This document shows, in pieces, positions 1 to 64,000 of a stretch of 64,000 bases of DNA. Source of the DNA: Spirochaetales bacterium (GTDB taxonomy: Bacteria > Spirochaetota > Spirochaetia > UBA9216); assembly GCA_016839055.1 (NCBI GenBank), contig JAEKNX010000002.1, forward strand, positions 248,001-312,000, read 5' to 3'. The stretch's first letter is position 1. Each line of letters begins with the position of its first letter. The position numbers and the translations under genes were made by a program. The notes beneath the pieces were generated by a model, which made no database searches, had not been told where the DNA came from, and saw only the letters and a program-made list of their open reading frames with translations.

Positions 1-499
1 CCCTTATCATGTCCTTAGAGTTTCCCCAGGCTTTTGGTGCCCGGTTCATGTGAAAGGCAATCGGAAAGAGAATAACCGGAGAGCCCGTGTCTTCCATCAG
101 CCGAAGGGCCCAGGTGAGATATTTATCCCAGTGTTTCTCGTTGAGGCCGTGTAGGAGAATTGTTGCCCTGTCAAAGACTGCGGGGCCTGATGGCTTGAAC
201 ACAGGTATCCGAAAATGACTGTTCTCATGAACCTGTTTGTCAGATTTCTCGAGTGTTCCGAATATTAGATCCTTGCTGTATTGATTGTTCTCCACGTAGT
301 ATTTCAGCAGGGAAGTGAAGGCGCTGCCCTTGCCCGAATAGTCGCCGGTATCCGGGTAGACATAGTCGGATGCACTCGTGAAGGGTAATGACTGAATCTC
401 AAATTCCTTATGTCCTTCAATGTTGACAATGGTTGATGATTTAGATATATCGAAAAGCTGCGAGAGAGTCTTGAAATCCTCAACGTAGTTATTATTCAT
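1..499 (-). CDS. DUF6051-like alpha/beta hydrolase, partial (C-terminus outside window)
   Basis: The reading frame is open from ATG at 499 to the window edge (166 codons, no stop). The visible part starts MNNNYVEDFKTLSQ and contains an HGLNEKHWDKY segment followed by a hydrophobic strand ending FPIAFHMNRAP, which resembles the oxyanion/first-strand region of DUF6051-type predicted alpha/beta hydrolases. The nucleophile and the catalytic His lie beyond the window. It overlaps the upstream MerR gene by 8 nt (ATGAATAA), so the two are probably translationally coupled and the regulator may control this enzyme. The family call is from memory of the motif; the substrate is unknown. Confidence 0.55.
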   Translation of the reverse strand, partial: MNNNYVEDFKTLSQLFDISKSSTIVNIEGHKEFEIQSLPFTSASDYVYPDTGDYSGKGSAFTSLLKYYVENNQYSKDLIFGTLEKSDKQVHENSHFRIPVFKPSGPAVFDRATILLHGLNEKHWDKYLTWALRLMEDTGSPVILFPIAFHMNRAPKAWGNSKDMIR

Positions 500-1211
500 C
501 CTGTTCCTCTATCTTTTTACGTCTTATATTTTTTTCTTTTATGAATGTGATTTGTTTTTTTTGTTTCTTCAGTAGGTCTTCCCACCGTTTGATTCCGCTT
601 TTCAGCTGTTCGGTTTTTTCAAACAGCCTGGAAATTTCTTCTTCCATGAGGCGCAGCTTTAATTCAGTATCAGCCGCGGCGTGATCTGCAAAATTATCTT
701 TAATGCTGACAAAATCCCGAAAGTAATCGGAGATTGTCTTTATTTCATCCAGGCTGTATCCGAACAGCTGAAGATCTTTTATCAGCTTGCAGAAGAGGAT
801 GTAATGATCTCTGTAGAGTCTGAATCCGCCCTGGCTCCTGAGATCTGGCTCAATAATTCCCTTTTCTTCCCAGTGTTTTATTGTCCTGGTGCTTATGCCT
901 AGGCTGTCGGCCAGGGCTCCTACGGTAAGATAGTTATCTTTTCCGTTTAGCCGGCTTTTCTCTATATCAGGATCAGATGGAAGTCCGACTTTCTTTATGA
1001 TCTTCTTTATTTCCTCTATTCCGTAACCAAGGCCTATAAGTGTTGATATCTTTTTGATGGTCTCCAGGCTGGTATCCGAGAAAATGGGCGTAGAATCACC
1101 GGCGAAGCCCTCTGGAACAAGGATTCCCGACTCAATCCATTCTTTTAATGTTGCCGCGTCAATTCCGCTTTTTTTAGTTAATTCGTCAAGATGAAATAAA
1201 TTTGTATTCAA
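492..1211 (-). CDS. Double MerR-type transcriptional regulator
   Basis: This cytoplasmic regulator carries two MerR-like winged helix-turn-helix domains in tandem. The first covers about residues 5-80 (LDELTKKSGIDAATLKEWIE) and the second about residues 93-165 (LTVGALADSLGISTRTIKHW, then GGFRLYRDH). A charged coiled-coil helix (residues 185-235) probably dimerises it. No Cys-rich metal site or obvious effector domain follows. The frame stays open to a TTG at 1232, but I prefer TTG at 1211 because an AGGTG lies 4 nt upstream and the longer version has no Shine-Dalgarno. The 3' end overlaps the partial hydrolase gene by 8 nt. The ligand is unknown. Confidence 0.8.
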   Translation of the reverse strand: MNTNLFHLDELTKKSGIDAATLKEWIESGILVPEGFAGDSTPIFSDTSLETIKKISTLIGLGYGIEEIKKIIKKVGLPSDPDIEKSRLNGKDNYLTVGALADSLGISTRTIKHWEEKGIIEPDLRSQGGFRLYRDHYILFCKLIKDLQLFGYSLDEIKTISDYFRDFVSIKDNFADHAAADTELKLRLMEEEISRLFEKTEQLKSGIKRWEDLLKKQKKQITFIKEKNIRRKKIEEQDE

Positions 1212-1222
1212 TAAGCACCTGC

Positions 1223-1260
1223 ACGTATACAATGGATATAAAACATGTAAAAGTATACGT
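1223..1260. promoter_or_regulatory. Inverted repeat upstream of double-MerR gene, candidate autoregulatory operator
   Basis: ACGTATAC (1223-1230) and its exact reverse complement GTATACGT (1253-1260) are separated by 22 bp and sit just 5' of the preferred TTG start. A weak promoter may lie inside (TTTACA near 1246-1251, TATACG near 1223-1228 on the minus strand). MerR proteins usually bind dyads at their own promoter, so autoregulation is the natural reading, but binding is inferred. Confidence 0.4.
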
Positions 1261-1374
1261 ATAGGTTAGTAGTAGATCGTCGGAATGTCAACGAAAATAA
1301 CCTGCCCAGCGGGGCTAAACCTGACAAATTCTTGGCGCTTCCGGATCGAAGGCATTCTATTGCAGCAGAGATGT

Positions 1375-1401
1375 AAAAACCTAATAGAGAAGACAGGTTT
1401 C
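1375..1401 (-). terminator. Weak candidate terminator of the biotin-uptake operon
   Basis: On the minus strand, AAACCT and AGGTTT flank a loop of about 12 nt and end in a short T-run, immediately after the ecfT stop. The stem is short, so termination is uncertain. The rest of 1233-1402 shows no gene. Confidence 0.3.
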
Positions 1402-1402
1402 C

Positions 1403-2068
1403 TCATTGATCATCTTCTATTTTTCCTCTTTTTAAAGTGATTGTTTTTTTCTGGTTGCAGCCGTAGCCTCTGGAGTAATAGGCGTCGGCCATTTCATCTG
1501 ATTTTATTAAAAGGTTGATAAGAAGCGGTATCGAGGTCAGCTTCAGGGTTCGCATCGGGTTTTTTCCTGGCCGGAAGCCCCGCGAGTATTTAGCTTCTTT
1601 AAGTTCTCCGGCTGTCTTGAAAATAAGGGGTAGAAAGGCCATTGTCATGGAAATGAGCTCAGCTATGCGATCTTCGTTGATTAAGGGGACTGGGCGCAGA
1701 ATCTTTCCGACGGCTTTTTTAAAGTCGGATAGTTTTGTGGTTGAATAAAAAATAAGACCCGCGAAAAGCATTACAAGCAGTCCCGAGCTTAAGGCTGCCC
1801 CTTCCATAACCGAACCGGTGACGGCTTTTACGACTCCGGAGATTCCGAAGAAGATGTAGAGTTTCCACATGCCCGGCAGCCCGGCGGCGGCCTTCCCTGA
1901 GATTAGGAAAAGCGGAATGAAGACCGGAGGAAGCAGGAAAACAAAGGGGGGAGGAATGAGGGCAGCCGAGACGCAGACTGCAATCAGAGCGCCTGTTTTT
2001 AACAGGGGATTAAGTCTGCCAATCGGGCTGCTGCACGGGATATATTCAAAGAGATAGGATTCTCTCAT
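1403..2068 (-). CDS. bioN: Energy-coupling-factor transporter transmembrane subunit (EcfT, BioN-like)
   Basis: The 221-residue protein is a predicted inner-membrane T component of an ECF vitamin importer. It has four to five hydrophobic segments (residues about 27-60, 68-85, 92-108, 140-158, 170-190). The C-terminal half has the two short Arg-containing coupling motifs typical of EcfT, seen as KYSRGF and YYSRGYG, which contact the ATPase. Its start overlaps the stop of the ATPase gene by 4 nt. As the last gene of birA-bioY-bioM-bioN, it should couple ATP hydrolysis to biotin uptake through BioY. Confidence 0.88.
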   Translation of the reverse strand: MRESYLFEYIPCSSPIGRLNPLLKTGALIAVCVSAALIPPPFVFLLPPVFIPLFLISGKAAAGLPGMWKLYIFFGISGVVKAVTGSVMEGAALSSGLLVMLFAGLIFYSTTKLSDFKKAVGKILRPVPLINEDRIAELISMTMAFLPLIFKTAGELKEAKYSRGFRPGKNPMRTLKLTSIPLLINLLIKSDEMADAYYSRGYGCNQKKTITLKRGKIEDDQ

Positions 2069-2829
2069 GAAGTCTCATCCAGCCAGGTCATCCTTTTATG
2101 ATTCATGTGAGAAGGCACCCTCAGCCCGAAGGCTGCCGCGTCTTTCAGAATTTCAGCCGGAACGCCCGAGCAGACAACCTGCCCCCCGGCCATTATTACG
2201 AGCCTGTCGGCATGAGCAAGCACTTTTTCAAGGTCATGGGTTATTACAATTATCGTCTTTTTCTGGTTGTGCAGGGTAAGCATCTTGTGAAGCAGCATCC
2301 TTACCCCTCGATAATCGAGGCCGGCAAAGGGTTCGTCGAAGACTATCAGCTCAGGCTCCATAGACAGGACTCCGGCAATGGCGGTCTTTTTTTTCTCACC
2401 GCCGGAGAGCCGGTGAGGAGATTCATCGAGAATCGCGGAAAGATCCATCGCATCCGAGGCCTCTTTAACTCTCCTCTCGATCTCCTCGTTCGAGAGGCCG
2501 AGATTCTCGGGTCCGAACGCTATATCCTCACTGACAGTCTGGGCCACAAGCTGGGTGTCGGAGTTTTGAAAGACGAGTCCCACCTTTCGGCGGGCGGCCC
2601 TAGTATCCACGGCTACCGAGGTTCCGTCAATATAAACTATTCCGCTCGTCGGGCTGAGAATTCCGTTGAGGTGTTTCATCAGCACCGTCTTGCCGCTCCC
2701 GTTTTCCCCGCCTATTACGGTGAAAGATTCTCTGGGAATTGAAAGACTGACCCCTGTGAGAGCGGTATGGCCGCTCTGAAACTTATGAGTAAGCTCCTTT
2801 ATTTCAACCAGCGGGGTATCTCTGCTCAT
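2065..2829 (-). CDS. bioM: ECF transporter ATPase (BioM-like)
   Basis: This 254-residue ABC ATPase has Walker A GGENGSGKT near residue 40, Q-loop VGLVFQNSD, signature LSGGEKKKTAIAG near residue 142, Walker B LIVFDEPFAGLD and a switch His in VITHD. These match CbiO/EcfA-type ATPases of vitamin importers. It lies between bioY (1-nt TAATG overlap) and ecfT (4-nt overlap), which implies a dedicated biotin ECF module rather than a shared group II module. There is only one ATPase gene here, so a homodimer is expected, as in BioMNY systems. Confidence 0.9.
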   Translation of the reverse strand: MSRDTPLVEIKELTHKFQSGHTALTGVSLSIPRESFTVIGGENGSGKTVLMKHLNGILSPTSGIVYIDGTSVAVDTRAARRKVGLVFQNSDTQLVAQTVSEDIAFGPENLGLSNEEIERRVKEASDAMDLSAILDESPHRLSGGEKKKTAIAGVLSMEPELIVFDEPFAGLDYRGVRMLLHKMLTLHNQKKTIIVITHDLEKVLAHADRLVIMAGGQVVCSGVPAEILKDAAAFGLRVPSHMNHKRMTWLDETS

Positions 2830-3392
2830 TATCTGCCTCTTACCGGCAATAGTTCCGGGGCTCTTTTAACCAGAGCAAGCCGGATTGCAATAGCCGCGGC
2901 CGCTTTTAACGCGTCGCCGGGCAGGAAGGGCAGCATTCCGGCAGATAATGCCTGGTTCCATTCGAGGCCGAGCCTCCATTTGAGCCACGGCACTCCGAAT
3001 GCGTAGAGCAGCAGACTGCCAGCGGCAACTGCCATCACGTCCCGGAAAGGGAAGCGAAGTCTTCCTATCGCCGATGAATCATGCGAGATGAACCCGCATA
3101 CAAGGGCCGCAGGAATGTAACCGATTAAAAACCCTCCTGTGGGACCTGCAAAGACGGCCGGTCCGCTGCCTCCCGCAAAGACCGGAAGCCCGGACATGCC
3201 TATAATCAGATAGACCAGCACCGACAGGCTTCCGGCGGCGGGACCCAGAAGAAGGGCCGAGAGCAGCAGGAAGAGGGTTGTCAGGCTAATAGGCACGGGC
3301 CCTATAGGTATCCTTATGAATGCTCCGGCGGCCATGAGGGCCGCAAATAGAGCGATTGCAAGATTGCGTTTTAATGCGTTTCTGTCAGACAT
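2829..3392 (-). CDS. bioY: Biotin-binding S component BioY
   Basis: The 187-residue protein has about six membrane segments and the BioY hallmarks: an N-terminal amphipathic stretch with IPIGPVPISLTTLFLLL, a Gly-rich loop (GGSGPAVFAGPTGGFLIGY) and a C-terminal segment ending in the cytoplasm (LPGDALKAAAA). BioY captures biotin in the membrane and delivers it with BioM and BioN. It overlaps birA by 8 nt. Biotin biosynthesis genes are not visible in the window. Biotin made available here would serve acetyl-CoA carboxylase, which feeds the fatty-acid genes further downstream. Confidence 0.93.
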   Translation of the reverse strand: MSDRNALKRNLAIALFAALMAAGAFIRIPIGPVPISLTTLFLLLSALLLGPAAGSLSVLVYLIIGMSGLPVFAGGSGPAVFAGPTGGFLIGYIPAALVCGFISHDSSAIGRLRFPFRDVMAVAAGSLLLYAFGVPWLKWRLGLEWNQALSAGMLPFLPGDALKAAAAIAIRLALVKRAPELLPVRGR

Positions 3393-4347
3393 AACTGTAA
3401 TCTTCTCCTCTGTAAATTGATATAAGGTTCTCTCGGCCGGTTTTAATTAACAATGCTCCGGTAGAATCGAGGTCAACCGCTTTTCCGATTTTTTCTATGC
3501 CATCGTGTTTGATAATTACATCACGTCCGAGGGTTTCCATATTTTTTCTGCATTTATTTGTAATTTGCTCCATGATCTCAGAGTCTGTCGTGGAAAACAG
3601 GGAATCAGTCTCCTGTATTGTTTCGAGAAGACAGGAGAGAAGATCCTTAATTGAGACGGCCCTGCCTGTGAGCTGCATTATGCTCACGGCGTTCTCCGGG
3701 AGAGCTTCCGCGCTGATGTTCACGTTCACCCCAATCCCTGTGCTGATGCCCGATACCGTGAATAGCTCACCGCTGAAGCTTGTGAGCAGGCCGGAGAGTT
3801 TTCTGCCTTCTATCGTAACCTCATTCGGCCAGCGGACTTGCGCCGGGATATCAAAAAGATTTCGGATTGTTTCGGCAACCGTTGCAGTCAAGGCAGTGCA
3901 GTAGATGCCGGCCGAGAGCAGGGGAAGGGGGCGCGTTCTGATCCTGGTGAAATAGAGGCCGCCGGAAGGAGAGTTCCATCTGCCGCCTTCCCGGCTGATT
4001 CCGGCAGTCTGCATTCCGGCAATTATTGTTGTTCCGTCGGAACAGCCGTTTTCAAGGAGTAATCGCGCCTTCTTCATGGTTGAATCAAGTTCATCGAAGT
4101 ACCTGATGCTCTCATCATGCCGATTGAGTTCTCGAGGAAGTGGTTTGTCGGTCAGAGCCTTGAGCCAATAGCCCGAGCGGCTTGATTCGATATTGTATCC
4201 GTCCTGTTTGAGTCTGTTTACAGTTTTCCATACAGCGACCCTTGAGACGCCGAGATTCTCAGCCAACTCCTCTCCTGAAACAGGTTTATCGGCGTTCTTG
4301 AGTATGTTAATTATTGAATCTATACTCTGCGTTTTCTCGTTAACCAT
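3385..4347 (-). CDS. birA: Bifunctional biotin-protein ligase / biotin operon repressor BirA
   Basis: The protein attaches biotin to carboxylase carriers and, as biotinyl-AMP holorepressor, binds DNA. Residues 10-65 form a winged helix (SGEELAENLGVSRVAVWKT). The ligase domain follows, with GGRWNSPSGGLYF, RWPNEV and RKLSGLL, the last supplying the conserved Lys. The C-terminal SH3-like domain spans about residues 270-320. Two deviations are visible: the usual GRGRRG adenylate loop reads GISREG, and WPND reads WPNE. The key Arg of the loop is kept. It is the first gene of the biotin operon and its start codon lies inside a palindromic operator, so autorepression is very likely. Confidence 0.92.
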   Translation of the reverse strand: MVNEKTQSIDSIINILKNADKPVSGEELAENLGVSRVAVWKTVNRLKQDGYNIESSRSGYWLKALTDKPLPRELNRHDESIRYFDELDSTMKKARLLLENGCSDGTTIIAGMQTAGISREGGRWNSPSGGLYFTRIRTRPLPLLSAGIYCTALTATVAETIRNLFDIPAQVRWPNEVTIEGRKLSGLLTSFSGELFTVSGISTGIGVNVNISAEALPENAVSIMQLTGRAVSIKDLLSCLLETIQETDSLFSTTDSEIMEQITNKCRKNMETLGRDVIIKHDGIEKIGKAVDLDSTGALLIKTGRENLISIYRGEDYSYV

Positions 4348-4368
4348 ATAATTATGGCAGGTTAACGA
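4337..4368. promoter_or_regulatory. BirA operator
   Basis: A perfect 9-bp inverted repeat, TCGTTAACC (4337-4345) and GGTTAACGA (4360-4368), is separated by 14 bp. This matches the known BirA site layout (TTGTWAACC, a spacer of about 14-16 bp, GGTTWACAA). It overlaps both the birA start codon and the -10 of the proposed promoter, as expected for repression by holo-BirA. Confidence 0.88.
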
Positions 4369-4387
4369 AAAGTTTGGTCTATGTCAA
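4359..4387 (-). promoter_or_regulatory. birA-bioYMN promoter
   Basis: On the minus strand a perfect -35 TTGACA (4387-4382) is followed after 17 bp by TAACCT (4364-4359). The -35 lies in the last codons and stop of mobB, and the -10 lies inside the BirA palindrome. The -10 is a weak match, which suits a repressor-controlled promoter. Confidence 0.5.
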
Positions 4388-4906
4388 CAGTTCGGTTAGA
4401 AAATCTGCAGCTGCTATAATGTCATCACGGTGAATCAGCCTGATCCCTGTTGCCGGGTCATTATCCTTCAGGAGCTCGTCTTTTAAGCCGGTTTTTCCGT
4501 AGACAATGATGTCGGCCCCGGAGGCGGGGTTCTTCATCTCCTCCGGTAGGGAAGCCGTTCCCGTCACCTCGATTCGTATAGAGTTAAGGGCCTTGAACCC
4601 TTCGGCAATGATGAATTCCGAATCGGAGAAAAGCCTGATGAGTTCTTCTGCGTCTTTTAGCGGGTTATGGCGGAAGATTGTCATTGAGTTGTTCGCGTTT
4701 AGGCAGACCGCGTCCGCGCCGGAATTATAAAAGCGGAGGCTGTCGCTGCCTTCCCTGTCAATGAATAAATCCTGATGTGAGTTCTTCGCCGCGGATACCC
4801 TTTGGCCTCGGGCGGATAGTTCGGCGATAAGACGCTCACAGAAGGTTGTTTTTCCGCTGCCTGACCAGCCGGTAACTGAAACAATAATAGGGGTGTTTTT
4901 TTCCAT
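4379..4906 (-). CDS. mobB: Molybdopterin-guanine dinucleotide biosynthesis protein MobB
   Basis: This 175-residue P-loop GTPase has Walker A GWSGSGKTTF near residue 13, then AAKNSHQDLFIDREGSDS and a Walker B-like strand FIIAEGFK, the layout of MobB. It assists MobA in attaching GMP to molybdopterin, which implies that the organism has molybdo- or tungsto-enzymes elsewhere. No other Moco gene is in the window. It is divergent from the THEP1 gene with only 21 bp between start codons. There is no Shine-Dalgarno; a TATAAT lies exactly 5 nt before ATG, so the mRNA is probably leaderless. The birA promoter lies at its 3' end. Confidence 0.85.
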   Translation of the reverse strand: MEKNTPIIVSVTGWSGSGKTTFCERLIAELSARGQRVSAAKNSHQDLFIDREGSDSLRFYNSGADAVCLNANNSMTIFRHNPLKDAEELIRLFSDSEFIIAEGFKALNSIRIEVTGTASLPEEMKNPASGADIIVYGKTGLKDELLKDNDPATGIRLIHRDDIIAAADFLTELLT

Positions 4907-4927
4907 GACTTATTATATTATTCTAAA
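4907..4927. promoter_or_regulatory. Divergent leaderless promoter shared by mobB and THEP1 gene
   Basis: The 21-bp gap is almost all A/T. On the minus strand TATAAT (4917-4912) is followed by 5 nt and the mobB ATG, with a TTTACT -35 about 18 bp upstream inside the neighbouring gene. On the plus strand TATTAT (4916-4921) is followed by 6 nt and ATG at 4928. The two -10 elements share bases. Neither gene has a ribosome-binding site, so both transcripts should start at or next to the A of ATG. Confidence 0.6.
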
Positions 4928-5461
4928 ATGGCTTTAGTAAAGATAATAACCGGAGAAACGAATTCGGGAAAGACTACAATGGCGCTGCGACTCGAGGCTG
5001 AATATAGAAAGCGGGGGCAGAGGACTGCCGGATTCATCGCTGAGGCTGAATATGAAGACGATAGGAAATCATCCTATTATCTGCGCAATATTGAAGACGG
5101 CAGCAGGATGATTTCCGTAACCGAGAACCCGGGTTCGGTTCTTCCCGGCAAGAGCGGATTTTGTAGGTACGATTTCAGCAGATTCTATTTTTATACTCCT
5201 TCGTTTACCTATGCCGCCGAAAGAATCGACGAAATCATAGGAAGAGCATCGGGCTTGGCTCCGGATGTTGTTTTCATTGATGAGATAGGACCTCTGGAAT
5301 TGTCCGGTCAGGGACACTCTGCGGCGGTAGAAAGGCTGCTTAGCGAGTTCGGCGGCAGCCTTATATTGGTAATAAGGGAAGATCTTTTAGATAAATTTCT
5401 CGAAACACTGAATATTCAGACTGAGGATATCGAGATTATAAGGACTGCCCGAGAGTCTTAA
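4928..5461 (+). CDS. NTPase, THEP1 family
   Basis: A 177-residue protein with Walker A GETNSGKTTMA at residues 8-18 and a Walker B VVFIDEIGPLEL near residue 115, the diagnostic pair of the THEP1/KAP nucleoside-triphosphatase family (PF03266). Members hydrolyse ATP or GTP in vitro and some are nucleotide kinases; the role in the cell is unclear. The start is fixed because the next Met falls after the P-loop. Convergent with the following gene, sharing TTAA at the stops. Divergent partner of mobB, which hints at a nucleotide- or cofactor-related task. Confidence 0.82.
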   Translation: MALVKIITGETNSGKTTMALRLEAEYRKRGQRTAGFIAEAEYEDDRKSSYYLRNIEDGSRMISVTENPGSVLPGKSGFCRYDFSRFYFYTPSFTYAAERIDEIIGRASGLAPDVVFIDEIGPLELSGQGHSAAVERLLSEFGGSLILVIREDLLDKFLETLNIQTEDIEIIRTARES

Positions 5462-5700
5462 GTGTAGTAAGCTGCTTTCCGCTTACTGACCTTCATCCTG
5501 AATTCGCACCCGGCTATTGAGCACGCCATTTTGACTTCCGGTGCGGGATCTCCGGCCGATGTGACTACTACGACTCCCGAGTTGAGTTTTACCGAAACAT
5601 CGCTTACTTTAATGCTTATAAGTAAGGCTTTTCTGAGTTTCTCCGCTTTATAAGCAGTGAGTCCGTCTATTAGATATACATGTAATGTAGTTCGTGACAT
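5458..5700 (-). CDS. Small HMA-like (ferredoxin-fold) protein
   Basis: This 80-residue protein shows the beta-alpha-beta-beta-alpha-beta pattern of heavy-metal-associated domains (LHVYLIDGLTAYKAEKLRKA, then VSVKLNSGVVVVTS, then PEVKMACSIAGCEFRM). The metal-binding CxxC of that family is absent; the only two cysteines lie five residues apart in CSIAGC. It may therefore bind something else, or nothing. It has no Shine-Dalgarno and a near-consensus promoter placed for a leaderless mRNA. Its stop overlaps that of the THEP1 gene by 4 nt. Function unknown. Confidence 0.6.
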   Translation of the reverse strand: MSRTTLHVYLIDGLTAYKAEKLRKALLISIKVSDVSVKLNSGVVVVTSAGDPAPEVKMACSIAGCEFRMKVSKRKAAYYT

Positions 5701-5705
5701 AATTC

Positions 5706-5734
5706 ATAATATTTAAAACAACTTTCTATGTCAA
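5706..5734 (-). promoter_or_regulatory. Leaderless promoter of the HMA-like gene
   Basis: TTGACA (5734-5729), 17 bp, TATTAT (5711-5706), 5 nt, ATG (5700). The -35 is perfect and the -10 is 5/6. The expected transcription start coincides with the start codon, and no ribosome-binding site is present. Confidence 0.75.
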
Positions 5735-5818
5735 AAGGTATTTTTTATTATTTTCCCATTGAAATTATTCTTTCTAGGCGTTAAATTTGTATAATTGAGA
5801 TCTATTAGGAGAAGATAA

Positions 5819-6364
5819 ATGAAAAGAATGTTAATGATTGTATTAGCTCTTGTATCAGTGCTGTTAGTTTTTTCATGTGCTTCAGGCAAAGTAAGTGGAG
5901 TACCCGATTTTGTATTAAATCCTCCGATGGCAGATGATGTAATTTACGGAGTAGGTTACGGCAATCAGTCCAAACTTTCACTTTCAAAGACTGTTGCAGA
6001 GACAAATGCCAGGGCTGATATTGCCAGACAGATTGCAACAACAATCCAGGCTTCAGTGACTGATTATGCTCAGGAAGCAGGTGTTGATGATAATACTCAG
6101 CTAATCAGTTTTGTAGAATCAGTTACCCGTGAAATCACTGATCAGAAGCTCAGCGGAGCAAAACCAGTTAAATTTGAGCAGGATGATGACGGCGGTATCT
6201 GGGTGTTGATGCAGCTTGATAAAGGTGCTCTGGTAGCCGCGGCAGAGAAAGCGTTTGTAAGAAATGAGGACGCTGCTTTTGCAGAGTTTAAGGCTGCCGA
6301 TGCCCTTGCAAAACTTGATTATCAGCTGGAACATAATCCTACTGTATCAGAACCTGTAAAATAA
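5819..6364 (+). CDS. LPP20-family lipoprotein
   Basis: The 181-residue product has a lipoprotein signal peptide (residues 1-19, lipobox LVFSC with Cys20) and then an LPP20-like domain: YGVGYGNQSKLSLSKTVAET followed by the helix NARADIARQIATTIQA, which is typical of the family. It should be lipid-anchored in the envelope. It is preceded by AGGAG and followed by a strong hairpin before a second, larger relative, so the two form a tandem pair. The biochemical role of LPP20 proteins is not established. Confidence 0.8.
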   Translation: MKRMLMIVLALVSVLLVFSCASGKVSGVPDFVLNPPMADDVIYGVGYGNQSKLSLSKTVAETNARADIARQIATTIQASVTDYAQEAGVDDNTQLISFVESVTREITDQKLSGAKPVKFEQDDDGGIWVLMQLDKGALVAAAEKAFVRNEDAAFAEFKAADALAKLDYQLEHNPTVSEPVK

Positions 6365-6384
6365 TTTTTTAAAACTTGATTTTT

Positions 6385-6418
6385 GAAAGCTGATCAGAAT
6401 TTGATCAGCTTTCTTATT
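6385..6418 (+). terminator. Hairpin between the two LPP20-like genes
   Basis: A perfect 12-bp stem, GAAAGCTGATCA (6385-6396) and TGATCAGCTTTC (6402-6413), has a 5-nt loop and is followed by TTATTTG. It can act as a rho-independent or partial terminator, leaving the second gene with reduced or separate transcription. Confidence 0.65.
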
Positions 6419-6433
6419 TGAAACGGGGAAAAC

Positions 6434-7801
6434 ATGTATAGAAAGAATTTTAAGCTGAAAAACCGATTAGCAGCAGTAGTGACGGCAGCCGTCAGTTTTT
6501 GTTTATTGATTACCTCTTGCGCAACCGCGCCGTCCAAGCCAAACTGGATCACCGACTATCCTGCCGACAATGCGTATTATATCGGAATAGGTTCTTCTAA
6601 TAACGGGAATGAGGCCGAGGACAATGAAATAGCCCGAAAGAGGGCATTGACAAACCTTGCGTCAGAAATCTCAGCGGTCATCATGAGTGAAGTGAATATC
6701 CGCACAACAGATGATAACCTCGGTAATTATGAAAGCCGGGCAATGGAAGAGATTACTCAGCTTGTCGAACAAAATCTTAAAGCAGTAGAAACCATGGATG
6801 CCTGGTATTCCCCCGAATCCGGCTACTGGTATTATATGAGGCTGAATAAGGCAGAATGGCTGCGGATTCAGCAGCGTGAGATGGCTGATATAGAACGGAG
6901 AGTCAAGAATCTTGTTGAACCTGTAATAGGCAATAAAAACAGAACAATAGCTGACATCCTGCCCGTGTTGATTGACGGATGGAGTATAGTTGCCGAATCA
7001 ACCTACACCGGCATGATCGAAACCCAGCTGATGGGCGAGAAGGGAGCCCTGATAGATCTTCTTGAAAAGCAGATTGGACTGTATATGGGCGGACTGACAA
7101 TCAGCCTGGCCGAGGCTGAAATAAGTGTCGAAGCGGGACGACCGGTTGACCTTTTTTTTAAAGTCGAATCGACTATGGATAATGAGCCTGGACAGCTGCA
7201 GATAGATCTAATAGAGCGGAATGGTTCGGAAATTCTGATATCATGTACAACCTCCGGGAACGGAAGTTATAGTGACAGTATTGATCTCTCGGGACTTGAA
7301 ATCGGCAAAAATTATGTTACCGCCGTTCTGAACACCGATATTCTCGGCTATAAGGATAAGGCCATTCAGCTGAATCCCCCGAAGAAAGACTTTCTCATAG
7401 ACCTGCAGAAGATAAAAACAAAGCTTGAAATAAGTTATTCAGGAGATCTTGATGAGTTTGAAAATGCCGCGTCTACATTCGGCTCTGTTAAGGCAATACT
7501 CTCGGATACTCTGCCGGTAGAAATTGACAACAGCGGCAGTAGAGCATTTCTTATTGGTTTTAATCTAAACTACCGGAATGCTCCGCCCAATGATTATGGT
7601 TTTACAATTATCTATGTAAAGGCGAACATCTCAATAATGCGGAACAGTAACAATGTCTATACCTATGAAACCGAAGAGGTTAAAGGCGCAGGACTGAACT
7701 GGACTCAGGCCAATTCGAAGGCTCTCGATAAACTTTTTGAAGCGCTCAGCTTTGACTCTGATTTCTCGGAAGAATCGTTTAACGCCTTTACCATAGACTG
7801 A
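6434..7801 (+). CDS. Large LPP20-domain lipoprotein
   Basis: A 455-residue protein with a lipoprotein signal (lipobox LITSC, Cys near residue 29) and an N-terminal LPP20-like region: YYIGIGSSNNGNEAEDNEIA and RKRALTNLASEISAVI. The remaining 280 residues look like beta-rich extracytoplasmic domains with no family I recognise. Preceded by CGGGGA 6-7 nt from ATG. It follows the shorter LPP20 gene and probably shares a role with it in envelope structure; that is inference. A strong terminator follows. Confidence 0.72.
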   Translation: MYRKNFKLKNRLAAVVTAAVSFCLLITSCATAPSKPNWITDYPADNAYYIGIGSSNNGNEAEDNEIARKRALTNLASEISAVIMSEVNIRTTDDNLGNYESRAMEEITQLVEQNLKAVETMDAWYSPESGYWYYMRLNKAEWLRIQQREMADIERRVKNLVEPVIGNKNRTIADILPVLIDGWSIVAESTYTGMIETQLMGEKGALIDLLEKQIGLYMGGLTISLAEAEISVEAGRPVDLFFKVESTMDNEPGQLQIDLIERNGSEILISCTTSGNGSYSDSIDLSGLEIGKNYVTAVLNTDILGYKDKAIQLNPPKKDFLIDLQKIKTKLEISYSGDLDEFENAASTFGSVKAILSDTLPVEIDNSGSRAFLIGFNLNYRNAPPNDYGFTIIYVKANISIMRNSNNVYTYETEEVKGAGLNWTQANSKALDKLFEALSFDSDFSEESFNAFTID

Positions 7802-7831
7802 TGCTCTAAATACACTTTTGGGCTTTATACA

Positions 7832-7865
7832 AACCGCCGGTTCTTGATTCACCGGCGGTTTTTTT
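7832..7865 (+). terminator. Rho-independent terminator
   Basis: Perfect 10-bp GC-rich stem AACCGCCGGT (7832-7841) and ACCGGCGGTT (7851-7860), 9-nt loop, then a T-run to 7865. It ends the LPP20 transcript. The loop contains the -35 of the next promoter. Confidence 0.9.
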
Positions 7866-7872
7866 GTATTAT
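7844..7872 (+). promoter_or_regulatory. yhhQ promoter nested in the upstream terminator
   Basis: TTGATT (7844-7849), 17 bp, TATTAT (7867-7872). The -35 lies in the terminator loop and the spacer is the 3' arm of the hairpin plus its T-run. The predicted start near 7879-7880 falls directly at the 5' end of the riboswitch aptamer. Confidence 0.6.
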
Positions 7873-7880
7873 CACATTCC

Positions 7881-7918
7881 GGCGGTCGCAGTTACCCGCC
7901 TTAACAAAACGACGGAGG
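7881..7918 (+). ncRNA. PreQ1-I riboswitch (type II-like)
   Basis: The segment aligns without gaps to the Thermoanaerobacter tengcongensis preQ1-I aptamer as I remember it. P1 is GGCGG (7881-7885) with CCGCC (7896-7900); three of its five pairs covary against the reference. The loop TCGCAGTTAC and the tail TTAACAAAAC keep the ligand-contacting U6, C15 (7895) and A29 (7909). Outside P1 only about three positions differ. The 3' end merges with the GGAGG Shine-Dalgarno (7914-7918), 7 nt from the yhhQ ATG, so preQ1 binding should block translation. The gene downstream is a queuosine-precursor transporter, which fits. Confidence 0.9.
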
Positions 7919-7925
7919 TATTTTT

Positions 7926-8609
7926 ATGAATGCTCTATTCTGGTTTATAATGCTCATTATTAATTTCGCGGCGATTATGCTTGCCTATAGGCTCTTCGGG
8001 AAAACAGGTTTGTTTCTCTGGATCCCGATATCAGTTATAATCGCCAACATTCAGGTTGTAAAAACTGTTGAAATCTTCGGATTTGTAGCCACTCTCGGAA
8101 ATATTGTTTACGCAACTTCATTTCTAGTTACTGACATACTTAACGAAAATTATGGAAAAAAGGAAGCGGGAAAGGCTGTCGGAATGGGGTTCTTCGCGTT
8201 AATCTCGATGACTGTTCTGATGAACCTAGCGCTCCGGTTTGTTCCGCATGAATCTGACTTTGCACAGGAAAGTCTTCTTACAATCTTCAGTATAATGCCT
8301 AGGATAGCGGCAGGAAGTCTTACCGCTTATGCCTTGTCTCAGTTTCACGATGTCTGGGCGTATAACCGCCTCAAAGAGATGCGGCCCGGCAGGAAGTATA
8401 TATGGCTTAGAAATAACGCGTCAACGATGGTTAGTCAGGCTATAGACAGTATTGTTTTTACCCTGATTGCCTTTGCGGGAGTTTTTGAATTTGCACTTCT
8501 TATTGAAATTATGCTGACTACCTATTTTTTTAAATGGCTTGTAGCAGCTGCGGATACGCCGTTTATTTATTTGGCGCGAAGCTGGAAAGATAAGGGCATT
8601 GTGGAATAA
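7926..8609 (+). CDS. yhhQ: Queuosine precursor transporter YhhQ
   Basis: A 227-residue inner-membrane protein with about six helices and the YhhQ (Vut_1/DUF165) signatures: ATSFLVTDILNENYGKKEA near residue 65, a middle region AYALSQFHDVWAYNRLK near residue 140, and LRNNASTMVSQAIDS near residue 163. Members import queuosine precursors (preQ0/preQ1). The preQ1 riboswitch at its ribosome-binding site gives independent support. It appears monocistronic; de novo preQ1 genes are not visible here. Confidence 0.92.
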   Translation: MNALFWFIMLIINFAAIMLAYRLFGKTGLFLWIPISVIIANIQVVKTVEIFGFVATLGNIVYATSFLVTDILNENYGKKEAGKAVGMGFFALISMTVLMNLALRFVPHESDFAQESLLTIFSIMPRIAAGSLTAYALSQFHDVWAYNRLKEMRPGRKYIWLRNNASTMVSQAIDSIVFTLIAFAGVFEFALLIEIMLTTYFFKWLVAAADTPFIYLARSWKDKGIVE

Positions 8610-8886
8610 TCTATAAGCACGAAGAGATTCTGCCACTGATGAACATCAGGTCTGCGCACAGTAGAGATTAAGAGGATTTAAGAAATTTTAGATTTTTGCA
8701 GCCCTGCGTTGATCTGGGCTTTCGATTATCACTCTGCGCAACCTCTTGTTCTATAGGTTAAAGAAAAGCTGAAAGCAGGGCATAGCTCAAGGAATAAGTC
8801 CTGTCTTGCTTAACTTATAAAGATCTCATCCTCTTGCTCGCTACTGTGTTCCGCCTGATAATAATCCGTGGCCCGAATCCTTCTAT
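8610..8886. other. Gene-free intergenic segment
   Basis: No open frame with coding character was found on either strand. The minus-strand text (roughly 8615-8760) contains imperfect echoes such as TTAATCTC, GTTCATCAGTGGC and CTCTTCGTGCTT that resemble simple intergenic repeat text, but no clear repeat unit could be defined by eye. Confidence 0.4.
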
Positions 8887-8921
8887 AAAAAAAGGACCGC
8901 TCAATTTTCATTGAACAGTCC
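8887..8921 (-). terminator. Terminator of the fab operon
   Basis: On the minus strand the arms GGACTGTTCAAT and ATTGAGCGGTCC pair with two G-U or mismatched positions around GAAA, followed by seven T. It lies 30 nt after the fabV stop. Confidence 0.8.
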
Positions 8922-8951
8922 AAATAGTGCTGAAATCCGTATCCTTATCGT

Positions 8952-10118
8952 TTATAGTGTCTCTACATCCGTTTCGTAATTAACACCCGGGACTTCAAAT
9001 CCGTGCATCTGCATGAAGTCGCTGTGGTATCCTCGGAGATCACTTAATTCTTCAATATTTTCATCAGAGACTATATTCCATATTTTATTGACCTCGTCCT
9101 GGACGTCGGTGCGCATCTCAAGATCATCCATTCTAACCCGTCCTTCATTGTCAATCTTGAGCTTTCCGCCGTAGAGACCTCTGAAGAACCTGTCCATCTG
9201 TTCGATGCAGCCTTCGTGAAGATTTTTGTCTTTCATCACCTTAAAGAGGATTGAAATATAGAGGGAAATTGCCGGAATTACCGCTGCGGCCCTTGTTACA
9301 AGGGCCTTATTCACCGAGGTGAAGGCGGAACCGCCGAGCCTTTCGGCAAGCTGGTCATTTATTCGGTTACCCGTGGCTTCAAGATCTTCCTTTGCCCTGC
9401 CGATAGTGCCGTTGCGGTAGATAGGCCGGGTTACTTCGGGTCCGATGTATGAGAAGGCGGACGTTTTAACCCCCTTGTCTAGGCCATCGGCGTCAAGCAG
9501 GGCGTCAATCCAGCGCTGCCAGTCTTCTCCGCCCATAACCTTAACGGTATTGCTGATTTCCACTTCATCGGCCGGCTCTATTTCCATGGAGATGATTCGT
9601 CCGCTCATAGTATCAAGAGCACGGGACTTGTAGTCTGTGCCAATAGGTTTGAGTGTCGAACGGTACATTACGCCGTCTACAGGATCTACACGAACGCCTG
9701 AGGCGAGGCTGTAGATGACAAGGTCAACTTTTCCCGGTCCCTCTTTTATTGCGGAAATTGCTTCATGTTTGAGTTCGTCCGAAAAGGCATCTCCGTTTAT
9801 GCTTCTGGAAAAAAGCCCTGCTGAAGCAGCTTCGGCGTCGAAGCTCTTAGTATTATAATAGCCGGGTGTTCCGGTTCTGGTCTCGCTTCCCTCTTTTTCA
9901 AAGAAAACGCCGATTGTAGATGCTCCGCATCCGAAGGCTGCGGCTACCCTGCAAGCAAGGCCGTAGCCAGTTGATGAGCCTATTATCAGCGCGGATTTTG
10001 TTCCTTTTATAAGGCCGCCGCTCTTTACAAAATTGATCTGCCTTTTAACTTCAGCAGCACATCCTGTAGGATGTGCTGTGAGACAGATATTATTTCTGAT
10101 TCTGGGTGAAATTATCAT
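8952..10118 (-). CDS. fabV: Enoyl-[ACP] reductase FabV
   Basis: This is the last step of the elongation cycle: NAD(P)H-dependent reduction of trans-2-enoyl-ACP (the family also includes trans-2-enoyl-CoA reductases). The 388-residue protein begins MIISPRIRNNICLTAHPTGC, the usual FabV N-terminus. It has the Rossmann signature IIGSSTGYGLACR near residue 45 and the active-site Y-x8-K seen as YRNGTIGRAK. The frame extends 25 codons further upstream, but ATG at 10118 has AGGAG just before it and matches the family start. It closes the operon fabD-G-F-Z-V, and no FabI or FabK is nearby. FabV enzymes are typically triclosan-insensitive. Confidence 0.93.
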   Translation of the reverse strand: MIISPRIRNNICLTAHPTGCAAEVKRQINFVKSGGLIKGTKSALIIGSSTGYGLACRVAAAFGCGASTIGVFFEKEGSETRTGTPGYYNTKSFDAEAASAGLFSRSINGDAFSDELKHEAISAIKEGPGKVDLVIYSLASGVRVDPVDGVMYRSTLKPIGTDYKSRALDTMSGRIISMEIEPADEVEISNTVKVMGGEDWQRWIDALLDADGLDKGVKTSAFSYIGPEVTRPIYRNGTIGRAKEDLEATGNRINDQLAERLGGSAFTSVNKALVTRAAAVIPAISLYISILFKVMKDKNLHEGCIEQMDRFFRGLYGGKLKIDNEGRVRMDDLEMRTDVQDEVNKIWNIVSDENIEELSDLRGYHSDFMQMHGFEVPGVNYETDVETL

Positions 10119-10134
10119 ATGACTCCTCTGCCGG

Positions 10135-10569
10135 CTAAAGACTGTCGGCACTTCCGACGAGACAGAGCCAGGACGCTTCAGCGGCAAGCTCATCGCCTAC
10201 GTAAGCTTTTCCGGCCTGTTTAATCATTGAGGCGGAGATTCTGATGTTCTCTACCTCGAGTCTGACCTTGTCGCCCGGTCTTACCTGGCGGCGGAATTTA
10301 GCCTTTTCTACGGTCGCAAGAAAGAAGAGCTTGTCATCACCTAGCTTGCCTTCCTTTTTTATAGCCGCTCCGCCGCACTGGGCCATTGTCTCTATAAGAA
10401 TTACGCCCGGAACTACGGGGTATTCAGGAAAGTGGCCTTTGAAAAAGAACTCATTTTCGGTGAATGTACGGTAGCCGGTTATCTTCCCGTCCTCCGCAGA
10501 TACTTCAACAGTATCGACGAAGAGGAAGGGATCTCTATGAGGTAGAAGTTTTTTGATCTCTTCTGACAT
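10135..10569 (-). CDS. fabZ: 3-hydroxyacyl-[ACP] dehydratase FabZ
   Basis: A 144-residue hotdog-fold dehydratase with LLPHRDPFLFVD at residue 8, the catalytic His motif GHFPEYPVVPG near residue 45 and, one helix on, the catalytic acidic residue in GVILIETMAQ. It removes water from 3-hydroxyacyl-ACP. It lies 4 nt after fabF and 16 nt before fabV. FabA-type isomerase features cannot be judged from the sequence alone. Confidence 0.93.
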   Translation of the reverse strand: MSEEIKKLLPHRDPFLFVDTVEVSAEDGKITGYRTFTENEFFFKGHFPEYPVVPGVILIETMAQCGGAAIKKEGKLGDDKLFFLATVEKAKFRRQVRPGDKVRLEVENIRISASMIKQAGKAYVGDELAAEASWLCLVGSADSL

Positions 10570-10573
10570 AAGC

Positions 10574-11830
10574 TTAGTCCTTATATTTTTTGATTATTAA
10601 AATGGAGTTATGACCACCGAACCCGAGGGAGTTGGTCATGGCTACATTCATTTCGGCCTCGATACCCTTATTAGGCACGTAATCGAGGTCACAGGCCGGG
10701 TCCGCTTCATCCAGATTGATGGTAGCGGGGTAGAATCCGTCACGGATACCGAGAGTACAGATGATGGCTTCAATTGCTCCGGCAGCACCGATACAGTGAC
10801 CGGTCATGGATTTTGTAGATGAAATCTTAACCTTGTAAGCATGGTCCCCGAGAGCGGTCTTGATGGATTTTGTCTCAATAGGATCATTAGTAGGAGTAGA
10901 GGTACCATGAGCATTAACGTAGTCAATGTTTTCCGGTTTCATTCCGGCATCCTCGAGAGCTAGTTTGATAGCGCGAGCGGCGCCTTCGCCTTCCGGATTA
11001 GGAGCGGTGAGGTGGTATGCATCGCAGGTGTTTCCGTAACCGGCAATTTCGGCATAGATCTTAGCTCCACGCGCTTTGGCGTGTTCAAGTTCTTCGAGAA
11101 CAAGGCATCCGGCGCCTTCGCCGATGACAAATCCGTCTCTGTCTTTGTCGAAGGGACGGCTTGCTTTCTCGGGACAATCGTTATATTTGGTGCTTAGCGC
11201 TCCAATAACGTTGAAGCCGGCAATACCAAGCTGGGTAAGGCTAGCTTCCGAGCCGCCTGTTACAATAGCGTCGGCCCGGCCTGTCTGAATTGTCATAACG
11301 GCGTTTCCAATAGCGTCGGTGGATGAAGCACATGCTGTTGTAACAACCCAGCATGGTCCTTTTAGACCGTAAGTTATTGCAACATTGCCCGGAATCTCAT
11401 TGGAAATGAGTTTTGGAATTGTCAACGGCGGAGTTCTATGCGGTCCCTTCTCGAAGATTACTTTATGAGAAGCTTCAGTTACCTCGAAGCCCCCGATGCC
11501 GTTACCGAGGATGGTACCTACTCTTTCAGGGTTAAAAGTTCCTTCGGTGAGACCGGCATCTTTAAGCGCTTCACCGGCTGCAATTACCGCAAATTGAGTA
11601 CAAAGCGCCATTTTGCGCGCGTCCTTACTGTCCATATGCTCGGAGGCAATAAAGTTTTTTACCTCAGCAGCTATTTTTGTAGCGAGGTTTGTTGAATCAG
11701 TTCTGGTGATGGGGCCAACGCCGCATTTTTCGGTTTTTATGCCTGCCCAGAACTCCTCTATATTATTACCAAGTGAATTTATAGTTCCGAGTCCTGTAAT
11801 TACTATTCTTTTCTTCAAGTTGTACTCCAT
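10574..11830 (-). CDS. fabF: 3-oxoacyl-[ACP] synthase II FabF
   Basis: A 418-residue condensing enzyme with the Cys-His-His triad: VTTACASSTDA near residue 168, NAHGTSTPTND near residue 306 and GHCIGAAGAIEA near residue 344. FabF elongates acyl-ACP with malonyl-ACP. The N-terminus (RIVITGLGTINSLGNN) is complete. The start codon abuts the fabG stop, suggesting translational coupling. It is the only elongating synthase in the window, with FabH supplying initiation. Confidence 0.95.
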   Translation of the reverse strand: MEYNLKKRIVITGLGTINSLGNNIEEFWAGIKTEKCGVGPITRTDSTNLATKIAAEVKNFIASEHMDSKDARKMALCTQFAVIAAGEALKDAGLTEGTFNPERVGTILGNGIGGFEVTEASHKVIFEKGPHRTPPLTIPKLISNEIPGNVAITYGLKGPCWVVTTACASSTDAIGNAVMTIQTGRADAIVTGGSEASLTQLGIAGFNVIGALSTKYNDCPEKASRPFDKDRDGFVIGEGAGCLVLEELEHAKARGAKIYAEIAGYGNTCDAYHLTAPNPEGEGAARAIKLALEDAGMKPENIDYVNAHGTSTPTNDPIETKSIKTALGDHAYKVKISSTKSMTGHCIGAAGAIEAIICTLGIRDGFYPATINLDEADPACDLDYVPNKGIEAEMNVAMTNSLGFGGHNSILIIKKYKD

Positions 11831-12574
11831 TTACATTCCCATTCCGCCGTCAATACCGATAACCTGACCGGTTATGTAGGACGACATTTCAGAGGCTAGA
11901 AATAATACCGTATTTGCCACTTCTTCAGGATTTCCTATTCTTCCGAAGGGGATTTTTTTCTTAAGTTCCTCTTTTGCCGCTTCAGGGATTGAGTCAGTCA
12001 TGTCAGATTGAATAAATCCCGGAGCGACCGCGTTTACCCTGACTCCGCGGCCAGCCGTTTCTCTTGCGAGGCTCTTGGTGAATCCGATGATTCCCGCCTT
12101 GGCCGCTGCGTAATTACACTGTCCGGCGTTGCCAATTATTCCGACAATAGATGAGACGTTGATAATCGAACCGCTTCGTTTTTTTGCCATGGAGCGTGCG
12201 ACGGGTCTGGAAAGATAGAATACACTGGACAGATTTGTCTCTATTACATCCTTCCATGCGTCATCCTTCATCATGAAGGATAGACCGTCACGTGTAATTC
12301 CGGCATTGTTAACCAGAATATCTATCTGGCCTTTCTCCTTAATGATGTCAGTTGCAATCTCGTTCATCTTTTCTGAGTCAGTTACCGAGCCCTGTTTCCA
12401 GAATACTTCAGTTTCTGCCTCGGCGGCGAGTTTCGAAAAAATAGCGCCGTCCGTGCATTCGCTTCGACTGATATAATATACAGTAGCGCCCTCTTTAAGG
12501 AAAACTTCTACAATTGATTTTCCAATTCCTTTTGAACCGCCAGTTACGACGGCAATCTTGTCTTTCAAAAGCAT
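11831..12574 (-). CDS. fabG: 3-oxoacyl-[ACP] reductase FabG
   Basis: A 247-residue classical short-chain dehydrogenase: cofactor motif TGGSKGIG at residues 11-18, NNAG near residue 88, and catalytic Ser-Tyr-Lys in NVSSIVGIIGNAG and YAAAK. It performs the NADPH-dependent reduction of 3-oxoacyl-ACP. The C-terminal GQVIGIDGGMGM is typical of FabG. It sits between fabD (10-nt gap) and fabF (no gap). Confidence 0.95.
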   Translation of the reverse strand: MLLKDKIAVVTGGSKGIGKSIVEVFLKEGATVYYISRSECTDGAIFSKLAAEAETEVFWKQGSVTDSEKMNEIATDIIKEKGQIDILVNNAGITRDGLSFMMKDDAWKDVIETNLSSVFYLSRPVARSMAKKRSGSIINVSSIVGIIGNAGQCNYAAAKAGIIGFTKSLARETAGRGVRVNAVAPGFIQSDMTDSIPEAAKEELKKKIPFGRIGNPEEVANTVLFLASEMSSYITGQVIGIDGGMGM

Positions 12575-12584
12575 TTTTACACCT

Positions 12585-13511
12585 CTAGTTTAATAATTCT
12601 TTAATCTGCTCAACTGTTCCGCATGGAACGGCTGCAATATCACTGGATATATTTTTAAGCAGGCCTGTCAGGATCTTTCCAGGACCAGTTTCAATTATTC
12701 TTTCATATCCGTCTGATAGGATACTCTTTTCTTCATCAACCCAAAGAACTGATGATACTATCTGCCTGAGCGCAAGCTCTCTTGCCTCCGCTCCGCTTGT
12801 TATAATCTTTCCGGTTACGTTTGAGTAGAGCGGCTTTGCAGGTTCTTTAAAATCAAGATCGCTTAAGAAGGTGCTGAATTTTTCCTTAGCCTCATTCAGA
12901 AGAGGGGAGTGGCAGGGCGCTGAAACCTTGAGTCTCAGGACTCTTCTTGCGCCCGCATCCTTGAGCACTGTTTCGGCTTGAGCGAGACCTTCCTGGGTTC
13001 CTGATATTACAATCTGGGTCGGAGCGTTCCAGTTAGCCATGAAAGCACCTTCTATACCGCTGATGGCTTTTTCAACCTGGGAAAGCTCAAGACCGATTAC
13101 CGCGGCCATGCTTGAGTCGGCTCCGGCTCCGTTGGCTTTTTCACCAGCTTCATGCATGTATCTGCCCCTGAGTCCTACAGCCTTCAGGACTTCCTCATCG
13201 CTTAGTACTCCGGCATCCGAATAAGCGGCATATTCTCCAAGGCTGTGACCGGCACATCCGTCGGAAGACAGCCCAAGTTCTTTCAATGTATTTTTCACGG
13301 CAAGATTGATAATTGTCACTGCCGGCTGAGTATTATCTGTTCTGCCAAGCGTTTGGGCATCGCTTTCAAAAACCAGCTTTTCACAGTCCCTTTCGAGAAC
13401 CTCAGAGGCCATCGTAAACAGATCTTTTACTACGGAATAGTTTTCCCAGAGGTCTTTTCCCATCTGCGGATATTGAGCACCTTGGCCCGGATATAGAAAA
13501 CAAGTTTTCAT
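12585..13511 (-). CDS. fabD: Malonyl-CoA:ACP transacylase FabD
   Basis: A 308-residue acyltransferase with the N-terminal FLYPGQGAQYPQMG, nucleophile motif GHSLGEYAAY near residue 90 and catalytic His in APCHSPLL near residue 200. It loads malonyl groups onto ACP. The open frame runs 14 codons further upstream, but ATG at 13511 has GGGAGAG 4 nt upstream and matches the family N-terminus. It is the first gene of the fab operon; the promoter carries a 21-bp palindrome shared with fabH. No acpP is found in this cluster, which is unusual. Confidence 0.94.
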   Translation of the reverse strand: MKTCFLYPGQGAQYPQMGKDLWENYSVVKDLFTMASEVLERDCEKLVFESDAQTLGRTDNTQPAVTIINLAVKNTLKELGLSSDGCAGHSLGEYAAYSDAGVLSDEEVLKAVGLRGRYMHEAGEKANGAGADSSMAAVIGLELSQVEKAISGIEGAFMANWNAPTQIVISGTQEGLAQAETVLKDAGARRVLRLKVSAPCHSPLLNEAKEKFSTFLSDLDFKEPAKPLYSNVTGKIITSGAEARELALRQIVSSVLWVDEEKSILSDGYERIIETGPGKILTGLLKNISSDIAAVPCGTVEQIKELLN

Positions 13512-13559
13512 AGTCTCTCCCAACTGATACGTTATCAAAAAATGGTAACACAATTGAGT

Positions 13560-13580
13560 TTATCGGTCAATGGCCGATAA
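13560..13580. promoter_or_regulatory. Fab palindrome 1, operator at fabD promoter
   Basis: TTATCGG (13560-13566) and CCGATAA (13574-13580) flank a 7-bp centre that is itself symmetric apart from one base pair, giving a near-perfect 21-bp palindrome. It overlaps a minus-strand -35 TTGACC (13570-13565), which is followed after 17 bp by TACCAT (13547-13542), about 30 nt before fabD. The same palindrome occurs in the fabH promoter. The cognate repressor is not known; the adjacent XRE-cupin protein is one candidate. Confidence 0.75.
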
Positions 13581-13595
13581 GTTAATTTTTTTGAA

Positions 13596-13624
13596 TTGTA
13601 GGCACGAGGTAGCTTCATTATACT
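13596..13624 (+). promoter_or_regulatory. Promoter of the XRE-cupin / acyl-CoA synthetase operon
   Basis: TTGTAG (13596-13601), 17 bp, TATACT (13619-13624), giving a leader of about 57 nt with AAGGGG before ATG. It lies 16 bp from the fab palindrome, so a factor bound there could influence both directions. Confidence 0.5.
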
Positions 13625-13687
13625 TGCTAAACGGCTGCTTATCCACTATAACTATAAGAACTTTAAATATACTTAAAGGGGTTAAGT

Positions 13688-14263
13688 ATGGTTTATAACA
13701 AGCAGCTCGGAGAGAAGATAAAACTGCTCCGGGAAAAACATGAAATGACAATTGACGCGCTATCTGAGCAGGCGGGAATTGCTCCGGCAATGGTTGCCAA
13801 GATGGAAGAGGGGGAGCTCGTTCCTTATTTAAGCCCTCTTATCAAGCTCTCCAGAGCTCTAGGCGTAAGGCTTGGCACCTTTCTTGATGATCAGGAGAAT
13901 CTTGGTCCGGTAGTGACCCGAAAGACTGATCTGTCAAAAGTTGAACGCCTGCGTGGTATTGATACAGACACGCATAGGGACAGAGCATTCTATTCACTGG
14001 CGCTTAATAAGACTTCGCGGCATATGGAGCCGCTAATTGTCGAACTTTCACCGTCGGATGCAAGCGGTCGAAAAACATCATCCCATGAGGGTGAAGAATT
14101 TATCTATGTTTTAGAAGGTGAGGTGGAAATTGTCTATGGCAAGGAAATCTACACTCTCAGTTCAGGTGAGAGCATTTATTATGATTCCATCGTTCAGCAT
14201 GACGTGAAGACCGCGGGCAGTGAGCCTGCGAAGATTCTTGCGGTCCTGCATGAGCCGGCATGA
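13688..14263 (+). CDS. XRE-family regulator with C-terminal cupin domain
   Basis: The 191-residue protein has an N-terminal XRE helix-turn-helix (residues 8-65, with MTIDALSEQAGIAPAMVAKM) and a C-terminal cupin (residues 115-190, SSHEGEEFIYVLEGEVEIVYG). Proteins of this layout sense small ligands in the cupin barrel. It is 13 nt upstream of an acyl-CoA synthetase and divergent from the fab operon, so control of fatty-acid metabolism is a reasonable inference. Whether it binds the fab palindrome is unknown. Confidence 0.82.
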   Translation: MVYNKQLGEKIKLLREKHEMTIDALSEQAGIAPAMVAKMEEGELVPYLSPLIKLSRALGVRLGTFLDDQENLGPVVTRKTDLSKVERLRGIDTDTHRDRAFYSLALNKTSRHMEPLIVELSPSDASGRKTSSHEGEEFIYVLEGEVEIVYGKEIYTLSSGESIYYDSIVQHDVKTAGSEPAKILAVLHEPA

Positions 14264-14276
14264 GGCGGAGTAATCG

Positions 14277-15917
14277 ATGAGACTGATAGAAACAACTCTC
14301 GGCAGCCTTCTAGAAGAAAAGACATCCGAGTTTGCGGATAAAGATTTTATTATCTATTCAGACCGAAACCTTAGATTCACCTATTCACAGTTTAATGAGA
14401 GGGTAGATCAGCTGGCGAAGGGGTTGATGGCGCTTGGAATAAAAAAAGACTCACACGTTGGTATTTGGGCCACGAATGTCCCGGACTGGTGTACCTTCAT
14501 GTTTGCGACGGCTAAGATTGGTGCCGTCCTCGTGACGGTTAATACCGAGTACAAGCTGCATGAGCTGGAATACCTGGTTAAACAGGCAGACCTCGATACT
14601 CTTTGTATAATTGACAGTTATAAAGACAGTGATTATGTTCAGATAGTTAATGAACTCGTACCAGAGCTCAAGACCTGCAGCCGGGGAGAGCTTAAATCAG
14701 AAAAATTTCCCAAGCTAAGGAATGTTGTGTTTATTGGCCAGGAAAAGCACAGGGGCATGTATAACACCCAGGAACTGCTGCTTTTAGGCAGTCATACCAG
14801 CGATGAAGGCCTGCGAAGGGCTGTCGACGCCTGTAACTGCCAGGATGTAGTGAATATGCAGTATACCTCCGGAACCACCGGTTTTCCGAAGGGTGTAATG
14901 CTGACGCATTATAATATTCTCAACAACGGCTATAATATAGGAGAATGTCAGAAATTTACCGATAAGGATATTCTCTGTCTTGCCCCGCCGCTTTTTCACT
15001 GTTTCGGTATCGTCCTCGGTGTAATGGCAGTCCTGACACATGGCGCGTCAATGGCCATTATCGAGACATTTGATCCGCTGGTAGTCATGGCTTCCGTTCA
15101 AAAAGAGAAATGTACCGCCCTCTATGGTGTTCCGACAATGTTTATTGCAGAACTCAATCACCCTATGTTCGACATGTTTGACTTTTCAAGCCTCCGAACC
15201 GGTATCATGGCCGGCTCACCCTGTCCTATGGAGACGATGAAGCAGGTTGTCGATAAGATGAATATGAGCGAAGTGACAATAGCCTACGGGCTCACCGAGG
15301 CTTCTCCTGTAATGACTCAGACAGTAACAGATGATCCGCTCGAGAAGAGGGTCTCTACGGTAGGCCGTGAGCTTCCTGGAGTCGAGGTTAAAGTCCTTGA
15401 TCATGAAACCGGAGAAGAATGCGCTATAGAGGTTCAGGGAGAGCTCTGCTGCCGCGGATACAACATCATGAAGGGATACTACAAGATGCCTGAGGCTACA
15501 GCTGCCTGCATCGACAGCGGCGGCTGGCTGCATTCCGGTGATTTAGGCATTAAAGACGCTGACGGTTACTTCAGGGTTACCGGAAGAATCAAGGACATGA
15601 TTATCCGGGGCGGAGAGAACATCTATCCGCGTGAGATTGAAGAGTTTCTCTATACAATGCCGCAGATTAAAGATATTCAGGTTGCGGGCGTACCGGATGA
15701 AAAATACGGAGAGCAGGTGGGTGCCTTCATTGTTCTGCATGATGGTCAGGCTTTGAGCCAGGAGGATGTCAGAGATTTCTGCCGTGGGCAGATTTCGAGG
15801 CACAAGATACCAAGACATGTCTTTTTTGTAGACGGTTATCCTCTGACAGCAAGCGGCAAAATCCAGAAGTTTAAGCTCGGAGAAATAGCTCTTGAGATGA
15901 TTAAAGAAAAAGGGTAA
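14277..15917 (+). CDS. AMP-forming acyl-CoA synthetase
   Basis: A 546-residue ANL-superfamily enzyme. The P-loop-like A3 motif is [18 protein letters not shown] near residue 197, followed by [14 protein letters not shown] (A5), [14 protein letters not shown], the hinge [20 protein letters not shown] and the catalytic Lys in TASGKIQKF near the C-terminus. It activates a carboxylic acid, probably a medium- or long-chain fatty acid, to its CoA thioester; the exact substrate cannot be read from the sequence. It is co-transcribed with the XRE-cupin regulator and ends at a bidirectional terminator before fabH. Confidence 0.88.
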
Positions 15918-15934
15918 GGCAATCCGGGGGAATA

Positions 15935-15970
15935 AAAAAGGCTCAGCTTATAATAAAGCTGAGCCTTTTT
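15935..15970. terminator. Bidirectional terminator
   Basis: Perfect 15-bp stem AAAAAGGCTCAGCTT (15935-15949) and AAGCTGAGCCTTTTT (15956-15970) with a 6-nt loop. A-runs and T-runs at both ends serve the synthetase (+) and fabH (-). Confidence 0.92.
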
Positions 15971-15984
15971 TGTTTCTGTCTCTA

Positions 15985-16971
15985 TTACCAGCGTATTAGG
16001 TTTCCGCCGTATGTCAGGCCGGCACCGAAACCGCTTGTTAGAATCAAATCACCTTTTTTCAGCTCACCTCTTTCCTGCATTGCGTTTAGAGCGATGGGAA
16101 TTGATGCGGCCGAAGTATTGGCAAACTCCTCGATTATTACGAAGAACTTTTCCATAGGAATATTAAGCCGCTTTGCAGCCGCCTGAATAATCCTGATATT
16201 TGCCTGATGCGGAACGATTCTTGTTATATCATCTACTGTCAGGTTATTTCTTTTAAGCAGAGTGTTTATGATTGTCTCGTTAACCTTAACCGCAAAGCCG
16301 TATACACGTCTTCCGTTCATGCTGATGTAGAGATCCTCTTCTTTATATTCACCGATATGGAAAGGATGCTTTGCTCCGCCTGCTTTTCTCATCAGGTGCT
16401 CGTAACCATCACCTTCTGCGCCGAGAAATGAATCGATAATTCCACTTCCGTTCGGATCATCATTGGCACCGAGAATTGCGGCACCCGCTCCGTCTCCAAA
16501 AAGAACACAGGTATCACGATCTTTCCAGTTTGTTATTCTCGACAGAGCTTCAACTCCGATAACCAGTGCCTTCTTGACGCTACCGGCAATGATCATGCTT
16601 CTTGCCATTTCCAGGGCATATACAAAGCCGGTGCATCCGGCGCTTATGTCGACGGCAGCTGTGTGCCTGATTCCAAGTTTTGACTGGACTACGCAGGCTG
16701 TTGACGGGAAGGTATGATAATCTCCTGAGGCTGTCGCAACAATAATGAAGTCAATGTCTTCGGCCACAATTCCGGCTCTTTTTATGGCCGTTTTCGCAGC
16801 CTCTACAGCCATGTCAGAAGTTGTTTTATCATCTGCTATAATATGACGTTTTCCGATCCCTGTATGAGATCTGATCCATTCATCACTTGTATCGACGGTT
16901 TTTGCAAGCTCTTCATTTGTAACAACCCTTTCAGGTATGTGAGCACCAATAGCTAAAATTTCCGCAGTCAT
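15985..16971 (-). CDS. fabH: 3-oxoacyl-[ACP] synthase III FabH
   Basis: A 328-residue initiation condensing enzyme with the Cys-His-Asn triad: DISAGCTGFVYALE near residue 113, VPHQANIRII near residue 250 and EFANTSAASIP near residue 280. It condenses acetyl-CoA (or another short acyl-CoA) with malonyl-ACP to start fatty-acid synthesis. AGGAGG precedes ATG. The promoter carries the same palindrome as fabD although the two operons are separated by 2.5 kb, indicating co-regulation. Confidence 0.95.
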   Translation of the reverse strand: MTAEILAIGAHIPERVVTNEELAKTVDTSDEWIRSHTGIGKRHIIADDKTTSDMAVEAAKTAIKRAGIVAEDIDFIIVATASGDYHTFPSTACVVQSKLGIRHTAAVDISAGCTGFVYALEMARSMIIAGSVKKALVIGVEALSRITNWKDRDTCVLFGDGAGAAILGANDDPNGSGIIDSFLGAEGDGYEHLMRKAGGAKHPFHIGEYKEEDLYISMNGRRVYGFAVKVNETIINTLLKRNNLTVDDITRIVPHQANIRIIQAAAKRLNIPMEKFFVIIEEFANTSAASIPIALNAMQERGELKKGDLILTSGFGAGLTYGGNLIRW

Positions 16972-16997
16972 ACGTCCTCCTTGAGTGCGTTCCGGTT

Positions 16998-17027
16998 ATC
17001 ATATATCGGTTGGCGACCGATAATCAA
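16998..17027 (-). promoter_or_regulatory. fabH promoter with fab palindrome 2
   Basis: TTGATT (17027-17022), 18 bp, TATGAT (17003-16998) on the minus strand. The spacer is filled by TATCGGT (17004-17010), 5 bp, ACCGATA (17016-17022). Aligned over 21 bp with the fabD site, 15 positions are identical and both half-sites match. A repressor bound here would exclude RNA polymerase. Confidence 0.75.
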
Positions 17028-17083
17028 GTTAAAAAAGCCGCGTGGACTTAAAAAACTCCTATGTTAGCGCAAAATATCCATTA

Positions 17084-17602
17084 TTATTTATTGCTTCTGC
17101 TCTCAGCCGTTTCTTTTGAATGGGCTACATAGCGTTCTGCCGCCGCGTCAATCTCTTTTATCTCCTCGTCGGTAAGCTCTCTGACAAGCCTTGCAGGGGA
17201 GCCCATAATTAGTGAGCGGGGAGGAAATTTTTTCCCCTTTGTTACAAGACTGCCGGCACCAATTATGCTGTAGTCACCTATTTCGGAATCATCGAGAAGA
17301 ATTGCGCCCATACCTATCAGGCAGTGGTTGCCTATTGTACATGAATGAACGATGGCATTATGTCCGACCGTGACCCAGTCGCCAAGGGTGAGAGGAACTC
17401 CGGTGCTGATATGGCAGACCGCCCCGTCCTGAATGTTCGTTGCCTCACCAATACGAATAGGAGCGATGTCTCCCCTTATAACAGCACTGAACCATACGGA
17501 GCTTTCTTTACCAAGAACAACGTCACCGCTTACATCTGCATTCCAGGCTATAAAATTTGCATTATCTGTATCAGGGATTTTATTCATAAATTTATTTACC
17601 AT
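17084..17602 (-). CDS. Gamma-class carbonic anhydrase-like hexapeptide-repeat protein
   Basis: The 172-residue left-handed beta-helix protein resembles YrdA/gamma-carbonic anhydrases: SVWFSAVIRGDIAPIRIG, NIQDGAVCHIS and VTVGHNAIVHSC supply the three zinc-binding His. Trimeric cytoplasmic enzyme by homology; CO2 hydration activity is not assured in this subfamily. ATG at 17602 has GGAGAAG 8 nt upstream; an internal Met at residue 6 is an alternative. Divergent from the AI-2E transporter. Confidence 0.88.
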   Translation of the reverse strand: MVNKFMNKIPDTDNANFIAWNADVSGDVVLGKESSVWFSAVIRGDIAPIRIGEATNIQDGAVCHISTGVPLTLGDWVTVGHNAIVHSCTIGNHCLIGMGAILLDDSEIGDYSIIGAGSLVTKGKKFPPRSLIMGSPARLVRELTDEEIKEIDAAAERYVAHSKETAESRSNK

Positions 17603-17666
17603 AATTTACTTCTCCATGAATATAAAATGTACTATAGTATAGTATCAGGGATGAGGGATAATAACC

Positions 17667-18725
17667 ATGGACAGCAATAGAGCAAATACCGTTTTTCTGG
17701 GCGTACTCTCCGTAATTGCGATAGTCGCAATACTCAAGCTTGCGAGCTCAGTCATGCTTCCTATGTTTTTTGCGATTCTTCTTTCTTTTACGCTCTCACC
17801 GGTGGTTGACTCACTTACGCGAGTTCACTTTCCGAGGGCTCTCGCCATAGTTCTTGCTATCATGATTCTCTTTGGAATCGGATATCTTGTTGCTTTGTTT
17901 CTGCTCTCCAGTATCAACTCATTTATTGATGAAGCGCCTAAGTACTATGACCGTTTTGAATCAATACTCAGTCAGCTAGCCGGTGCTCTAAATACAAATT
18001 TTGCGATGGATTTGCCGGAGAATCCTATTGCCGAGATTGACTTTACGGACACTTTCATAAGCTCTATCAATGCAATTTCCCAGAATTTCATGGCCTTTGT
18101 CAGCGGACTGGTTGTAGTTATTCTGTCAACAATTTTTCTTCTGCTTGAAGCCCCCTATCTTCAGAACACAATAGCTAAGGCATTCCCCAGGAAGACCGGC
18201 AAGAGAATTGTTATAATAATGCGGCACACAATTAAGCAGATTGGCCGTTATCTTTCCATGAAATTTCTTGTTAGTGCCCTTACCGGGGTTTTAGTGTGGT
18301 TTTTTCTTCAGGTAATAGGAATGGATTTTTCACTGATATGGGGAGTTCTGGCCTTTATTTTGAACTTTGTCCCGAATATCGGCTCGGTCATCCTGATGGC
18401 AATTACTATACTAATGGGATTTATTCAGTTTTTCCCTCAGCCCGGGCCGATAGTTGCCGTTTTTATCTCGATGATTGGCGTGCAGCTTGTCGTCGGGAAT
18501 TTCTTTGATCCAAGACTTCAGGGCAGAAGACTCAACCTAAGTCCGGTAATAATAATCTTCTCGCTGTTTTTATGGGGCTGGATCTGGGGTACCGTAGGAA
18601 TGTTCATTGCCATACCGGTGACCGCCGTTATAAAAATTGTCTGTCAGAATATTCCGGCCTTAAAGCCGGTCTCAATTCTGATGGAAAATGGTAAACGGAT
18701 TAATAAGAACCGGAAGGTATTGTAG
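17667..18725 (+). CDS. AI-2E family transporter (permease)
   Basis: A 352-residue polytopic protein with the PF01594 layout: two N-terminal helices with LPMFFAILLSFTLSPVVDSL, a long soluble stretch (residues 88-145), and a C-terminal bundle with the conserved FVPNIGSVILMAI, GNFFDPRLQGRRLNLSP and WGTVGMFIAIPVTA. The family includes AI-2 exporters and Na+/H+ antiporters, so the substrate is unknown. GAGGG lies 9 nt before ATG. The 117 bp that follow contain an imperfect inverted repeat (TCCAGCAATAT with ATATGCTGGA) but no T-run. Confidence 0.85.
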   Translation: MDSNRANTVFLGVLSVIAIVAILKLASSVMLPMFFAILLSFTLSPVVDSLTRVHFPRALAIVLAIMILFGIGYLVALFLLSSINSFIDEAPKYYDRFESILSQLAGALNTNFAMDLPENPIAEIDFTDTFISSINAISQNFMAFVSGLVVVILSTIFLLLEAPYLQNTIAKAFPRKTGKRIVIIMRHTIKQIGRYLSMKFLVSALTGVLVWFFLQVIGMDFSLIWGVLAFILNFVPNIGSVILMAITILMGFIQFFPQPGPIVAVFISMIGVQLVVGNFFDPRLQGRRLNLSPVIIIFSLFLWGWIWGTVGMFIAIPVTAVIKIVCQNIPALKPVSILMENGKRINKNRKVL

Positions 18726-18842
18726 TTTTCAAGGCCTTTCCAGCAATATGATTCGTTTCGATCAAAAGTAAAAATATGCTGGAAGTCAATGCTCTGATGT
18801 ACTACAATTATATATGTTAATTACAGATAGCTGGAGGGTAAT

Positions 18843-19841
18843 ATGAAAAAGTTTACAGTTATAATATTGGTACTGCTGCTGTTCGCGGCAGTTTATAATG
18901 TCTCCGCGCAGGATATGGACAGTCTGATTGCAGGACTCGGAAAGGATTTTTCTCTCTTTCTTGATGGGCTGGGGGATGATTTAACCCCAATCTTGATGCA
19001 GAACGCAATAGCCGGACAGAATATAGGAATTGCTGAGCTTGGAGACAGTGTTTTTTATATAAACATAATTCCTGTAATTGCGGCCACAGCCGGAAACGGT
19101 CTTCTTACAAACAGGGCCAGCACCGATTATTATCAGGTAATAAACCTTGATTCGACTATCGGATCAATGGTGTCGGTAGCACTCGGGGATGATTTAACAA
19201 CTTTAATCCTTGATAATCTTACTCCTATACCAACTTTCAAATTGAACGCCGGAATAAAGCTGCCTCTGGATTTAGAGCTGCTTGTGACAGGATTCTGGAT
19301 TCCTGACTTTCTTATTCCATTTGTAAAGGATAACCTTGTTCCCGAAATTCCGGCCGGAATTGAACTTTCGGCTCTAAATATCGGGGGATTGATTCGGTAT
19401 CCTCTGCTGAAGGACGGCGAGAAGAGTCCCGGACTTTCTGTCGGAGTCGGCTATTTTTTTGACAGTTTTCATGCCGGCCTGGGACTTGCGACATTATTGG
19501 GAGAGGATATGGGGATAACGCTCGCGGAGGGCTCGGGAATGTCTATTGATACAAATGTCCACGTGTTCGGTGCCGAGTTGACAATTTCCAAGAAACTTCT
19601 ATTTTTTGCTCCCTATGCTAAGCTTGGTGCCTGGTATGGAATAAGCAGCTTTACAGGCAGTGCGGTTCTAACCGATCCTGAGAATCCTATCACAGGCGGA
19701 AAAATCGTGAATGACTTTGCCTTCATTGCAGGAGCAGGATTCGACCTGCTCTTCGGTCCATTCTGCATGAATTTTGGCGGAAGCTACAATCTCGGTAATG
19801 GTATATTAGGAATAAGCCTGGGATCAAGACTTCAGTTCTGA
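18843..19841 (+). CDS. Predicted outer-membrane beta-barrel protein
   Basis: The 332-residue product has a cleavable signal peptide (residues 1-22, ending VSAQ), alternating hydrophobic beta-strands, Gly-rich turns and a C-terminal aromatic residue (SLGSRLQF), all typical of an outer-membrane barrel. GGAGGG precedes ATG. I recognise no family. It is monocistronic, with its own terminator. Confidence 0.65.
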   Translation: MKKFTVIILVLLLFAAVYNVSAQDMDSLIAGLGKDFSLFLDGLGDDLTPILMQNAIAGQNIGIAELGDSVFYINIIPVIAATAGNGLLTNRASTDYYQVINLDSTIGSMVSVALGDDLTTLILDNLTPIPTFKLNAGIKLPLDLELLVTGFWIPDFLIPFVKDNLVPEIPAGIELSALNIGGLIRYPLLKDGEKSPGLSVGVGYFFDSFHAGLGLATLLGEDMGITLAEGSGMSIDTNVHVFGAELTISKKLLFFAPYAKLGAWYGISSFTGSAVLTDPENPITGGKIVNDFAFIAGAGFDLLFGPFCMNFGGSYNLGNGILGISLGSRLQF

Positions 19842-19867
19842 CAGATTGAAATAATAACGCTATAAGG

Positions 19868-19890
19868 GGCTGCCGACGGGCAGCCTTTTT
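19868..19890 (+). terminator. Rho-independent terminator
   Basis: GGCTGCC (19868-19874) and GGCAGCC (19879-19885) with a 4-nt loop, then five T. Confidence 0.88.
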
Positions 19891-20053
19891 GAATTTCAGG
19901 AAGACATTCACTGAGAGAGTAACCATCCCACTTCATCTCTCCTTTCTGTCCAGCCGGGCAGGAGGGCTTTACCAAAAGGCGGCCGAAAATACTCCAAAGC
20001 TTCTTTTGTGAAACTTTAGTTTTCACTAACCGAGTATTGAAAGACGCTCTAAT

Positions 20054-20085
20054 ATAAAAAAAGGGCTGTTCGATTTGAACAGCCC
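20054..20085 (-). terminator. Terminator of the FecR/OMP/lipoprotein operon
   Basis: Minus-strand stem GGGCTGTTC with GAACAGCCC (20085-20063), 5-nt loop, then a run of T (complement of 20054-20062). It lies 20 nt after the lipoprotein stop. Confidence 0.88.
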
Positions 20086-20104
20086 ATTATGCTTTTTACC
20101 GATT

Positions 20105-21541
20105 CTAATTGTAAGTTAGAGTATTTGCCGCAACCTCAACAAGGCCATTGGAGCCTGAGACTATGAGGGTGTTCCCGTCCTTCCACTCAAGGCCGGTTAT
20201 TCCTTCGTTACCGTTGAGAAGGCCCGTCGCTGGAAGTCCTTCATTAAAGGCAATCTTTGAAGCCTTATTGCTGCTGTCTATTATGATCAGATTAAGAGCA
20301 GTCACGCAGGCGGTATAGGTTGGCCCCGCCGCAATCAGTTCAACGCGCTTTCCGGCCGTAGCGGCAATTGCCGTCTCTGCTGTAATAGGGAAGACTGTCG
20401 AATCATCAGGTACCGTGGCTTTGAACAGGCCGTTGTCAGTTCCAATGAAAAGATAGTCGGTACCGGCCATATTATCGATGGCAAGAATCAGCTTGTCGGA
20501 AAGAAGCACGGAGTCAGTGATGAAGTCCTGCCCAAAATCGTCGCCTACAGTTGCGTCAGCTGCCCAGGAGACGACTTTCCTGAAGTTTCCAAGCTTGGTG
20601 CAAAGATAAATCCAGACTGAATCGGCTTCTTTTTCAATAATAGATATGCCCCGGATAAGTTCACCGGAGAGATTGAGACCCGGCGCCTCAGCTGCCACAG
20701 CTGAAAGCATTTCATCAAGATCGATGGGGGTCCAATCATTTGTATCCGGGTCTTTGGTTTCATCAAAAACATTAATAACAAATCCGGCATTCAGCTGGGA
20801 TATTATTACCTGAACATCATCGGCTTCTTCAGTAGTGTAGAAAATTTCGGATGAAAGAATATTTATCGGGGCTGATATCCCTTCAGATGCGGGAAGGGCG
20901 GTAGAATAAGAAGGATCAAGGGTCACTCCGTCAAATTTTATAATGGCCCTGCCGTCAGTTGCATTGGCACTCAGGAAGATGTCCCCGTTTATTCCGAGAT
21001 CCAGGTCATTGAATGTGTATCCGCTGCCGGCCGGTTTTGTTGTGGCCCCGTAATACAGATTTCCCGCGTCTATCGCATATGTTGTTCCGCCTGTATGAAG
21101 GACGGCCTTGATGTTTTTGCCGGTTAAAGTCGGGTTGGCTGTTTTAAGAGCGGCAGCTGTTATGCTGAGGCTGTTGTCAACTCCGGCCGCGACACTGATG
21201 GACCCGTTAGCTGTCTGAACAGCAGTGAAAACCTCGCCGCTCTTTGTTCCGAGTGATAGATATATTGTATAGGTCGGACCTACCGGAATATTTAAGAGTG
21301 TAATAGTTGAATCAGTCGATGAAACAGTAAACTCAGACTGATCAAGCTCGACAAAGTTGTTCGTTCCGTCCGCAACAAGCCAGACCCTGACGGTATTAAT
21401 ATTTGAACCGACAGCCTTTGACAGGACTCCGGAAAGATCAATTCCTACGTTGTCTGTTGCAGTAATCATGCCGCCACAGGCTGTCAAAGCAAGAATAAGA
21501 GCTGTGGTTAGCAGAATTGCAGTTAATTTAATTTTTTTCAT
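20105..21541 (-). CDS. Lipoprotein with propeller-like repeats, unknown function
   Basis: A 478-residue lipoprotein: signal peptide with lipobox LALTAC, Cys about residue 22. Residues 30-125 look like an Ig/DUF-type beta domain. The rest contains repeated strands of the type DYLFIGTDNGLFKATV and NTLIVSGSNGLVEVAA that suggest a beta-propeller. Last gene of a four-gene envelope operon downstream of the FecR protein (12-nt gap). It shares style, not obvious homology, with the lipoprotein at 61.1 kb. Confidence 0.62.
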   Translation of the reverse strand: MKKIKLTAILLTTALILALTACGGMITATDNVGIDLSGVLSKAVGSNINTVRVWLVADGTNNFVELDQSEFTVSSTDSTITLLNIPVGPTYTIYLSLGTKSGEVFTAVQTANGSISVAAGVDNSLSITAAALKTANPTLTGKNIKAVLHTGGTTYAIDAGNLYYGATTKPAGSGYTFNDLDLGINGDIFLSANATDGRAIIKFDGVTLDPSYSTALPASEGISAPINILSSEIFYTTEEADDVQVIISQLNAGFVINVFDETKDPDTNDWTPIDLDEMLSAVAAEAPGLNLSGELIRGISIIEKEADSVWIYLCTKLGNFRKVVSWAADATVGDDFGQDFITDSVLLSDKLILAIDNMAGTDYLFIGTDNGLFKATVPDDSTVFPITAETAIAATAGKRVELIAAGPTYTACVTALNLIIIDSSNKASKIAFNEGLPATGLLNGNEGITGLEWKDGNTLIVSGSNGLVEVAANTLTYN

Positions 21542-21553
21542 AACAAGCCCTCC

Positions 21554-22216
21554 TTATTCTACCGTTATTACGATATTGCCGTATAATTCCACGCCGCCGC
21601 CGTTCTGGCCGGTACCGCCCTGTCCGTCATTATCTGTCTGAACCGGATTTCCCTGTGTTGAAGAATTTTTCTCTGCCTCGTCGGCCGGGTTTGAGCCGTC
21701 GACACTCCACTCATTAGCAGAGACGAGAACCTCCCGCGCAAGCGCCGCTCTTATAAGCGCAACAAGGCCTTTGTGAACAATCACCTTTGACCCTTTATCA
21801 CTGACGACATAGGTGAAGTTTGTTCCTCGAACAGCAGCTGTCGAGGAGGGGCTTCTGAGTTTGAAATTATGACTCAGTCCTTCGTCACGTTTTACCTCGG
21901 CATTCACCCTTCCTACCCTGAGAAAGAGTCCGGTTGTCTGGGTTCCGCGGTCCTGGACGAGCTCTTCAAGTTTCATTCTTGTGAGAGCGTCCACATTCAG
22001 TACTGAGGCACCAACTTCTATGATGGCCGAAGCTCCGAAACCCGTGGATATACTGGCACCCTGAGCGAGGCTGTCGCCCGCAGACGCCCTTACCCAGCTG
22101 CCGCCTGGACTCTGGACTTCAACTCGTCCGCTTACTTCCTTTACCACCGCGTAATCGGCAGAAAAAGCCGGGACAGCAATTAGAAGTATTGATAATATTA
22201 TGATTAGTTTCTTCAT
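21554..22216 (-). CDS. FecR-domain periplasmic protein
   Basis: A 220-residue protein with a signal peptide (residues 1-19) and a FecR domain: VVKEVSGRVEVQSPGGSWVR, then GASISTGFGASAIIEVG and TAAVRGTNFTYVVSDKGSKV. The C-terminal 45 residues are Gly/Asn/Gln-rich and of low complexity. Although named after an iron regulator, stand-alone FecR domains are common in periplasmic and surface proteins of spirochaetes. It sits in an operon divergent from a CHASE2 adenylate cyclase, and the two may form one signalling unit (inference). Confidence 0.83.
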   Translation of the reverse strand: MKKLIIILSILLIAVPAFSADYAVVKEVSGRVEVQSPGGSWVRASAGDSLAQGASISTGFGASAIIEVGASVLNVDALTRMKLEELVQDRGTQTTGLFLRVGRVNAEVKRDEGLSHNFKLRSPSSTAAVRGTNFTYVVSDKGSKVIVHKGLVALIRAALAREVLVSANEWSVDGSNPADEAEKNSSTQGNPVQTDNDGQGGTGQNGGGVELYGNIVITVE

Positions 22217-22233
22217 TTAGTAAGAACCTCCAA

Positions 22234-23664
22234 TTAATAACTAAACGAAACATTAAGTTTCGCCATAAATATCGGGTCAGCTGCGGTAAAAGCACTTATC
22301 TCGGGTAGAAAATAACCAAGCTGAGTAATAATACCAAGATCCGAAAACGGTCTCAGGTTCACTGTTAAGTCTATCTCAGTACCCAGATAATTTCCTGTGT
22401 AAGCAGGATTAATTCCTGAAACGTAGACCGGACCTGCAACAGTTCTGAAGAACGGCATTGCGTTAAGAACAAACTGTGCGGATGATACAAACGGAATATC
22501 AAGATTTTCAAGAGGTTTTGCCGAGAAACTAAGATTACCACTGATAATATTCGAGATACCGGGGGAGAATATAATTCCGCCGCCGCCGTTTGTAATAGGC
22601 AGAAACTGGTTGTAGTCTCCCGATGTATTGCCCTCAAAATAAGTTGTTGCGTCAGCATCTCCGGTTGAAAAGCTTACAGCCAGACCAACTTTTGAATTGA
22701 ACAGCCAGCTCATATAATAATCGAGGCTGAAACCCGCGAGATGCGAGATGATCGTATCATATGAATAGGAACTGCCGGTGGCACTCGATGCATCAGTAGT
22801 GTAGGACATTGCTCGTCCGGTTCCGAAATAATAGTAGACTTTATGATAGAGTGAATCTATCAAAGGACCCGAGACTCCCGCCCCGATATATTGCGTATCA
22901 ACTGCACCGCCCTGGTCACCGTAATAAATACTTTCACCTTCCTGAAGAAGAACCGCCGGTACGGCAGAATACCCGGAGAGTATATCAAACATCGGTCTCA
23001 TGTCTTCCTGGGCAACGAAGGATAAGGTGATGCTCTGTCTAAGCAAAACCTGGGGAAGAGTAAGAGTTATTATTTCCACCGCCCTCGGGCTTTGAAACAA
23101 TGCCCTGCCGGCAGCTGCGGGATCAGTTAGAGCTTCAAAGAGATCCGCGGCATTGCTCTTCTGTGCCGCATCAGTCTTGGACATGGTTGTCGAAGGTGAG
23201 GTTGTCAGAAGTGATCCGGTATCAGCGAAGAATAAACCGGTATAACCCGCACTTAGCCTTAGTTCTACTGCGGGGTAGCTGAAGTTTATCGAAAACCCGT
23301 CCAGTTTCTGAGAAAATATCTTTCCTGAAAAGTCTGACATCCTGAAGCGCCCGAGACTTGTGGCCAGGACCGATGGACCATATTCAAGATCCTCGTATAA
23401 TGCGTCGAGTTTCAGATAATCAGGATTGAAATAAAAGCCGGGATCGCTTGCTGAAAATATGAAATCGAGTTTGGTTTTAAAAGAGTAGGGACCGCTCTTT
23501 CCCGTTTCAAGCCAGAGCCCGACGCCTTCTTCATTGGCAAGACCGGCTGATGTGGAAAAACTTGTTGCCGAGGATACTGAGCCTCCGACATCGAGGGCTG
23601 ATATCTGAGAAGTCCCGGCAAGCACCAGGATGAGAATTAAAATGACAATTCTGAATCCTTTCAT
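22234..23664 (-). CDS. Predicted outer-membrane beta-barrel protein
   Basis: A 476-residue product with a signal peptide (residues 1-23), many amphipathic strands ending in aromatic residues and a C-terminal KLNVSFSY, typical of outer-membrane barrels. No family recognised. The start overlaps the stop of the preceding gene by 1 nt (TAATG) and 17 nt separate it from fecR, so it belongs to the operon. Confidence 0.62.
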   Translation of the reverse strand: MKGFRIVILILILVLAGTSQISALDVGGSVSSATSFSTSAGLANEEGVGLWLETGKSGPYSFKTKLDFIFSASDPGFYFNPDYLKLDALYEDLEYGPSVLATSLGRFRMSDFSGKIFSQKLDGFSINFSYPAVELRLSAGYTGLFFADTGSLLTTSPSTTMSKTDAAQKSNAADLFEALTDPAAAGRALFQSPRAVEIITLTLPQVLLRQSITLSFVAQEDMRPMFDILSGYSAVPAVLLQEGESIYYGDQGGAVDTQYIGAGVSGPLIDSLYHKVYYYFGTGRAMSYTTDASSATGSSYSYDTIISHLAGFSLDYYMSWLFNSKVGLAVSFSTGDADATTYFEGNTSGDYNQFLPITNGGGGIIFSPGISNIISGNLSFSAKPLENLDIPFVSSAQFVLNAMPFFRTVAGPVYVSGINPAYTGNYLGTEIDLTVNLRPFSDLGIITQLGYFLPEISAFTAADPIFMAKLNVSFSY

Positions 23665-24128
23665 TATCTGGCCTCCTTCATGTTGATTGCTTCAGAAAGG
23701 ATATTAATTACATCACCGCCGGAGACAGTCTTGTCCGGATGTGCTTCCTCGGTTATCAGATCGAGAAATTTGAGTTCTCTTACGGCATACCGGGGAGAGG
23801 GCATCAGCGAATACATGATTCCTCCCTCGATATCCAGGGCCTGCATTATGATGAATGATAACTCTCCAAGACTAATAGCCTGATCCGCGGATTTTTGGGA
23901 GACATTCCAGCCTTTACCGTTGACGAGAACAACAGCTTCCGATACTGAAACAGAGTCATCATCGGCCAGTCCGCTTCCAACTGCTATCATATAAACAGAA
24001 TCACCGAATCCGGCGGTTTCTGAGCTTAGCAGATTGTCCACAACCTCCGTCGATTGAGCAGAAATCGCGGCGGAAGTAATTACCATGAAAACTACAATAC
24101 TAACAATAAATACTTTAATTTTTTGCAT
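23664..24128 (-). CDS. Secreted small protein, first gene of the FecR operon
   Basis: A 154-residue protein with a signal peptide (residues 1-24, cleavage near ISAQS). The mature part is helical and acidic, with VSEAVVLVNGKGW and SDKTVSGGDVIN-like EF/S-layer-style segments that I cannot assign. A GGGGAAAAGG ribosome-binding region precedes ATG, and a TATAAT lies about 10 nt further up. Function unknown. Confidence 0.55.
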   Translation of the reverse strand: MQKIKVFIVSIVVFMVITSAAISAQSTEVVDNLLSSETAGFGDSVYMIAVGSGLADDDSVSVSEAVVLVNGKGWNVSQKSADQAISLGELSFIIMQALDIEGGIMYSLMPSPRYAVRELKFLDLITEEAHPDKTVSGGDVINILSEAINMKEAR

Positions 24129-24148
24129 ACCTTTTCCCCATTATATGG

Positions 24149-24172
24149 ACTATACTACTATCAAAGTATAGT
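24149..24172. promoter_or_regulatory. Inverted repeat between FecR operon and CHASE2 cyclase
   Basis: ACTATACT (24149-24156), 8 bp, AGTATAGT (24165-24172). It sits between the -10 of the FecR operon and a TTGACG (24175-24180) that could be the -35 of the cyclase gene, so one regulator could act on both genes. Confidence 0.4.
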
Positions 24173-24219
24173 ACTTGACGGCAATGCTTTCAAATGTTTT
24201 TTAATAAAGGTTATTGATT

Positions 24220-26928
24220 ATGGATAGTAAAATTAACATTAAACTACTTGTTTCAATCTCAATCGTCGTGCTCTTCTCTGTTCTTACATATTTCAATGTT
24301 TTTTTAAATGTAGAGAACAGATTGTATGACACCTTTCTTCACATTAAGAATGAAATTTCGGAAGAACAGCGCATCCTCCTTATTGATGTCGATGATACTT
24401 CAATTGAGAAGGTCGGGGTGTGGCCATGGAGCCGTGATATCATGGCGAACGGACTTATGGTTATGAAAGAACTGGGTGCCGATTACAGTGTTTTTGATAT
24501 TGAGTATGTTCAAAAGAGCCCGATGGCTGTTGACCCGGATTTTCTTCAGGAAGAACTTCCTGATCTTTTTACGGAAGAATTTTCTATAATTAATCAGAAT
24601 ATCACTGATCTCTTCGGCGCCATAGCATCAGGAGCCCTTCCTGTTGATATCGCCCCCGATTATATATCTGATCTTGCCATTCTAAATGATCAGACACGTG
24701 ATATTCTTCTGACAAAGGTTCAGGAAGTTGCCAAGAATAATGACAGCTACTTTGGAAAGGCTGCTTATTTTTACGGCAATACTTATTTCACCGTTAATAT
24801 GGTAGATGATGGCGAGGTTGAATTAACCGATGAGTATCACTCCTGGATAATGGAAAATATTCCATATAAAAAAATTACTGTTAACAGCGAAGTTTACCAC
24901 CGGGCTGAGAGTATAGATCCCGCAATTCCAGAGCTGTACTACAATAGTGATGGCGCCGGTTTCCCGAATATTATTATTGATGAGGACGGGGTTCGGCGGA
25001 GAATTGATCTTTTTATCGAGTATAACGGCAGCTTTTTTCCTCAGCTCGTAATGACTCCATTTCTTGACTGGATAGGAGAACCTGAATTGGTCCTGGAGGA
25101 TGATTCCCTGCTTATTAAAGGGGCTCTACTTCCGGGTGCTGAATCTCCTGTAGATATCAGAATGCCCAGGGCTGAAGACGGTACCTTCCTGATCAACTGG
25201 CCCGCAAAGGGCTACAGGGAGAGCTTTAGGCATCTTTCTTACTATTACATGGTTCTTCACGGATGGCAGGAAGAGGCTTTGATAGAAAACCTGAAACTTA
25301 TAGAGGCTGATCAGTATTTTTACTACTATGAGGGTGATCCGGATATTTTCGCGGCTTACGACTACGCCGAATCCATCAAGACTGAGATTCTCGGGGGCGG
25401 TAACCGCGAATATCTTCAGGATTATCGTGATTCAAGGGAATATTTCTACTCTGAAGTCGGGAAGCTTATAAACGGACAGACAGAACAAGTCATTCGGCGT
25501 CAGATTCAGGATATTCTTGAAGCAGAAGATCTTTCTGAGGAAGAGAAAGCTGAGTATGCTTCCATAGATGAAAATGTTAAAACCAATTTTACAGAAGTGC
25601 GCCTCCTTTATAATGATTATATGAAGACAAGAGATATAATAAGAGAGGCTGTTGACGGTTCATTCTGCATCATTGGATCTTCTGCAACATCAACCTTTGA
25701 TAGGGGAGTAAATCCGTTTTCAAAGGAATATGCCAATGTCGGAACTCATGCATCCGTTATCAATATGATAATACAGGACAGTTTTCTTGACGATGCTCCT
25801 AAATGGATTCCTATTATTCTTGCCTTTGTTCTAACAGCCCTTCTGTACCTGATAATTCACAAGATGGATGCGCTGCCATCAATTCTCTGGGGCGTAGGCA
25901 TAGTCATAATTATTACCGGCGTTGTCATAGCTGTGTTCCTGACTACCGGCGTTTACGTGCAAATCCTGGCTCCGGTACTTTCGGTGTTCGCGACCTTCCT
26001 TTTTATCAGTTTTATGAAATTCCTGCAGACAGCAAAAGAACGTAGTTATATCCGCAACGCCTTCGGTCATTACCTCTCTGATACAGTAATTGATAATCTA
26101 ATTATGGATCCTGACAAACTGAATCTTGGAGGAGAAAAAAAACACATCACGGCTGTGTTTACCGATGTAAAAGGATTCTCCACAATATCGGAACAACTTG
26201 ATCCTACAGATCTTGTAAAGATTCTTAATATGTATCTTACTGAGATGAGTAATATGATCCTCGATCAGGGGGGCACTATCGACAAATATGAAGGAGATGC
26301 TATCATAGCCTTTTTTGGAGCCCCTGTTGAGTTTCCGGATCATGCCATCAGGACCTGCCGGGCCGCGGTGAGAATGAAGAAGCTTGAGCGGATATTGAAT
26401 GAACATTTTATAACTGATAACATTGTTTCAACTCCGCTTTTAACCAGGATCGGGATAAACACCGGAGATATGGTCGTCGGAAATATGGGAACTGCAAGGA
26501 AGATGGATTATACAATTATGGGCAATGCAGTAAACCTTGCGGCAAGACTCGAGGGTGTAAACAAACAGTACAACTGCTGGAAGCTTATCAGTTCTATGAC
26601 GGCTGATGAGCTAGGCGACGAATTTGTACTCCGGAAACTTGACCGCGTACGGGTTGTGGGTATAAATACGCCTGTAAGGCTTTATGAACTCGTAGATGAG
26701 ACGGAATTCGCACCGGACCAGAGTCTTGAAATAGTTGACCTCTTTCATAAGGGGATAGACCTTTTTGAGGAAAAAAACTGGAAAGAGTCAGAGGCGATGT
26801 TCCGGAAGATTATCAAGATTGATCCTGAGGACGGACCTTCCGGTGTATATCTGAAAAGATGTGCCGAGTATAAAAAGAAAACTCCCCCGGAAAACTGGGA
26901 CGGTGTGTTTAATCTGACTACTAAATAG
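24220..26928 (+). CDS. CHASE2-domain adenylate cyclase
   Basis: A 902-residue membrane sensor. After one helix (residues 6-25), a large extracytoplasmic CHASE2 domain begins LLIDVDDTSIEKVGVWPWSR and runs to about residue 525. Three helices (530-605) lead to a class III cyclase domain. Catalytic features are all present: metal Asp in FTDVKGFS, Lys-Asp in DKYEGDAIIAF, adenine-type Asp in KMDYTIMGN, and the Asn/Arg pair in NAVNLAARLE. A C-terminal TPR-like helix pair follows (residues 845-890). It should make cAMP in response to an external signal. ATG at 24220 is preferred over TTG at 24214 because AAGG lies 9 nt before it. Confidence 0.9.
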   Translation: MDSKINIKLLVSISIVVLFSVLTYFNVFLNVENRLYDTFLHIKNEISEEQRILLIDVDDTSIEKVGVWPWSRDIMANGLMVMKELGADYSVFDIEYVQKSPMAVDPDFLQEELPDLFTEEFSIINQNITDLFGAIASGALPVDIAPDYISDLAILNDQTRDILLTKVQEVAKNNDSYFGKAAYFYGNTYFTVNMVDDGEVELTDEYHSWIMENIPYKKITVNSEVYHRAESIDPAIPELYYNSDGAGFPNIIIDEDGVRRRIDLFIEYNGSFFPQLVMTPFLDWIGEPELVLEDDSLLIKGALLPGAESPVDIRMPRAEDGTFLINWPAKGYRESFRHLSYYYMVLHGWQEEALIENLKLIEADQYFYYYEGDPDIFAAYDYAESIKTEILGGGNREYLQDYRDSREYFYSEVGKLINGQTEQVIRRQIQDILEAEDLSEEEKAEYASIDENVKTNFTEVRLLYNDYMKTRDIIREAVDGSFCIIGSSATSTFDRGVNPFSKEYANVGTHASVINMIIQDSFLDDAPKWIPIILAFVLTALLYLIIHKMDALPSILWGVGIVIIITGVVIAVFLTTGVYVQILAPVLSVFATFLFISFMKFLQTAKERSYIRNAFGHYLSDTVIDNLIMDPDKLNLGGEKKHITAVFTDVKGFSTISEQLDPTDLVKILNMYLTEMSNMILDQGGTIDKYEGDAIIAFFGAPVEFPDHAIRTCRAAVRMKKLERILNEHFITDNIVSTPLLTRIGINTGDMVVGNMGTARKMDYTIMGNAVNLAARLEGVNKQYNCWKLISSMTADELGDEFVLRKLDRVRVVGINTPVRLYELVDETEFAPDQSLEIVDLFHKGIDLFEEKNWKESEAMFRKIIKIDPEDGPSGVYLKRCAEYKKKTPPENWDGVFNLTTK

Positions 26929-27051
26929 TCTCTGGGCAGAGACCCCCGGGGAAATGCTGACAATTTTAATAATAAATTGATTAGTTTAGAATTCATATTG
27001 TATTTGATTTTATTTTGAAAAACTGGTAATGTAAACTCGCTGGAGGATTTG

Positions 27052-27963
27052 TTGCTCGAACCATCATTACTACATGAAACGTCAGAATTACTTTCCGTTA
27101 ATTTTTCCGCTGATGAACTGGACCGGATAGGCGGTATGATTATACCGGGCTACAGCTGTCATTTTATAGCCGGGGAGAATAATCATATTACGTTTTCCTC
27201 AGGCCGAGCGGCTTCAGTTCTAGTCGAATACTGTAATACACGGAAAAGGACGTTTGACCTGATAAAACTGATGATTGAACTTGATGAAAGTTCAATCAAT
27301 GGTAAGTCTGTCGAACTGCAGGGGCTTGAATCTTATATGAATAAGCTCTCACGTTCCGGCGTTATCTATGATTTCCGAAAGAGAAAACTTCACTATTCAA
27401 AGAAAGAAGTAAACTATCTCGTGAACTGGGGAAGCTTGAAAGATGATAGAAGTTATTACTTCTCTGTGCTTAGCCTTGATATTACAGGGAATTCAAACCT
27501 GGTACGGAAGTACGGCGCGTCGAAAATGGAGAAAGTATATTTTCAGCTGAGAGAGTTTCTCATGCAGAAAATTTCAGAGTATGATGGAAGAATCTGGAAT
27601 TTTGCCGGTGACGGAGGCATAATAGCCTTCACGTTTAAAGGGCATGAGTACAGATCGGCTTTATGTGCACTCGATATTCAGTCATCGATGTCGGTTTTTA
27701 ATATGCGCCCCGAGCTTCCGATTAAAGATCCTATTATTCTGAGGATAGGTATAGACTGCGGCAGGTTTAAGTTCAACTCTGATACCGGCCACATAGTCTC
27801 TGACACTATCAATTATGCTGCTCATCTTGAAAAACTCGGAACTGAACCAGGGCAGATTTCAATATCAGGCAGAGTCAGAAAGGAACTTAGTATTAAAATT
27901 TCCAGGATCTTCAGTGAGAAATTTGAATTTGAAGGTTCTTCGTCTCACCGTTCACAACTCTGA
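27052..27963 (+). CDS. Degenerate class III cyclase with N-terminal EAD-like domain
   Basis: Residues 12-80 (SVNFSADELDRI, LVEYCNTRKRTFDLIKLMIE) resemble the effector-associated domains (EADs) of bacterial conflict and signalling proteins. After a linker, residues 138-275 form a class III cyclase fold with both metal Asp (LSLDITGNS, FAGDGG). In NYAAHLE the Arg normally needed for transition-state stabilisation is replaced by His. It may be inactive or use another substrate, and could act as a regulator of the CHASE2 cyclase 120 bp upstream. No signal or membrane segment. GGAGG precedes two TTG codons (27049, 27052); the second has better spacing. Confidence 0.7.
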   Translation: MLEPSLLHETSELLSVNFSADELDRIGGMIIPGYSCHFIAGENNHITFSSGRAASVLVEYCNTRKRTFDLIKLMIELDESSINGKSVELQGLESYMNKLSRSGVIYDFRKRKLHYSKKEVNYLVNWGSLKDDRSYYFSVLSLDITGNSNLVRKYGASKMEKVYFQLREFLMQKISEYDGRIWNFAGDGGIIAFTFKGHEYRSALCALDIQSSMSVFNMRPELPIKDPIILRIGIDCGRFKFNSDTGHIVSDTINYAAHLEKLGTEPGQISISGRVRKELSIKISRIFSEKFEFEGSSSHRSQL

Positions 27964-28182
27964 CTTTTTTCCGGAGACGGTTTACTCCGGATGCTGCATC
28001 CTCAACGATTAGAATATCTTTGCTAATGTACCTGTGGTTCATTTCAAGACCTTTGAAAAATATAATATGGTAAGATTTTAGAGATTGTTGTTTTAAAACC
28101 CTTCAAAGACTCTTTAAGAAATAACTGATTATAGAAAGAGCCAGGATTTAAAATGAATTAATAAAAAATAATATTCTTGCCC

Positions 28183-28211
28183 TTGTGTGATAAAAGCTAT
28201 TAACTTATAAA
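28183..28211 (+). promoter_or_regulatory. lemA operon promoter
   Basis: TTGTGT (28183-28188), 17 bp, TATAAA (28206-28211), followed by GAGGAG before the lemA ATG. The rest of 27964-28182 is A/T-rich. It holds one hairpin near 27971-27990 (CCGGA with TCCGG) without a T-run, and no gene. Confidence 0.55.
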
Positions 28212-28232
28212 AAACGTATTGAGGAGATAAAT

Positions 28233-28841
28233 ATGACCAAACGTGCCATCAAGGTGCTAATTCCTATAGCAATAGTTGTTATACTAATTTTAATTATCTA
28301 TGGTTCATTAACCGGAACATATAATAAGATGGTCATGATGGACGAGGGTGTAAAAGCTTCCTGGAGCCAGGTTGAGAATGTATATCAGAGAAGATATGAT
28401 CTTATCCCGAATCTTGTTGAAACAGTAAAAGGATACGCGGCTCAGGAAAAGGACACTTTTACTGCCGTTACCGAGGCCAGAGCAAGCGCCGGCGGTGTAA
28501 TGAAGATATCCGATGAAGTCCTGCAGGATCCGGCAGCCTTCGAGAGGTTTCAGAAGGCACAGTCGGAACTGAGCAGCGCGCTTCAGCGGCTTCTTGTTGT
28601 AACCGAGAATTATCCGGATCTTAAATCTAATCAGAACTTTCTTGCTCTGCAGGATCAGCTCGAGGGAACCGAGAACCGGATTGCTGTAGAGCGCAAGCGT
28701 TTTAACGAGCAGGTCAAGGTTTATAACACCTATATCAAACAGTTTCCGAGAATGATAATTGCGAATATGGCAGGTTTTAATGCGAGGCCGTATTTCGAAG
28801 CTTCAGAAGGTGCCTCAACCGCGCCAAAGGTGGAGTTTTAA
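28233..28841 (+). CDS. lemA: LemA family protein
   Basis: A 202-residue protein with one N-terminal membrane helix (residues 7-26) and a helical-bundle domain carrying the LemA hallmarks: WSQVENVYQRRYDLIPNLVE near residue 43, ENYPDLKSNQNFLALQDQLEGTENRI near residue 128, and FPRMIIA. LemA proteins are envelope-anchored and nearly always sit next to TPM-domain genes, as here. Molecular role unsettled. Confidence 0.93.
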   Translation: MTKRAIKVLIPIAIVVILILIIYGSLTGTYNKMVMMDEGVKASWSQVENVYQRRYDLIPNLVETVKGYAAQEKDTFTAVTEARASAGGVMKISDEVLQDPAAFERFQKAQSELSSALQRLLVVTENYPDLKSNQNFLALQDQLEGTENRIAVERKRFNEQVKVYNTYIKQFPRMIIANMAGFNARPYFEASEGASTAPKVEF

Positions 28842-28850
28842 GGACTAATT

Positions 28851-29525
28851 ATGCCGAATAAAAAACTAAGTAAAGACGAAGTAGAGAGAATAAACAGAGC
28901 GGCCGCTCGCGTAGAGGCGGTTTCATCCGGTGAGGTGCTTACAGCTTTAATACAGGAAAGTTCGGATTATGCTTTTCCCGAGCTGTTGTTTTCACTTTTT
29001 GGAGGATTTATCTATTACATTATTGTAATGTTTTTCCATGGAGGAATCGAGCGTCTTGTTGCGCAGATGTTCTGGAATCCCCAGAATTGGTATGTAACAG
29101 CTTTTTTTGGGGCCTCGACCTTGATAGTTATAGGACTCTTATACATGATTTCGAACATCCCGGGATTCGACAGACTTATTGTTCCAAAGGCTGTAATGCA
29201 TAGGAATGTGCATCAGCGTGCAATTGTTCATTTTACCGAGTCGGGGGCCGTAAATACCCGTGACCGGACAGGAATCCTTTTCTTTATATCAATGAGGGAG
29301 CGGATGATTGAAATAATAGCAGATGAGGGAATCAATTCAAAGGTTGATCAGTCAGTCTGGGACAGCGTTCTCGCGGGACTCCTTGGTTCTATAAAGGGCG
29401 GGCGGGCAGCAGATGGTCTTGAGAAAGCCATTCTTGAATGTGCTGATATTCTTGAAGAGCATTTCCCGGTGAAGAATGATGATGTTAACGAACTGCCCGA
29501 CGGCATCGTTTTTCTGGAGGATTAA
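28851..29525 (+). CDS. TPM-domain membrane protein
   Basis: A 224-residue protein: N-terminal part of a TPM domain (residues 6-35), two membrane helices (about 42-62 and 78-100), then the remaining TPM-like region with HRNVHQRAIVHFTESGAVNTRDR and TGILFFISMRERMIEIIAD. It resembles the second TPM protein of LemA operons (DUF/TPM_phosphatase). Lies 9 nt after lemA and directly before the secreted TPM gene. Probably an inner-membrane partner. Confidence 0.8.
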   Translation: MPNKKLSKDEVERINRAAARVEAVSSGEVLTALIQESSDYAFPELLFSLFGGFIYYIIVMFFHGGIERLVAQMFWNPQNWYVTAFFGASTLIVIGLLYMISNIPGFDRLIVPKAVMHRNVHQRAIVHFTESGAVNTRDRTGILFFISMRERMIEIIADEGINSKVDQSVWDSVLAGLLGSIKGGRAADGLEKAILECADILEEHFPVKNDDVNELPDGIVFLED

Positions 29526-30311
29526 ATGAAAAAGAAAATTGTACTACTGATTATACTAACAACAGTCCTCTTGTCACCACTTTTCGGGATGAAGGTTCCA
29601 AAGCTTGACGGTAGGGTTGTTGACAAGGCTGGAGTGCTCTCCTCATCAGACGAGGCGGCTATCGAGCAGATGCTGCTCGAGCTTGAACGGATAACCTCTG
29701 CTCAGGCCGTCGTTCTTACGGTTCCGGATCTTGAGGGAGGCTCAATTGAAGATTATTCTCTGCAGGTAGCAGATGAGTGGAAGCTTGGACAGGCTGACCG
29801 TGATAATGGAGTCATTATTCTTCTTGCCCTGCAGGAAAAGAAGGTGAGAATTGAAGTTGGTTACGGCCTTGAAGGAGATCTAACTGACGCTAAATCCGGC
29901 TATATCATTCGGGAAGTGATGCTTCCCCAGTTTCGAACCGGCAACTACGCACAGGGACTCTATGACGGAGCGGCGGCGGTGTCCGGTGTTGTCGCCGGAA
30001 CAGCGGATATTTCCGCTGAGGAGCTGGCGGCTTATAAGAAGACTGAAAGCAGCTCGTCTTCCGGTATGAGTATTCCGTTCAATCTGATTATATTCATAAT
30101 TATAATATTCTTCTCGTCAATCAGCCGGTTGGGAAGGCGCGGAAGCCGCCGCGGCGGCATACTGCCATGGCTGTTTCTCGGTTCAATGATGGGCTCATCA
30201 AACCGGAACAGTCATCACGGAGGCAGCAGCTTTGGTGGCGGCGGCGGTTTCGGAGGCTTCTCCGGCGGCGGTGGCGGCTTCGGAGGCGGAGGCGCGTCCG
30301 GCGGCTGGTAG
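29526..30311 (+). CDS. Secreted TPM-domain protein with Gly-rich tail (YgcG-like)
   Basis: A 261-residue product: signal peptide (residues 1-20), TPM domain (residues 25-150, with GRVVDKAGVLSSSDE, VADEWKLGQADRDNGVIILLA and VEVGYGLEGDLTD-type segments), one membrane helix near 180-197 and a Gly/Ser-rich tail (residues 225-261). This is the usual YgcG/TPM layout, with the domain outside the membrane. It follows the previous stop with no gap. The Gly-rich tail is GC-rich and creates spurious Arg-rich frames. Confidence 0.88.
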   Translation: MKKKIVLLIILTTVLLSPLFGMKVPKLDGRVVDKAGVLSSSDEAAIEQMLLELERITSAQAVVLTVPDLEGGSIEDYSLQVADEWKLGQADRDNGVIILLALQEKKVRIEVGYGLEGDLTDAKSGYIIREVMLPQFRTGNYAQGLYDGAAAVSGVVAGTADISAEELAAYKKTESSSSSGMSIPFNLIIFIIIIFFSSISRLGRRGSRRGGILPWLFLGSMMGSSNRNSHHGGSSFGGGGGFGGFSGGGGGFGGGGASGGW

Positions 30312-30373
30312 CCGACAGACTGGATTCTTTACACCTGATAGAAGCGGGTGTAAAATTACAGCAGGAGGATAAT

Positions 30374-30760
30374 ATGAAACGAAGAAATTTTGGGCTTCTT
30401 TTTACATTCTTCCTGCTAATCTTTGTACTGCTTTTTTCAGGATGTAATTCCATTCCGAAAACCGGAATGGAGGCCTGGACCCATGTAATAAAGGAAGAGA
30501 ACTTCCGAATGGGCGACGGTTTTATGATCTACCGTTATGACGATGAACGCTTTAACATGCATGACTGGTTCGATGTCTGGTTCGATGATACTCATTGGTC
30601 GCCCGAATTAGGCTGGAGCAGGTTTGTTGATGTCTTTGATAAGGAACTGGGTCAATTTATGTACGGACTCGAGTTCTATGATGGGTACATCGAATTCCCT
30701 TCATATGGAAAGGAGCTAACAGGCGCAACGCTGCGCTTCTATAGAATGAAGGCCGAGTAA
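30374..30760 (+). CDS. Small lipoprotein of unknown function
   Basis: A 128-residue lipoprotein with lipobox LFSGC (Cys about residue 25) and an aromatic, acidic mature domain (DWFDVWFDDTHW, GLEFYDGYIEF). The frame extends further upstream through Arg-rich nonsense opposite the Gly-rich tail; ATG at 30374 has AGGAGG 6 nt before it. Possibly the last gene of the lemA operon (62-nt gap). No family recognised. Confidence 0.7.
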   Translation: MKRRNFGLLFTFFLLIFVLLFSGCNSIPKTGMEAWTHVIKEENFRMGDGFMIYRYDDERFNMHDWFDVWFDDTHWSPELGWSRFVDVFDKELGQFMYGLEFYDGYIEFPSYGKELTGATLRFYRMKAE

Positions 30761-30774
30761 GTTCACCGAACTTC

Positions 30775-31134
30775 TCAGCTGCCTGAGTTTATCTCATCTT
30801 TCTCGGATTTCTTCAGTTTCTTGAAAACAAGATCGTAGGATAGGTCTATGAGCCATTCGATTTTATCCCGGTCGAGGTTTCCTTCCAGATTAACTGTATT
30901 CCAGTGAGCCTTATTCATATGCCAGCCGGGTTCTATCTCCTCTATTGAATCTCTGAGATTATAGACCATTTCGGGATCACACTTCAGATTCATCTTGAAA
31001 GGTTTCCGGCTGAGGCTTCCACAGGCAAACATCTTAGTGCCGACCTTCATTACCAGAGTGTCATCATCAAATGGAAACCCTTCGGAAACACCTTTTTTCG
31101 TATAGCAGGATGCCTTAAATTCTTCTACAGTCAT
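30775..31134 (-). CDS. MmcQ/YjbR family protein
   Basis: A 119-residue protein with the MmcQ/YjbR fold signatures: GVSEGFPFDDDTLVMKVGTKMFA, then SLKC-like MNLKCDPEM and the C-terminal MNKAHWNTVNLEG. The family adopts a CyaY-like, possibly DNA-binding fold; function unresolved. No Shine-Dalgarno; its promoter predicts a leaderless transcript. Confidence 0.85.
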   Translation of the reverse strand: MTVEEFKASCYTKKGVSEGFPFDDDTLVMKVGTKMFACGSLSRKPFKMNLKCDPEMVYNLRDSIEEIEPGWHMNKAHWNTVNLEGNLDRDKIEWLIDLSYDLVFKKLKKSEKDEINSGS

Positions 31135-31140
31135 CAGTCA

Positions 31141-31168
31141 AATATACACTATAGCCCGGAATTGTCAA
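31141..31168 (-). promoter_or_regulatory. Leaderless promoter of the YjbR-like gene
   Basis: TTGACA (31168-31163), 16 bp, TATATT (31146-31141), 6 nt, ATG at 31134. Perfect -35 and 5/6 -10 with no ribosome-binding site. Confidence 0.72.
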
Positions 31169-31223
31169 TTATGGATTTTTATGACAGATGCAGATTGAAT
31201 GCTCTGATTGCGACATAGATAAC

Positions 31224-31267
31224 AAGGGCCGACATTCGGGAATTGCAGCCAAATTCAGACACTGCTG
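31224..31267. repeat. Solo half-copy of a dispersed repeat
   Basis: This 44-bp stretch (AAGGGCCGACATTCGGG, then AGCCAAATTCAGA) matches the reverse complement of about 51064-51108 at all but a 2-nt indel, one substitution and one small shift. The other copy is the left arm of the inverted-repeat element at 51069-51213. Confidence 0.7.
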
Positions 31268-31285
31268 ATACCGGAAACAGTTTTT

Positions 31286-31314
31286 TTGACTAAACTGAAA
31301 TTTAATAATATAAT
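31286..31314 (+). promoter_or_regulatory. Leaderless promoter of the DUF2157 gene
   Basis: TTGACT (31286-31291), 17 bp, TATAAT (31309-31314), 5 nt, ATG at 31320. Near-consensus, and again without a Shine-Dalgarno. Confidence 0.75.
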
Positions 31315-31319
31315 TCGCT

Positions 31320-33116
31320 ATGAATAAAAAGCGGTTCAAATGGATTTTGCGTGAGTTTGAAATACTCAAGAGTGAAGGTGTAATCAGCTCCGAAGTATTT
31401 GCTGATGTTCAAAACTACTATCAAAGAAAAAGCGAGAGCTCAGATAATAAAGCGAAGATTCTAACCGTCTTTGGCATCCTTGGCGGACTTCTAATAGGCG
31501 GGGGGATTATTCTGCTTCTTGCACATAACTGGAGCAGTTTCAGCAGGATAATCCAGGTTTCTTTTTTTCTTGCGCCCCTTATTGCCGTTCAGCTTATAAG
31601 CGGCGGATTACTTCTGAAAAACAACGTCAGGCATATCTGGTATGAGACCATCGGTATAATATATTTTCTGCTCATCGGTGCTGCTGTCGCCATGGTAAGC
31701 AGGATCTATCATACCGGAGGAGAACTCGAATCTTTTTTTCTCGTCTGGGCTATTGGCGGATTGCCTGTCTTGTATTTGCTGAAATCTGATGCGGCGGCCG
31801 TTCTCTATCTTGCCGTTATTACTGCCTGGGCCGCGGCCGCACAGAGCAGCGGGGGAAGCGCCGTCCTCTACTGGCCTTTATTTGCAGCAGCCGCGCTAAA
31901 GCTGATTCTCTCAATAAGAAACAGCGGCAGCCGCTATTACCGGGCATTTATTGAGTTCCTGCTTATAGCATCGGTTTCGGCTTCGCTCGGGCTCAGCCTG
32001 GAAAAAGTACTTCCCGGAATGTGGATATTAATATACTGCAGTTTTTTCGTCCTGCTTTTTTTAGCAGAAGGCTTGTACCAAGGTAACAGGTCCCGGATTC
32101 CCGCCGCGGGAATTTCAGGTACAATCGGAATATCGGCTATGGCAGTTCTCTTGACTATTGATTCATTATGGGAGGATGTCGGGTTCAGTTTTATCCGGGA
32201 GGCTCACAGATTTCATCAGACAGCCGCGGCGGCGGACTATGTTGTTTTCGGCATACTTGTCGTCCTGATACTGTTTGTGATACTGAGCCGGAGAGTTAAA
32301 TTAAACCGCGTAAATCTGATGTTCTCATCAATCCTCATTCCCGCGGCAGGTGGATTCCTGTTTCCGGCATATGGGGCCGTTTTTTTTCATGTTTTCACCC
32401 TCCTTTTCGGATATTCACTTACTATAAAAGAAATCATAAAGGACAAGCAAAGGTTTTTTGCTGATACAGGACTTGTTTTATTATTCCTGTCAATGCTGAT
32501 TCATTTAGCAATCTACGATGGCTTCTCGGCGCACTGGATCTTTTTATACAGCTGTTTTCTGATAGTGATTTTTATTAAAAAAGGACTCTTTAGCGGAAGC
32601 TGCGGCTTTGGGACTGATAAAGCCTGGCGGGCAGTCTGTTTTATAAGCGGTATTCTTATTCTCTACGGATTGAGCTTCTCACGTTTTGATCTTCCGATTT
32701 TTCCAGACGATGAGCTATTATCAATCGGATTTTTATTATCAATGATCATATCAGGAGGAGCAGCCGCATGGTATCTGATTATGTTATTTAAACGAGAGAG
32801 GAGTTCGGCGATTATTATATCGGTTTTCCCTGTTGTAGTTCTTCTGACTATTTTCACTGGGATGAGCGGAACCCTCTTATATAATTTATATCTGTTCGCG
32901 ATTGGTATTGCTGTTGTATTAAAGGGCATATCCGGTAAAAGCATGAAAACCGCGAATGCAGGCATAATTATTTCAATTGCCTTAATAATCACAAGATTCT
33001 TTGATGTGGATATGTCATTTACGGCCAGAGGCGGCGCCTTCATCCTGATAGGATTGCTGTTCGTGCTTTTCAATGTTTATTTTTCCAGAAGGCTGAAGAG
33101 GGAGGAGCTCAAATGA
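31320..33116 (+). CDS. DUF2157 membrane protein
   Basis: A 598-residue protein with a cytoplasmic helical N-terminus (residues 1-45, LREFEILKSEGVISSEVFAD) and then some 16 membrane helices. The first carries VFGILGGLLIGGGIILLLAHNW, the signature of DUF2157. These proteins nearly always precede a GDYXXLXY-domain gene, as here with a 4-nt overlap. Function unknown. The start is supported by a leaderless promoter. Confidence 0.88.
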   Translation: MNKKRFKWILREFEILKSEGVISSEVFADVQNYYQRKSESSDNKAKILTVFGILGGLLIGGGIILLLAHNWSSFSRIIQVSFFLAPLIAVQLISGGLLLKNNVRHIWYETIGIIYFLLIGAAVAMVSRIYHTGGELESFFLVWAIGGLPVLYLLKSDAAAVLYLAVITAWAAAAQSSGGSAVLYWPLFAAAALKLILSIRNSGSRYYRAFIEFLLIASVSASLGLSLEKVLPGMWILIYCSFFVLLFLAEGLYQGNRSRIPAAGISGTIGISAMAVLLTIDSLWEDVGFSFIREAHRFHQTAAAADYVVFGILVVLILFVILSRRVKLNRVNLMFSSILIPAAGGFLFPAYGAVFFHVFTLLFGYSLTIKEIIKDKQRFFADTGLVLLFLSMLIHLAIYDGFSAHWIFLYSCFLIVIFIKKGLFSGSCGFGTDKAWRAVCFISGILILYGLSFSRFDLPIFPDDELLSIGFLLSMIISGGAAAWYLIMLFKRERSSAIIISVFPVVVLLTIFTGMSGTLLYNLYLFAIGIAVVLKGISGKSMKTANAGIIISIALIITRFFDVDMSFTARGGAFILIGLLFVLFNVYFSRRLKREELK

Positions 33117-33652
33117 GAAAGAGTATCTTCTTTATTATATTTATCCTGTGTGCGGCCGCTCAGCTTTTTCTTTCTGTTTCCTCGGTAGTTTTCAACGAAA
33201 GAGTATTAGCCAGGGGTGAGGTTCACAGGTTCAGAACAGTGCCTGTAGATCCCTATGATCCGTTCCGGGGGAAGTATGTTGATCTGGACTTCGATCTCAG
33301 CCTGACGTCCTCAGATTCCGGCCGCTATCAGGATGGTGAGAAGGTCTTTGTTATCCTTGAGCGCGGAGCAGACGGTTATTCAGATTTTTCATCCATATCG
33401 GACACAAGCCCGTCGGCCGGGAATTTTATCAAGATGGAGATTGATTATATATCTGGAGATGAGATTTATTTTAATATTCCCTTTGATAGATACTATATAG
33501 ATGAGGATTATGCCGAAGAAGCTGAAAGGGCTTATCAGCGTGAAAGTATCGGGACAGAAACCTATATCGAGGTAAGAGTTCTGAACGGCCGCTCTGTCAT
33601 CGAAGAATTATTCCTCGGCGGCTTGCCTGTCATAGATTATCTTAAGTCCTGA
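33113..33652 (+). CDS. GDYXXLXY-domain envelope protein
   Basis: A 179-residue protein with an N-terminal signal-anchor (residues 4-24) and the family motif in the form VDPYDPFRGKYVDLDFDL near residue 44 (Lys replaces the family's Asp). It overlaps the DUF2157 gene by ATGA, and the two form a conserved pair of unknown function, probably with this protein facing the periplasm. Its 3' end overlaps that of the convergent phosphohexomutase gene by 11 nt. Confidence 0.85.
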   Translation: MRKSIFFIIFILCAAAQLFLSVSSVVFNERVLARGEVHRFRTVPVDPYDPFRGKYVDLDFDLSLTSSDSGRYQDGEKVFVILERGADGYSDFSSISDTSPSAGNFIKMEIDYISGDEIYFNIPFDRYYIDEDYAEEAERAYQRESIGTETYIEVRVLNGRSVIEELFLGGLPVIDYLKS

Positions 33653-35405
33653 CTCCTGCGGCCTCGCCTACGAGCGCTCTCTGCCAGCCAAGGAGGGCCT
33701 TCATCCCTTCCGGATTTTTTCCTTCCAGATCGGTCATAATCCGGAATACAGGTTCGGTTCCCGAGCCCCGCATCCAAAGGTAGGCAATCTCTCTGCCATC
33801 CCTATCTGTCAGCATTATTTTCAGGCCGCCTGTTTCGGCGCCGCTTCTGAACTCCGGTCCCGTGCCGCGAGTTGTTTTGGTTCCTTCGTTGTTTATTTCA
33901 TGCCAGCCGGTGATGCCGAAGCTGCCGGACAGCCATTCTTTTTTTGAGTCGAAGGAGGCCGGGAATATTTTCTCGTAGTTTGCCTTGAGTGCGGCGTGGG
34001 AGATGCTGCCGATGTTCATCATGGCTTCCGGTTCAAAGGCGCTGGTTGTAGTGAAAGCCGGCAGGCTATCGACTGCTTCGGTGATTGATGAGAATCCGCC
34101 GAAGGCAAGGAGCTTAATGAGCGCGAAGATTGTGTTGAGCGGATCACGAACTGTAGCCGGGTGGGTGATATTTCCGCCGTTTGAACCCTCACCCAGGATG
34201 CGGACTTCAAAGCCTTCGGCCCGTTTTTCACCTGCGAGGTTTACAACATTCGCCTCTCCGACCTCGGCCCTGAAAACCTCGGCGTCGTAGTCTGCAGCAA
34301 TTCGCTCTATCCGCATAGAGGTCGGACCGTTGACGACTACCGCGAGCCTATCAGCGGGCCGGAGTCTTTTCATGAACTCGAGCTCTGATTTTACCGAAAG
34401 AGCGAACACCTCCTGTGCTTCGAGGATTTCTGCCTTTCGTGAATTATCATTAATATAAACGATGTTGCCCCTGTCGCCATCATTATCCGGAACGTATCCC
34501 AGGATAAATGACGGGTCCTTCGCGTGTGCCTTTTCCAGTTCTTCCCGGCAGAGATCGAGTGAAGAGCCCTCGGGAACTATCCGGTGTACAACCTCGCCGG
34601 GCTTATCATTGAGAAAAACCGACTTGAGTCCGAAGGAGGTGAAAAAGCTTTTATCAATGCTGACTCCACGGGCAGAACCGTTGAGTTCGGCGACAATTCC
34701 TATGCCCGAGGCAGTCTGTTTAAGCTTATCAACTACCACCTTCTGTCCGGCAGCGTCTCCGGCAGCGGTTATTACCTCGAGGGAAAAGGTCCTGTAGGCC
34801 TCCTCCGCCTGTTTCTTGTTAACCGATGAATCGAGTAGAATAGATTTAGCAGTTACGGCCCTCTTGTATTCATCCTCATCAACCGCTGCGGCAATCACCC
34901 TGGAAATAAACTTCTTCGCGGTTTCCCCGCCGAGAACCGCTCCGTCACTGAAGCCGAACTTGAAACCGTTGTGTCCGAGGGGGTTATGGCTCGCCGAAAT
35001 ATAGGCAAAGCCGTGGAGCTCGGGGTTTGTTTTTACCCATGCCATAAGCTCCGGCGCGGCCGAGATTCCGGCATACCTTACCGTGAATCCAAGGTTCTGC
35101 AGGGTAGCAATGATTATACCGGCAATGGCCTTCCCGGTGGGCCTGGCATCCATTCCAACGGCAATACTCCGGCCTCCATTTTCGGCAATAAGTGAGCCGA
35201 AAACATTGGCTATAATCGCCGTGGCGGCAATATCGTTCGCGGAAATCTCCGGGGCGGAACTTTCCTCATCGCCGTCTGCCGCAAACACCTTCCTGAAGCC
35301 TGAGGCTGAAAGAATGAATTTGGAAAAATTTTCCTGGAATGAATTATAGTCTGCCAATTTACTTACCCACAGCCTTTTTAATTCTGTCCATAGCTTCGCG
35401 GACAT
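33642..35405 (-). CDS. Phosphoglucomutase/phosphomannomutase (alpha-D-phosphohexomutase)
   Basis: A 587-residue four-domain enzyme that interconverts hexose 1- and 6-phosphates. Catalytic phosphoserine loop [17 protein letters not shown] near residue 140, Mg loop [14 protein letters not shown] near residue 305, sugar-binding GEGSNGG near residue 405 and phosphate-binding [12 protein letters not shown] near residue 550. ATG at 35405 would overlap dapL by 47 nt; a TTG at 35357, right after the dapL stop, is an attractive alternative start. Co-transcribed with dapL. Whether it prefers glucose or mannose cannot be read. Confidence 0.85.
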
Positions 35406-36585
35406 TTTCTACGGAATTAAAAGCGCTTATTCTGATATAGCCTTCTCCGCAAGTTCCGAACCCGCTGCCGGGCGTGCAGACTATCTCGGCCTTGTTTAAA
35501 AGAAGGTCGAAGAACTCCCAGGAGTCCATTTTGCCTTCTATCCAAATATACGGAGAGTTTTCTCCGCCGAAGCAGGTATAGCCCAGGGCGGTCATGCTTT
35601 CTCTGATAATCTTAGCGTTGCGCAGGTAGTAATCGACTAGCTCTTTTACTTCCTTCTGTCCCTGCTCTGAGTAGACCGCTTCAGCAGCCCTTTGAACGGG
35701 ATAGGAGACGCCGTTGAACTTTGTAGAATGTCTCCTGTTCCAGACCGGGTGAAGCAGGGCTGATTCGCCTTTTTCGGTGAAGGCTCTGCATTCCTTAGGT
35801 ATTACGGTGTAGGCGCACCTGGTTCCTGTGAAGCCGGCTGTTTTTGAGAAGCTTCGAAACTCAATAGCACATTCTCTCGCGCCTTCAATTTCGAATATGC
35901 TCTGAGGAAGAGAATCATCCCTGATGAAGGCAACATAGGCGGCATCAAATAGTATCAGAGCCTTGTTTTTTAGGGCGTATTTAACCCAGGCTTCAAGCTG
36001 GGTCTTTGTCGCTGTGGTTCCTGTAGGGTTATTCGGGAAGCAGAGATAAATTAAATCTACTTTTTCTGCGGGAAGTTCCGGGACAAAGCCGTTTTCTTTA
36101 GTAGATTCGAGATAGACGAGGCCTTCATAGCGTCCGTTTTTCCAGTCACCTGTTCTTCCTGCCATTACATTTGTATCAACGTAGACAGGGTAGACAGGAT
36201 CCGGCACGGCGATGGAGATGTCAGCTGAGAATATTTCCTGAATGTTGCCGGTGTCGCATTTTGCTCCGTCGCTTATGAATATTTCATCGGCGCTGATGTT
36301 GCACCCTCGGGAAGCAAAGTCATTCTCAGCAATTGCCTCACGAAGAAAAGCGTATCCCTGTTCAGGGCCATATCCCCGGAAGGTTTCTTCCGAGGCCATG
36401 TCATCGACAGCCTTGTGGAAGGCGGCCAGACAGGCGGGGGTTAGCGGCTTTGTAACGTCTCCAATACCGAGTTTTATTACTTTATTGTCAGGATTCGCCG
36501 CCTGATATGCGCTTATGCGTTTAGCTATATCTGAAAACAGATAGGATGCTTTCAGCTTGGAATAATTTTCGTTGACCTTAATCAT
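35359..36585 (-). CDS. dapL: LL-diaminopimelate aminotransferase DapL
   Basis: A 408-residue class I/II aminotransferase that converts tetrahydrodipicolinate directly to LL-DAP for lysine and peptidoglycan synthesis. N-terminal [17 protein letters not shown] and [17 protein letters not shown] are DapL hallmarks; [18 protein letters not shown] and the PLP Lys in [16 protein letters not shown] follow. DapL is the DAP route of spirochaetes, chlamydiae, cyanobacteria and plants. TTAGGAG-type sequence (AGAGG) precedes the ATG. Confidence 0.93.
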
Positions 36586-36688
36586 AGTGACCTCTTTAGG
36601 AGTGGTGATGTATTGAAGCAGTATATAGAAAATTATTTTTTGAGTAAATGAGGGGGGAGCTCTCCCTTATTCTAATTGTCCGCCTCTT

Positions 36689-37939
36689 TCAGTCCGATTT
36701 AAAACTCTGCCTGAAATCCAGACTCGACGGGCTCTGATAGACTGCCAGCTCGAAGCAGGAGATCGAGGCAAGCAGATGATCGAAAATATCCGCCTGAATA
36801 TTTTCATAATTGGCCCAGATCTGGTCGCTGCTGAACACGTAGATCTCCAGGGGAATCCCCTTGTCGGACGGCTGCAGTTGCCGTACGAGAAATGTCATGG
36901 ACCCGTCAATAACAGGATTACTCTTGAGATAAGCAGCAATGTATGCCCGGAACACACCCAGATTCGTCATGCGGCGGCCGTTGACAGGTTGGGCTGTATT
37001 AACCTTTCCTCTTATGTTATCCTCATCAATTTCTTTCTGCCTGCTGTCGATGTAATCTTTTAGCACATCTATTTCTCTGAACTTCTCAATCATGTCTTGG
37101 GTGCAGAATCTAACGCTGTTCATATCAATGTTTAAATGCCGTTTAATCCGCCTGCCGCCGGATTCGCTCATGCCTCTCCAGTTTTTAAAGGATGAGGAAA
37201 TCAGGCTGTAAATAGGAACGTTTACAATGGTTTTATCAAAATTCTGAATCGAAACTGTCTGTAGTTTTATATCAACTACATCCCCATCGGCGCCGTGATC
37301 AGGAATGCTTACCCAGTCTCCTATGCGGATCATATCGTTCCCTGATAATTGAATTGCCGCAACAAGCCCGAGAATGGAATCTTTAAAAATCAGCATGAGG
37401 ACCGCAGACATCGCTCCTATCCCGGAAAGGAGCCCAAGGGCTGATTTGTTCAGCAAGTTAGCTATTATTAAAACGATGCCCATGATGCCGATGATAATCT
37501 TCACAATTTGCAAATATCCCTTGATAGGACGATTCCTCGATATTTCATAGCCGGAGTAAATAATATTGATCGCCGTGATGAAAGAATTTATCGCGGCAAT
37601 GATGACTGCTATGAGGCATGAGAGGAGTATCCTCTGGAGGAATATTTCGGCGGTATCAAATCTCCGGAAAATGAGGGGTAATGAAAAATACAACACAATT
37701 ACGGGAATAATCCGGGCAAGGCGAGCGAAGAATCCTGATTCAAGGAGAACATCATCCCATTTAGTACTTGTTTTTGTTATTACCTTCCCGATGATGCTGA
37801 GTAATATTTTTTTGGCGATGAAGTCTATTATAAAACTCAGAAGAATAACCGCTAATGCCAGGGCCAATGTACTGCAAAGTATGGCGTAAAAATCAGTGAG
37901 GCCTATACCCGTAAAAAAACCAATCAGGATTATATCCAA
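36689..37939 (-). CDS. MscM/YbdG-type mechanosensitive channel
   Basis: An inner-membrane channel of the MscS superfamily, YbdG subgroup. Five hydrophobic helices are followed by the pore helix (ALGLLSGIGAMSAVLMLIFKDSILGLVAA) and the beta domain (DMIRIGDWVSIPDHGADGDV, FDKTIVNVPIYSL, FKNWRGM). The long C-terminal part with PVNGRRMTNLGVFR fits YbdG. It opens under membrane tension to release solutes. The frame runs up to an ATG at 37993; I prefer TTG at 37939, with AAGGAG 7 nt upstream. The longer form would overlap the divergent gene's ATG. Confidence 0.87.
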   Translation of the reverse strand: MDIILIGFFTGIGLTDFYAILCSTLALALAVILLSFIIDFIAKKILLSIIGKVITKTSTKWDDVLLESGFFARLARIIPVIVLYFSLPLIFRRFDTAEIFLQRILLSCLIAVIIAAINSFITAINIIYSGYEISRNRPIKGYLQIVKIIIGIMGIVLIIANLLNKSALGLLSGIGAMSAVLMLIFKDSILGLVAAIQLSGNDMIRIGDWVSIPDHGADGDVVDIKLQTVSIQNFDKTIVNVPIYSLISSSFKNWRGMSESGGRRIKRHLNIDMNSVRFCTQDMIEKFREIDVLKDYIDSRQKEIDEDNIRGKVNTAQPVNGRRMTNLGVFRAYIAAYLKSNPVIDGSMTFLVRQLQPSDKGIPLEIYVFSSDQIWANYENIQADIFDHLLASISCFELAVYQSPSSLDFRQSFKSD

Positions 37940-37956
37940 TTCATTACTCCTTAAAG

Positions 37957-37986
37957 CTGTGAAACAGTCACAGTATACTATATAAT
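37957..37986 (+). promoter_or_regulatory. Palindrome and leaderless promoter of the resolvase-like gene
   Basis: CTGTGA (37957-37962), 5 bp, TCACAG (37968-37973) is a perfect 6-bp inverted repeat. TATAAT follows at 37981-37986 and ATG comes exactly 5 nt later at 37992, with no Shine-Dalgarno. The palindrome occupies the -35 position and resembles a CRP half-site arrangement, but with 5 rather than 6 central bases. Confidence 0.55.
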
Positions 37987-37991
37987 TAGCC

Positions 37992-38441
37992 ATGACCGAC
38001 TACCTTATACTTATTTTAATATGCATCGCGGCAGTGATTTTGATTTTCCTCGCCTTCAGAGCAGGGAGGGCCTCAGGACGGCGTTCCGAGGAACGTGACT
38101 GGAAGGACAATAAGCTTGATGTTATTGTCCGGGACAGAATAAAGCGCTCACGGGCTGTTCTCGGCGGGCAGTTTTCAGAGCAGCTTGCGCCCTTTCTTCC
38201 AGATTTCCCTTTCAACCCGAATGAATGCCGCTTTATAGGGAAGCCGATTGATTTCCTCGTGTTTAAAGGGATGGACGAGGGGCGGATAGATGAGGTTGTC
38301 CTCGTTGAGGTAAAAAGCGGGAAGGCCAAAAACCTTACGAAGATTGAGAGGCTCCTGCGTGACGCGGTGAAGGAAGGCAGAGTCAGCTGGCAGCAGTATG
38401 ATGTGCCTGATAGTATAGTAGGGCATAATGTCAAAAACTAA
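37992..38441 (+). CDS. Holliday junction resolvase-like endonuclease (Endonuc_Holl), membrane-anchored
   Basis: A 149-residue protein with an N-terminal membrane helix (residues 4-23), a basic coiled stretch (GRASGRRSEERDWKDNK) and a PD-(D/E)xK-like core: SRAVLGGQFSEQLAPFLPDFPFNP, FIGKPIDFLVFKG and VVLVEVKSGKAKN, the last with the catalytic E-x-K. This is the PF10107 family, common in spirochaetes and archaea; the membrane anchor makes a classical resolvase role doubtful. A truncated paralogue lies near 48.98 kb. The start codons of this gene and the long form of the channel gene overlap as CATG. Confidence 0.82.
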   Translation: MTDYLILILICIAAVILIFLAFRAGRASGRRSEERDWKDNKLDVIVRDRIKRSRAVLGGQFSEQLAPFLPDFPFNPNECRFIGKPIDFLVFKGMDEGRIDEVVLVEVKSGKAKNLTKIERLLRDAVKEGRVSWQQYDVPDSIVGHNVKN

Positions 38442-38574
38442 ATCTTCTACATGGACTTCCACAAATTGTCTACAATAGTTTATTTGATATTGACTTTCAT
38501 GTAAGAAAAAGAAAAATAAGGATATAGTAATAACTGATTTAGCAAGTTGTGTATTAGGGAAATGTATCGTTCAT

Positions 38575-39765
38575 TTATTTTTTTCCTAGCAGATGCCGGA
38601 TGCATATTACAAATCGAAGCACAGCAATAACCGGCCTGTAAAGGGCAAAAAAGACTCTAATGAGGATCACCATTGAAGACGGCACGAGAACCCGGTCTCC
38701 TTCTATAACTATCTCTTTTGATTTACTTTTTTCCATGAGAAATGCATTATGCTGAATAAGCCCCGGCTTTCCAGTCTGAATTACAATTTTTAACAGATCA
38801 TCTACAGGTGAACCCATGCTTTGAATCTTTTTTCCCGAGCCGGAAATTTTACGGTAAACATCCGGCCATTGCCCCCATGTTGGGTTTCCGTCCCCGGGAA
38901 TCCATTGAACACAGCTGAGATTATTCATCGAAAGAACAGTATCAAGATGCTTAAGTGCACCTGTTCCGTCAAGATGATAAACTGATCTGCCCAAGCGGTT
39001 TACCGAGGCTTCGATCTCGGACAGCGCAAACTCTCGGAACATATCGGTACTAATCATGTAGCTGATATCGCATTGAAGGGTATAAAATGGTTTATCTGAA
39101 TATATGCCGCTCCAGTCCGAATACCCCATGCCTTTCTCCTGAAGTATTTCATGCAGCTCTGAATAATAACGGTGCCATAGATGATGGATCTCCCAGCTTA
39201 GACGATGAACCTCTTCCGGATAATCATAGAAATCCAGCAGAAGCTTCTCTCCGGGCCTGAAGATCTGAAGGATATCCAGGGTTCCTCCAAGATCTGCCAT
39301 TCCGACTACAACCCTGTTTTCCCATCGCTTAACTGCTGCCCGGCATATATCTTTTATACGAAGAAGCATAGGGTTAAGTGCATCATATTCAAGATGCAGT
39401 TTTGAGATTGGAACCTCTTCCACCGGTTCAAACCATACCCCGCCGGTAGAATTATCAGCCCGGGCTCCCATAAATGCACTGGCCACTCCGGGGCCAAAAC
39501 AATCCAGGTTTACAAAGGGAAATGCATCACCGAGGTAGGTCTGCCGGCATAGTTCATAGTCAAGCCTGTCGATTATTTCTTCGGCCGACCACTGAAAATC
39601 AAGACAGGTTCTCTGAGACAGAACAGGAGCGGGAGGTCTGGCTCGCCCTGGATCACGATTGATAAGTGTGACCCCGGCGATGGGCCGTTTTAATTCTCCA
39701 GCCCACCATTTCCTGTAGGTTTCACGAAGTGCTTCCCGGCGTTTTTTAGAAAAATTAATCGCCAT
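38575..39765 (-). CDS. UroD-like (uroporphyrinogen decarboxylase family) protein with C-terminal amphipathic tail
   Basis: A 396-residue TIM-barrel protein of the COG0407/UroD-like superfamily: VNLDCFGPGVASAFMGARA, VGMADLGGTLDILQIFRPGE, YHLDGTGALKHLDTVL and CVQWIPGDGNPTWGQW. Such paralogues act in methyl or one-carbon transfer or sugar loci rather than haem synthesis; no haem gene is near. The last 40 residues form a hydrophobic, basic helix (VILIRVFFALYRPVIAVLRF) not usual for the family, perhaps a membrane anchor. It overlaps the GH36-like gene by 11 nt. 38442-38574 holds no gene. Confidence 0.75.
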   Translation of the reverse strand: MAINFSKKRREALRETYRKWWAGELKRPIAGVTLINRDPGRARPPAPVLSQRTCLDFQWSAEEIIDRLDYELCRQTYLGDAFPFVNLDCFGPGVASAFMGARADNSTGGVWFEPVEEVPISKLHLEYDALNPMLLRIKDICRAAVKRWENRVVVGMADLGGTLDILQIFRPGEKLLLDFYDYPEEVHRLSWEIHHLWHRYYSELHEILQEKGMGYSDWSGIYSDKPFYTLQCDISYMISTDMFREFALSEIEASVNRLGRSVYHLDGTGALKHLDTVLSMNNLSCVQWIPGDGNPTWGQWPDVYRKISGSGKKIQSMGSPVDDLLKIVIQTGKPGLIQHNAFLMEKSKSKEIVIEGDRVLVPSSMVILIRVFFALYRPVIAVLRFVICIRHLLGKK

Positions 39766-41923
39766 AACCGAGACCTATGATGACCGGAGACAACGGCGGA
39801 ATAATTATCCGGATTGAGATTATCCCGTCTTTCTCTTCGAGCGCTTCAGTTTTGATTACTTTACCAATACCGTCATAGCAGACAAGATTCCCGAAAACAC
39901 TGCTAATCCCATATTTCTCCGGCCTGAAGGCAATTGTCTTCACTATTTCACTGGAGGAGAGATTGTAGGCAGTAACCAGAACTCCCTCATCTTCTGTTGA
40001 GACATGAATATGGACAAGGGGATCTATCCCGTAGAAGACTCCGTGTACAAGGAATTTTCGGTAAGTCTTATACAGCCTCATTGCAGATTTAAGGTTCGAG
40101 AATTCCTGTGTTGTCTCATCTGCAATCCCTCCTATACCAAGATGTCTGACTACAGAAGAATACCACCAGAATTGGAGCATCGACGAATTATCACATCCTG
40201 AATTGATGTGAAGATATAGGGGAATGGGGGACGCAAGATTATATTCATAGAGTGAGAGAGCCTTCCCGGACAGAAGATCCTGCAGAGGATTCCACATAAA
40301 CTCATATCCCCATAGCTCATCAAAAGCACCCTTGCTGTCATCCTGGAAATAGATCGGGTGATAATCACTCAGACCTCCCCTTATCCTGTCGTGAGCTTCT
40401 ATAAGCAGCCCGGGGAACTTACTTTTAATATTAACCATCACCTGAAGGATGTTTTCTGCATGAGTCTGGCGGCTCATAGGTATTTCATGACCATGACCCG
40501 GATCACAACAGCCGAGGCCGTTTAACCCGTAGGTGGTGAAATCGAACATGAAAAAATCGACACCTGCTCCTGCAAGCTCAAGAAGCCGTCTCGATTTCTC
40601 TGACACCCACCTTTCATTGGGACATACCCTGAAAAGCAGGGTATCGGTAAAGTCCCGGCTGGGATTTCCTTCACTATCGTGCCAGTAGAAGAAGTCCTCC
40701 TCACATTCATCCCAGAAACACATCATCAAATGCAGGGCTAACTTAAGTCCGTATCTTTCATGAATGATATGTGAAAAATCTTCGAAAGCTCCCAGCCTCG
40801 ACTCATCCCAAATAGTTGAACCTGGAACGGTATCCCATCCTGGATCAAGATATAAACATTGTGCCCCGGCAAGAACTGCGAGTTCAGCCTCACGAAAAAG
40901 ATCTTCCCTGGAGTAGGGTTTAAACTCTCTGCCATTGGCAAAAACACCGGCTAATTCGGCAAACCAGCCAAGATTATAAAGCTCGTTCCAGTGTATCGGC
41001 GGATTATAACCGGGCTTTAAGCCATGTCCCTGAGACTCCAGATAAGATCGGTAGAGCAGAGCGCCATCCTCATATTCCCCTTCAAAAAAGGTATAAGAGG
41101 ATTGACCAAAGGAGTATGAGGATCCGGCTTCCAGAGAAAACGACCTCTCCGGATCACCGCGGTACTGCGCTGCTCCCCCAAACAGCAGGGCTGTATTTTC
41201 CAGCCCCCGTCCGGGAAGAATTACAGGAAAGCGTCGGAAGCGGGAGAACTCGATTTCAGAGAGATTATATTTATTTATCAATATTCTTCCCGCAGGCGTT
41301 CCCCAAATCCAGGCCTCAGCGGCATATCCGGGCTTCAAATTCTCCTCTTCATCATCAAAGGGTGCATAGAGGAGATCTGAGGCAGTATAGAACTCCCTTC
41401 GATGATCGACCTTCTGGGAACAGTAACGCCTGGTCGGGAGGGCTTCCAGTATCCAGGAGTCCAGATCTTCCTGCCAGCCGCCCCGCTGGGTAAGCAGCAT
41501 TTTACGAAATCCAAAATCAAGACTCAGGGGAGATATTTTTAATGAGCCTGTATTACTGATTGTGATAGCCTCCAGCAGCCGCATTCCATCTTTAGACGCT
41601 CTGAAGGTATGGGAAAACTCTAATCCATTATCAAAAACACCCTGTATTTCAAGGCTTTCCGGTTTTTCCTCAATTCTTCTACTTACCAGCTGTGGAAGCT
41701 CCGGCGGCTGAAGCATTTCTGTAATCATGTCAGGATTTATCGCCCCCCGGAGCAGATCAACGGGGAACTCATCAAGATTTTCCCGGCAGGATATTTCGTA
41801 GTAATAATCCAGATCAGAGTATGTCCGGTTATTGATCTTGTCAGATAATTTATAGATATATCCGGATTCGGCATTATTTTGGGTTATCTCCAGCTTCCAG
41901 AACTCTGTCTCAAGTTTACTCAC
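39755..41923 (-). CDS. GH36-like (alpha-galactosidase-type) glycoside hydrolase
   Basis: A 722-residue cytoplasmic protein with an N-terminal beta-sandwich (residues 1-290), a TIM barrel (300-600) and a C-terminal beta domain. The barrel has LYLDPGWDTV, GVDFFMFDFTTYG with a likely nucleophile Asp, and LLIEAHDRIRGG with a likely acid/base. These fit clan GH-D (GH27/GH36), but the canonical KWD motif is altered, so the substrate could be another alpha-linked sugar. GTG start with GGAGG 6 nt upstream. Sits between the sugar transporter (15-nt gap) and the UroD-like gene. Confidence 0.65.
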   Translation of the reverse strand: MSKLETEFWKLEITQNNAESGYIYKLSDKINNRTYSDLDYYYEISCRENLDEFPVDLLRGAINPDMITEMLQPPELPQLVSRRIEEKPESLEIQGVFDNGLEFSHTFRASKDGMRLLEAITISNTGSLKISPLSLDFGFRKMLLTQRGGWQEDLDSWILEALPTRRYCSQKVDHRREFYTASDLLYAPFDDEEENLKPGYAAEAWIWGTPAGRILINKYNLSEIEFSRFRRFPVILPGRGLENTALLFGGAAQYRGDPERSFSLEAGSSYSFGQSSYTFFEGEYEDGALLYRSYLESQGHGLKPGYNPPIHWNELYNLGWFAELAGVFANGREFKPYSREDLFREAELAVLAGAQCLYLDPGWDTVPGSTIWDESRLGAFEDFSHIIHERYGLKLALHLMMCFWDECEEDFFYWHDSEGNPSRDFTDTLLFRVCPNERWVSEKSRRLLELAGAGVDFFMFDFTTYGLNGLGCCDPGHGHEIPMSRQTHAENILQVMVNIKSKFPGLLIEAHDRIRGGLSDYHPIYFQDDSKGAFDELWGYEFMWNPLQDLLSGKALSLYEYNLASPIPLYLHINSGCDNSSMLQFWWYSSVVRHLGIGGIADETTQEFSNLKSAMRLYKTYRKFLVHGVFYGIDPLVHIHVSTEDEGVLVTAYNLSSSEIVKTIAFRPEKYGISSVFGNLVCYDGIGKVIKTEALEEKDGIISIRIIIPPLSPVIIGLGYGD

Positions 41924-41938
41924 AGTTTTCCTCCGATC

Positions 41939-43333
41939 TCAGTCTGCATTTTCAATTGCTAAAACAGTATTCACCCGTTTTTCATTATATTTTTTTAGCA
42001 GAAGAACCCCTATTACCATCAGGACCGCCCCGGCTACCGCTGTCAGCCTTACGCCAAGGGGGTTTGCTTCACTGCGGCCGAGAAGGAGAAAGGATGGGAA
42101 AACCAGATTGCTGAAAGAAATTGCCGCCTTATTCATAAAGCCGTACAATCCGGAAAATATCCCTTCCTTATGGTTTCCTGTTTTTATTGAGTCCATCCGT
42201 GCAATATCAGAATTTATAGCTGTCGGAATTATCCCGAATATTCCTATGGCAAGTGACGTTAGCCCTATCGCGATATAACCAATCATTTTTGCCGAGATAA
42301 ATGGAATCAGCCCGCAAATGGAAATCAGAGCAAAGACAATAGTCTGAAGATAGAAAGCCCATGAGAGAAGTCTCTTCTTTCCGAACTTGTCGACTAGCTT
42401 ATAGATAAAAGGATAAAAACAGAAACTAAGAATGAACATTATAGCCATCAGCAAGCTGGCCATACTCTCGGGTAATTTCATGAGGAGGGTTACATAATAT
42501 ATTATCCCTATCTCGAGAAATAGATTTCCGACAAAATAAACAAAGGTGCTACCCATGAAATAAACGTAATCAATATTCTTCAGGGCACCTTTAAGAGCCT
42601 GGAATAATTTTTCTTTGGAAGAATGCTTTTCGCAGTACTTCCGCTCATCTATAAATATGATAGGAATGATACAGGCTATGAACCCTACAACGGCGAAAAG
42701 CCCAACCCCGCTCTGCATTGCACTAACTTCATTCAGTCCCAGGCTTTGAAACAGCGCCTTTACTGCGTAAATAGAGTTCCCTATAAAAAAACCAAGCGCC
42801 CATCCCACCGAAGTGATTGTACAGAGAAGCAAACGTTGTTTTGACGTATGACCGAGCTCCGGAATCATAGCGGCATATGGTATTACGTACATGGTAAAGA
42901 ATAAATAGAATAGAAACAAATTGACTACAAGCCAGACCGCGTTACGGGTGCTTTCGGCCTGAGTGAGCGGGAGAAAAACAATTACCGAAAACAGGGCGAA
43001 GGGCAGGACGCTTATGAGCATGAAGGTTCGGCGGCGGCCAAGCTTGAATTTTGATCTGTCAGAAATTCCTGCAATTATAGGGTCTGTAACCGCATCAAAT
43101 ATTCGTCCGGTGAAGGCAATTACTCCCAGGATTGTCAGCACCCCTATTATTGCCCCCTGAAAGATGAATACAGGAAATGTACTTACCCCGACCTCGGGTG
43201 GAAAGTAGAAGTAGGTAATTAAATTCGAAGGGGCAAAGCTAAGCAGCGACCAGCCGAAGCTCCCGAAAGCAAATATAATCATCCTCTTAGGTGTGATATT
43301 TTGTACTGGAAAAGTTTCGGACATAGACATCAT
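41939..43333 (-). CDS. GPH-family sugar:cation symporter (MFS)
   Basis: A 464-residue transporter with 12 helices and the GPH (melibiose-type) signatures: GRIFDAVTDPIIAGISDRSK near residue 80, then KLGRRRTFML. It should import a galactoside or pentoside with Na+ or H+. AAAGGAG lies before ATG. The 5' region up to the lacZ end contains two large inverted repeats, listed separately. The first gene of a transporter-hydrolase-UroD unit. Confidence 0.88.
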   Translation of the reverse strand: MMSMSETFPVQNITPKRMIIFAFGSFGWSLLSFAPSNLITYFYFPPEVGVSTFPVFIFQGAIIGVLTILGVIAFTGRIFDAVTDPIIAGISDRSKFKLGRRRTFMLISVLPFALFSVIVFLPLTQAESTRNAVWLVVNLFLFYLFFTMYVIPYAAMIPELGHTSKQRLLLCTITSVGWALGFFIGNSIYAVKALFQSLGLNEVSAMQSGVGLFAVVGFIACIIPIIFIDERKYCEKHSSKEKLFQALKGALKNIDYVYFMGSTFVYFVGNLFLEIGIIYYVTLLMKLPESMASLLMAIMFILSFCFYPFIYKLVDKFGKKRLLSWAFYLQTIVFALISICGLIPFISAKMIGYIAIGLTSLAIGIFGIIPTAINSDIARMDSIKTGNHKEGIFSGLYGFMNKAAISFSNLVFPSFLLLGRSEANPLGVRLTAVAGAVLMVIGVLLLKKYNEKRVNTVLAIENAD

Positions 43334-43404
43334 TTTTTGCTCCTTTGTTATAATTGAGAATGTCCCGCAACCCGGTTGGTTGCTTCCATCCTCTGTATTT
43401 TCTC

Positions 43405-43453
43405 GGTTTTTAGGCTATTTTGAGTAAATCATGGGGGTTTTAGCCTAAAAACC
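43405..43453. promoter_or_regulatory. 13-bp inverted repeat upstream of the sugar transporter
   Basis: GGTTTTTAGGCTA (43405-43417) and its exact reverse complement TAGCCTAAAAACC (43441-43453) are 23 bp apart. It could be a regulator site or a leader hairpin for the transporter mRNA. A smaller repeat GCAACC/GGTTGC lies at 43366-43382. The sequence differs from the tetR palindrome. Confidence 0.5.
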
Positions 43454-43476
43454 TGTAAAAATACTATATTGGGGTA

Positions 43477-43509
43477 GCTGTCCGACAACTTCCCAAGTTA
43501 TCGGACAGC
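43477..43509 (-). terminator. Strong hairpin after the beta-galactosidase gene
   Basis: Two 15-nt arms (43477-43491 and 43495-43509) close a 3-nt loop. On the minus-strand RNA all 15 positions pair, one as G-U; on the plus-strand RNA the same position is a C-A mismatch. This asymmetry shows that the minus-strand transcript is the selected one. There is no T-run, so it may end, attenuate or stabilise the lacZ mRNA. Confidence 0.6.
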
Positions 43510-43517
43510 CTCAATTT

Positions 43518-47353
<3,836 letters not shown>

Positions 47354-47360
47354 CAACCAT

Positions 47361-47396
47361 CCTTTAAAAGTGTCACATTTATGACACTTTTAAAGG
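47361..47396. promoter_or_regulatory. TetR operator (15-bp perfect inverted repeat)
   Basis: CCTTTAAAAGTGTCA (47361-47375), 6 bp, TGACACTTTTAAAGG (47382-47396), perfectly symmetric. It lies directly 5' of the tetR start and contains its ribosome-binding site, so it could act as an operator in DNA or a hairpin in RNA. Confidence 0.8.
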
Positions 47397-47436
47397 ATAA
47401 GTTAGATAATTATCTCTGTCAATAAAAATCTGATTA

Positions 47437-47625
47437 TTAAAATCGATAATTTACAATAATGAACGCCCGCTCTGGTGCAGCTTGGAGGGGTGAAGACCTA
47501 ATTACTTGCTTGAAGCAGAGGATGTTTCTCATTTGTTTTAACTTTGAACGGACTGATTTTGCCGTACTAAGGATATTTGATATACCGAAATCAATTCTTT
47601 GACCATAATTATAAAGAGTTGACAT
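47437..47625 (-). pseudogene. Possible C-terminal remnant of an outer-membrane receptor
   Basis: A 62-codon frame reads QRIDFGISNIL, then a basic stretch, then PERAFIIVNYRF before the stop. The pattern resembles the last strands of TonB-dependent receptors (a short motif with Asn-Ile/Leu, then PGR-aromatic-x-aromatic-F). There is no N-terminal part upstream, because the uroD-like promoter is there. This could be a decayed receptor gene or coincidence. The rest of 47397-47618 shows nothing else. Confidence 0.3.
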
Positions 47626-47648
47626 TTTTCAATATTGCTTACTATAGT
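47619..47648 (+). promoter_or_regulatory. Promoter of the second UroD-like gene
   Basis: TTGACA (47619-47624), 18 bp, TATAGT (47643-47648), then a 25-30 nt leader with AGGAGGAG before ATG. Confidence 0.65.
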
Positions 47649-47678
47649 TTTATTTAGAAAAGAAGAGGAGGAGTCATA

Positions 47679-48752
47679 ATGACAAAGAGGGAAAATCTTT
47701 TAAGATCACTTAGAAGAGAGGGGTTTGAAAAAATCCCCTGTGATATACCCCTGACTGTCACAAAAATAAAGGAATTCAGAAAAAGACGACCTTTCAGGTT
47801 CATTTCATCCTATTATGACTTCTCACACAGGTTAAGCGGCTGCTTATATAAAGCCGGCTACAAGGGGAATGGCAAACAGCTGTTTTCTCACTTATCTTTG
47901 CCTAAGCGATTTGACGTTGATCCTTTCGGGGTTGGCATGTCGTATGGTTCAAAAGAAGCATATCATATGTGTCATTTTCATAGTCCTCTGGAGGGAGAAT
48001 CAACAACTCTGGAACAGATCAAGAATTTTAAATTACCAACTCCTATTCCAGGCATGGAGATTCTGCTGAAAATATTTGTTAAATATTGTCATCGAAATGG
48101 ATTGGCAGCTATGGGTTACGTGGAACAAACCGTATGGGAAAGAGCCTGGCTAATCAGAGGTATGAACAACCTTATGATGGATATGATGATGGAAGATGAC
48201 AGAGCAACTGCTATTCTGGATAGAATAACAGAGCATTCATGTACAACAGTAGCCATGATGGCCAGAACTGGTCATGATATTATTGCATTGGGTGATGATG
48301 TGGGTATGCAAAGTACGCTGATGATGAATCCCGACCTCTGGCGAAAGTGGCTCAAACCACGTTTGAGCAAGGTTATCAGGACTATAAAAGAAATAAATAG
48401 TGATGCCATGATCTTCTATCATTCCTGTGGTTATATTGAACCGCTCATACCTGAATTGATTGAAATTGGAGTAGATATTCTAAACCCTGTTCAACCAGAA
48501 TGTATGAATTTCAAGGAGATTCATCATTTATATGGCGACAAAATTTCTTTCTGGGGAGGTATTGGTGCCCAGACAACATTTCCTTTCGGAACAACAGATG
48601 ATGTACGGGCAAGGGTGAGGGAACTGTTCGAGATTTGCGGTGAGAAGGGCGGACTTGTTATTTCCCCGGCTCACGATTTAAGTCCGGAAGTTCCCTGGGA
48701 GAATCAGGAGGCGATGCTTGATGAAGTTCGAAAATTAAACATAGGAAGATAA
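47679..48752 (+). CDS. UroD-like family protein
   Basis: A 357-residue member of the uroporphyrinogen-decarboxylase-like superfamily (COG0407): LGDDVGMQSTLMMNPDLWRKWLKPR near residue 205, FYHSCGYIEPLIPELIEIGVDILNPVQPE with a Cys typical of the methyltransferase-like branch, FWGGIGAQTTFPFGTTDDV and LVISPAHDLSPEVPWEN. It is divergent from tetR and only distantly similar to the protein at 38.6 kb. Two UroD-like genes flanking one sugar locus suggest a role in that pathway; the reaction is unknown. AGGAGGAG precedes ATG. Confidence 0.82.
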   Translation: MTKRENLLRSLRREGFEKIPCDIPLTVTKIKEFRKRRPFRFISSYYDFSHRLSGCLYKAGYKGNGKQLFSHLSLPKRFDVDPFGVGMSYGSKEAYHMCHFHSPLEGESTTLEQIKNFKLPTPIPGMEILLKIFVKYCHRNGLAAMGYVEQTVWERAWLIRGMNNLMMDMMMEDDRATAILDRITEHSCTTVAMMARTGHDIIALGDDVGMQSTLMMNPDLWRKWLKPRLSKVIRTIKEINSDAMIFYHSCGYIEPLIPELIEIGVDILNPVQPECMNFKEIHHLYGDKISFWGGIGAQTTFPFGTTDDVRARVRELFEICGEKGGLVISPAHDLSPEVPWENQEAMLDEVRKLNIGR

Positions 48753-48977
48753 TTTTTGATAGTCGATTAGGAGACATCTGCTCTAATTTCTTAATCATGC
48801 TTTCTCCCTATACTTATATGTAGCTCTTTAATAGTGACACGAAAAATGCAGAAAAAAATATACATTCTTGGTGACAGTAAATACCCCTTTTTTATTTCTA
48901 TATAAAATGTTCAATATTTCTGAGATATGTTTAAGCACTACTTAAGTGGGTTTTGACCCCATAGTATCGCCGGGTGA

Positions 48978-49101
48978 AGGACAGAGGAACGCGAGTGGAA
49001 AGATAATAGACTGGAGGCCATTGTTCGCGACCTGATTAAACGTTCCCGGGCCATACTTGGAGGGCAGTTCTCCGAGCAGTTCTCCTCTGAAGCTACCGCG
49101 C
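48978..49101 (+). pseudogene. Fragment of an Endonuc_Holl paralogue
   Basis: The frame beginning AGG at 48978 reads RTEEREWKDNRLEAIVRD, then LIKRSRAILGGQFSEQF, which matches residues 31-66 of the protein at 37992 (RSEERDWKDNKLDVIVRD, RIKRSRAVLGGQFSEQL) at most positions. The N-terminal anchor and the catalytic C-terminus are missing, and a TGA precedes the homologous part. It is a truncated duplicate abutting a broken tetR. 48753-48977 shows no gene. Confidence 0.75.
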
Positions 49102-49102
49102 C

Positions 49103-49497
49103 TTGCAAGAATGCTTGCAGCGGCTGATAAGCAGAAACTCTTTCAGAAGATTGGTGATTTTTCTGTTCAATTCAAGTTTCGGGCTGCTGAAGCCCGTTTC
49201 TGATATGGCGGTTAATCATAGTCTTAAATATCTGTTCGGCCGACGAGTTTTTGTTTCCGTTTGTGTTCAATGTGCTCAGGGTCTCCGAAAATCCTTTTTC
49301 AATCACCGTATCGAGGAGTTCTTCTTTGCTCTTAAAGTATAAATATATTTTGCGGGGTGAATTATCTATGCGCTGCGCAAGCAGTCACATGTTCAGGTTT
49401 TCATAGCCGGTTTCCGCTATTATGCTGAAGGCTTTGTCGAGGATTAATGTCTTGAGATTTTCTTTATGTTCTTTTTTTCGGTTTTCAGTACTCATAA
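49103..49497 (-). pseudogene. Broken TetR-family regulator gene
   Basis: From ATG at 49497 (AAGGA upstream) the frame reads MSTENRKKEHKENLKTLILD, AFSIIAETGYENLNM, then an in-frame TGA inside the helix-turn-helix, then LLAQRIDNSPRKIYLYFKSK, a clear TetR N-terminus. Near 49196 a second stop in this frame is bypassed by a +1 shift (PKLELNRKITNLL). The ligand domain is truncated at the junction with the resolvase-like fragment. Promoter-like TTGACA and the ribosome-binding site remain. Confidence 0.8.
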
Positions 49498-49706
49498 TAT
49501 TCCTTAAGTAAACAATGTAAACAGTGTGTACTACAGTTTGTCAAGAATCATCAGCCTCTCTGATTAAATTTTCTTGGAAAAATCAGATTCTATTATTATA
49601 TTCTCGGGTATAAATCTTTTCTGAACCATTTGCGGTTCATCTGCCTGCGCAGTTGTTTTCACGTTGGCGTTTTCAGTTCTGAAATAAGAAAAAACAGGAG
49701 ATAAAG

Positions 49707-49913
49707 ATGAACATAAAAGAACAATGTGTGGGTTCAATTTATTACAAGCTGACTGGAGATTCCGGGGAGATTATAGATCAATCCGGAGAGCAGCCGCTTT
49801 CCTCTGCTGGAATGGTGCTTAAATTTGATGTTGATGTCGTTGCTGTCAGGGAAGTCACTGAGGAAGAGCTTGCTCACGGGCATTCACATAGTGATGGAGG
49901 GCATCAGCATTAG
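49707..49913 (+). CDS. Internally deleted SlyD-like protein (mini-SlyD)
   Basis: This 68-residue protein joins the two ends of a SlyD peptidyl-prolyl isomerase. Residues 1-32 (CVGSIYYKLTGDSGEIIDQS) match the first FKBP strands. Residues 33-68 (GMVLKFDVDVVAVREVTEEE, then LAHGHSHSDGGHQH) match the last strand and the His-rich metal-binding tail. The flap and IF domains, about 90 residues, are missing in frame. Isomerase and chaperone function should be lost; nickel or zinc binding by the tail may remain. A good ribosome-binding site (AGGAGA) is intact. Followed by a Nudix gene 17 nt on. Confidence 0.72.
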   Translation: MNIKEQCVGSIYYKLTGDSGEIIDQSGEQPLSSAGMVLKFDVDVVAVREVTEEELAHGHSHSDGGHQH

Positions 49914-49930
49914 GCTGAACCAGGAAAAAG

Positions 49931-50428
49931 ATGAGTGAAATATTTGACATCGTTGATGAAAATGACAATGTAACAGGCAGGGCCTCACGGTCTGAGGTTC
50001 ACGGTAATCCGGAGCTTATCCACCGGGTTGCCCATGTGTTTGTATTTAACAGTTCTGGCGCCCTCTTCCTCCAGAAGAGGGCGACGGATAGTCTTGTGCA
50101 GCCCGGGAAATGGGATACCTCGGTCGGCGGCCATGTCGATTCCGGGGAGGCTTACCTTGCAGCTGCCGTCAGGGAGACAATCGAAGAGCTTGGGATTAGG
50201 GCTCCTGAAGGCTCATTCGAATTCCTCTATAAATATCTTCACAGTAATGATTTTGAGTCTGAGTATGTGAGCAGTTTTAGGCTGGTATGGGACGGCCGGG
50301 TAAGAGTACAGCAGTCTGAGATAGATGAGGGACGGTTTTGGACTATTGATGAAATCCGGGGCGCCGAAAAATCAATCTTCACCCCGAATTTTCTCGAAGA
50401 TCTTGAGCGGTATTTCAGCCGGCGGTAA
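49931..50428 (+). CDS. Nudix hydrolase
   Basis: A 165-residue Nudix protein with the complete box G-x5-E-x7-RE-x2-EE-x-G, seen as GGHVDSGEAYLAAAVRETIE followed by ELG. The N-terminus (FDIVDENDNVTGRASRSEVH, LIHRVAHVFVFN) is like the YfcD/IPP-isomerase-type subgroup that acts on nucleoside or prenyl diphosphates. AGGAAA precedes ATG. It overlaps the convergent yhhN gene by 14 nt. Confidence 0.9.
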   Translation: MSEIFDIVDENDNVTGRASRSEVHGNPELIHRVAHVFVFNSSGALFLQKRATDSLVQPGKWDTSVGGHVDSGEAYLAAAVRETIEELGIRAPEGSFEFLYKYLHSNDFESEYVSSFRLVWDGRVRVQQSEIDEGRFWTIDEIRGAEKSIFTPNFLEDLERYFSRR

Positions 50429-51008
50429 TTCCGCAGATAATCATAATCTGCGCCGCGAGATAGGTTACGACAATTATTGTGCCCATCCCCCTGAACTTCG
50501 TCTTGAGTTTCCTCACTCCAATCAGGCTGTCGGATATGATGAACAGCAGGCTGCCGCTGAAGGTGAGGATGAACGAGGGGGACGGTACGCTCCATATACG
50601 GAGGAGCGCACTGTAGCTCATCAGCAGAAGTACCGACAGGTAGAATGCCGCGGGGTAGAAGATCGAACTGACGTTGGGCCCGATGAATTTTTTAAAAAAA
50701 AGGGCAAAGAGGATGTAGGGCAGCAGCATCACCGTGCAGAGCAGGGGATGCTCTTTGAATACCGCGAGTCCTCCTGAATCAATTATAAATACCGCGATAT
50801 AAAAAAGATGCCCGACTAAAAAGGAAAGCGCTCCGGCTATAAACCAGCTTTTACGGCTTCTCATCAGAAGTAGATCTCCGATGTATCCGAAAATAAGCGC
50901 CGTCAGGACGAGAGGATCCGGAGAGTCGGTGAGCAGTAAATACATACCGGTAATTGCCGGTATCCAGAAGGGTTTTGTAATAAGTTTTATTCGATGCAGA
51001 CTAACCAT
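50415..51008 (-). CDS. YhhN/TMEM86-family membrane protein (lysoplasmalogenase-like)
   Basis: A 197-residue protein with eight predicted helices and the YhhN signatures: ITKPFWIPAITGMYLL near the start, the conserved FGYIGDLLLM and LSFLVGHLFYIAVF with catalytic-type Asp and His, and ISDSLIGVRK near the end. Relatives hydrolyse the vinyl-ether bond of lysoplasmalogen. The frame extends to an ATG at 51026; the Met at 51008 gives a more typical N-terminus. Confidence 0.82.
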   Translation of the reverse strand: MVSLHRIKLITKPFWIPAITGMYLLLTDSPDPLVLTALIFGYIGDLLLMRSRKSWFIAGALSFLVGHLFYIAVFIIDSGGLAVFKEHPLLCTVMLLPYILFALFFKKFIGPNVSSIFYPAAFYLSVLLLMSYSALLRIWSVPSPSFILTFSGSLLFIISDSLIGVRKLKTKFRGMGTIIVVTYLAAQIMIICGITAG

Positions 51009-51068
51009 GATTATTAAAATTATCATATGAATGTTAGAATACGCAAGTTTATTTAAACATTTAGCAGC

Positions 51069-51213
51069 AGTTCTGAATTTGGCTTCAATTCCCCCGAATG
51101 TCGGCCCTTGCTGACCCCGACACCATCAGAAAAAGGTTCGGAAGACCTCAATTTTTCTCAGGCGGCACCGGGGCCCCCAGCGGCGGTATACAAACGCAGC
51201 CAAATTCAGAACT
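51069..51213. repeat. 145-bp MITE-like element with 16-bp terminal inverted repeats
   Basis: AGTTCTGAATTTGGCT (51069-51084) and its exact reverse complement AGCCAAATTCAGAACT (51198-51213) bound a GC-rich, non-coding core. The left arm with about 25 adjacent bases recurs, inverted, at 31224-31267. The element fills the gap between yhhN and the pyrophosphatase gene. No transposase is present. 51214-51341 shows no gene. Confidence 0.65.
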
Positions 51214-51341
51214 ACTGACGTCCCGGAAGCGGGAATAAAAACTATTCAACACACGGCAAAGAGGAATGATTTAAATATTTAGGCATTTTAAAGATTATTC
51301 AGGGGCTTCCAGAGATTAAATTTAAATTGCTGAAACATTTG

Positions 51342-51370
51342 TAGACTCATGCCACCTTGGCAGGTATAAT
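51342..51370 (+). promoter_or_regulatory. Leaderless promoter of the pyrophosphatase-cheX operon
   Basis: TAGACT (51342-51347), 17 bp, TATAAT (51365-51370), 7 nt, ATG at 51378. No Shine-Dalgarno. Confidence 0.6.
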
Positions 51371-51377
51371 CCCTGTA

Positions 51378-53042
51378 ATGGCAGATATAATAGTAACTGG
51401 ACATAAAAATCCCGACATGGATTCGGTCTGTTCGGCATGGTGTTATGCAGACTTTAAAAACCTGACTGACACAGACAATAATTACATTCCGGTTAGATGC
51501 GGAAATCTGAACAATCAGACAAGAGCTGCCTTTGAGTCCGCAGGAATAACTCCCCCGGCATTTATAAAGGATGTCGGTCCTAAGGTAGCAGATGTAACAA
51601 AGCGGAACATTGTTAGCCTTGATATAAATGAGCCCGTGTTCAAGGCTATCAAGGTTCTTGACGAGGAGAATATCAGCTGTATTCCTGTTTTTGAGGATGG
51701 TAGAATTTTCAAAGGGATTATAACCATTCATCAGATAAGCGGCTTTCTCATTTCCGAGAACCTCGGCAAGCGCCCTATATATAGCTTTAGAATTAATAAT
51801 TTCCAGAAAGTTCTCTCCGGATATTTCTATAAGAGGGGTAAAGACAGTGAGTTTTCCGCGCCTGTTATGACTGGAGCTATGCCGGTTGAAGTCAGCCGCG
51901 TGAGAATTGAGGCTCTGAAACCCGATAAACCGGTTCTTGTCGTCGGTCTAAGGGAGGATCTTATAAGATTTGCGATAGAGAATGAGTTTCCCGCCCTTAT
52001 TCTTACCGGGGTTGAAGATGATGCCAGGCTTCCGTTTGATTTTGATACATACAGCGGAACAGTTTTTATTTCACGTGCGGATACTGCGGAGACTATCAGA
52101 CTGCTTCGGCTTTCTGCCCCGGTAAAAGAGATTATGAATACCCATCCGGAGATTATTCAGGCTGAAAGCGCCTTCGATGATGCAAAAAATCTGCTTGTTA
52201 ATTCCAAGTACCGCGGACTCCCGGTTTTCAATGACGGCAGTTTTACCGGTATAGTTACCAGACGCTGTTTTATTGAAAAACCTCTTAAGAAACTGATAAT
52301 GGTTGATCATAATGAACTATCTCAATCCGTCCCGGGTGCCGATCAGGCCGAAATTGTAGAGATTGTAGATCATCACAGGATCTCACCCCAGCCGACGAAG
52401 ATGCCAATCTACATGAATATCAGGCCGGTAGGCAGCACATGTACAATAGTATTTAGTCATTATCAGAGTGCGGGACTCGAGGTCGAACGAGGATCGGCGA
52501 TGCTGCTGCTTGCGGGTATTCTTTCGGATACGGTTATTCTAAAATCTCCAACAACAACAAAAGAGGATCGGGTAACTGCTGAAATACTCGCAACAATCTG
52601 CGGTAAGTCTGTTGAGGAATATGGCAGACAGCTTCTTGAAAATTCAGCTGTTCTTGATAAAACACCGCCCTCGGAGCTTATAGACGCCGATTTTAAGGAA
52701 TATACGGAAAAGTCCATGAACTTCGGGGTTGGGCAGGCTGAAGTAATCAATCTTGATGGTGTATACAGGCTTAAAAATGATTTTGTTTCCGAACTCAACA
52801 AAATTTGTGTTAAGCGTAAGCTTGACTGGGCAATGCTTCTTGTTACCGATGTTATTAATGAGAATTCAGTATTACTGACTACCGGTAATCCCGAAGTTGA
52901 AGATCTTCTTATTTATAAAAAACTCGAAGATAACCTGTTTGATCTGCCAGGAATTCTTTCAAGAAAGAAACAGCTACTGCCGGAAATCTTAAGAGCAATA
53001 GAAGATTCGGGATTAACGAAAACGAGGAAGCATTTAAAGTAA
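51378..53042 (+). CDS. Family II inorganic pyrophosphatase with CBS and DRTGG inserts
   Basis: A 554-residue Mn/Co-dependent pyrophosphatase. DHH domain motifs: VTGHKNPDMDSV at residue 6, IMVDHNELSQ near residue 306 and IVDHHRI near residue 326. The C-terminal DHHA2 domain carries the substrate motif SRKKQLLP near residue 530. Between the two DHH halves lie two CBS domains (VFKAIKVLDEENISCIPVFE; ESAFDDAKNLLVNSKYRGLP) enclosing a DRTGG domain, the form inhibited or activated by adenine nucleotides. The frame runs to TTG at 51357, but ATG at 51378 fits the family and a leaderless promoter. The cheX gene starts immediately after the stop. Confidence 0.93.
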   Translation: MADIIVTGHKNPDMDSVCSAWCYADFKNLTDTDNNYIPVRCGNLNNQTRAAFESAGITPPAFIKDVGPKVADVTKRNIVSLDINEPVFKAIKVLDEENISCIPVFEDGRIFKGIITIHQISGFLISENLGKRPIYSFRINNFQKVLSGYFYKRGKDSEFSAPVMTGAMPVEVSRVRIEALKPDKPVLVVGLREDLIRFAIENEFPALILTGVEDDARLPFDFDTYSGTVFISRADTAETIRLLRLSAPVKEIMNTHPEIIQAESAFDDAKNLLVNSKYRGLPVFNDGSFTGIVTRRCFIEKPLKKLIMVDHNELSQSVPGADQAEIVEIVDHHRISPQPTKMPIYMNIRPVGSTCTIVFSHYQSAGLEVERGSAMLLLAGILSDTVILKSPTTTKEDRVTAEILATICGKSVEEYGRQLLENSAVLDKTPPSELIDADFKEYTEKSMNFGVGQAEVINLDGVYRLKNDFVSELNKICVKRKLDWAMLLVTDVINENSVLLTTGNPEVEDLLIYKKLEDNLFDLPGILSRKKQLLPEILRAIEDSGLTKTRKHLK

Positions 53043-53558
53043 ATGGATACCGTAAATAGTCTCAACCCCCATTTTATGGACGCAAGGATTATCAATCCGA
53101 TATTAAACGGTACTATCGATCTGTTCCATGAAATGCTTTTTATCGAGCCCACCTATGGGGAGCCGTTTATTGTAAAAAACAATGGTACTCACCGGTGGGA
53201 AATCTCGGGAATTATCGGGGTGGTTGGTGATAGTGAGGGGATAGTGGTTCTTCGGGTAACAAATTTACTGGCAGAGAAGTTACTCATGAAATCACAGGTG
53301 ATTGTTAAAGATGAGACTGAAAAACCAAAGATTATTAATGAAATGATTAGTGAACTAGTAAATATTATTTCTGCAAAAGCATTGGGCGGATTGAAAGATT
53401 TTAATGTTAAATTAACTCCGCCGTTTACTGTTCAGGGGAAAAATCATGAGATCAGCTGGCCCAGCCGGACTCCTATTATCGGTGTGCCTTTTCAGACTCC
53501 TTATGGACCATTTGAGGTTGAAGTCAGTATTTCGAGTAAGACAGGTAATGCCGGATGA
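53043..53558 (+). CDS. CheX-like CheY-P phosphatase (first of a tandem pair)
   Basis: A 171-residue protein of the CheC/CheX/FliY class. The E-x2-N active-site motif is in ISELVNIISAKAL near residue 102; SGIIGVVGDSEGIVVLR forms the opposing sheet and ISWPSRTPIIGVPFQTPYGP the C-terminal strands. Only one E-x2-N helix, as in CheX. It should dephosphorylate CheY-P. It starts directly after the pyrophosphatase stop and overlaps the second cheX by ATGA. Confidence 0.85.
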   Translation: MDTVNSLNPHFMDARIINPILNGTIDLFHEMLFIEPTYGEPFIVKNNGTHRWEISGIIGVVGDSEGIVVLRVTNLLAEKLLMKSQVIVKDETEKPKIINEMISELVNIISAKALGGLKDFNVKLTPPFTVQGKNHEISWPSRTPIIGVPFQTPYGPFEVEVSISSKTGNAG

Positions 53559-54016
53559 TTAATAGGTTGAATGAAAACATCATAAAACGGACTAAGCAGG
53601 TTTTTTTAACAATGTTTCAGGTAGAAGTTGAAGCCGGGGCACCATATATAGTTGATTCTGAAATCGATACTGGATGGGATATTTCAGGCGTAATAAGTGT
53701 TGCCGGAAGTCTCAGTGGATTAATTACAATGAGATACCACAGAAGACTCGCTCAATTCCTGCTGGAACACTCCAGGCTTCAGTCCATGGATTATGAAATG
53801 AATCACAGAATGTTGAACGACATGATAGGTGAGGTGGCAAATACCATTGCCGGAAATGTACTGTCGGAAATAGTAGTTGATGAGCTTTTGATCTCTATTC
53901 CTGTTGCGATTCAGGGAGAGAATCATACAATCAGTTGGCCGAGAAATACCGAAATTACCGCCGTTCCGTTTAAAATAGGATCAGAGACCTTTGTCGTTCA
54001 GGCAGGTTTAAAATAA
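53555..54016 (+). CDS. CheX-like CheY-P phosphatase (second of the pair)
   Basis: A 153-residue paralogue of the preceding gene with E-x2-N in IGEVANTIAGNVL near residue 91, SGVISVAGSLSGLITMR and ISWPRNTEITAVPFKIG. CheX works as a dimer, so the pair may form a heterodimer (inference). The ATGA overlap with the first gene indicates coupled translation. The 3' end overlaps the convergent HAD gene by 19 nt. Confidence 0.85.
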   Translation: MINRLNENIIKRTKQVFLTMFQVEVEAGAPYIVDSEIDTGWDISGVISVAGSLSGLITMRYHRRLAQFLLEHSRLQSMDYEMNHRMLNDMIGEVANTIAGNVLSEIVVDELLISIPVAIQGENHTISWPRNTEITAVPFKIGSETFVVQAGLK

Positions 54017-54651
54017 TCTGCCATATCCGCCGGTGTTCTGAATAAAGCGTCCGCCCCAGAGGCCGATAGTACAGCTTCAGTCTGAACTCCCCATGTTACG
54101 AGCCCGCTTTTCATTTTTGCCGCATGGGCTGCCTCATGATCTGAGATAGTGTCGCCGATGTACCAGCAGTTTTCAGGCCGGGCGGCAAGTCCAGCGCATG
54201 CCTGGAGCAGTCCGTCGGGTGAAGGTTTGTTTGCCTTGACGTTTTCTTCACCTAGTATAATTTCCAGATCATATGAATACTGCAGCTTCGCTGCGGCTTT
54301 TCTGATGAAGATTCCCTGATTGTTGGAGACCATGCCCATCGAGTACCCATAATCAACCAGAAGATCAAGGGCTGCTGATATTCCGGGATATACTTTTAGA
54401 TAGTCTATACCGATTGTGTGCATCTCAGAATAGAAATCTTCCGCCATCTTTGCCGAAACACTGCTAGCGGTAGTCCCCGTGTGATATTGGAATCTTTCTT
54501 CAGTAGGATAGGGAAAGCCTTTAAGTATTTCATCGGCAGAGTGTTTTCTGTAGCCGTTTTTCACCAGGATGAGATTGGTACATATTATTACCGCTTCTAT
54601 AGAATCGACGAGGGTCCCGTCATGATCAAAAATAATTGCTGTCTTACGCAT
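53998..54651 (-). CDS. HAD-superfamily phosphatase (Gph-like)
   Basis: A 217-residue HAD hydrolase with motif I FDHDGTLVDS at residues 8-17, motif II MVSNNQG near residue 112, motif III Lys in KANKPSPDG and motif IV WYIGDTISDHEAA. A helical cap (residues 20-85) gives the subclass I layout of phosphoglycolate phosphatase-like enzymes. The substrate is unknown. Lacks a Shine-Dalgarno; TATAAA (54662-54657) lies exactly 5 nt before ATG, again suggesting a leaderless mRNA. Confidence 0.88.
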   Translation of the reverse strand: MRKTAIIFDHDGTLVDSIEAVIICTNLILVKNGYRKHSADEILKGFPYPTEERFQYHTGTTASSVSAKMAEDFYSEMHTIGIDYLKVYPGISAALDLLVDYGYSMGMVSNNQGIFIRKAAAKLQYSYDLEIILGEENVKANKPSPDGLLQACAGLAARPENCWYIGDTISDHEAAHAAKMKSGLVTWGVQTEAVLSASGADALFRTPADMADYFKPA

Positions 54652-54840
54652 GAAACTTTATAACATTATTTCTGTTTTTAGGTAACAGAGCCTTTGGTGA
54701 ATTGTGTTATAAACAGCGGAAGTCTTTATGAAACGTCTTCATATTTCTATATAAGAAAAAGCGAAGTAAGGGTGAAATATTATGGACTCATTGAGTCTGT
54801 AGTATTATCTTTTCTTAATAACTATTTTAAGGAGTCGGTT

Positions 54841-55560
54841 TTGGCTATTGTTGAACTTATAGATGTGAAAAAGGTCTATCCGCTGGGGAAAACCGAGGTA
54901 CATGCAGTTAAGGGCGTCAGCTTTGAAATTTGCAAGGGTGATTTTATCTCTATCGCCGGCCCGTCAGGGAGCGGAAAATCAACCATTCTTAATATGATTG
55001 GATGCATCGATGTGCCTACTGAAGGCAGCGTATTGATAAATGGAACTGAAACCGGCGGTCTGTCGGATAAGAATATTACTGAATTAAGACATGAGGTCCT
55101 GGGTTTTATTTTTCAGTCATTCAACCTCATTCCGGTGCTCAATGTCTATGAAAATGTTGAGTTTCCGCTGCTTCTCGGGAAATCAGACATGAGTAAAAAA
55201 GAAAAGACAGACTGGATTGATATGCTGATTGAGGAAGTAGGACTGTCCGAATGGCGGAATCACAAGCCGAATGAATTATCAGGCGGACAGCGGCAGAGGG
55301 TGGCCATTGCCCGTGCCCTTGCGACTAAACCGGAGATAGTTCTGGCAGACGAGCCGACAGCAAACCTCGATTCGGTAACAAGTGAGGCAATAATCACGCT
55401 GATGAAGAAGATAAACCGTGACCTCGGTACAACTTTCATTTTTTCAACCCATGATCCTTCTATTGTGGAAGTAGCAGACCACATCATAAAGCTCAGGGAC
55501 GGCCTTATTACCGAGAATTACCGGCATGAAGACAGCCGGGCCTGCGGGAGTGATGACTGA
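54841..55560 (+). CDS. LolD/MacB-type ABC transporter ATPase
   Basis: A 239-residue ATPase with Walker A AGPSGSGKSTILNMIG near residue 42, signature NELSGGQRQRVAIARA near residue 142, Walker B EIVLADEPTANLDS and switch His in FSTHD. The Q-loop FIFQSFNLIPVLNVYENV is typical of LolD/MacB. The frame extends far upstream to 54694, but TTG at 54841 has AAGGAG 6 nt before it and the family N-terminus (IVELIDVKKVYPLG). It overlaps the permease gene by 1 nt and drives the trans-envelope system encoded by the following genes. Confidence 0.92.
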   Translation: MAIVELIDVKKVYPLGKTEVHAVKGVSFEICKGDFISIAGPSGSGKSTILNMIGCIDVPTEGSVLINGTETGGLSDKNITELRHEVLGFIFQSFNLIPVLNVYENVEFPLLLGKSDMSKKEKTDWIDMLIEEVGLSEWRNHKPNELSGGQRQRVAIARALATKPEIVLADEPTANLDSVTSEAIITLMKKINRDLGTTFIFSTHDPSIVEVADHIIKLRDGLITENYRHEDSRACGSDD

Positions 55561-57077
55561 TGCCTGTTCTTCTGCGAATTGCTATCAGAAACCTCCGGCA
55601 GCATAGCTCAAAAAGTCTGATAATAGGAATAATCATGGCAGTTGGCGTCATGATTCTCGTTGTCGGCAATACTCTGATTAATACGATAGACACCGGGATT
55701 GAGCGCAGTTTCATCGATAATTATACCGGCAACATCATGATTACCGGTGTAACAGATAATAAAATCTCTCTGTTCGGGGTTCAGTCGCCGGGCGGCTTTG
55801 AAGAGACTCCGACAATTCCAGATTATCCGGAAATAATGGAGCATCTTGCCTCGGTATCAGGTGTAATTGATATAACCAGCCAGGTGACCGGATTCGGAAT
55901 AATCAATGTTGAAGGCGCTGCCGAGGACAAAGGCCCATATATGGGACTGCTGTTCGGGATTAAGCCAGGAGAATACTCCAGGATCTTCGACAACGCTAAA
56001 GTTACCGAAGGAGAGAATCTTGCCCCCGGCTCGGAAGGCCTTCTGATGTCGCGGAGCAACCTTGATACCCTGAATGAAATATTTGAAACAGACCTTGGCG
56101 TAGGTGATAAAATACTGATTACAGCCCCGGGTTCGGCAGGTTTTAAAATACGGGAAGTACCTATCTCCGGTATCTACAGCCTCGAGTTTGACTCCGAGGC
56201 CGCAAGCTTTATTTCATATATAGATGCCCAGACCCTGCGTGTACTCAAGGGGATGAACCTAGGAAACCAGGGAGAAATAGAACTCTCGGAAGAAGAAACC
56301 TCACTCCTGTCAGCCGACAGCTTCGACGCTTTTTTTGATGTTGATGCCCTCTCCGGCGAGGCCGAGCTTGAGTTTGAGATGAGCGAAGACAACATCTTCA
56401 GCATCCTGGAGCTTGATACCGGTGTCAATGAGGATGAGATTGTTATTTCTGATGATGTCTTTGCCGAAAAAGAGGAGGTTCCAACCGAATCTTCGACCTG
56501 GGAATACATCCTGCTTAAAACCGTGAATCAGCGCTCTGCTCTGAGGATAATTGCAGAGCTAAACCTTTGGTTTGATGATGAGGGCATCACGGCAAAGGCC
56601 TGGGATTGGAAGGCCGCGGCCGGACCATTTTCCACAACGGCTGATGTAATAAGAATTGTCTTTAACATAGCCATAATTCTGGTGGCAATTGTCGCGATAA
56701 TTATAATGACAAATACTCTGGTAATCAATGTCGTGGAACGCACAGCTGAAATAGGCACCATGAGGGCCCTCGGTGCTCACAAGGGCTTTATCAGGCGGAT
56801 GGTCTCAACCGAGGTTTTTACTATTTCAATAATTTTCGGATTCCTCGGAATGATAGCCGGAATTATAATTCTTTTGATAGTAGGCCTCATTGGATTCGAG
56901 GCTACGAACGCCTTTCTTGAAATCCTGTTCGCGGGCCCCGTGCTGAAACCGGTTTTCTCACTGTTTTCGGTTCTCGGCTCCTGGATTATTGTAATTATCA
57001 TCGGAATGATAGCGAACATCTATCCTCTGCGCCTGGCGCTGAAGGTTCAGCCTATCAAAGCCATGATGAGTGAGTAG
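55560..57077 (+). CDS. FtsX-like ABC permease (LolC/E-type) 1
   Basis: A 505-residue inner-membrane permease: one helix near residues 20-40 (IIMAVGVMILVVGNTLIN), a long periplasmic domain (residues 45-360) and three C-terminal helices in the FtsX arrangement with ERTAEIGTMRALGAHKGFIR between the first and second. Matches MacB/LolCE-type permeases that extract lipids or lipoproteins from the inner membrane instead of forming a channel. An acidic stretch (residues 240-320) is unusual. Pairs with the second permease 90 nt downstream. Confidence 0.9.
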   Translation: MPVLLRIAIRNLRQHSSKSLIIGIIMAVGVMILVVGNTLINTIDTGIERSFIDNYTGNIMITGVTDNKISLFGVQSPGGFEETPTIPDYPEIMEHLASVSGVIDITSQVTGFGIINVEGAAEDKGPYMGLLFGIKPGEYSRIFDNAKVTEGENLAPGSEGLLMSRSNLDTLNEIFETDLGVGDKILITAPGSAGFKIREVPISGIYSLEFDSEAASFISYIDAQTLRVLKGMNLGNQGEIELSEEETSLLSADSFDAFFDVDALSGEAELEFEMSEDNIFSILELDTGVNEDEIVISDDVFAEKEEVPTESSTWEYILLKTVNQRSALRIIAELNLWFDDEGITAKAWDWKAAAGPFSTTADVIRIVFNIAIILVAIVAIIIMTNTLVINVVERTAEIGTMRALGAHKGFIRRMVSTEVFTISIIFGFLGMIAGIIILLIVGLIGFEATNAFLEILFAGPVLKPVFSLFSVLGSWIIVIIIGMIANIYPLRLALKVQPIKAMMSE

Positions 57078-57078
57078 G

Positions 57079-57108
57079 GAGGAACCTATGGTTCCTCGGG
57101 CCTTTTTT
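57079..57108 (+). terminator. Attenuator-like hairpin between the permease genes
   Basis: GAGGAACC (57079-57086) and GGTTCCTC (57090-57097) form an 8-bp stem with a 3-nt loop; GGGCC and six T follow. A second palindrome (CTTTTTTC with GAAAAAAG) occupies 57102-57120. Inside an operon this suggests partial termination. Confidence 0.55.
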
Positions 57109-57166
57109 CTTCGAAAAAAGAGCCATAGAACAAAATTCCGGATTATATGGAATTTATGGAGTAAAA

Positions 57167-58477
57167 ATGAGAGACGTAAAAATTGCACTTAGAAATCTGA
57201 CCCGTCAGAAAAAAAGAACAATTCTTCTGGCTGCCGCTATAGCCTTTGGAATTTATATAATAACGATGATAAACGGTTTTACCGGCAGTTTTATTGAGAA
57301 TGTCAGTGAGAACTTCTCAAACATGCTGGCCGGCCATATCTTTGTTGAGGGTGTAGAGAAGTCTGAGACAGGAAGGACTCTGAATATTGTCAGGAATGAT
57401 GAGGAGCTGATGCTCGCGATAGAAGAAACAAATACTCCATGGAAATATATAACCAAGCGGTCAGATTTAGGCGGGACCTTGATTTTTGCAGGTGAGTCTA
57501 TGCGGCAGAGCATCACTGGCGCCAATTGGGAAATTGAGGAGTATTTTAAACAAAGGATTATTCTCAAGGAAGGAACCTTTGAGCAGATGCAGGAAGAGAA
57601 GCAGGGAATTATTCTGAGTGAGAAGGTGGCCGAGAAGCTGAATGTTGAGATAGGAGACAGACTTCTTGTTAAATGCCGTACCTATACCGGGCAGCAGAAT
57701 GTCGGCGAGTTTGTGCTTACGGCAGTCCTTATTGATGCGAGCATGTTCGGCGGCACTACGGCATACGCCAATATTTCATATGTTAATGAACTTCTTAATC
57801 TACAGCCTGAGGAATATATGACCCTTGGTATCTATCTTGAGGATATGGATCTGATCGATCAGGCGGCGGCGGCCCTTTATGCGAATCTCCAAACTAAGGT
57901 GAGCATGTTTGAGCGTCAGTCTGATGATGATGAGAATCCCATTATCGCGATGCTTGAGCAGCAGGATGAGGAGGAGTGGGAAGGGCTTAGATTCCAACTG
58001 ATGACCCTTAATGATATAATGAAGGAAGTACAGCAGATAGTTAATGTTCTTAATACTGCAGCGCTAATCATACTCCTTGTACTTTTCGGAATAATAATGG
58101 TAGGAGTGACAAATACTTTCCGTATGGTACTGATGGAGAGAACCAAAGAGATTGGAACCATGCGGGCGGTAGGTATGCAGCGAGGAATAGTCCGGAAATT
58201 ATTTCTCTATGAGGCTTTCTTCATCTCGGTAATCGGCGTTGTCTCGGGACTTATTCTCGCGGGATTGACCATGTTTATTCTCATGCAGATATACTGGGGA
58301 GTCGAGACGCCCGCCTTCATGCTGATGAAAAACGGATATATGACATTTATTCTTTCTCCGCTGCAGGTCCTGGCAAATTTCGCTATTGTAAGCGGTTTGA
58401 CCTTGGTAGCAGCCTTCTTTCCATCAAATAAAGCCGCTAAGCTTCAACCCGCGGATGCTCTGCGGAGTACTAATTAA
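57167..58477 (+). CDS. FtsX-like ABC permease 2
   Basis: A 436-residue permease with an N-terminal helix (AAAIAFGIYIITMINGFTG), a periplasmic domain (residues 45-280) and three C-terminal helices with VGVTNTFRMVLMERTKEIGT followed by MRAVGMQRG. Similar in plan to the first permease, with which it probably forms a heterodimer on one ATPase dimer. GGAG precedes ATG. The LolA-like gene follows after 25 nt. Confidence 0.9.
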   Translation: MRDVKIALRNLTRQKKRTILLAAAIAFGIYIITMINGFTGSFIENVSENFSNMLAGHIFVEGVEKSETGRTLNIVRNDEELMLAIEETNTPWKYITKRSDLGGTLIFAGESMRQSITGANWEIEEYFKQRIILKEGTFEQMQEEKQGIILSEKVAEKLNVEIGDRLLVKCRTYTGQQNVGEFVLTAVLIDASMFGGTTAYANISYVNELLNLQPEEYMTLGIYLEDMDLIDQAAAALYANLQTKVSMFERQSDDDENPIIAMLEQQDEEEWEGLRFQLMTLNDIMKEVQQIVNVLNTAALIILLVLFGIIMVGVTNTFRMVLMERTKEIGTMRAVGMQRGIVRKLFLYEAFFISVIGVVSGLILAGLTMFILMQIYWGVETPAFMLMKNGYMTFILSPLQVLANFAIVSGLTLVAAFFPSNKAAKLQPADALRSTN

Positions 58478-58502
58478 GATTTTTTAGAACAGGGATACTT
58501 AT

Positions 58503-59246
58503 ATGAAACGATTTTTATTGATATTAATGATTTTAAGTGTGGGGACTCTATCCTTTGCCGAACCTGATTTTAAGCTGATGCTAGAAGAAATTGATCAGCT
58601 CGGCAGCTTCGATGATACGGATTTCTCCTGTGTCTATACCTTCGTCTCGGAAAAACCGGGAGAAGAGACCGAAGTAACTCAGGCCAGAATGTTCAGGCGT
58701 GATGCAAGTGGGCAGTTTGTGATGCTCATCCTTAAACCTGAGTATCAGAAAGGGCAGGGATACCTTAAAGTTGATGATAACGTCTGGTTTTATGATCCTG
58801 AGAGCAGGAAATTTACCCATTCTTCCATGAAGGAAAATGTTCAGAACTCGGAGGCAAAGAACTCTGATATGGACGGTCTTAGCCTTTCGGAAGACTATGA
58901 CGTTAACAGCTGGGAGCAGGGTAAACTCGGAAATTTTGACGTATATATCCTTAATCTCGTCTCAAAGAATGATGAAGTTTCCTATCCGAAGATAAAACTC
59001 TGGGTAAGAACCGACAGGACAATAGTGCTGAAGGAAGAAGATTACAGCCTGTCGGACCGGCTTATGAGGACGAGCTATTATCCGAAATATGTTCAGGTAG
59101 GAGAAAAATTCGTGCCGTCTCAGATTCTTATTGTGGACAATCTTCAGGAAGGAGAGAAGACCCAGCTGACTATGAAGAACCCGTCAACAGCCAGCCTTCC
59201 TGATTCGGTCTTCTCCAAGGCTTATATTGAGAGAGTAAATAATTGA
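58503..59246 (+). CDS. LolA-like outer-membrane lipoprotein-sorting protein
   Basis: A 247-residue periplasmic protein with a signal peptide (residues 1-19, ending LSFA) and the LolA/LolB-like half-barrel: YTFVSEKPGEETEVTQARMF, GQGYLKVDDNVWFYDPESRKF and DVYILNLVSKNDEVSYPKIKL. This PF17131-type carrier is found with ABC or RND exporters, where it is thought to ferry lipids or lipoproteins across the periplasm. It overlaps the next gene by TTGA. Confidence 0.87.
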   Translation: MKRFLLILMILSVGTLSFAEPDFKLMLEEIDQLGSFDDTDFSCVYTFVSEKPGEETEVTQARMFRRDASGQFVMLILKPEYQKGQGYLKVDDNVWFYDPESRKFTHSSMKENVQNSEAKNSDMDGLSLSEDYDVNSWEQGKLGNFDVYILNLVSKNDEVSYPKIKLWVRTDRTIVLKEEDYSLSDRLMRTSYYPKYVQVGEKFVPSQILIVDNLQEGEKTQLTMKNPSTASLPDSVFSKAYIERVNN

Positions 59247-61087
59247 GACAAGCTCTGCTTTCGGTTTTGCTCCTCCTTTGCCTGGGAGTAAGCGTTCATG
59301 CCCAGGAAACGGAGGAGGCCGCACCTGCGGAAGCTGCAGAGGTAGAAGACCCCTTCGCCGATGCCTTCCCTGAACCCTTTGCGGAGCCTGTTGATGAGCC
59401 TGTTGATCCTTTTGCAGAAGCTTTTCTCGATCCCTTTGCCGAACCTGTGGATGATGAGGAGCTTGATGTTTTAGATGATCCCTTCACCGCCTCGGATGAG
59501 GCTTCTGACGATCTCGAATCGTCGGAAGATGAAATAATCAGTTTTGAAGATTTCGATTCGATGTTTGAAACCGGGGATATGATAGAAGTAGTTGATGAGG
59601 AGACAGCAGCTCAGGCTGGAGCCGCCGATGAGTTTCTGCTGAGTGAAGGAGTCGAGTTCGGCGGAAAGTTCAACGGCTCGCTGCCGATGAGCTGGGATTA
59701 TGAGAACCTGTATACATCGGATTTTGATATATTGTCCCCCACATCAAGTCTTACCCCTTCAGTTACAGCTGATCTGTTTTTCGATGCCCGGCCTAACACC
59801 GATTACCGGGTATTTGGAAAACTCGGTTTTACAACCGCCTCCGGGGATGCTGCGACCGTAGCGTCGCTGATTCCGGAAGGCGGATTGACTTTTGAGCAGA
59901 CGACTGATGAAGACGGTAATATATCTTTTCAGACTGTTAATGACGAGGATCAGGATCCTAATAATCCGGACCAGAGCACAATTACTCAGGAAGATGTCGA
60001 GGGAGATGATACTGCTACGCAGATTAACATATCGGTAAAGGAGCTTTTTGCTGATTTTGACTGGGATGACAAGCTCTACTTCCGCTTTGGAAAGAGTACG
60101 ATTAAATGGGGAGTAGGCTACTTCTGGAGCCCCACCGATGTGCTGAACCTTACATCAATAGATGTTGAGGATCCTACAGCCGACAGGGAGGGGCCCGTCT
60201 CATTTAAGGTTCATTATCCCTTTGATATCCACAACCTCTATCTTTATCTTATAACTGAGAATGTTGAAGAACCGCTTGATACGGCAGTAGCCGTGAAGGG
60301 CGAGTTTGTAATCGGAGACAGCGAACTTGGAATCGGCGCTTATTATCAGCGTGATCTTGCTCCGAGACTGGTAGGCACTGTCTCAACCTCGATAGGCGAT
60401 GTTGCAATCTTCGGAGAGGGGGTCGCAAGCTGGGGATCGGACAGGGTTTTTGTCCGTCCGTCTAAAGATCAGAGCGCAGCCGAAGAAGATGAAGAGGATG
60501 ATCTAAAGATAGTTCTTGATACCTATAAGATTGATGACCGCCTGTTTTTTAAAGGAACGGTCGGAGCAAATTATATGTATGATTTTGATGATGAGGGCGG
60601 GAGCCTGATGCTAATCGGACAGTATTACTATAACGGTGAAGGCTATGACGGCTCAACTCCCGGTCTTCTTGAGGCAGCCGCCCATCTTTCCCAGAATGCC
60701 GGCGACAATGGGCTGACGCTTCCCGCCGGGGAGCAGCCTGAAGGTTATGAGGATCCGCCTGAGGTGGGAACAGGAGATATCAGCGGATTCGGTCAGCATT
60801 ATGCGGGAGCGATGGTTTCCTGGAGTTCAATCCTTGGAACCGATTTAAGCTTTTCAACCCTGGCCATAGTAAATCTTACCGACCTCTCCGGAATGGTCAT
60901 TCCGACCTTCAGTTACAAGCTGATAGATTACTTGTCCATGTCTGCCGGGATGCGGCTCACCTTCGGAGATGAGGGTGATGAGTATACCAATCCGGCGGCC
61001 CTATTCGGTTTAGGTGGAGCCGATGCATGGAAGGGGCCTACAATGAGTTTCACGCTGGCCTTTGATGTCGGCGGAGGAAGTTTCTGA
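59243..61087 (+). CDS. DUF1302-like outer-membrane protein with acidic repeat region
   Basis: A 614-residue protein: signal peptide (residues 1-20), a low-complexity acidic Pro/Phe repeat region (residues 24-125, repeated DPFAEAF/DPFAEPVD units) and a beta-barrel with the DUF1302-type motif GKSTIKWGVGYFWSPTDVLN near residue 287. TTG start overlaps the previous stop (TTGA). DUF1302-like barrels often accompany LolA-like carriers and RND or ABC pumps, so it may be the outer-membrane end of the system. The acidic repeats could span the periplasm or bind cations (inference). Confidence 0.75.
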   Translation: MRQALLSVLLLLCLGVSVHAQETEEAAPAEAAEVEDPFADAFPEPFAEPVDEPVDPFAEAFLDPFAEPVDDEELDVLDDPFTASDEASDDLESSEDEIISFEDFDSMFETGDMIEVVDEETAAQAGAADEFLLSEGVEFGGKFNGSLPMSWDYENLYTSDFDILSPTSSLTPSVTADLFFDARPNTDYRVFGKLGFTTASGDAATVASLIPEGGLTFEQTTDEDGNISFQTVNDEDQDPNNPDQSTITQEDVEGDDTATQINISVKELFADFDWDDKLYFRFGKSTIKWGVGYFWSPTDVLNLTSIDVEDPTADREGPVSFKVHYPFDIHNLYLYLITENVEEPLDTAVAVKGEFVIGDSELGIGAYYQRDLAPRLVGTVSTSIGDVAIFGEGVASWGSDRVFVRPSKDQSAAEEDEEDDLKIVLDTYKIDDRLFFKGTVGANYMYDFDDEGGSLMLIGQYYYNGEGYDGSTPGLLEAAAHLSQNAGDNGLTLPAGEQPEGYEDPPEVGTGDISGFGQHYAGAMVSWSSILGTDLSFSTLAIVNLTDLSGMVIPTFSYKLIDYLSMSAGMRLTFGDEGDEYTNPAALFGLGGADAWKGPTMSFTLAFDVGGGSF

Positions 61088-62574
61088 TGAAAAAAAATAA
61101 TTTCTCGATAATTCTAACATTATCCATTCTGATAATAATCCTGATATCCGCCTGCGGAAGCGCGGGGCTTGCCTCTCCCACAGGCCTTACCGCTGCCGAG
61201 GCTGATCGGGACAACCCGAACCGGGTTCAGCTCAGCTGGCTTCAAGTTCCCGGCGCCGATATTTATTATGTCTATCGTGATACTACCGAAGACGGAACCT
61301 TTTCGACGAATGCCGGGTTTTCGGTAACAAGCGCCGCCGATGACGAGGGTGAGCTCCGTTACTATTTCATGGAAACTTTCGATGAGGGCGAAGGCGGAAC
61401 CTACTGGTACGGGGTAACGGCGGCAGGCAATTCTGATATCAGCGTTGAAAGCGCGATGAGCGCGGCCGTCAGTGCCTCTACCTACAGCGGCACCTGGAGC
61501 GCCGCCGATGCAACTATTATAGGCTCCGCGGCCCAGCTCTCACTATCGGCTTCAACCTCGGCGCTTTATGCCGTCTACGGCAGCACCGCCATAAGTGTGA
61601 AGAAGTACGCCGAAGATGAGACGAGTGAGGAAGACACCCCTCCGGATATCTGGACGTCACTGACAGGCTCTCCGGGAAACGCCGCCGCGGGGCTCAACGC
61701 CGCACCTGCTTTCTCAAGCCTGATCTCCGGAGGCGAGCTCTATGTTGCCTTTGCCGACTCGGATGAGACCGGCAAAGTCTCTATGAAATATTATCATGAC
61801 TCAGGCACTACAGATGTTCCGTCATTTGCCTGGACCGCGGCCGGTGCTGCAGGGTTTAACGATGCTGCGGCAACGAATATAGCCTTGTCGACTGCCGGAG
61901 GATTTTCTCAGGATATCTATTCAGCCTTTCTTGAAGCCGGAGTAATACAGCTGTATAAATACAACTCGACGACCGAGGGCTGGTTTGTTTCCGATATTTC
62001 AGCCGATGTTCTGAATGTGTCAACCACGCTCACAACCCTCAGTCATAATAATAATCTCTATCTCGGTTATGAGGATACAGTCTCTTCAGGCATCTATGTC
62101 AGGGCCTATGATGACAATGTTACCGCCCTCCAGGCCGGAGGCCTGGTAACGGCATCGAATATTGTCGACGGAAACGCGGTCTTCGTCTCAGGCGGAGGCG
62201 ACCTCTACGCTGTTTATTTAACTGTAGGAGGTAGCCTGTCGGTTAAAAAACTTGTCGCTGCGACATGGACCGATCTTGACGATGTTAACAGCGATATTCC
62301 TCCGATGGCATCTGATGCATCTCCATACGGAACCCTCGACGCCCACTTTTTTAACGGTTTTCTCTATATTTTCTATATAGACAGCAGTGACGGCAAGGGG
62401 TACGTAAAGTACTACAGTGAGGCCGACGGCTGGCAGAATGCTCAGAGGGTCGGAGGAGGCGCGCTTACGGAGAGCAGCACGGGACTCGGGAGTTTTCAGC
62501 TCGCGTCGGCCGGAACGAAGCTCTATGCCGGCTATATTGAGGACGGAAAGGGCTACGTGAGAATACTAGAGTAA
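61087..62574 (+). CDS. Lipoprotein with FnIII-like domain and propeller-like repeats
   Basis: A 495-residue lipoprotein (lipobox LISAC, Cys near residue 23). Residues 30-125 resemble a fibronectin type III domain (VQLSWLQVPGADIYYVYRDT, then TYWYGVTAAGN). The rest has repeated strand units (LYAVYGSTAISVKKY, LYVAFADSDETGKVSMKYY, LYLGYEDTVSSGIYVRAY) suggesting a beta-propeller. It overlaps its neighbours by 1 nt at both ends, so it belongs to the ABC-LolA-OMP operon and may be its surface or cargo component. Confidence 0.72.
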   Translation: MKKNNFSIILTLSILIIILISACGSAGLASPTGLTAAEADRDNPNRVQLSWLQVPGADIYYVYRDTTEDGTFSTNAGFSVTSAADDEGELRYYFMETFDEGEGGTYWYGVTAAGNSDISVESAMSAAVSASTYSGTWSAADATIIGSAAQLSLSASTSALYAVYGSTAISVKKYAEDETSEEDTPPDIWTSLTGSPGNAAAGLNAAPAFSSLISGGELYVAFADSDETGKVSMKYYHDSGTTDVPSFAWTAAGAAGFNDAAATNIALSTAGGFSQDIYSAFLEAGVIQLYKYNSTTEGWFVSDISADVLNVSTTLTTLSHNNNLYLGYEDTVSSGIYVRAYDDNVTALQAGGLVTASNIVDGNAVFVSGGGDLYAVYLTVGGSLSVKKLVAATWTDLDDVNSDIPPMASDASPYGTLDAHFFNGFLYIFYIDSSDGKGYVKYYSEADGWQNAQRVGGGALTESSTGLGSFQLASAGTKLYAGYIEDGKGYVRILE

Positions 62575-64000
62575 TGAAGATCTTAAATATAATACTTACC
62601 GCGGGCGTAATTGTCGCTCTCGCGGCGACAACATTATACAATTTCTCTGAAACGGCTGCCTCGCTTTTAATCTGGCCTTATTTTATCGCAATTCCTCTGT
62701 TCCTGATTCTTTATAGATTCGGGAAGTGGATAAATAAGATCGGCAGACAGAAACAGCTCGATCAAGGTTGGGGTAAAGCTTCAAGCCTTCCCTTCGACAT
62801 TGAGCTCTCTAACATAAAGTCAGCATATGAAGCGGCTGAGTTTTCTGAGGGAGCGCGGACTGCAGAAGTAGATGAAGGCAGCTGGAATGATTTAAATCTC
62901 GATGAGGTTTATGCTCATGTAAATCATTGTCTCAGTTCTCCCGGCTATTATCAGCTATATAAGAGCCTTAAAAACCCTCTAATAGATAAGGGAAAGCTGG
63001 CAAACAGAGAGTCAATGATCGCCTTCTTCGAAGAAGAAGCCGTGAAAACCGGAAGAGGAGCCTGTGATCTGCTAGGCCGAGCCTTGCTCTCGTTACGGAC
63101 ATCAGAGCATCTTGATATTCTCAAGCTGATAGATAGAAAAAATGACTCAGGAAGGCTTTTTTCTGTCTGCATTGTAATGAGAGCCCTTGCTATCCTCTCC
63201 ATTGCCGGCTTGTTCTTTTTGAAGATTGAAATGGCTATTTTGTTTATTTTTCTTATTTTCATTGGGAACCAGATACTGTCAAATATATTGAAAAAGAGAA
63301 CAAAGGGTTCTGTACCTGCGCTATCAGGCTTATTAAGATTGATAAGGGCATCGGAGGAGATAACCGGCCATGAATTTGCATGTGAAGCTGTGACAAATTT
63401 GAAAAACAGTCTTAAAGAAGAGACTTCTAAACTTCACCGGGTGAAAACTTTTACCAGATTTTTATATGGAAAGACTATAGCCTTGGATAATCCAGTAGAT
63501 GTTTTATGGATGTATATTGATATTTTCTTTTTAATAGAGGCAATAGCATTCTATAGATCTTTAAATTTTATTCATTCGCATCGATCGGAGGCGTTCAGGG
63601 TGTTTGCGCTCATCGGTGAGTTAGATGGGCTTAGATCAATAGTCTCCCTCAGGAACGGTTTTTCCGGGGAACAGACGTACTGCCAGCCTGTCTTCAACAT
63701 TGGTCAGCGTTTTATAAAAACTAAGGAAATATACCATCCGCTGTTATTCGGGCCTGTTAAGAATGATATTGAATTGGATACCCCGGGCCTGCTGCTGACT
63801 GGAGCTAATATGGCGGGGAAATCTACATTTTTAAGGACAATCGGGATAAATAGTATATTGGCTCAGTCTATATTAACTGTTTTCGCGGACTCCTTTGAAT
63901 CGGATATTTTTATTATAAGGTCCTCAATTGATAAACAGGACAGCATCATGAGCGGGAAAAGCTTATATTACGCCGAAGCAGAGAGGGTAGGTAATATTCT
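62574..64000 (+). CDS. Membrane-anchored MutS-like ATPase, partial (C-terminus outside window)
   Basis: From ATG at 62574 (TAATG overlap with the lipoprotein) the frame is open to the window end (475 codons). Two hydrophobic segments lie near residues 3-50 and two more near 200-240, unlike soluble MutS. A MutS core follows with SLRNGFSGEQTYCQPVF and the MutS ATPase: Walker A LLTGANMAGKSTFLRTIG near residue 408 and SIDKQDSIMSGKSLYYAEAE. The mismatch-recognition domain is absent. This is the small MutS-related family with membrane helices; its function is unknown and mismatch repair is unlikely. Confidence 0.82.
   Translation, partial: MKILNIILTAGVIVALAATTLYNFSETAASLLIWPYFIAIPLFLILYRFGKWINKIGRQKQLDQGWGKASSLPFDIELSNIKSAYEAAEFSEGARTAEVDEGSWNDLNLDEVYAHVNHCLSSPGYYQLYKSLKNPLIDKGKLANRESMIAFFEEEAVKTGRGACDLLGRALLSLRTSEHLDILKLIDRKNDSGRLFSVCIVMRALAILSIAGLFFLKIEMAILFIFLIFIGNQILSNILKKRTKGSVPALSGLLRLIRASEEITGHEFACEAVTNLKNSLKEETSKLHRVKTFTRFLYGKTIALDNPVDVLWMYIDIFFLIEAIAFYRSLNFIHSHRSEAFRVFALIGELDGLRSIVSLRNGFSGEQTYCQPVFNIGQRFIKTKEIYHPLLFGPVKNDIELDTPGLLLTGANMAGKSTFLRTIGINSILAQSILTVFADSFESDIFIIRSSIDKQDSIMSGKSLYYAEAERVGNI

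Follow-up and report, generated by a model that had tools for sequence, protein, structure and literature searches.

The window analyzed here is the whole 64,000-nt stretch of Spirochaetales DNA introduced above. At 4928–7801 it carries an NTPase_1 gene and two genes for LPP20-like lipoproteins, which are followed by yhhQ. The product of yhhQ, of 227 residues, was assigned to the YhhQ/QPTR family of queuosine-precursor transporters, with a TIGR00697 score of 223.7 bits against a cut-off of 50.95 bits. This agreed with the identification of the gene in an earlier sequence-only reading and places the element considered here, at 7881–7918, upstream of a queuosine gene (Table 1).

The putative sigma-70-type promoter ahead of yhhQ was the only such site found (0.6 were expected in shuffled sequences). 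It ends 8 nt upstream of the first base of the element (G1), and the predicted transcription start lies at about 7879–7881, that is, at or beside that base. In all five genomes of the genus that were compared, a TTGAnn box and a TAnnnT box separated by 17 or 18 nt were found 7–8 nt before G1. From this shared geometry, the aptamer is expected to form the very 5' end of the transcript. The -35 box of yhhQ lies inside the loop of the terminator hairpin of the upstream lipoprotein gene and the -10 box comes straight after its U-tract (7831–7872); the same overlap of terminator and promoter was observed in a second species (L013), upstream of its aptamer.

Table 1. Features of the yhhQ locus, with positions in the window and the basis of each assignment.
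Feature	Position	Strand	Basis
Terminator hairpin of the upstream lipoprotein gene (11 bp, 9-nt loop, U-tract to 7866)	7831–7861	+	fold -18.1 kcal/mol
Putative sigma-70-type promoter, TTGATT (7844–7849), 17 nt, TATTAT (7867–7872)	7844–7872	+	only site found; 0.6 expected in shuffles
P1 5' strand, GGCGG (G1–G5)	7881–7885	+	pairs with 7896–7900; covariation
Loops L1 and L2, UCGCAG UUA (U6–A14)	7886–7894	+	L1 as in the Tte-type loop of L042, L046 and L049
C15, predicted preQ1-pairing specificity base	7895	+	sequence; preceded by A14, giving the AC signature of type II
P1 3' strand, CCGCC (C16–C20)	7896–7900	+	covariation
A-rich loop L3, UUAACAAAA (U21–A29)	7901–7909	+	CAAAAC invariant in alignments A3 and A6
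Pseudoknot/linker bases CGAC (C30, G31, A32, C33), where the tail is unusual	7910–7913	+	CGACGGAGG tail shared by four families of the class
Shine-Dalgarno sequence GGAGG (G34–G38)	7914–7918	+	7 nt ahead of the ATG at 7926
yhhQ (QPTR), queuosine-precursor transporter, 227 aa	7926–8609	+	Vut_1 (PF02592) 176.2 bits; TIGR00697 223.7 bits

The surroundings of yhhQ differ among relatives. In a genome of the same family (G006) yhhQ begins a few bases past the end of the same lipoprotein gene, with no aptamer between them, and in several other relatives it comes after an NTPase_1-like gene resembling that at 4928–5461. In these relatives lacking the aptamer, yhhQ abuts the NTPase-like or the lipoprotein gene. 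In the genus studied here the lipoprotein gene and yhhQ are set apart by the riboswitch, a promoter and a terminator, the last of these seen in the window and in L013.

Direct reading of 7881–7918 gave the 38-nt sequence GGCGG UCGCAG UUAC CCGCC UUAACAAAA CGAC GGAGG. Numbered from G1 (7881) to G38 (7918), this sequence lined up base for base with the preQ1-I aptamer of Thermoanaerobacter tengcongensis (Tte), and all of the core bases named for Tte were present except in the tail, where C30 G31 A32 C33 G34 is found versus C30 A31 A32 G33 G34 in Tte. The loop bases U6, C7, G8, C9, A10, G11 and A14 match those of Tte, for which their roles have been described (PMC10622847, PMC11625349). P1 is a perfect 5-bp helix (G1-C20 to G5-C16) that differs from the Tte helix by compensatory changes, and the A-rich loop L3 ends in the conserved C30 (CAAAAC at 7905–7910).

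The bases A14 C15 (7894–7895) conform to the rule that type II aptamers carry AC ahead of the P1 3' strand, the C being the specificity base (PMC11625349). Type III aptamers are defined by a loop that is short and rich in pyrimidines and by UU following the P1 5' strand (PMC10622847, PMC11625349), whereas the loop here is UCGCAGUUAC. Type I aptamers, which bind two ligands, have UC ahead of the P1 3' strand, with UU on the 5' side (PMC11625349), whereas the element has AC and UC at the corresponding places. The element is thus, with high confidence, assigned from its sequence to the preQ1-I class as a type II aptamer, whose 3' end is the ribosome-binding site of the transporter gene. It is an ordinary element of a known kind with the expected control of the expected gene, the ribosome-binding tail being its unusual part.

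The 38 bases were identical in the four other genomes of the genus, i.e., there were zero changes among five species. Mean pairwise identity among these species was 100% within the aptamer; it was 45% in the 40 nt preceding it, 28.5% still further upstream, 41% in the spacer and 47% at the third positions of yhhQ codons, and the longest invariant run in the yhhQ coding sequence was 7 nt. In an alignment of 15 type II-like sequences, P1 pairing was retained in 100% of cells for all five pairs and three of the five pairs had changed on both sides. This pattern of covariation persisted in 67 distinct rows, with scores far exceeding those of shuffled and slid controls. A hairpin predicted downstream, in which the Shine-Dalgarno sequence pairs with codons 1–8, was dropped as it had no covariation across the genus.

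The sequence-only reading had proposed a preQ1-I aptamer with exactly these coordinates, with nearly every core base retained and with compensatory changes in P1, and our analyses bore out each of these points. It had also proposed that a low covariance-model score would refute the aptamer, and this check proved to depend on the model used. The Rfam PreQ1 model (RF00522) gave a full-length alignment at the correct place with a score of only 13.5 bits, and at the curated cut-off of 39 bits it had no match in the whole window. In short searches the E-value at the site was 0.7–3.6 and several chance matches in the same genome outscored it; the other Rfam matches in this genome were judged to be chance, as none scored with our model R1. 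A positive control with a Tte-type sequence, from Thermoanaerobacter thermocopriae, also remained below the cut-off (24.4 bits), as did every type II homologue that was scored, from Thermoanaerobacter, Moorella, Caldicoprobacter, Dethiobacter, Chloroflexota and Spirochaetota. The failure of RF00522 therefore says little about membership of type II, and we rejected the low Rfam score as a refutation of the riboswitch.

An independent type II covariance model (R2), built from 12 type II-like sequences of Firmicutes and Chloroflexota and containing no spirochaete, matched the site with 52.7 bits and an E-value of 3.3e-13 in the 64 kb; the runner-up in the window had 7.7 bits. The Rfam cut-off for preQ1-I thus misses the type II subgroup tested, including the type whose structure has been solved, and the spread of preQ1 riboswitches is under-counted as a result.

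The queuosine genes of this marine spirochaete are consistent with a need for the transporter. TGT and QueA were present in the genome (a draft, 97% complete) and no QueC or QueF was found in it; a weak QueF match was read as FolE (EHHMLPFFGKCHIGY). The other members of the genus, including one genome that is 100% complete (G003), also had no convincing QueC or QueF, and the absence of these two proteins is based on draft genomes. With TGT and QueA and without preQ1 synthesis, preQ1 must be taken up, and members of the YhhQ family are known to take up preQ1 in E. coli (PMC11130926). Judging from its gene content, the genome should depend on salvaged preQ1. The genus appears reliant on the imported compound, and the switch would then govern its only evident source of a queuosine precursor. 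In the class as a whole a convincing QueC was found in one of 60 genomes (G040) and QueF in five of 60; weak QueC matches in relatives were short or marginal and lay inside other open reading frames. In this class, queuosine precursors seem as a rule to be salvaged.

Together, the sequence, the covariation of P1, the conservation, the gene context, the promoter geometry and the absence of QueC and QueF support a translational riboswitch. We consider it highly probable that the element is a translational OFF riboswitch, in which a type II preQ1-I aptamer and the Shine-Dalgarno sequence of the gene for a preQ1 transporter are fused; the ligand, the pseudoknot register and the direction of control are inferred. 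In the proposed mechanism the mRNA would start at or beside G1. When preQ1 is scarce, P1 would form and the tail would be free, leaving GGAGG accessible, so that YhhQ would be made and preQ1 imported. When preQ1 is plentiful, it would stack between P1 and P2 and pair with C15; the 3' tail, from C30 onward, would pair with L1 and bury at least the first base of GGAGG, lowering translation. Control at translation had already been proposed from the position of GGAGG in the 3' part of the aptamer, and it is consistent with the Shine-Dalgarno sequence lying inside the aptamer and with no terminator being found between the aptamer and the ATG. The switch would very likely shut off preQ1 import when the cell has enough; control of this kind, in which preQ1 feeds back on its own importer, is what would be expected. 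Counted against this explanation are the Rfam score of 13.5 bits, the absence of the Tte pair C9-G33 in register, the replacement by G31 of A31, which in Tte contacts G8, and the lack of covariation support for P2 of its own.

Other explanations of the conserved leader were weighed against this riboswitch. The ligand might be a 7-deazaguanine other than preQ1, namely preQ0 or queuine, as the compound carried by a transporter of the YhhQ family can be preQ0, preQ1 or queuine and differs between members (PMC11130926), and type II aptamers discriminate between preQ0 and preQ1 less well than those of type III (PMC10622847). We consider this improbable, however, since the pocket bases G5, U6, C15, A14 and A29 do not differ from those of Tte, the genome encodes QueA, whose step follows the insertion of preQ1, and no QueF that could make use of preQ0, and aptamers of the same kind occur upstream of queF, whose product is preQ1. 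That the leader went unrecognized by Rfam would also be compatible with a conserved structure that is not a metabolite switch, such as a constitutive hairpin at the ribosome-binding site or a site bound by a protein. A shared protein-binding site would not explain why the core recurs in Firmicutes, Chloroflexota and Spirochaetota before unrelated queuosine genes (yhhQ, queF and queT) and equals the crystallized preQ1 aptamer base for base, which makes an explanation of this kind very improbable. A chance resemblance to the preQ1-I consensus, to which the Rfam E-values of 0.7–3.6 in short searches could point, is counted as already refuted by the E-value of 3.3e-13 with the independent model and by the total conservation across five diverged species; its probability is negligible.

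Within the translational riboswitch that we favor, the tail is the part that allows more than one reading. In Tte the contacts are C7+/G11-C30/A14, G8-A31, A10-A32 and C9-G33 (PMC10622847; PMC11625349). With G at position 31 and C at position 33, the element has lost C9-G33 as such; the sequence-only reading had placed C33 in or next to the pseudoknot helix and noted that it may alter pairing. Between C30 and the pairing G, homologues have tails of different lengths (CAAGG, CAAAGG, CUGG, CAGG and CAUAGG); CAAAGG, with the pairing G at 34, was found in Dethiobacter and Thermoanaerobacter, and the latter has both tails, CAAGGGAGG and CAAAGGAGG. In P2, G11-C30 is possible, and so is C9-G34, as in the CAAAGG homologues. 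Based on the variable length of these tails, C9-G34 with a three-base linker is the conservative reading. C33 is therefore better read as the extra base of a linker that is one base longer (CGAC-GG versus CAAA-GG) than as a lost pairing G33. In the most likely register, predicted from these comparisons, the Tte ceiling (C7+/G11-C30/A14) would be kept, P2 would be closed by C9-G34 and G31-A32-C33 would form the linker.

A less probable reading, which nevertheless deserves some weight, is that the riboswitch is the same and the CGAC tail forms a pseudoknot unlike that of Tte, which would alter the way in which the Shine-Dalgarno sequence is held and rebuild the ceiling over the ligand pocket. 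Either U6-C7-G8 would pair with C30-G31-A32 in three Watson-Crick pairs, to which an opened top pair of P1 could add G5-C33, or C7-G34 and G8-C33 would form together with G11-C30. The two changes relative to Dethiobacter, A31G and A33C, are exactly the bases that make GUCG (G5–G8) and CGAC complementary. The resulting duplex has -5.0 kcal/mol with G5 and -1.3 kcal/mol or weaker without it, compared to -0.2 kcal/mol for the Dethiobacter tail, and UCG/CGA is the best contiguous pairing of L1 and tail in the window. The CGACGG tail is also unchanged in four families. On the other hand, the bases of the Tte ceiling (C7, G11, C30 and A14) are all retained, G5 is required in P1 and for recognition of the ligand, and L1 does not differ between species whose tails are CAAGG, CAAAGG or CUGG, so that no compensating change accompanies CGAC.

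Tests for covariation in P2 over the larger set of aptamers gave no signal, as the score for contiguous pairing of L1 and tail was no higher than that of shuffled loops or swapped tails, with standard and with extended loops. L1 was invariant among carriers of CGACGG, and the invariance of this tail suggests that it matters. Its distribution over four families of the class requires at least three changes on the YhhQ tree, and a single origin is thus unsupported; the tail would be either old and often lost, or would have arisen or moved more than once. We regard as doubtful the broader proposal that the CGACGGAGG tail marks a spirochaete subtype of type II with a rewired P2 (UCG/CGA, or C7-G34 with G8-C33), within a larger set of spirochaete preQ1-I aptamers missed by existing public models. 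If it is correct, the subtype would have another ceiling over the ligand and another way of holding the Shine-Dalgarno sequence. The invariant CGAC tail is a small natural experiment on how much alteration the type II pseudoknot tolerates.

A scan of GTDB species genomes with the core pattern identified matches in Moorella, Thermoanaerobacter, Caldicoprobacter, Dethiobacter, Chloroflexota and spirochaetes, along with a handful, probably by chance, in Actinomycetota and elsewhere. Strong matches to model R1 (E below about 1e-4) were found in about 40 of 395 sampled genomes of the class; with E-values up to 0.1 allowed, 101 of the 395 genomes had a match, many of these being weak. The open reading frame after the aptamer encoded YhhQ in 59 of 73 matches examined, and in the tested sample of the others it encoded QueF or QueT. 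A 2024 review does not have this class among the lineages named for preQ1-I, and the open literature searched, to which the 2014 survey of preQ1 classes does not belong, named no spirochaete preQ1-I riboswitch.

Several of these relatives had features of their own. Many Spirochaetia aptamers (L082, L084, L086, L095, L117, L119 and others, in families f42, f45 and f12) have an L1 with 2–5 extra nucleotides and a high pyrimidine content (UCCU, CUCC, UUCC), similar to an anti-Shine-Dalgarno sequence; the complementarity of these longer loops was not above that of composition-shuffled loops. In L098 a hairpin of about 28 nt is inserted in the L1 loop. Two leaders upstream of yhhQ in family f26 (L034 and L038, the latter with a long insert) have the divergent form GGCGGUGCCAG...CAAAACUGGGAGA, with a possible 4-bp CCAG/CUGG pseudoknot, and are too divergent to be detected by our model. 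In family f28 four aptamers (L096, L097, L099 and L102) lie ahead of queF, and in one genome (G033) yhhQ is directly downstream of queF on the same strand, forming a queF-yhhQ unit under one switch. The presence of this unit in a spirochaete without QueC suggests salvage of preQ0 there. In a Chloroflexota sequence (L041:6184–6253) two preQ1-I aptamers are in tandem upstream of a YhhQ-like open reading frame, the second directly after the first.

Among the closest counterparts were the Dethiobacter leaders (L042, L043 and L060), in which the first 30 aptamer bases are identical to those of the window (GGCGGUCGCAGUUACCCGCCUUAACAAAAC). Their tail is CAAAGGAGG in place of CGACGGAGG, and the gene that follows L042, the sole Dethiobacter leader tested, is queF by Pfam rather than yhhQ. 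The Tte riboswitch, a type II element of known structure (PDB 3q50 and 6vui), shares with the window the 5-bp P1, the loop UCGCAGU, AC before the P1 3' strand, the L3 sequence UUAACAAAAC, the Shine-Dalgarno sequence in the tail and translational control. It differs in the sequence of P1, by compensatory changes, and in its tail, CAAGGGAGG. The window element controls yhhQ, whereas on the Tte side a QueT-type gene is controlled; QueT was identified by Pfam in Caldicoprobacter and the Thermoanaerobacter open reading frame resembles it. The type III riboswitch upstream of yhhQ in Escherichia coli (PDB 8fza) serves the same transporter family and also has its Shine-Dalgarno sequence inside the pseudoknot. 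Its loop is shorter and pyrimidine-rich with a UU motif, in contrast to the type II loop of the window, which has G8, A10 and G11 in L1.
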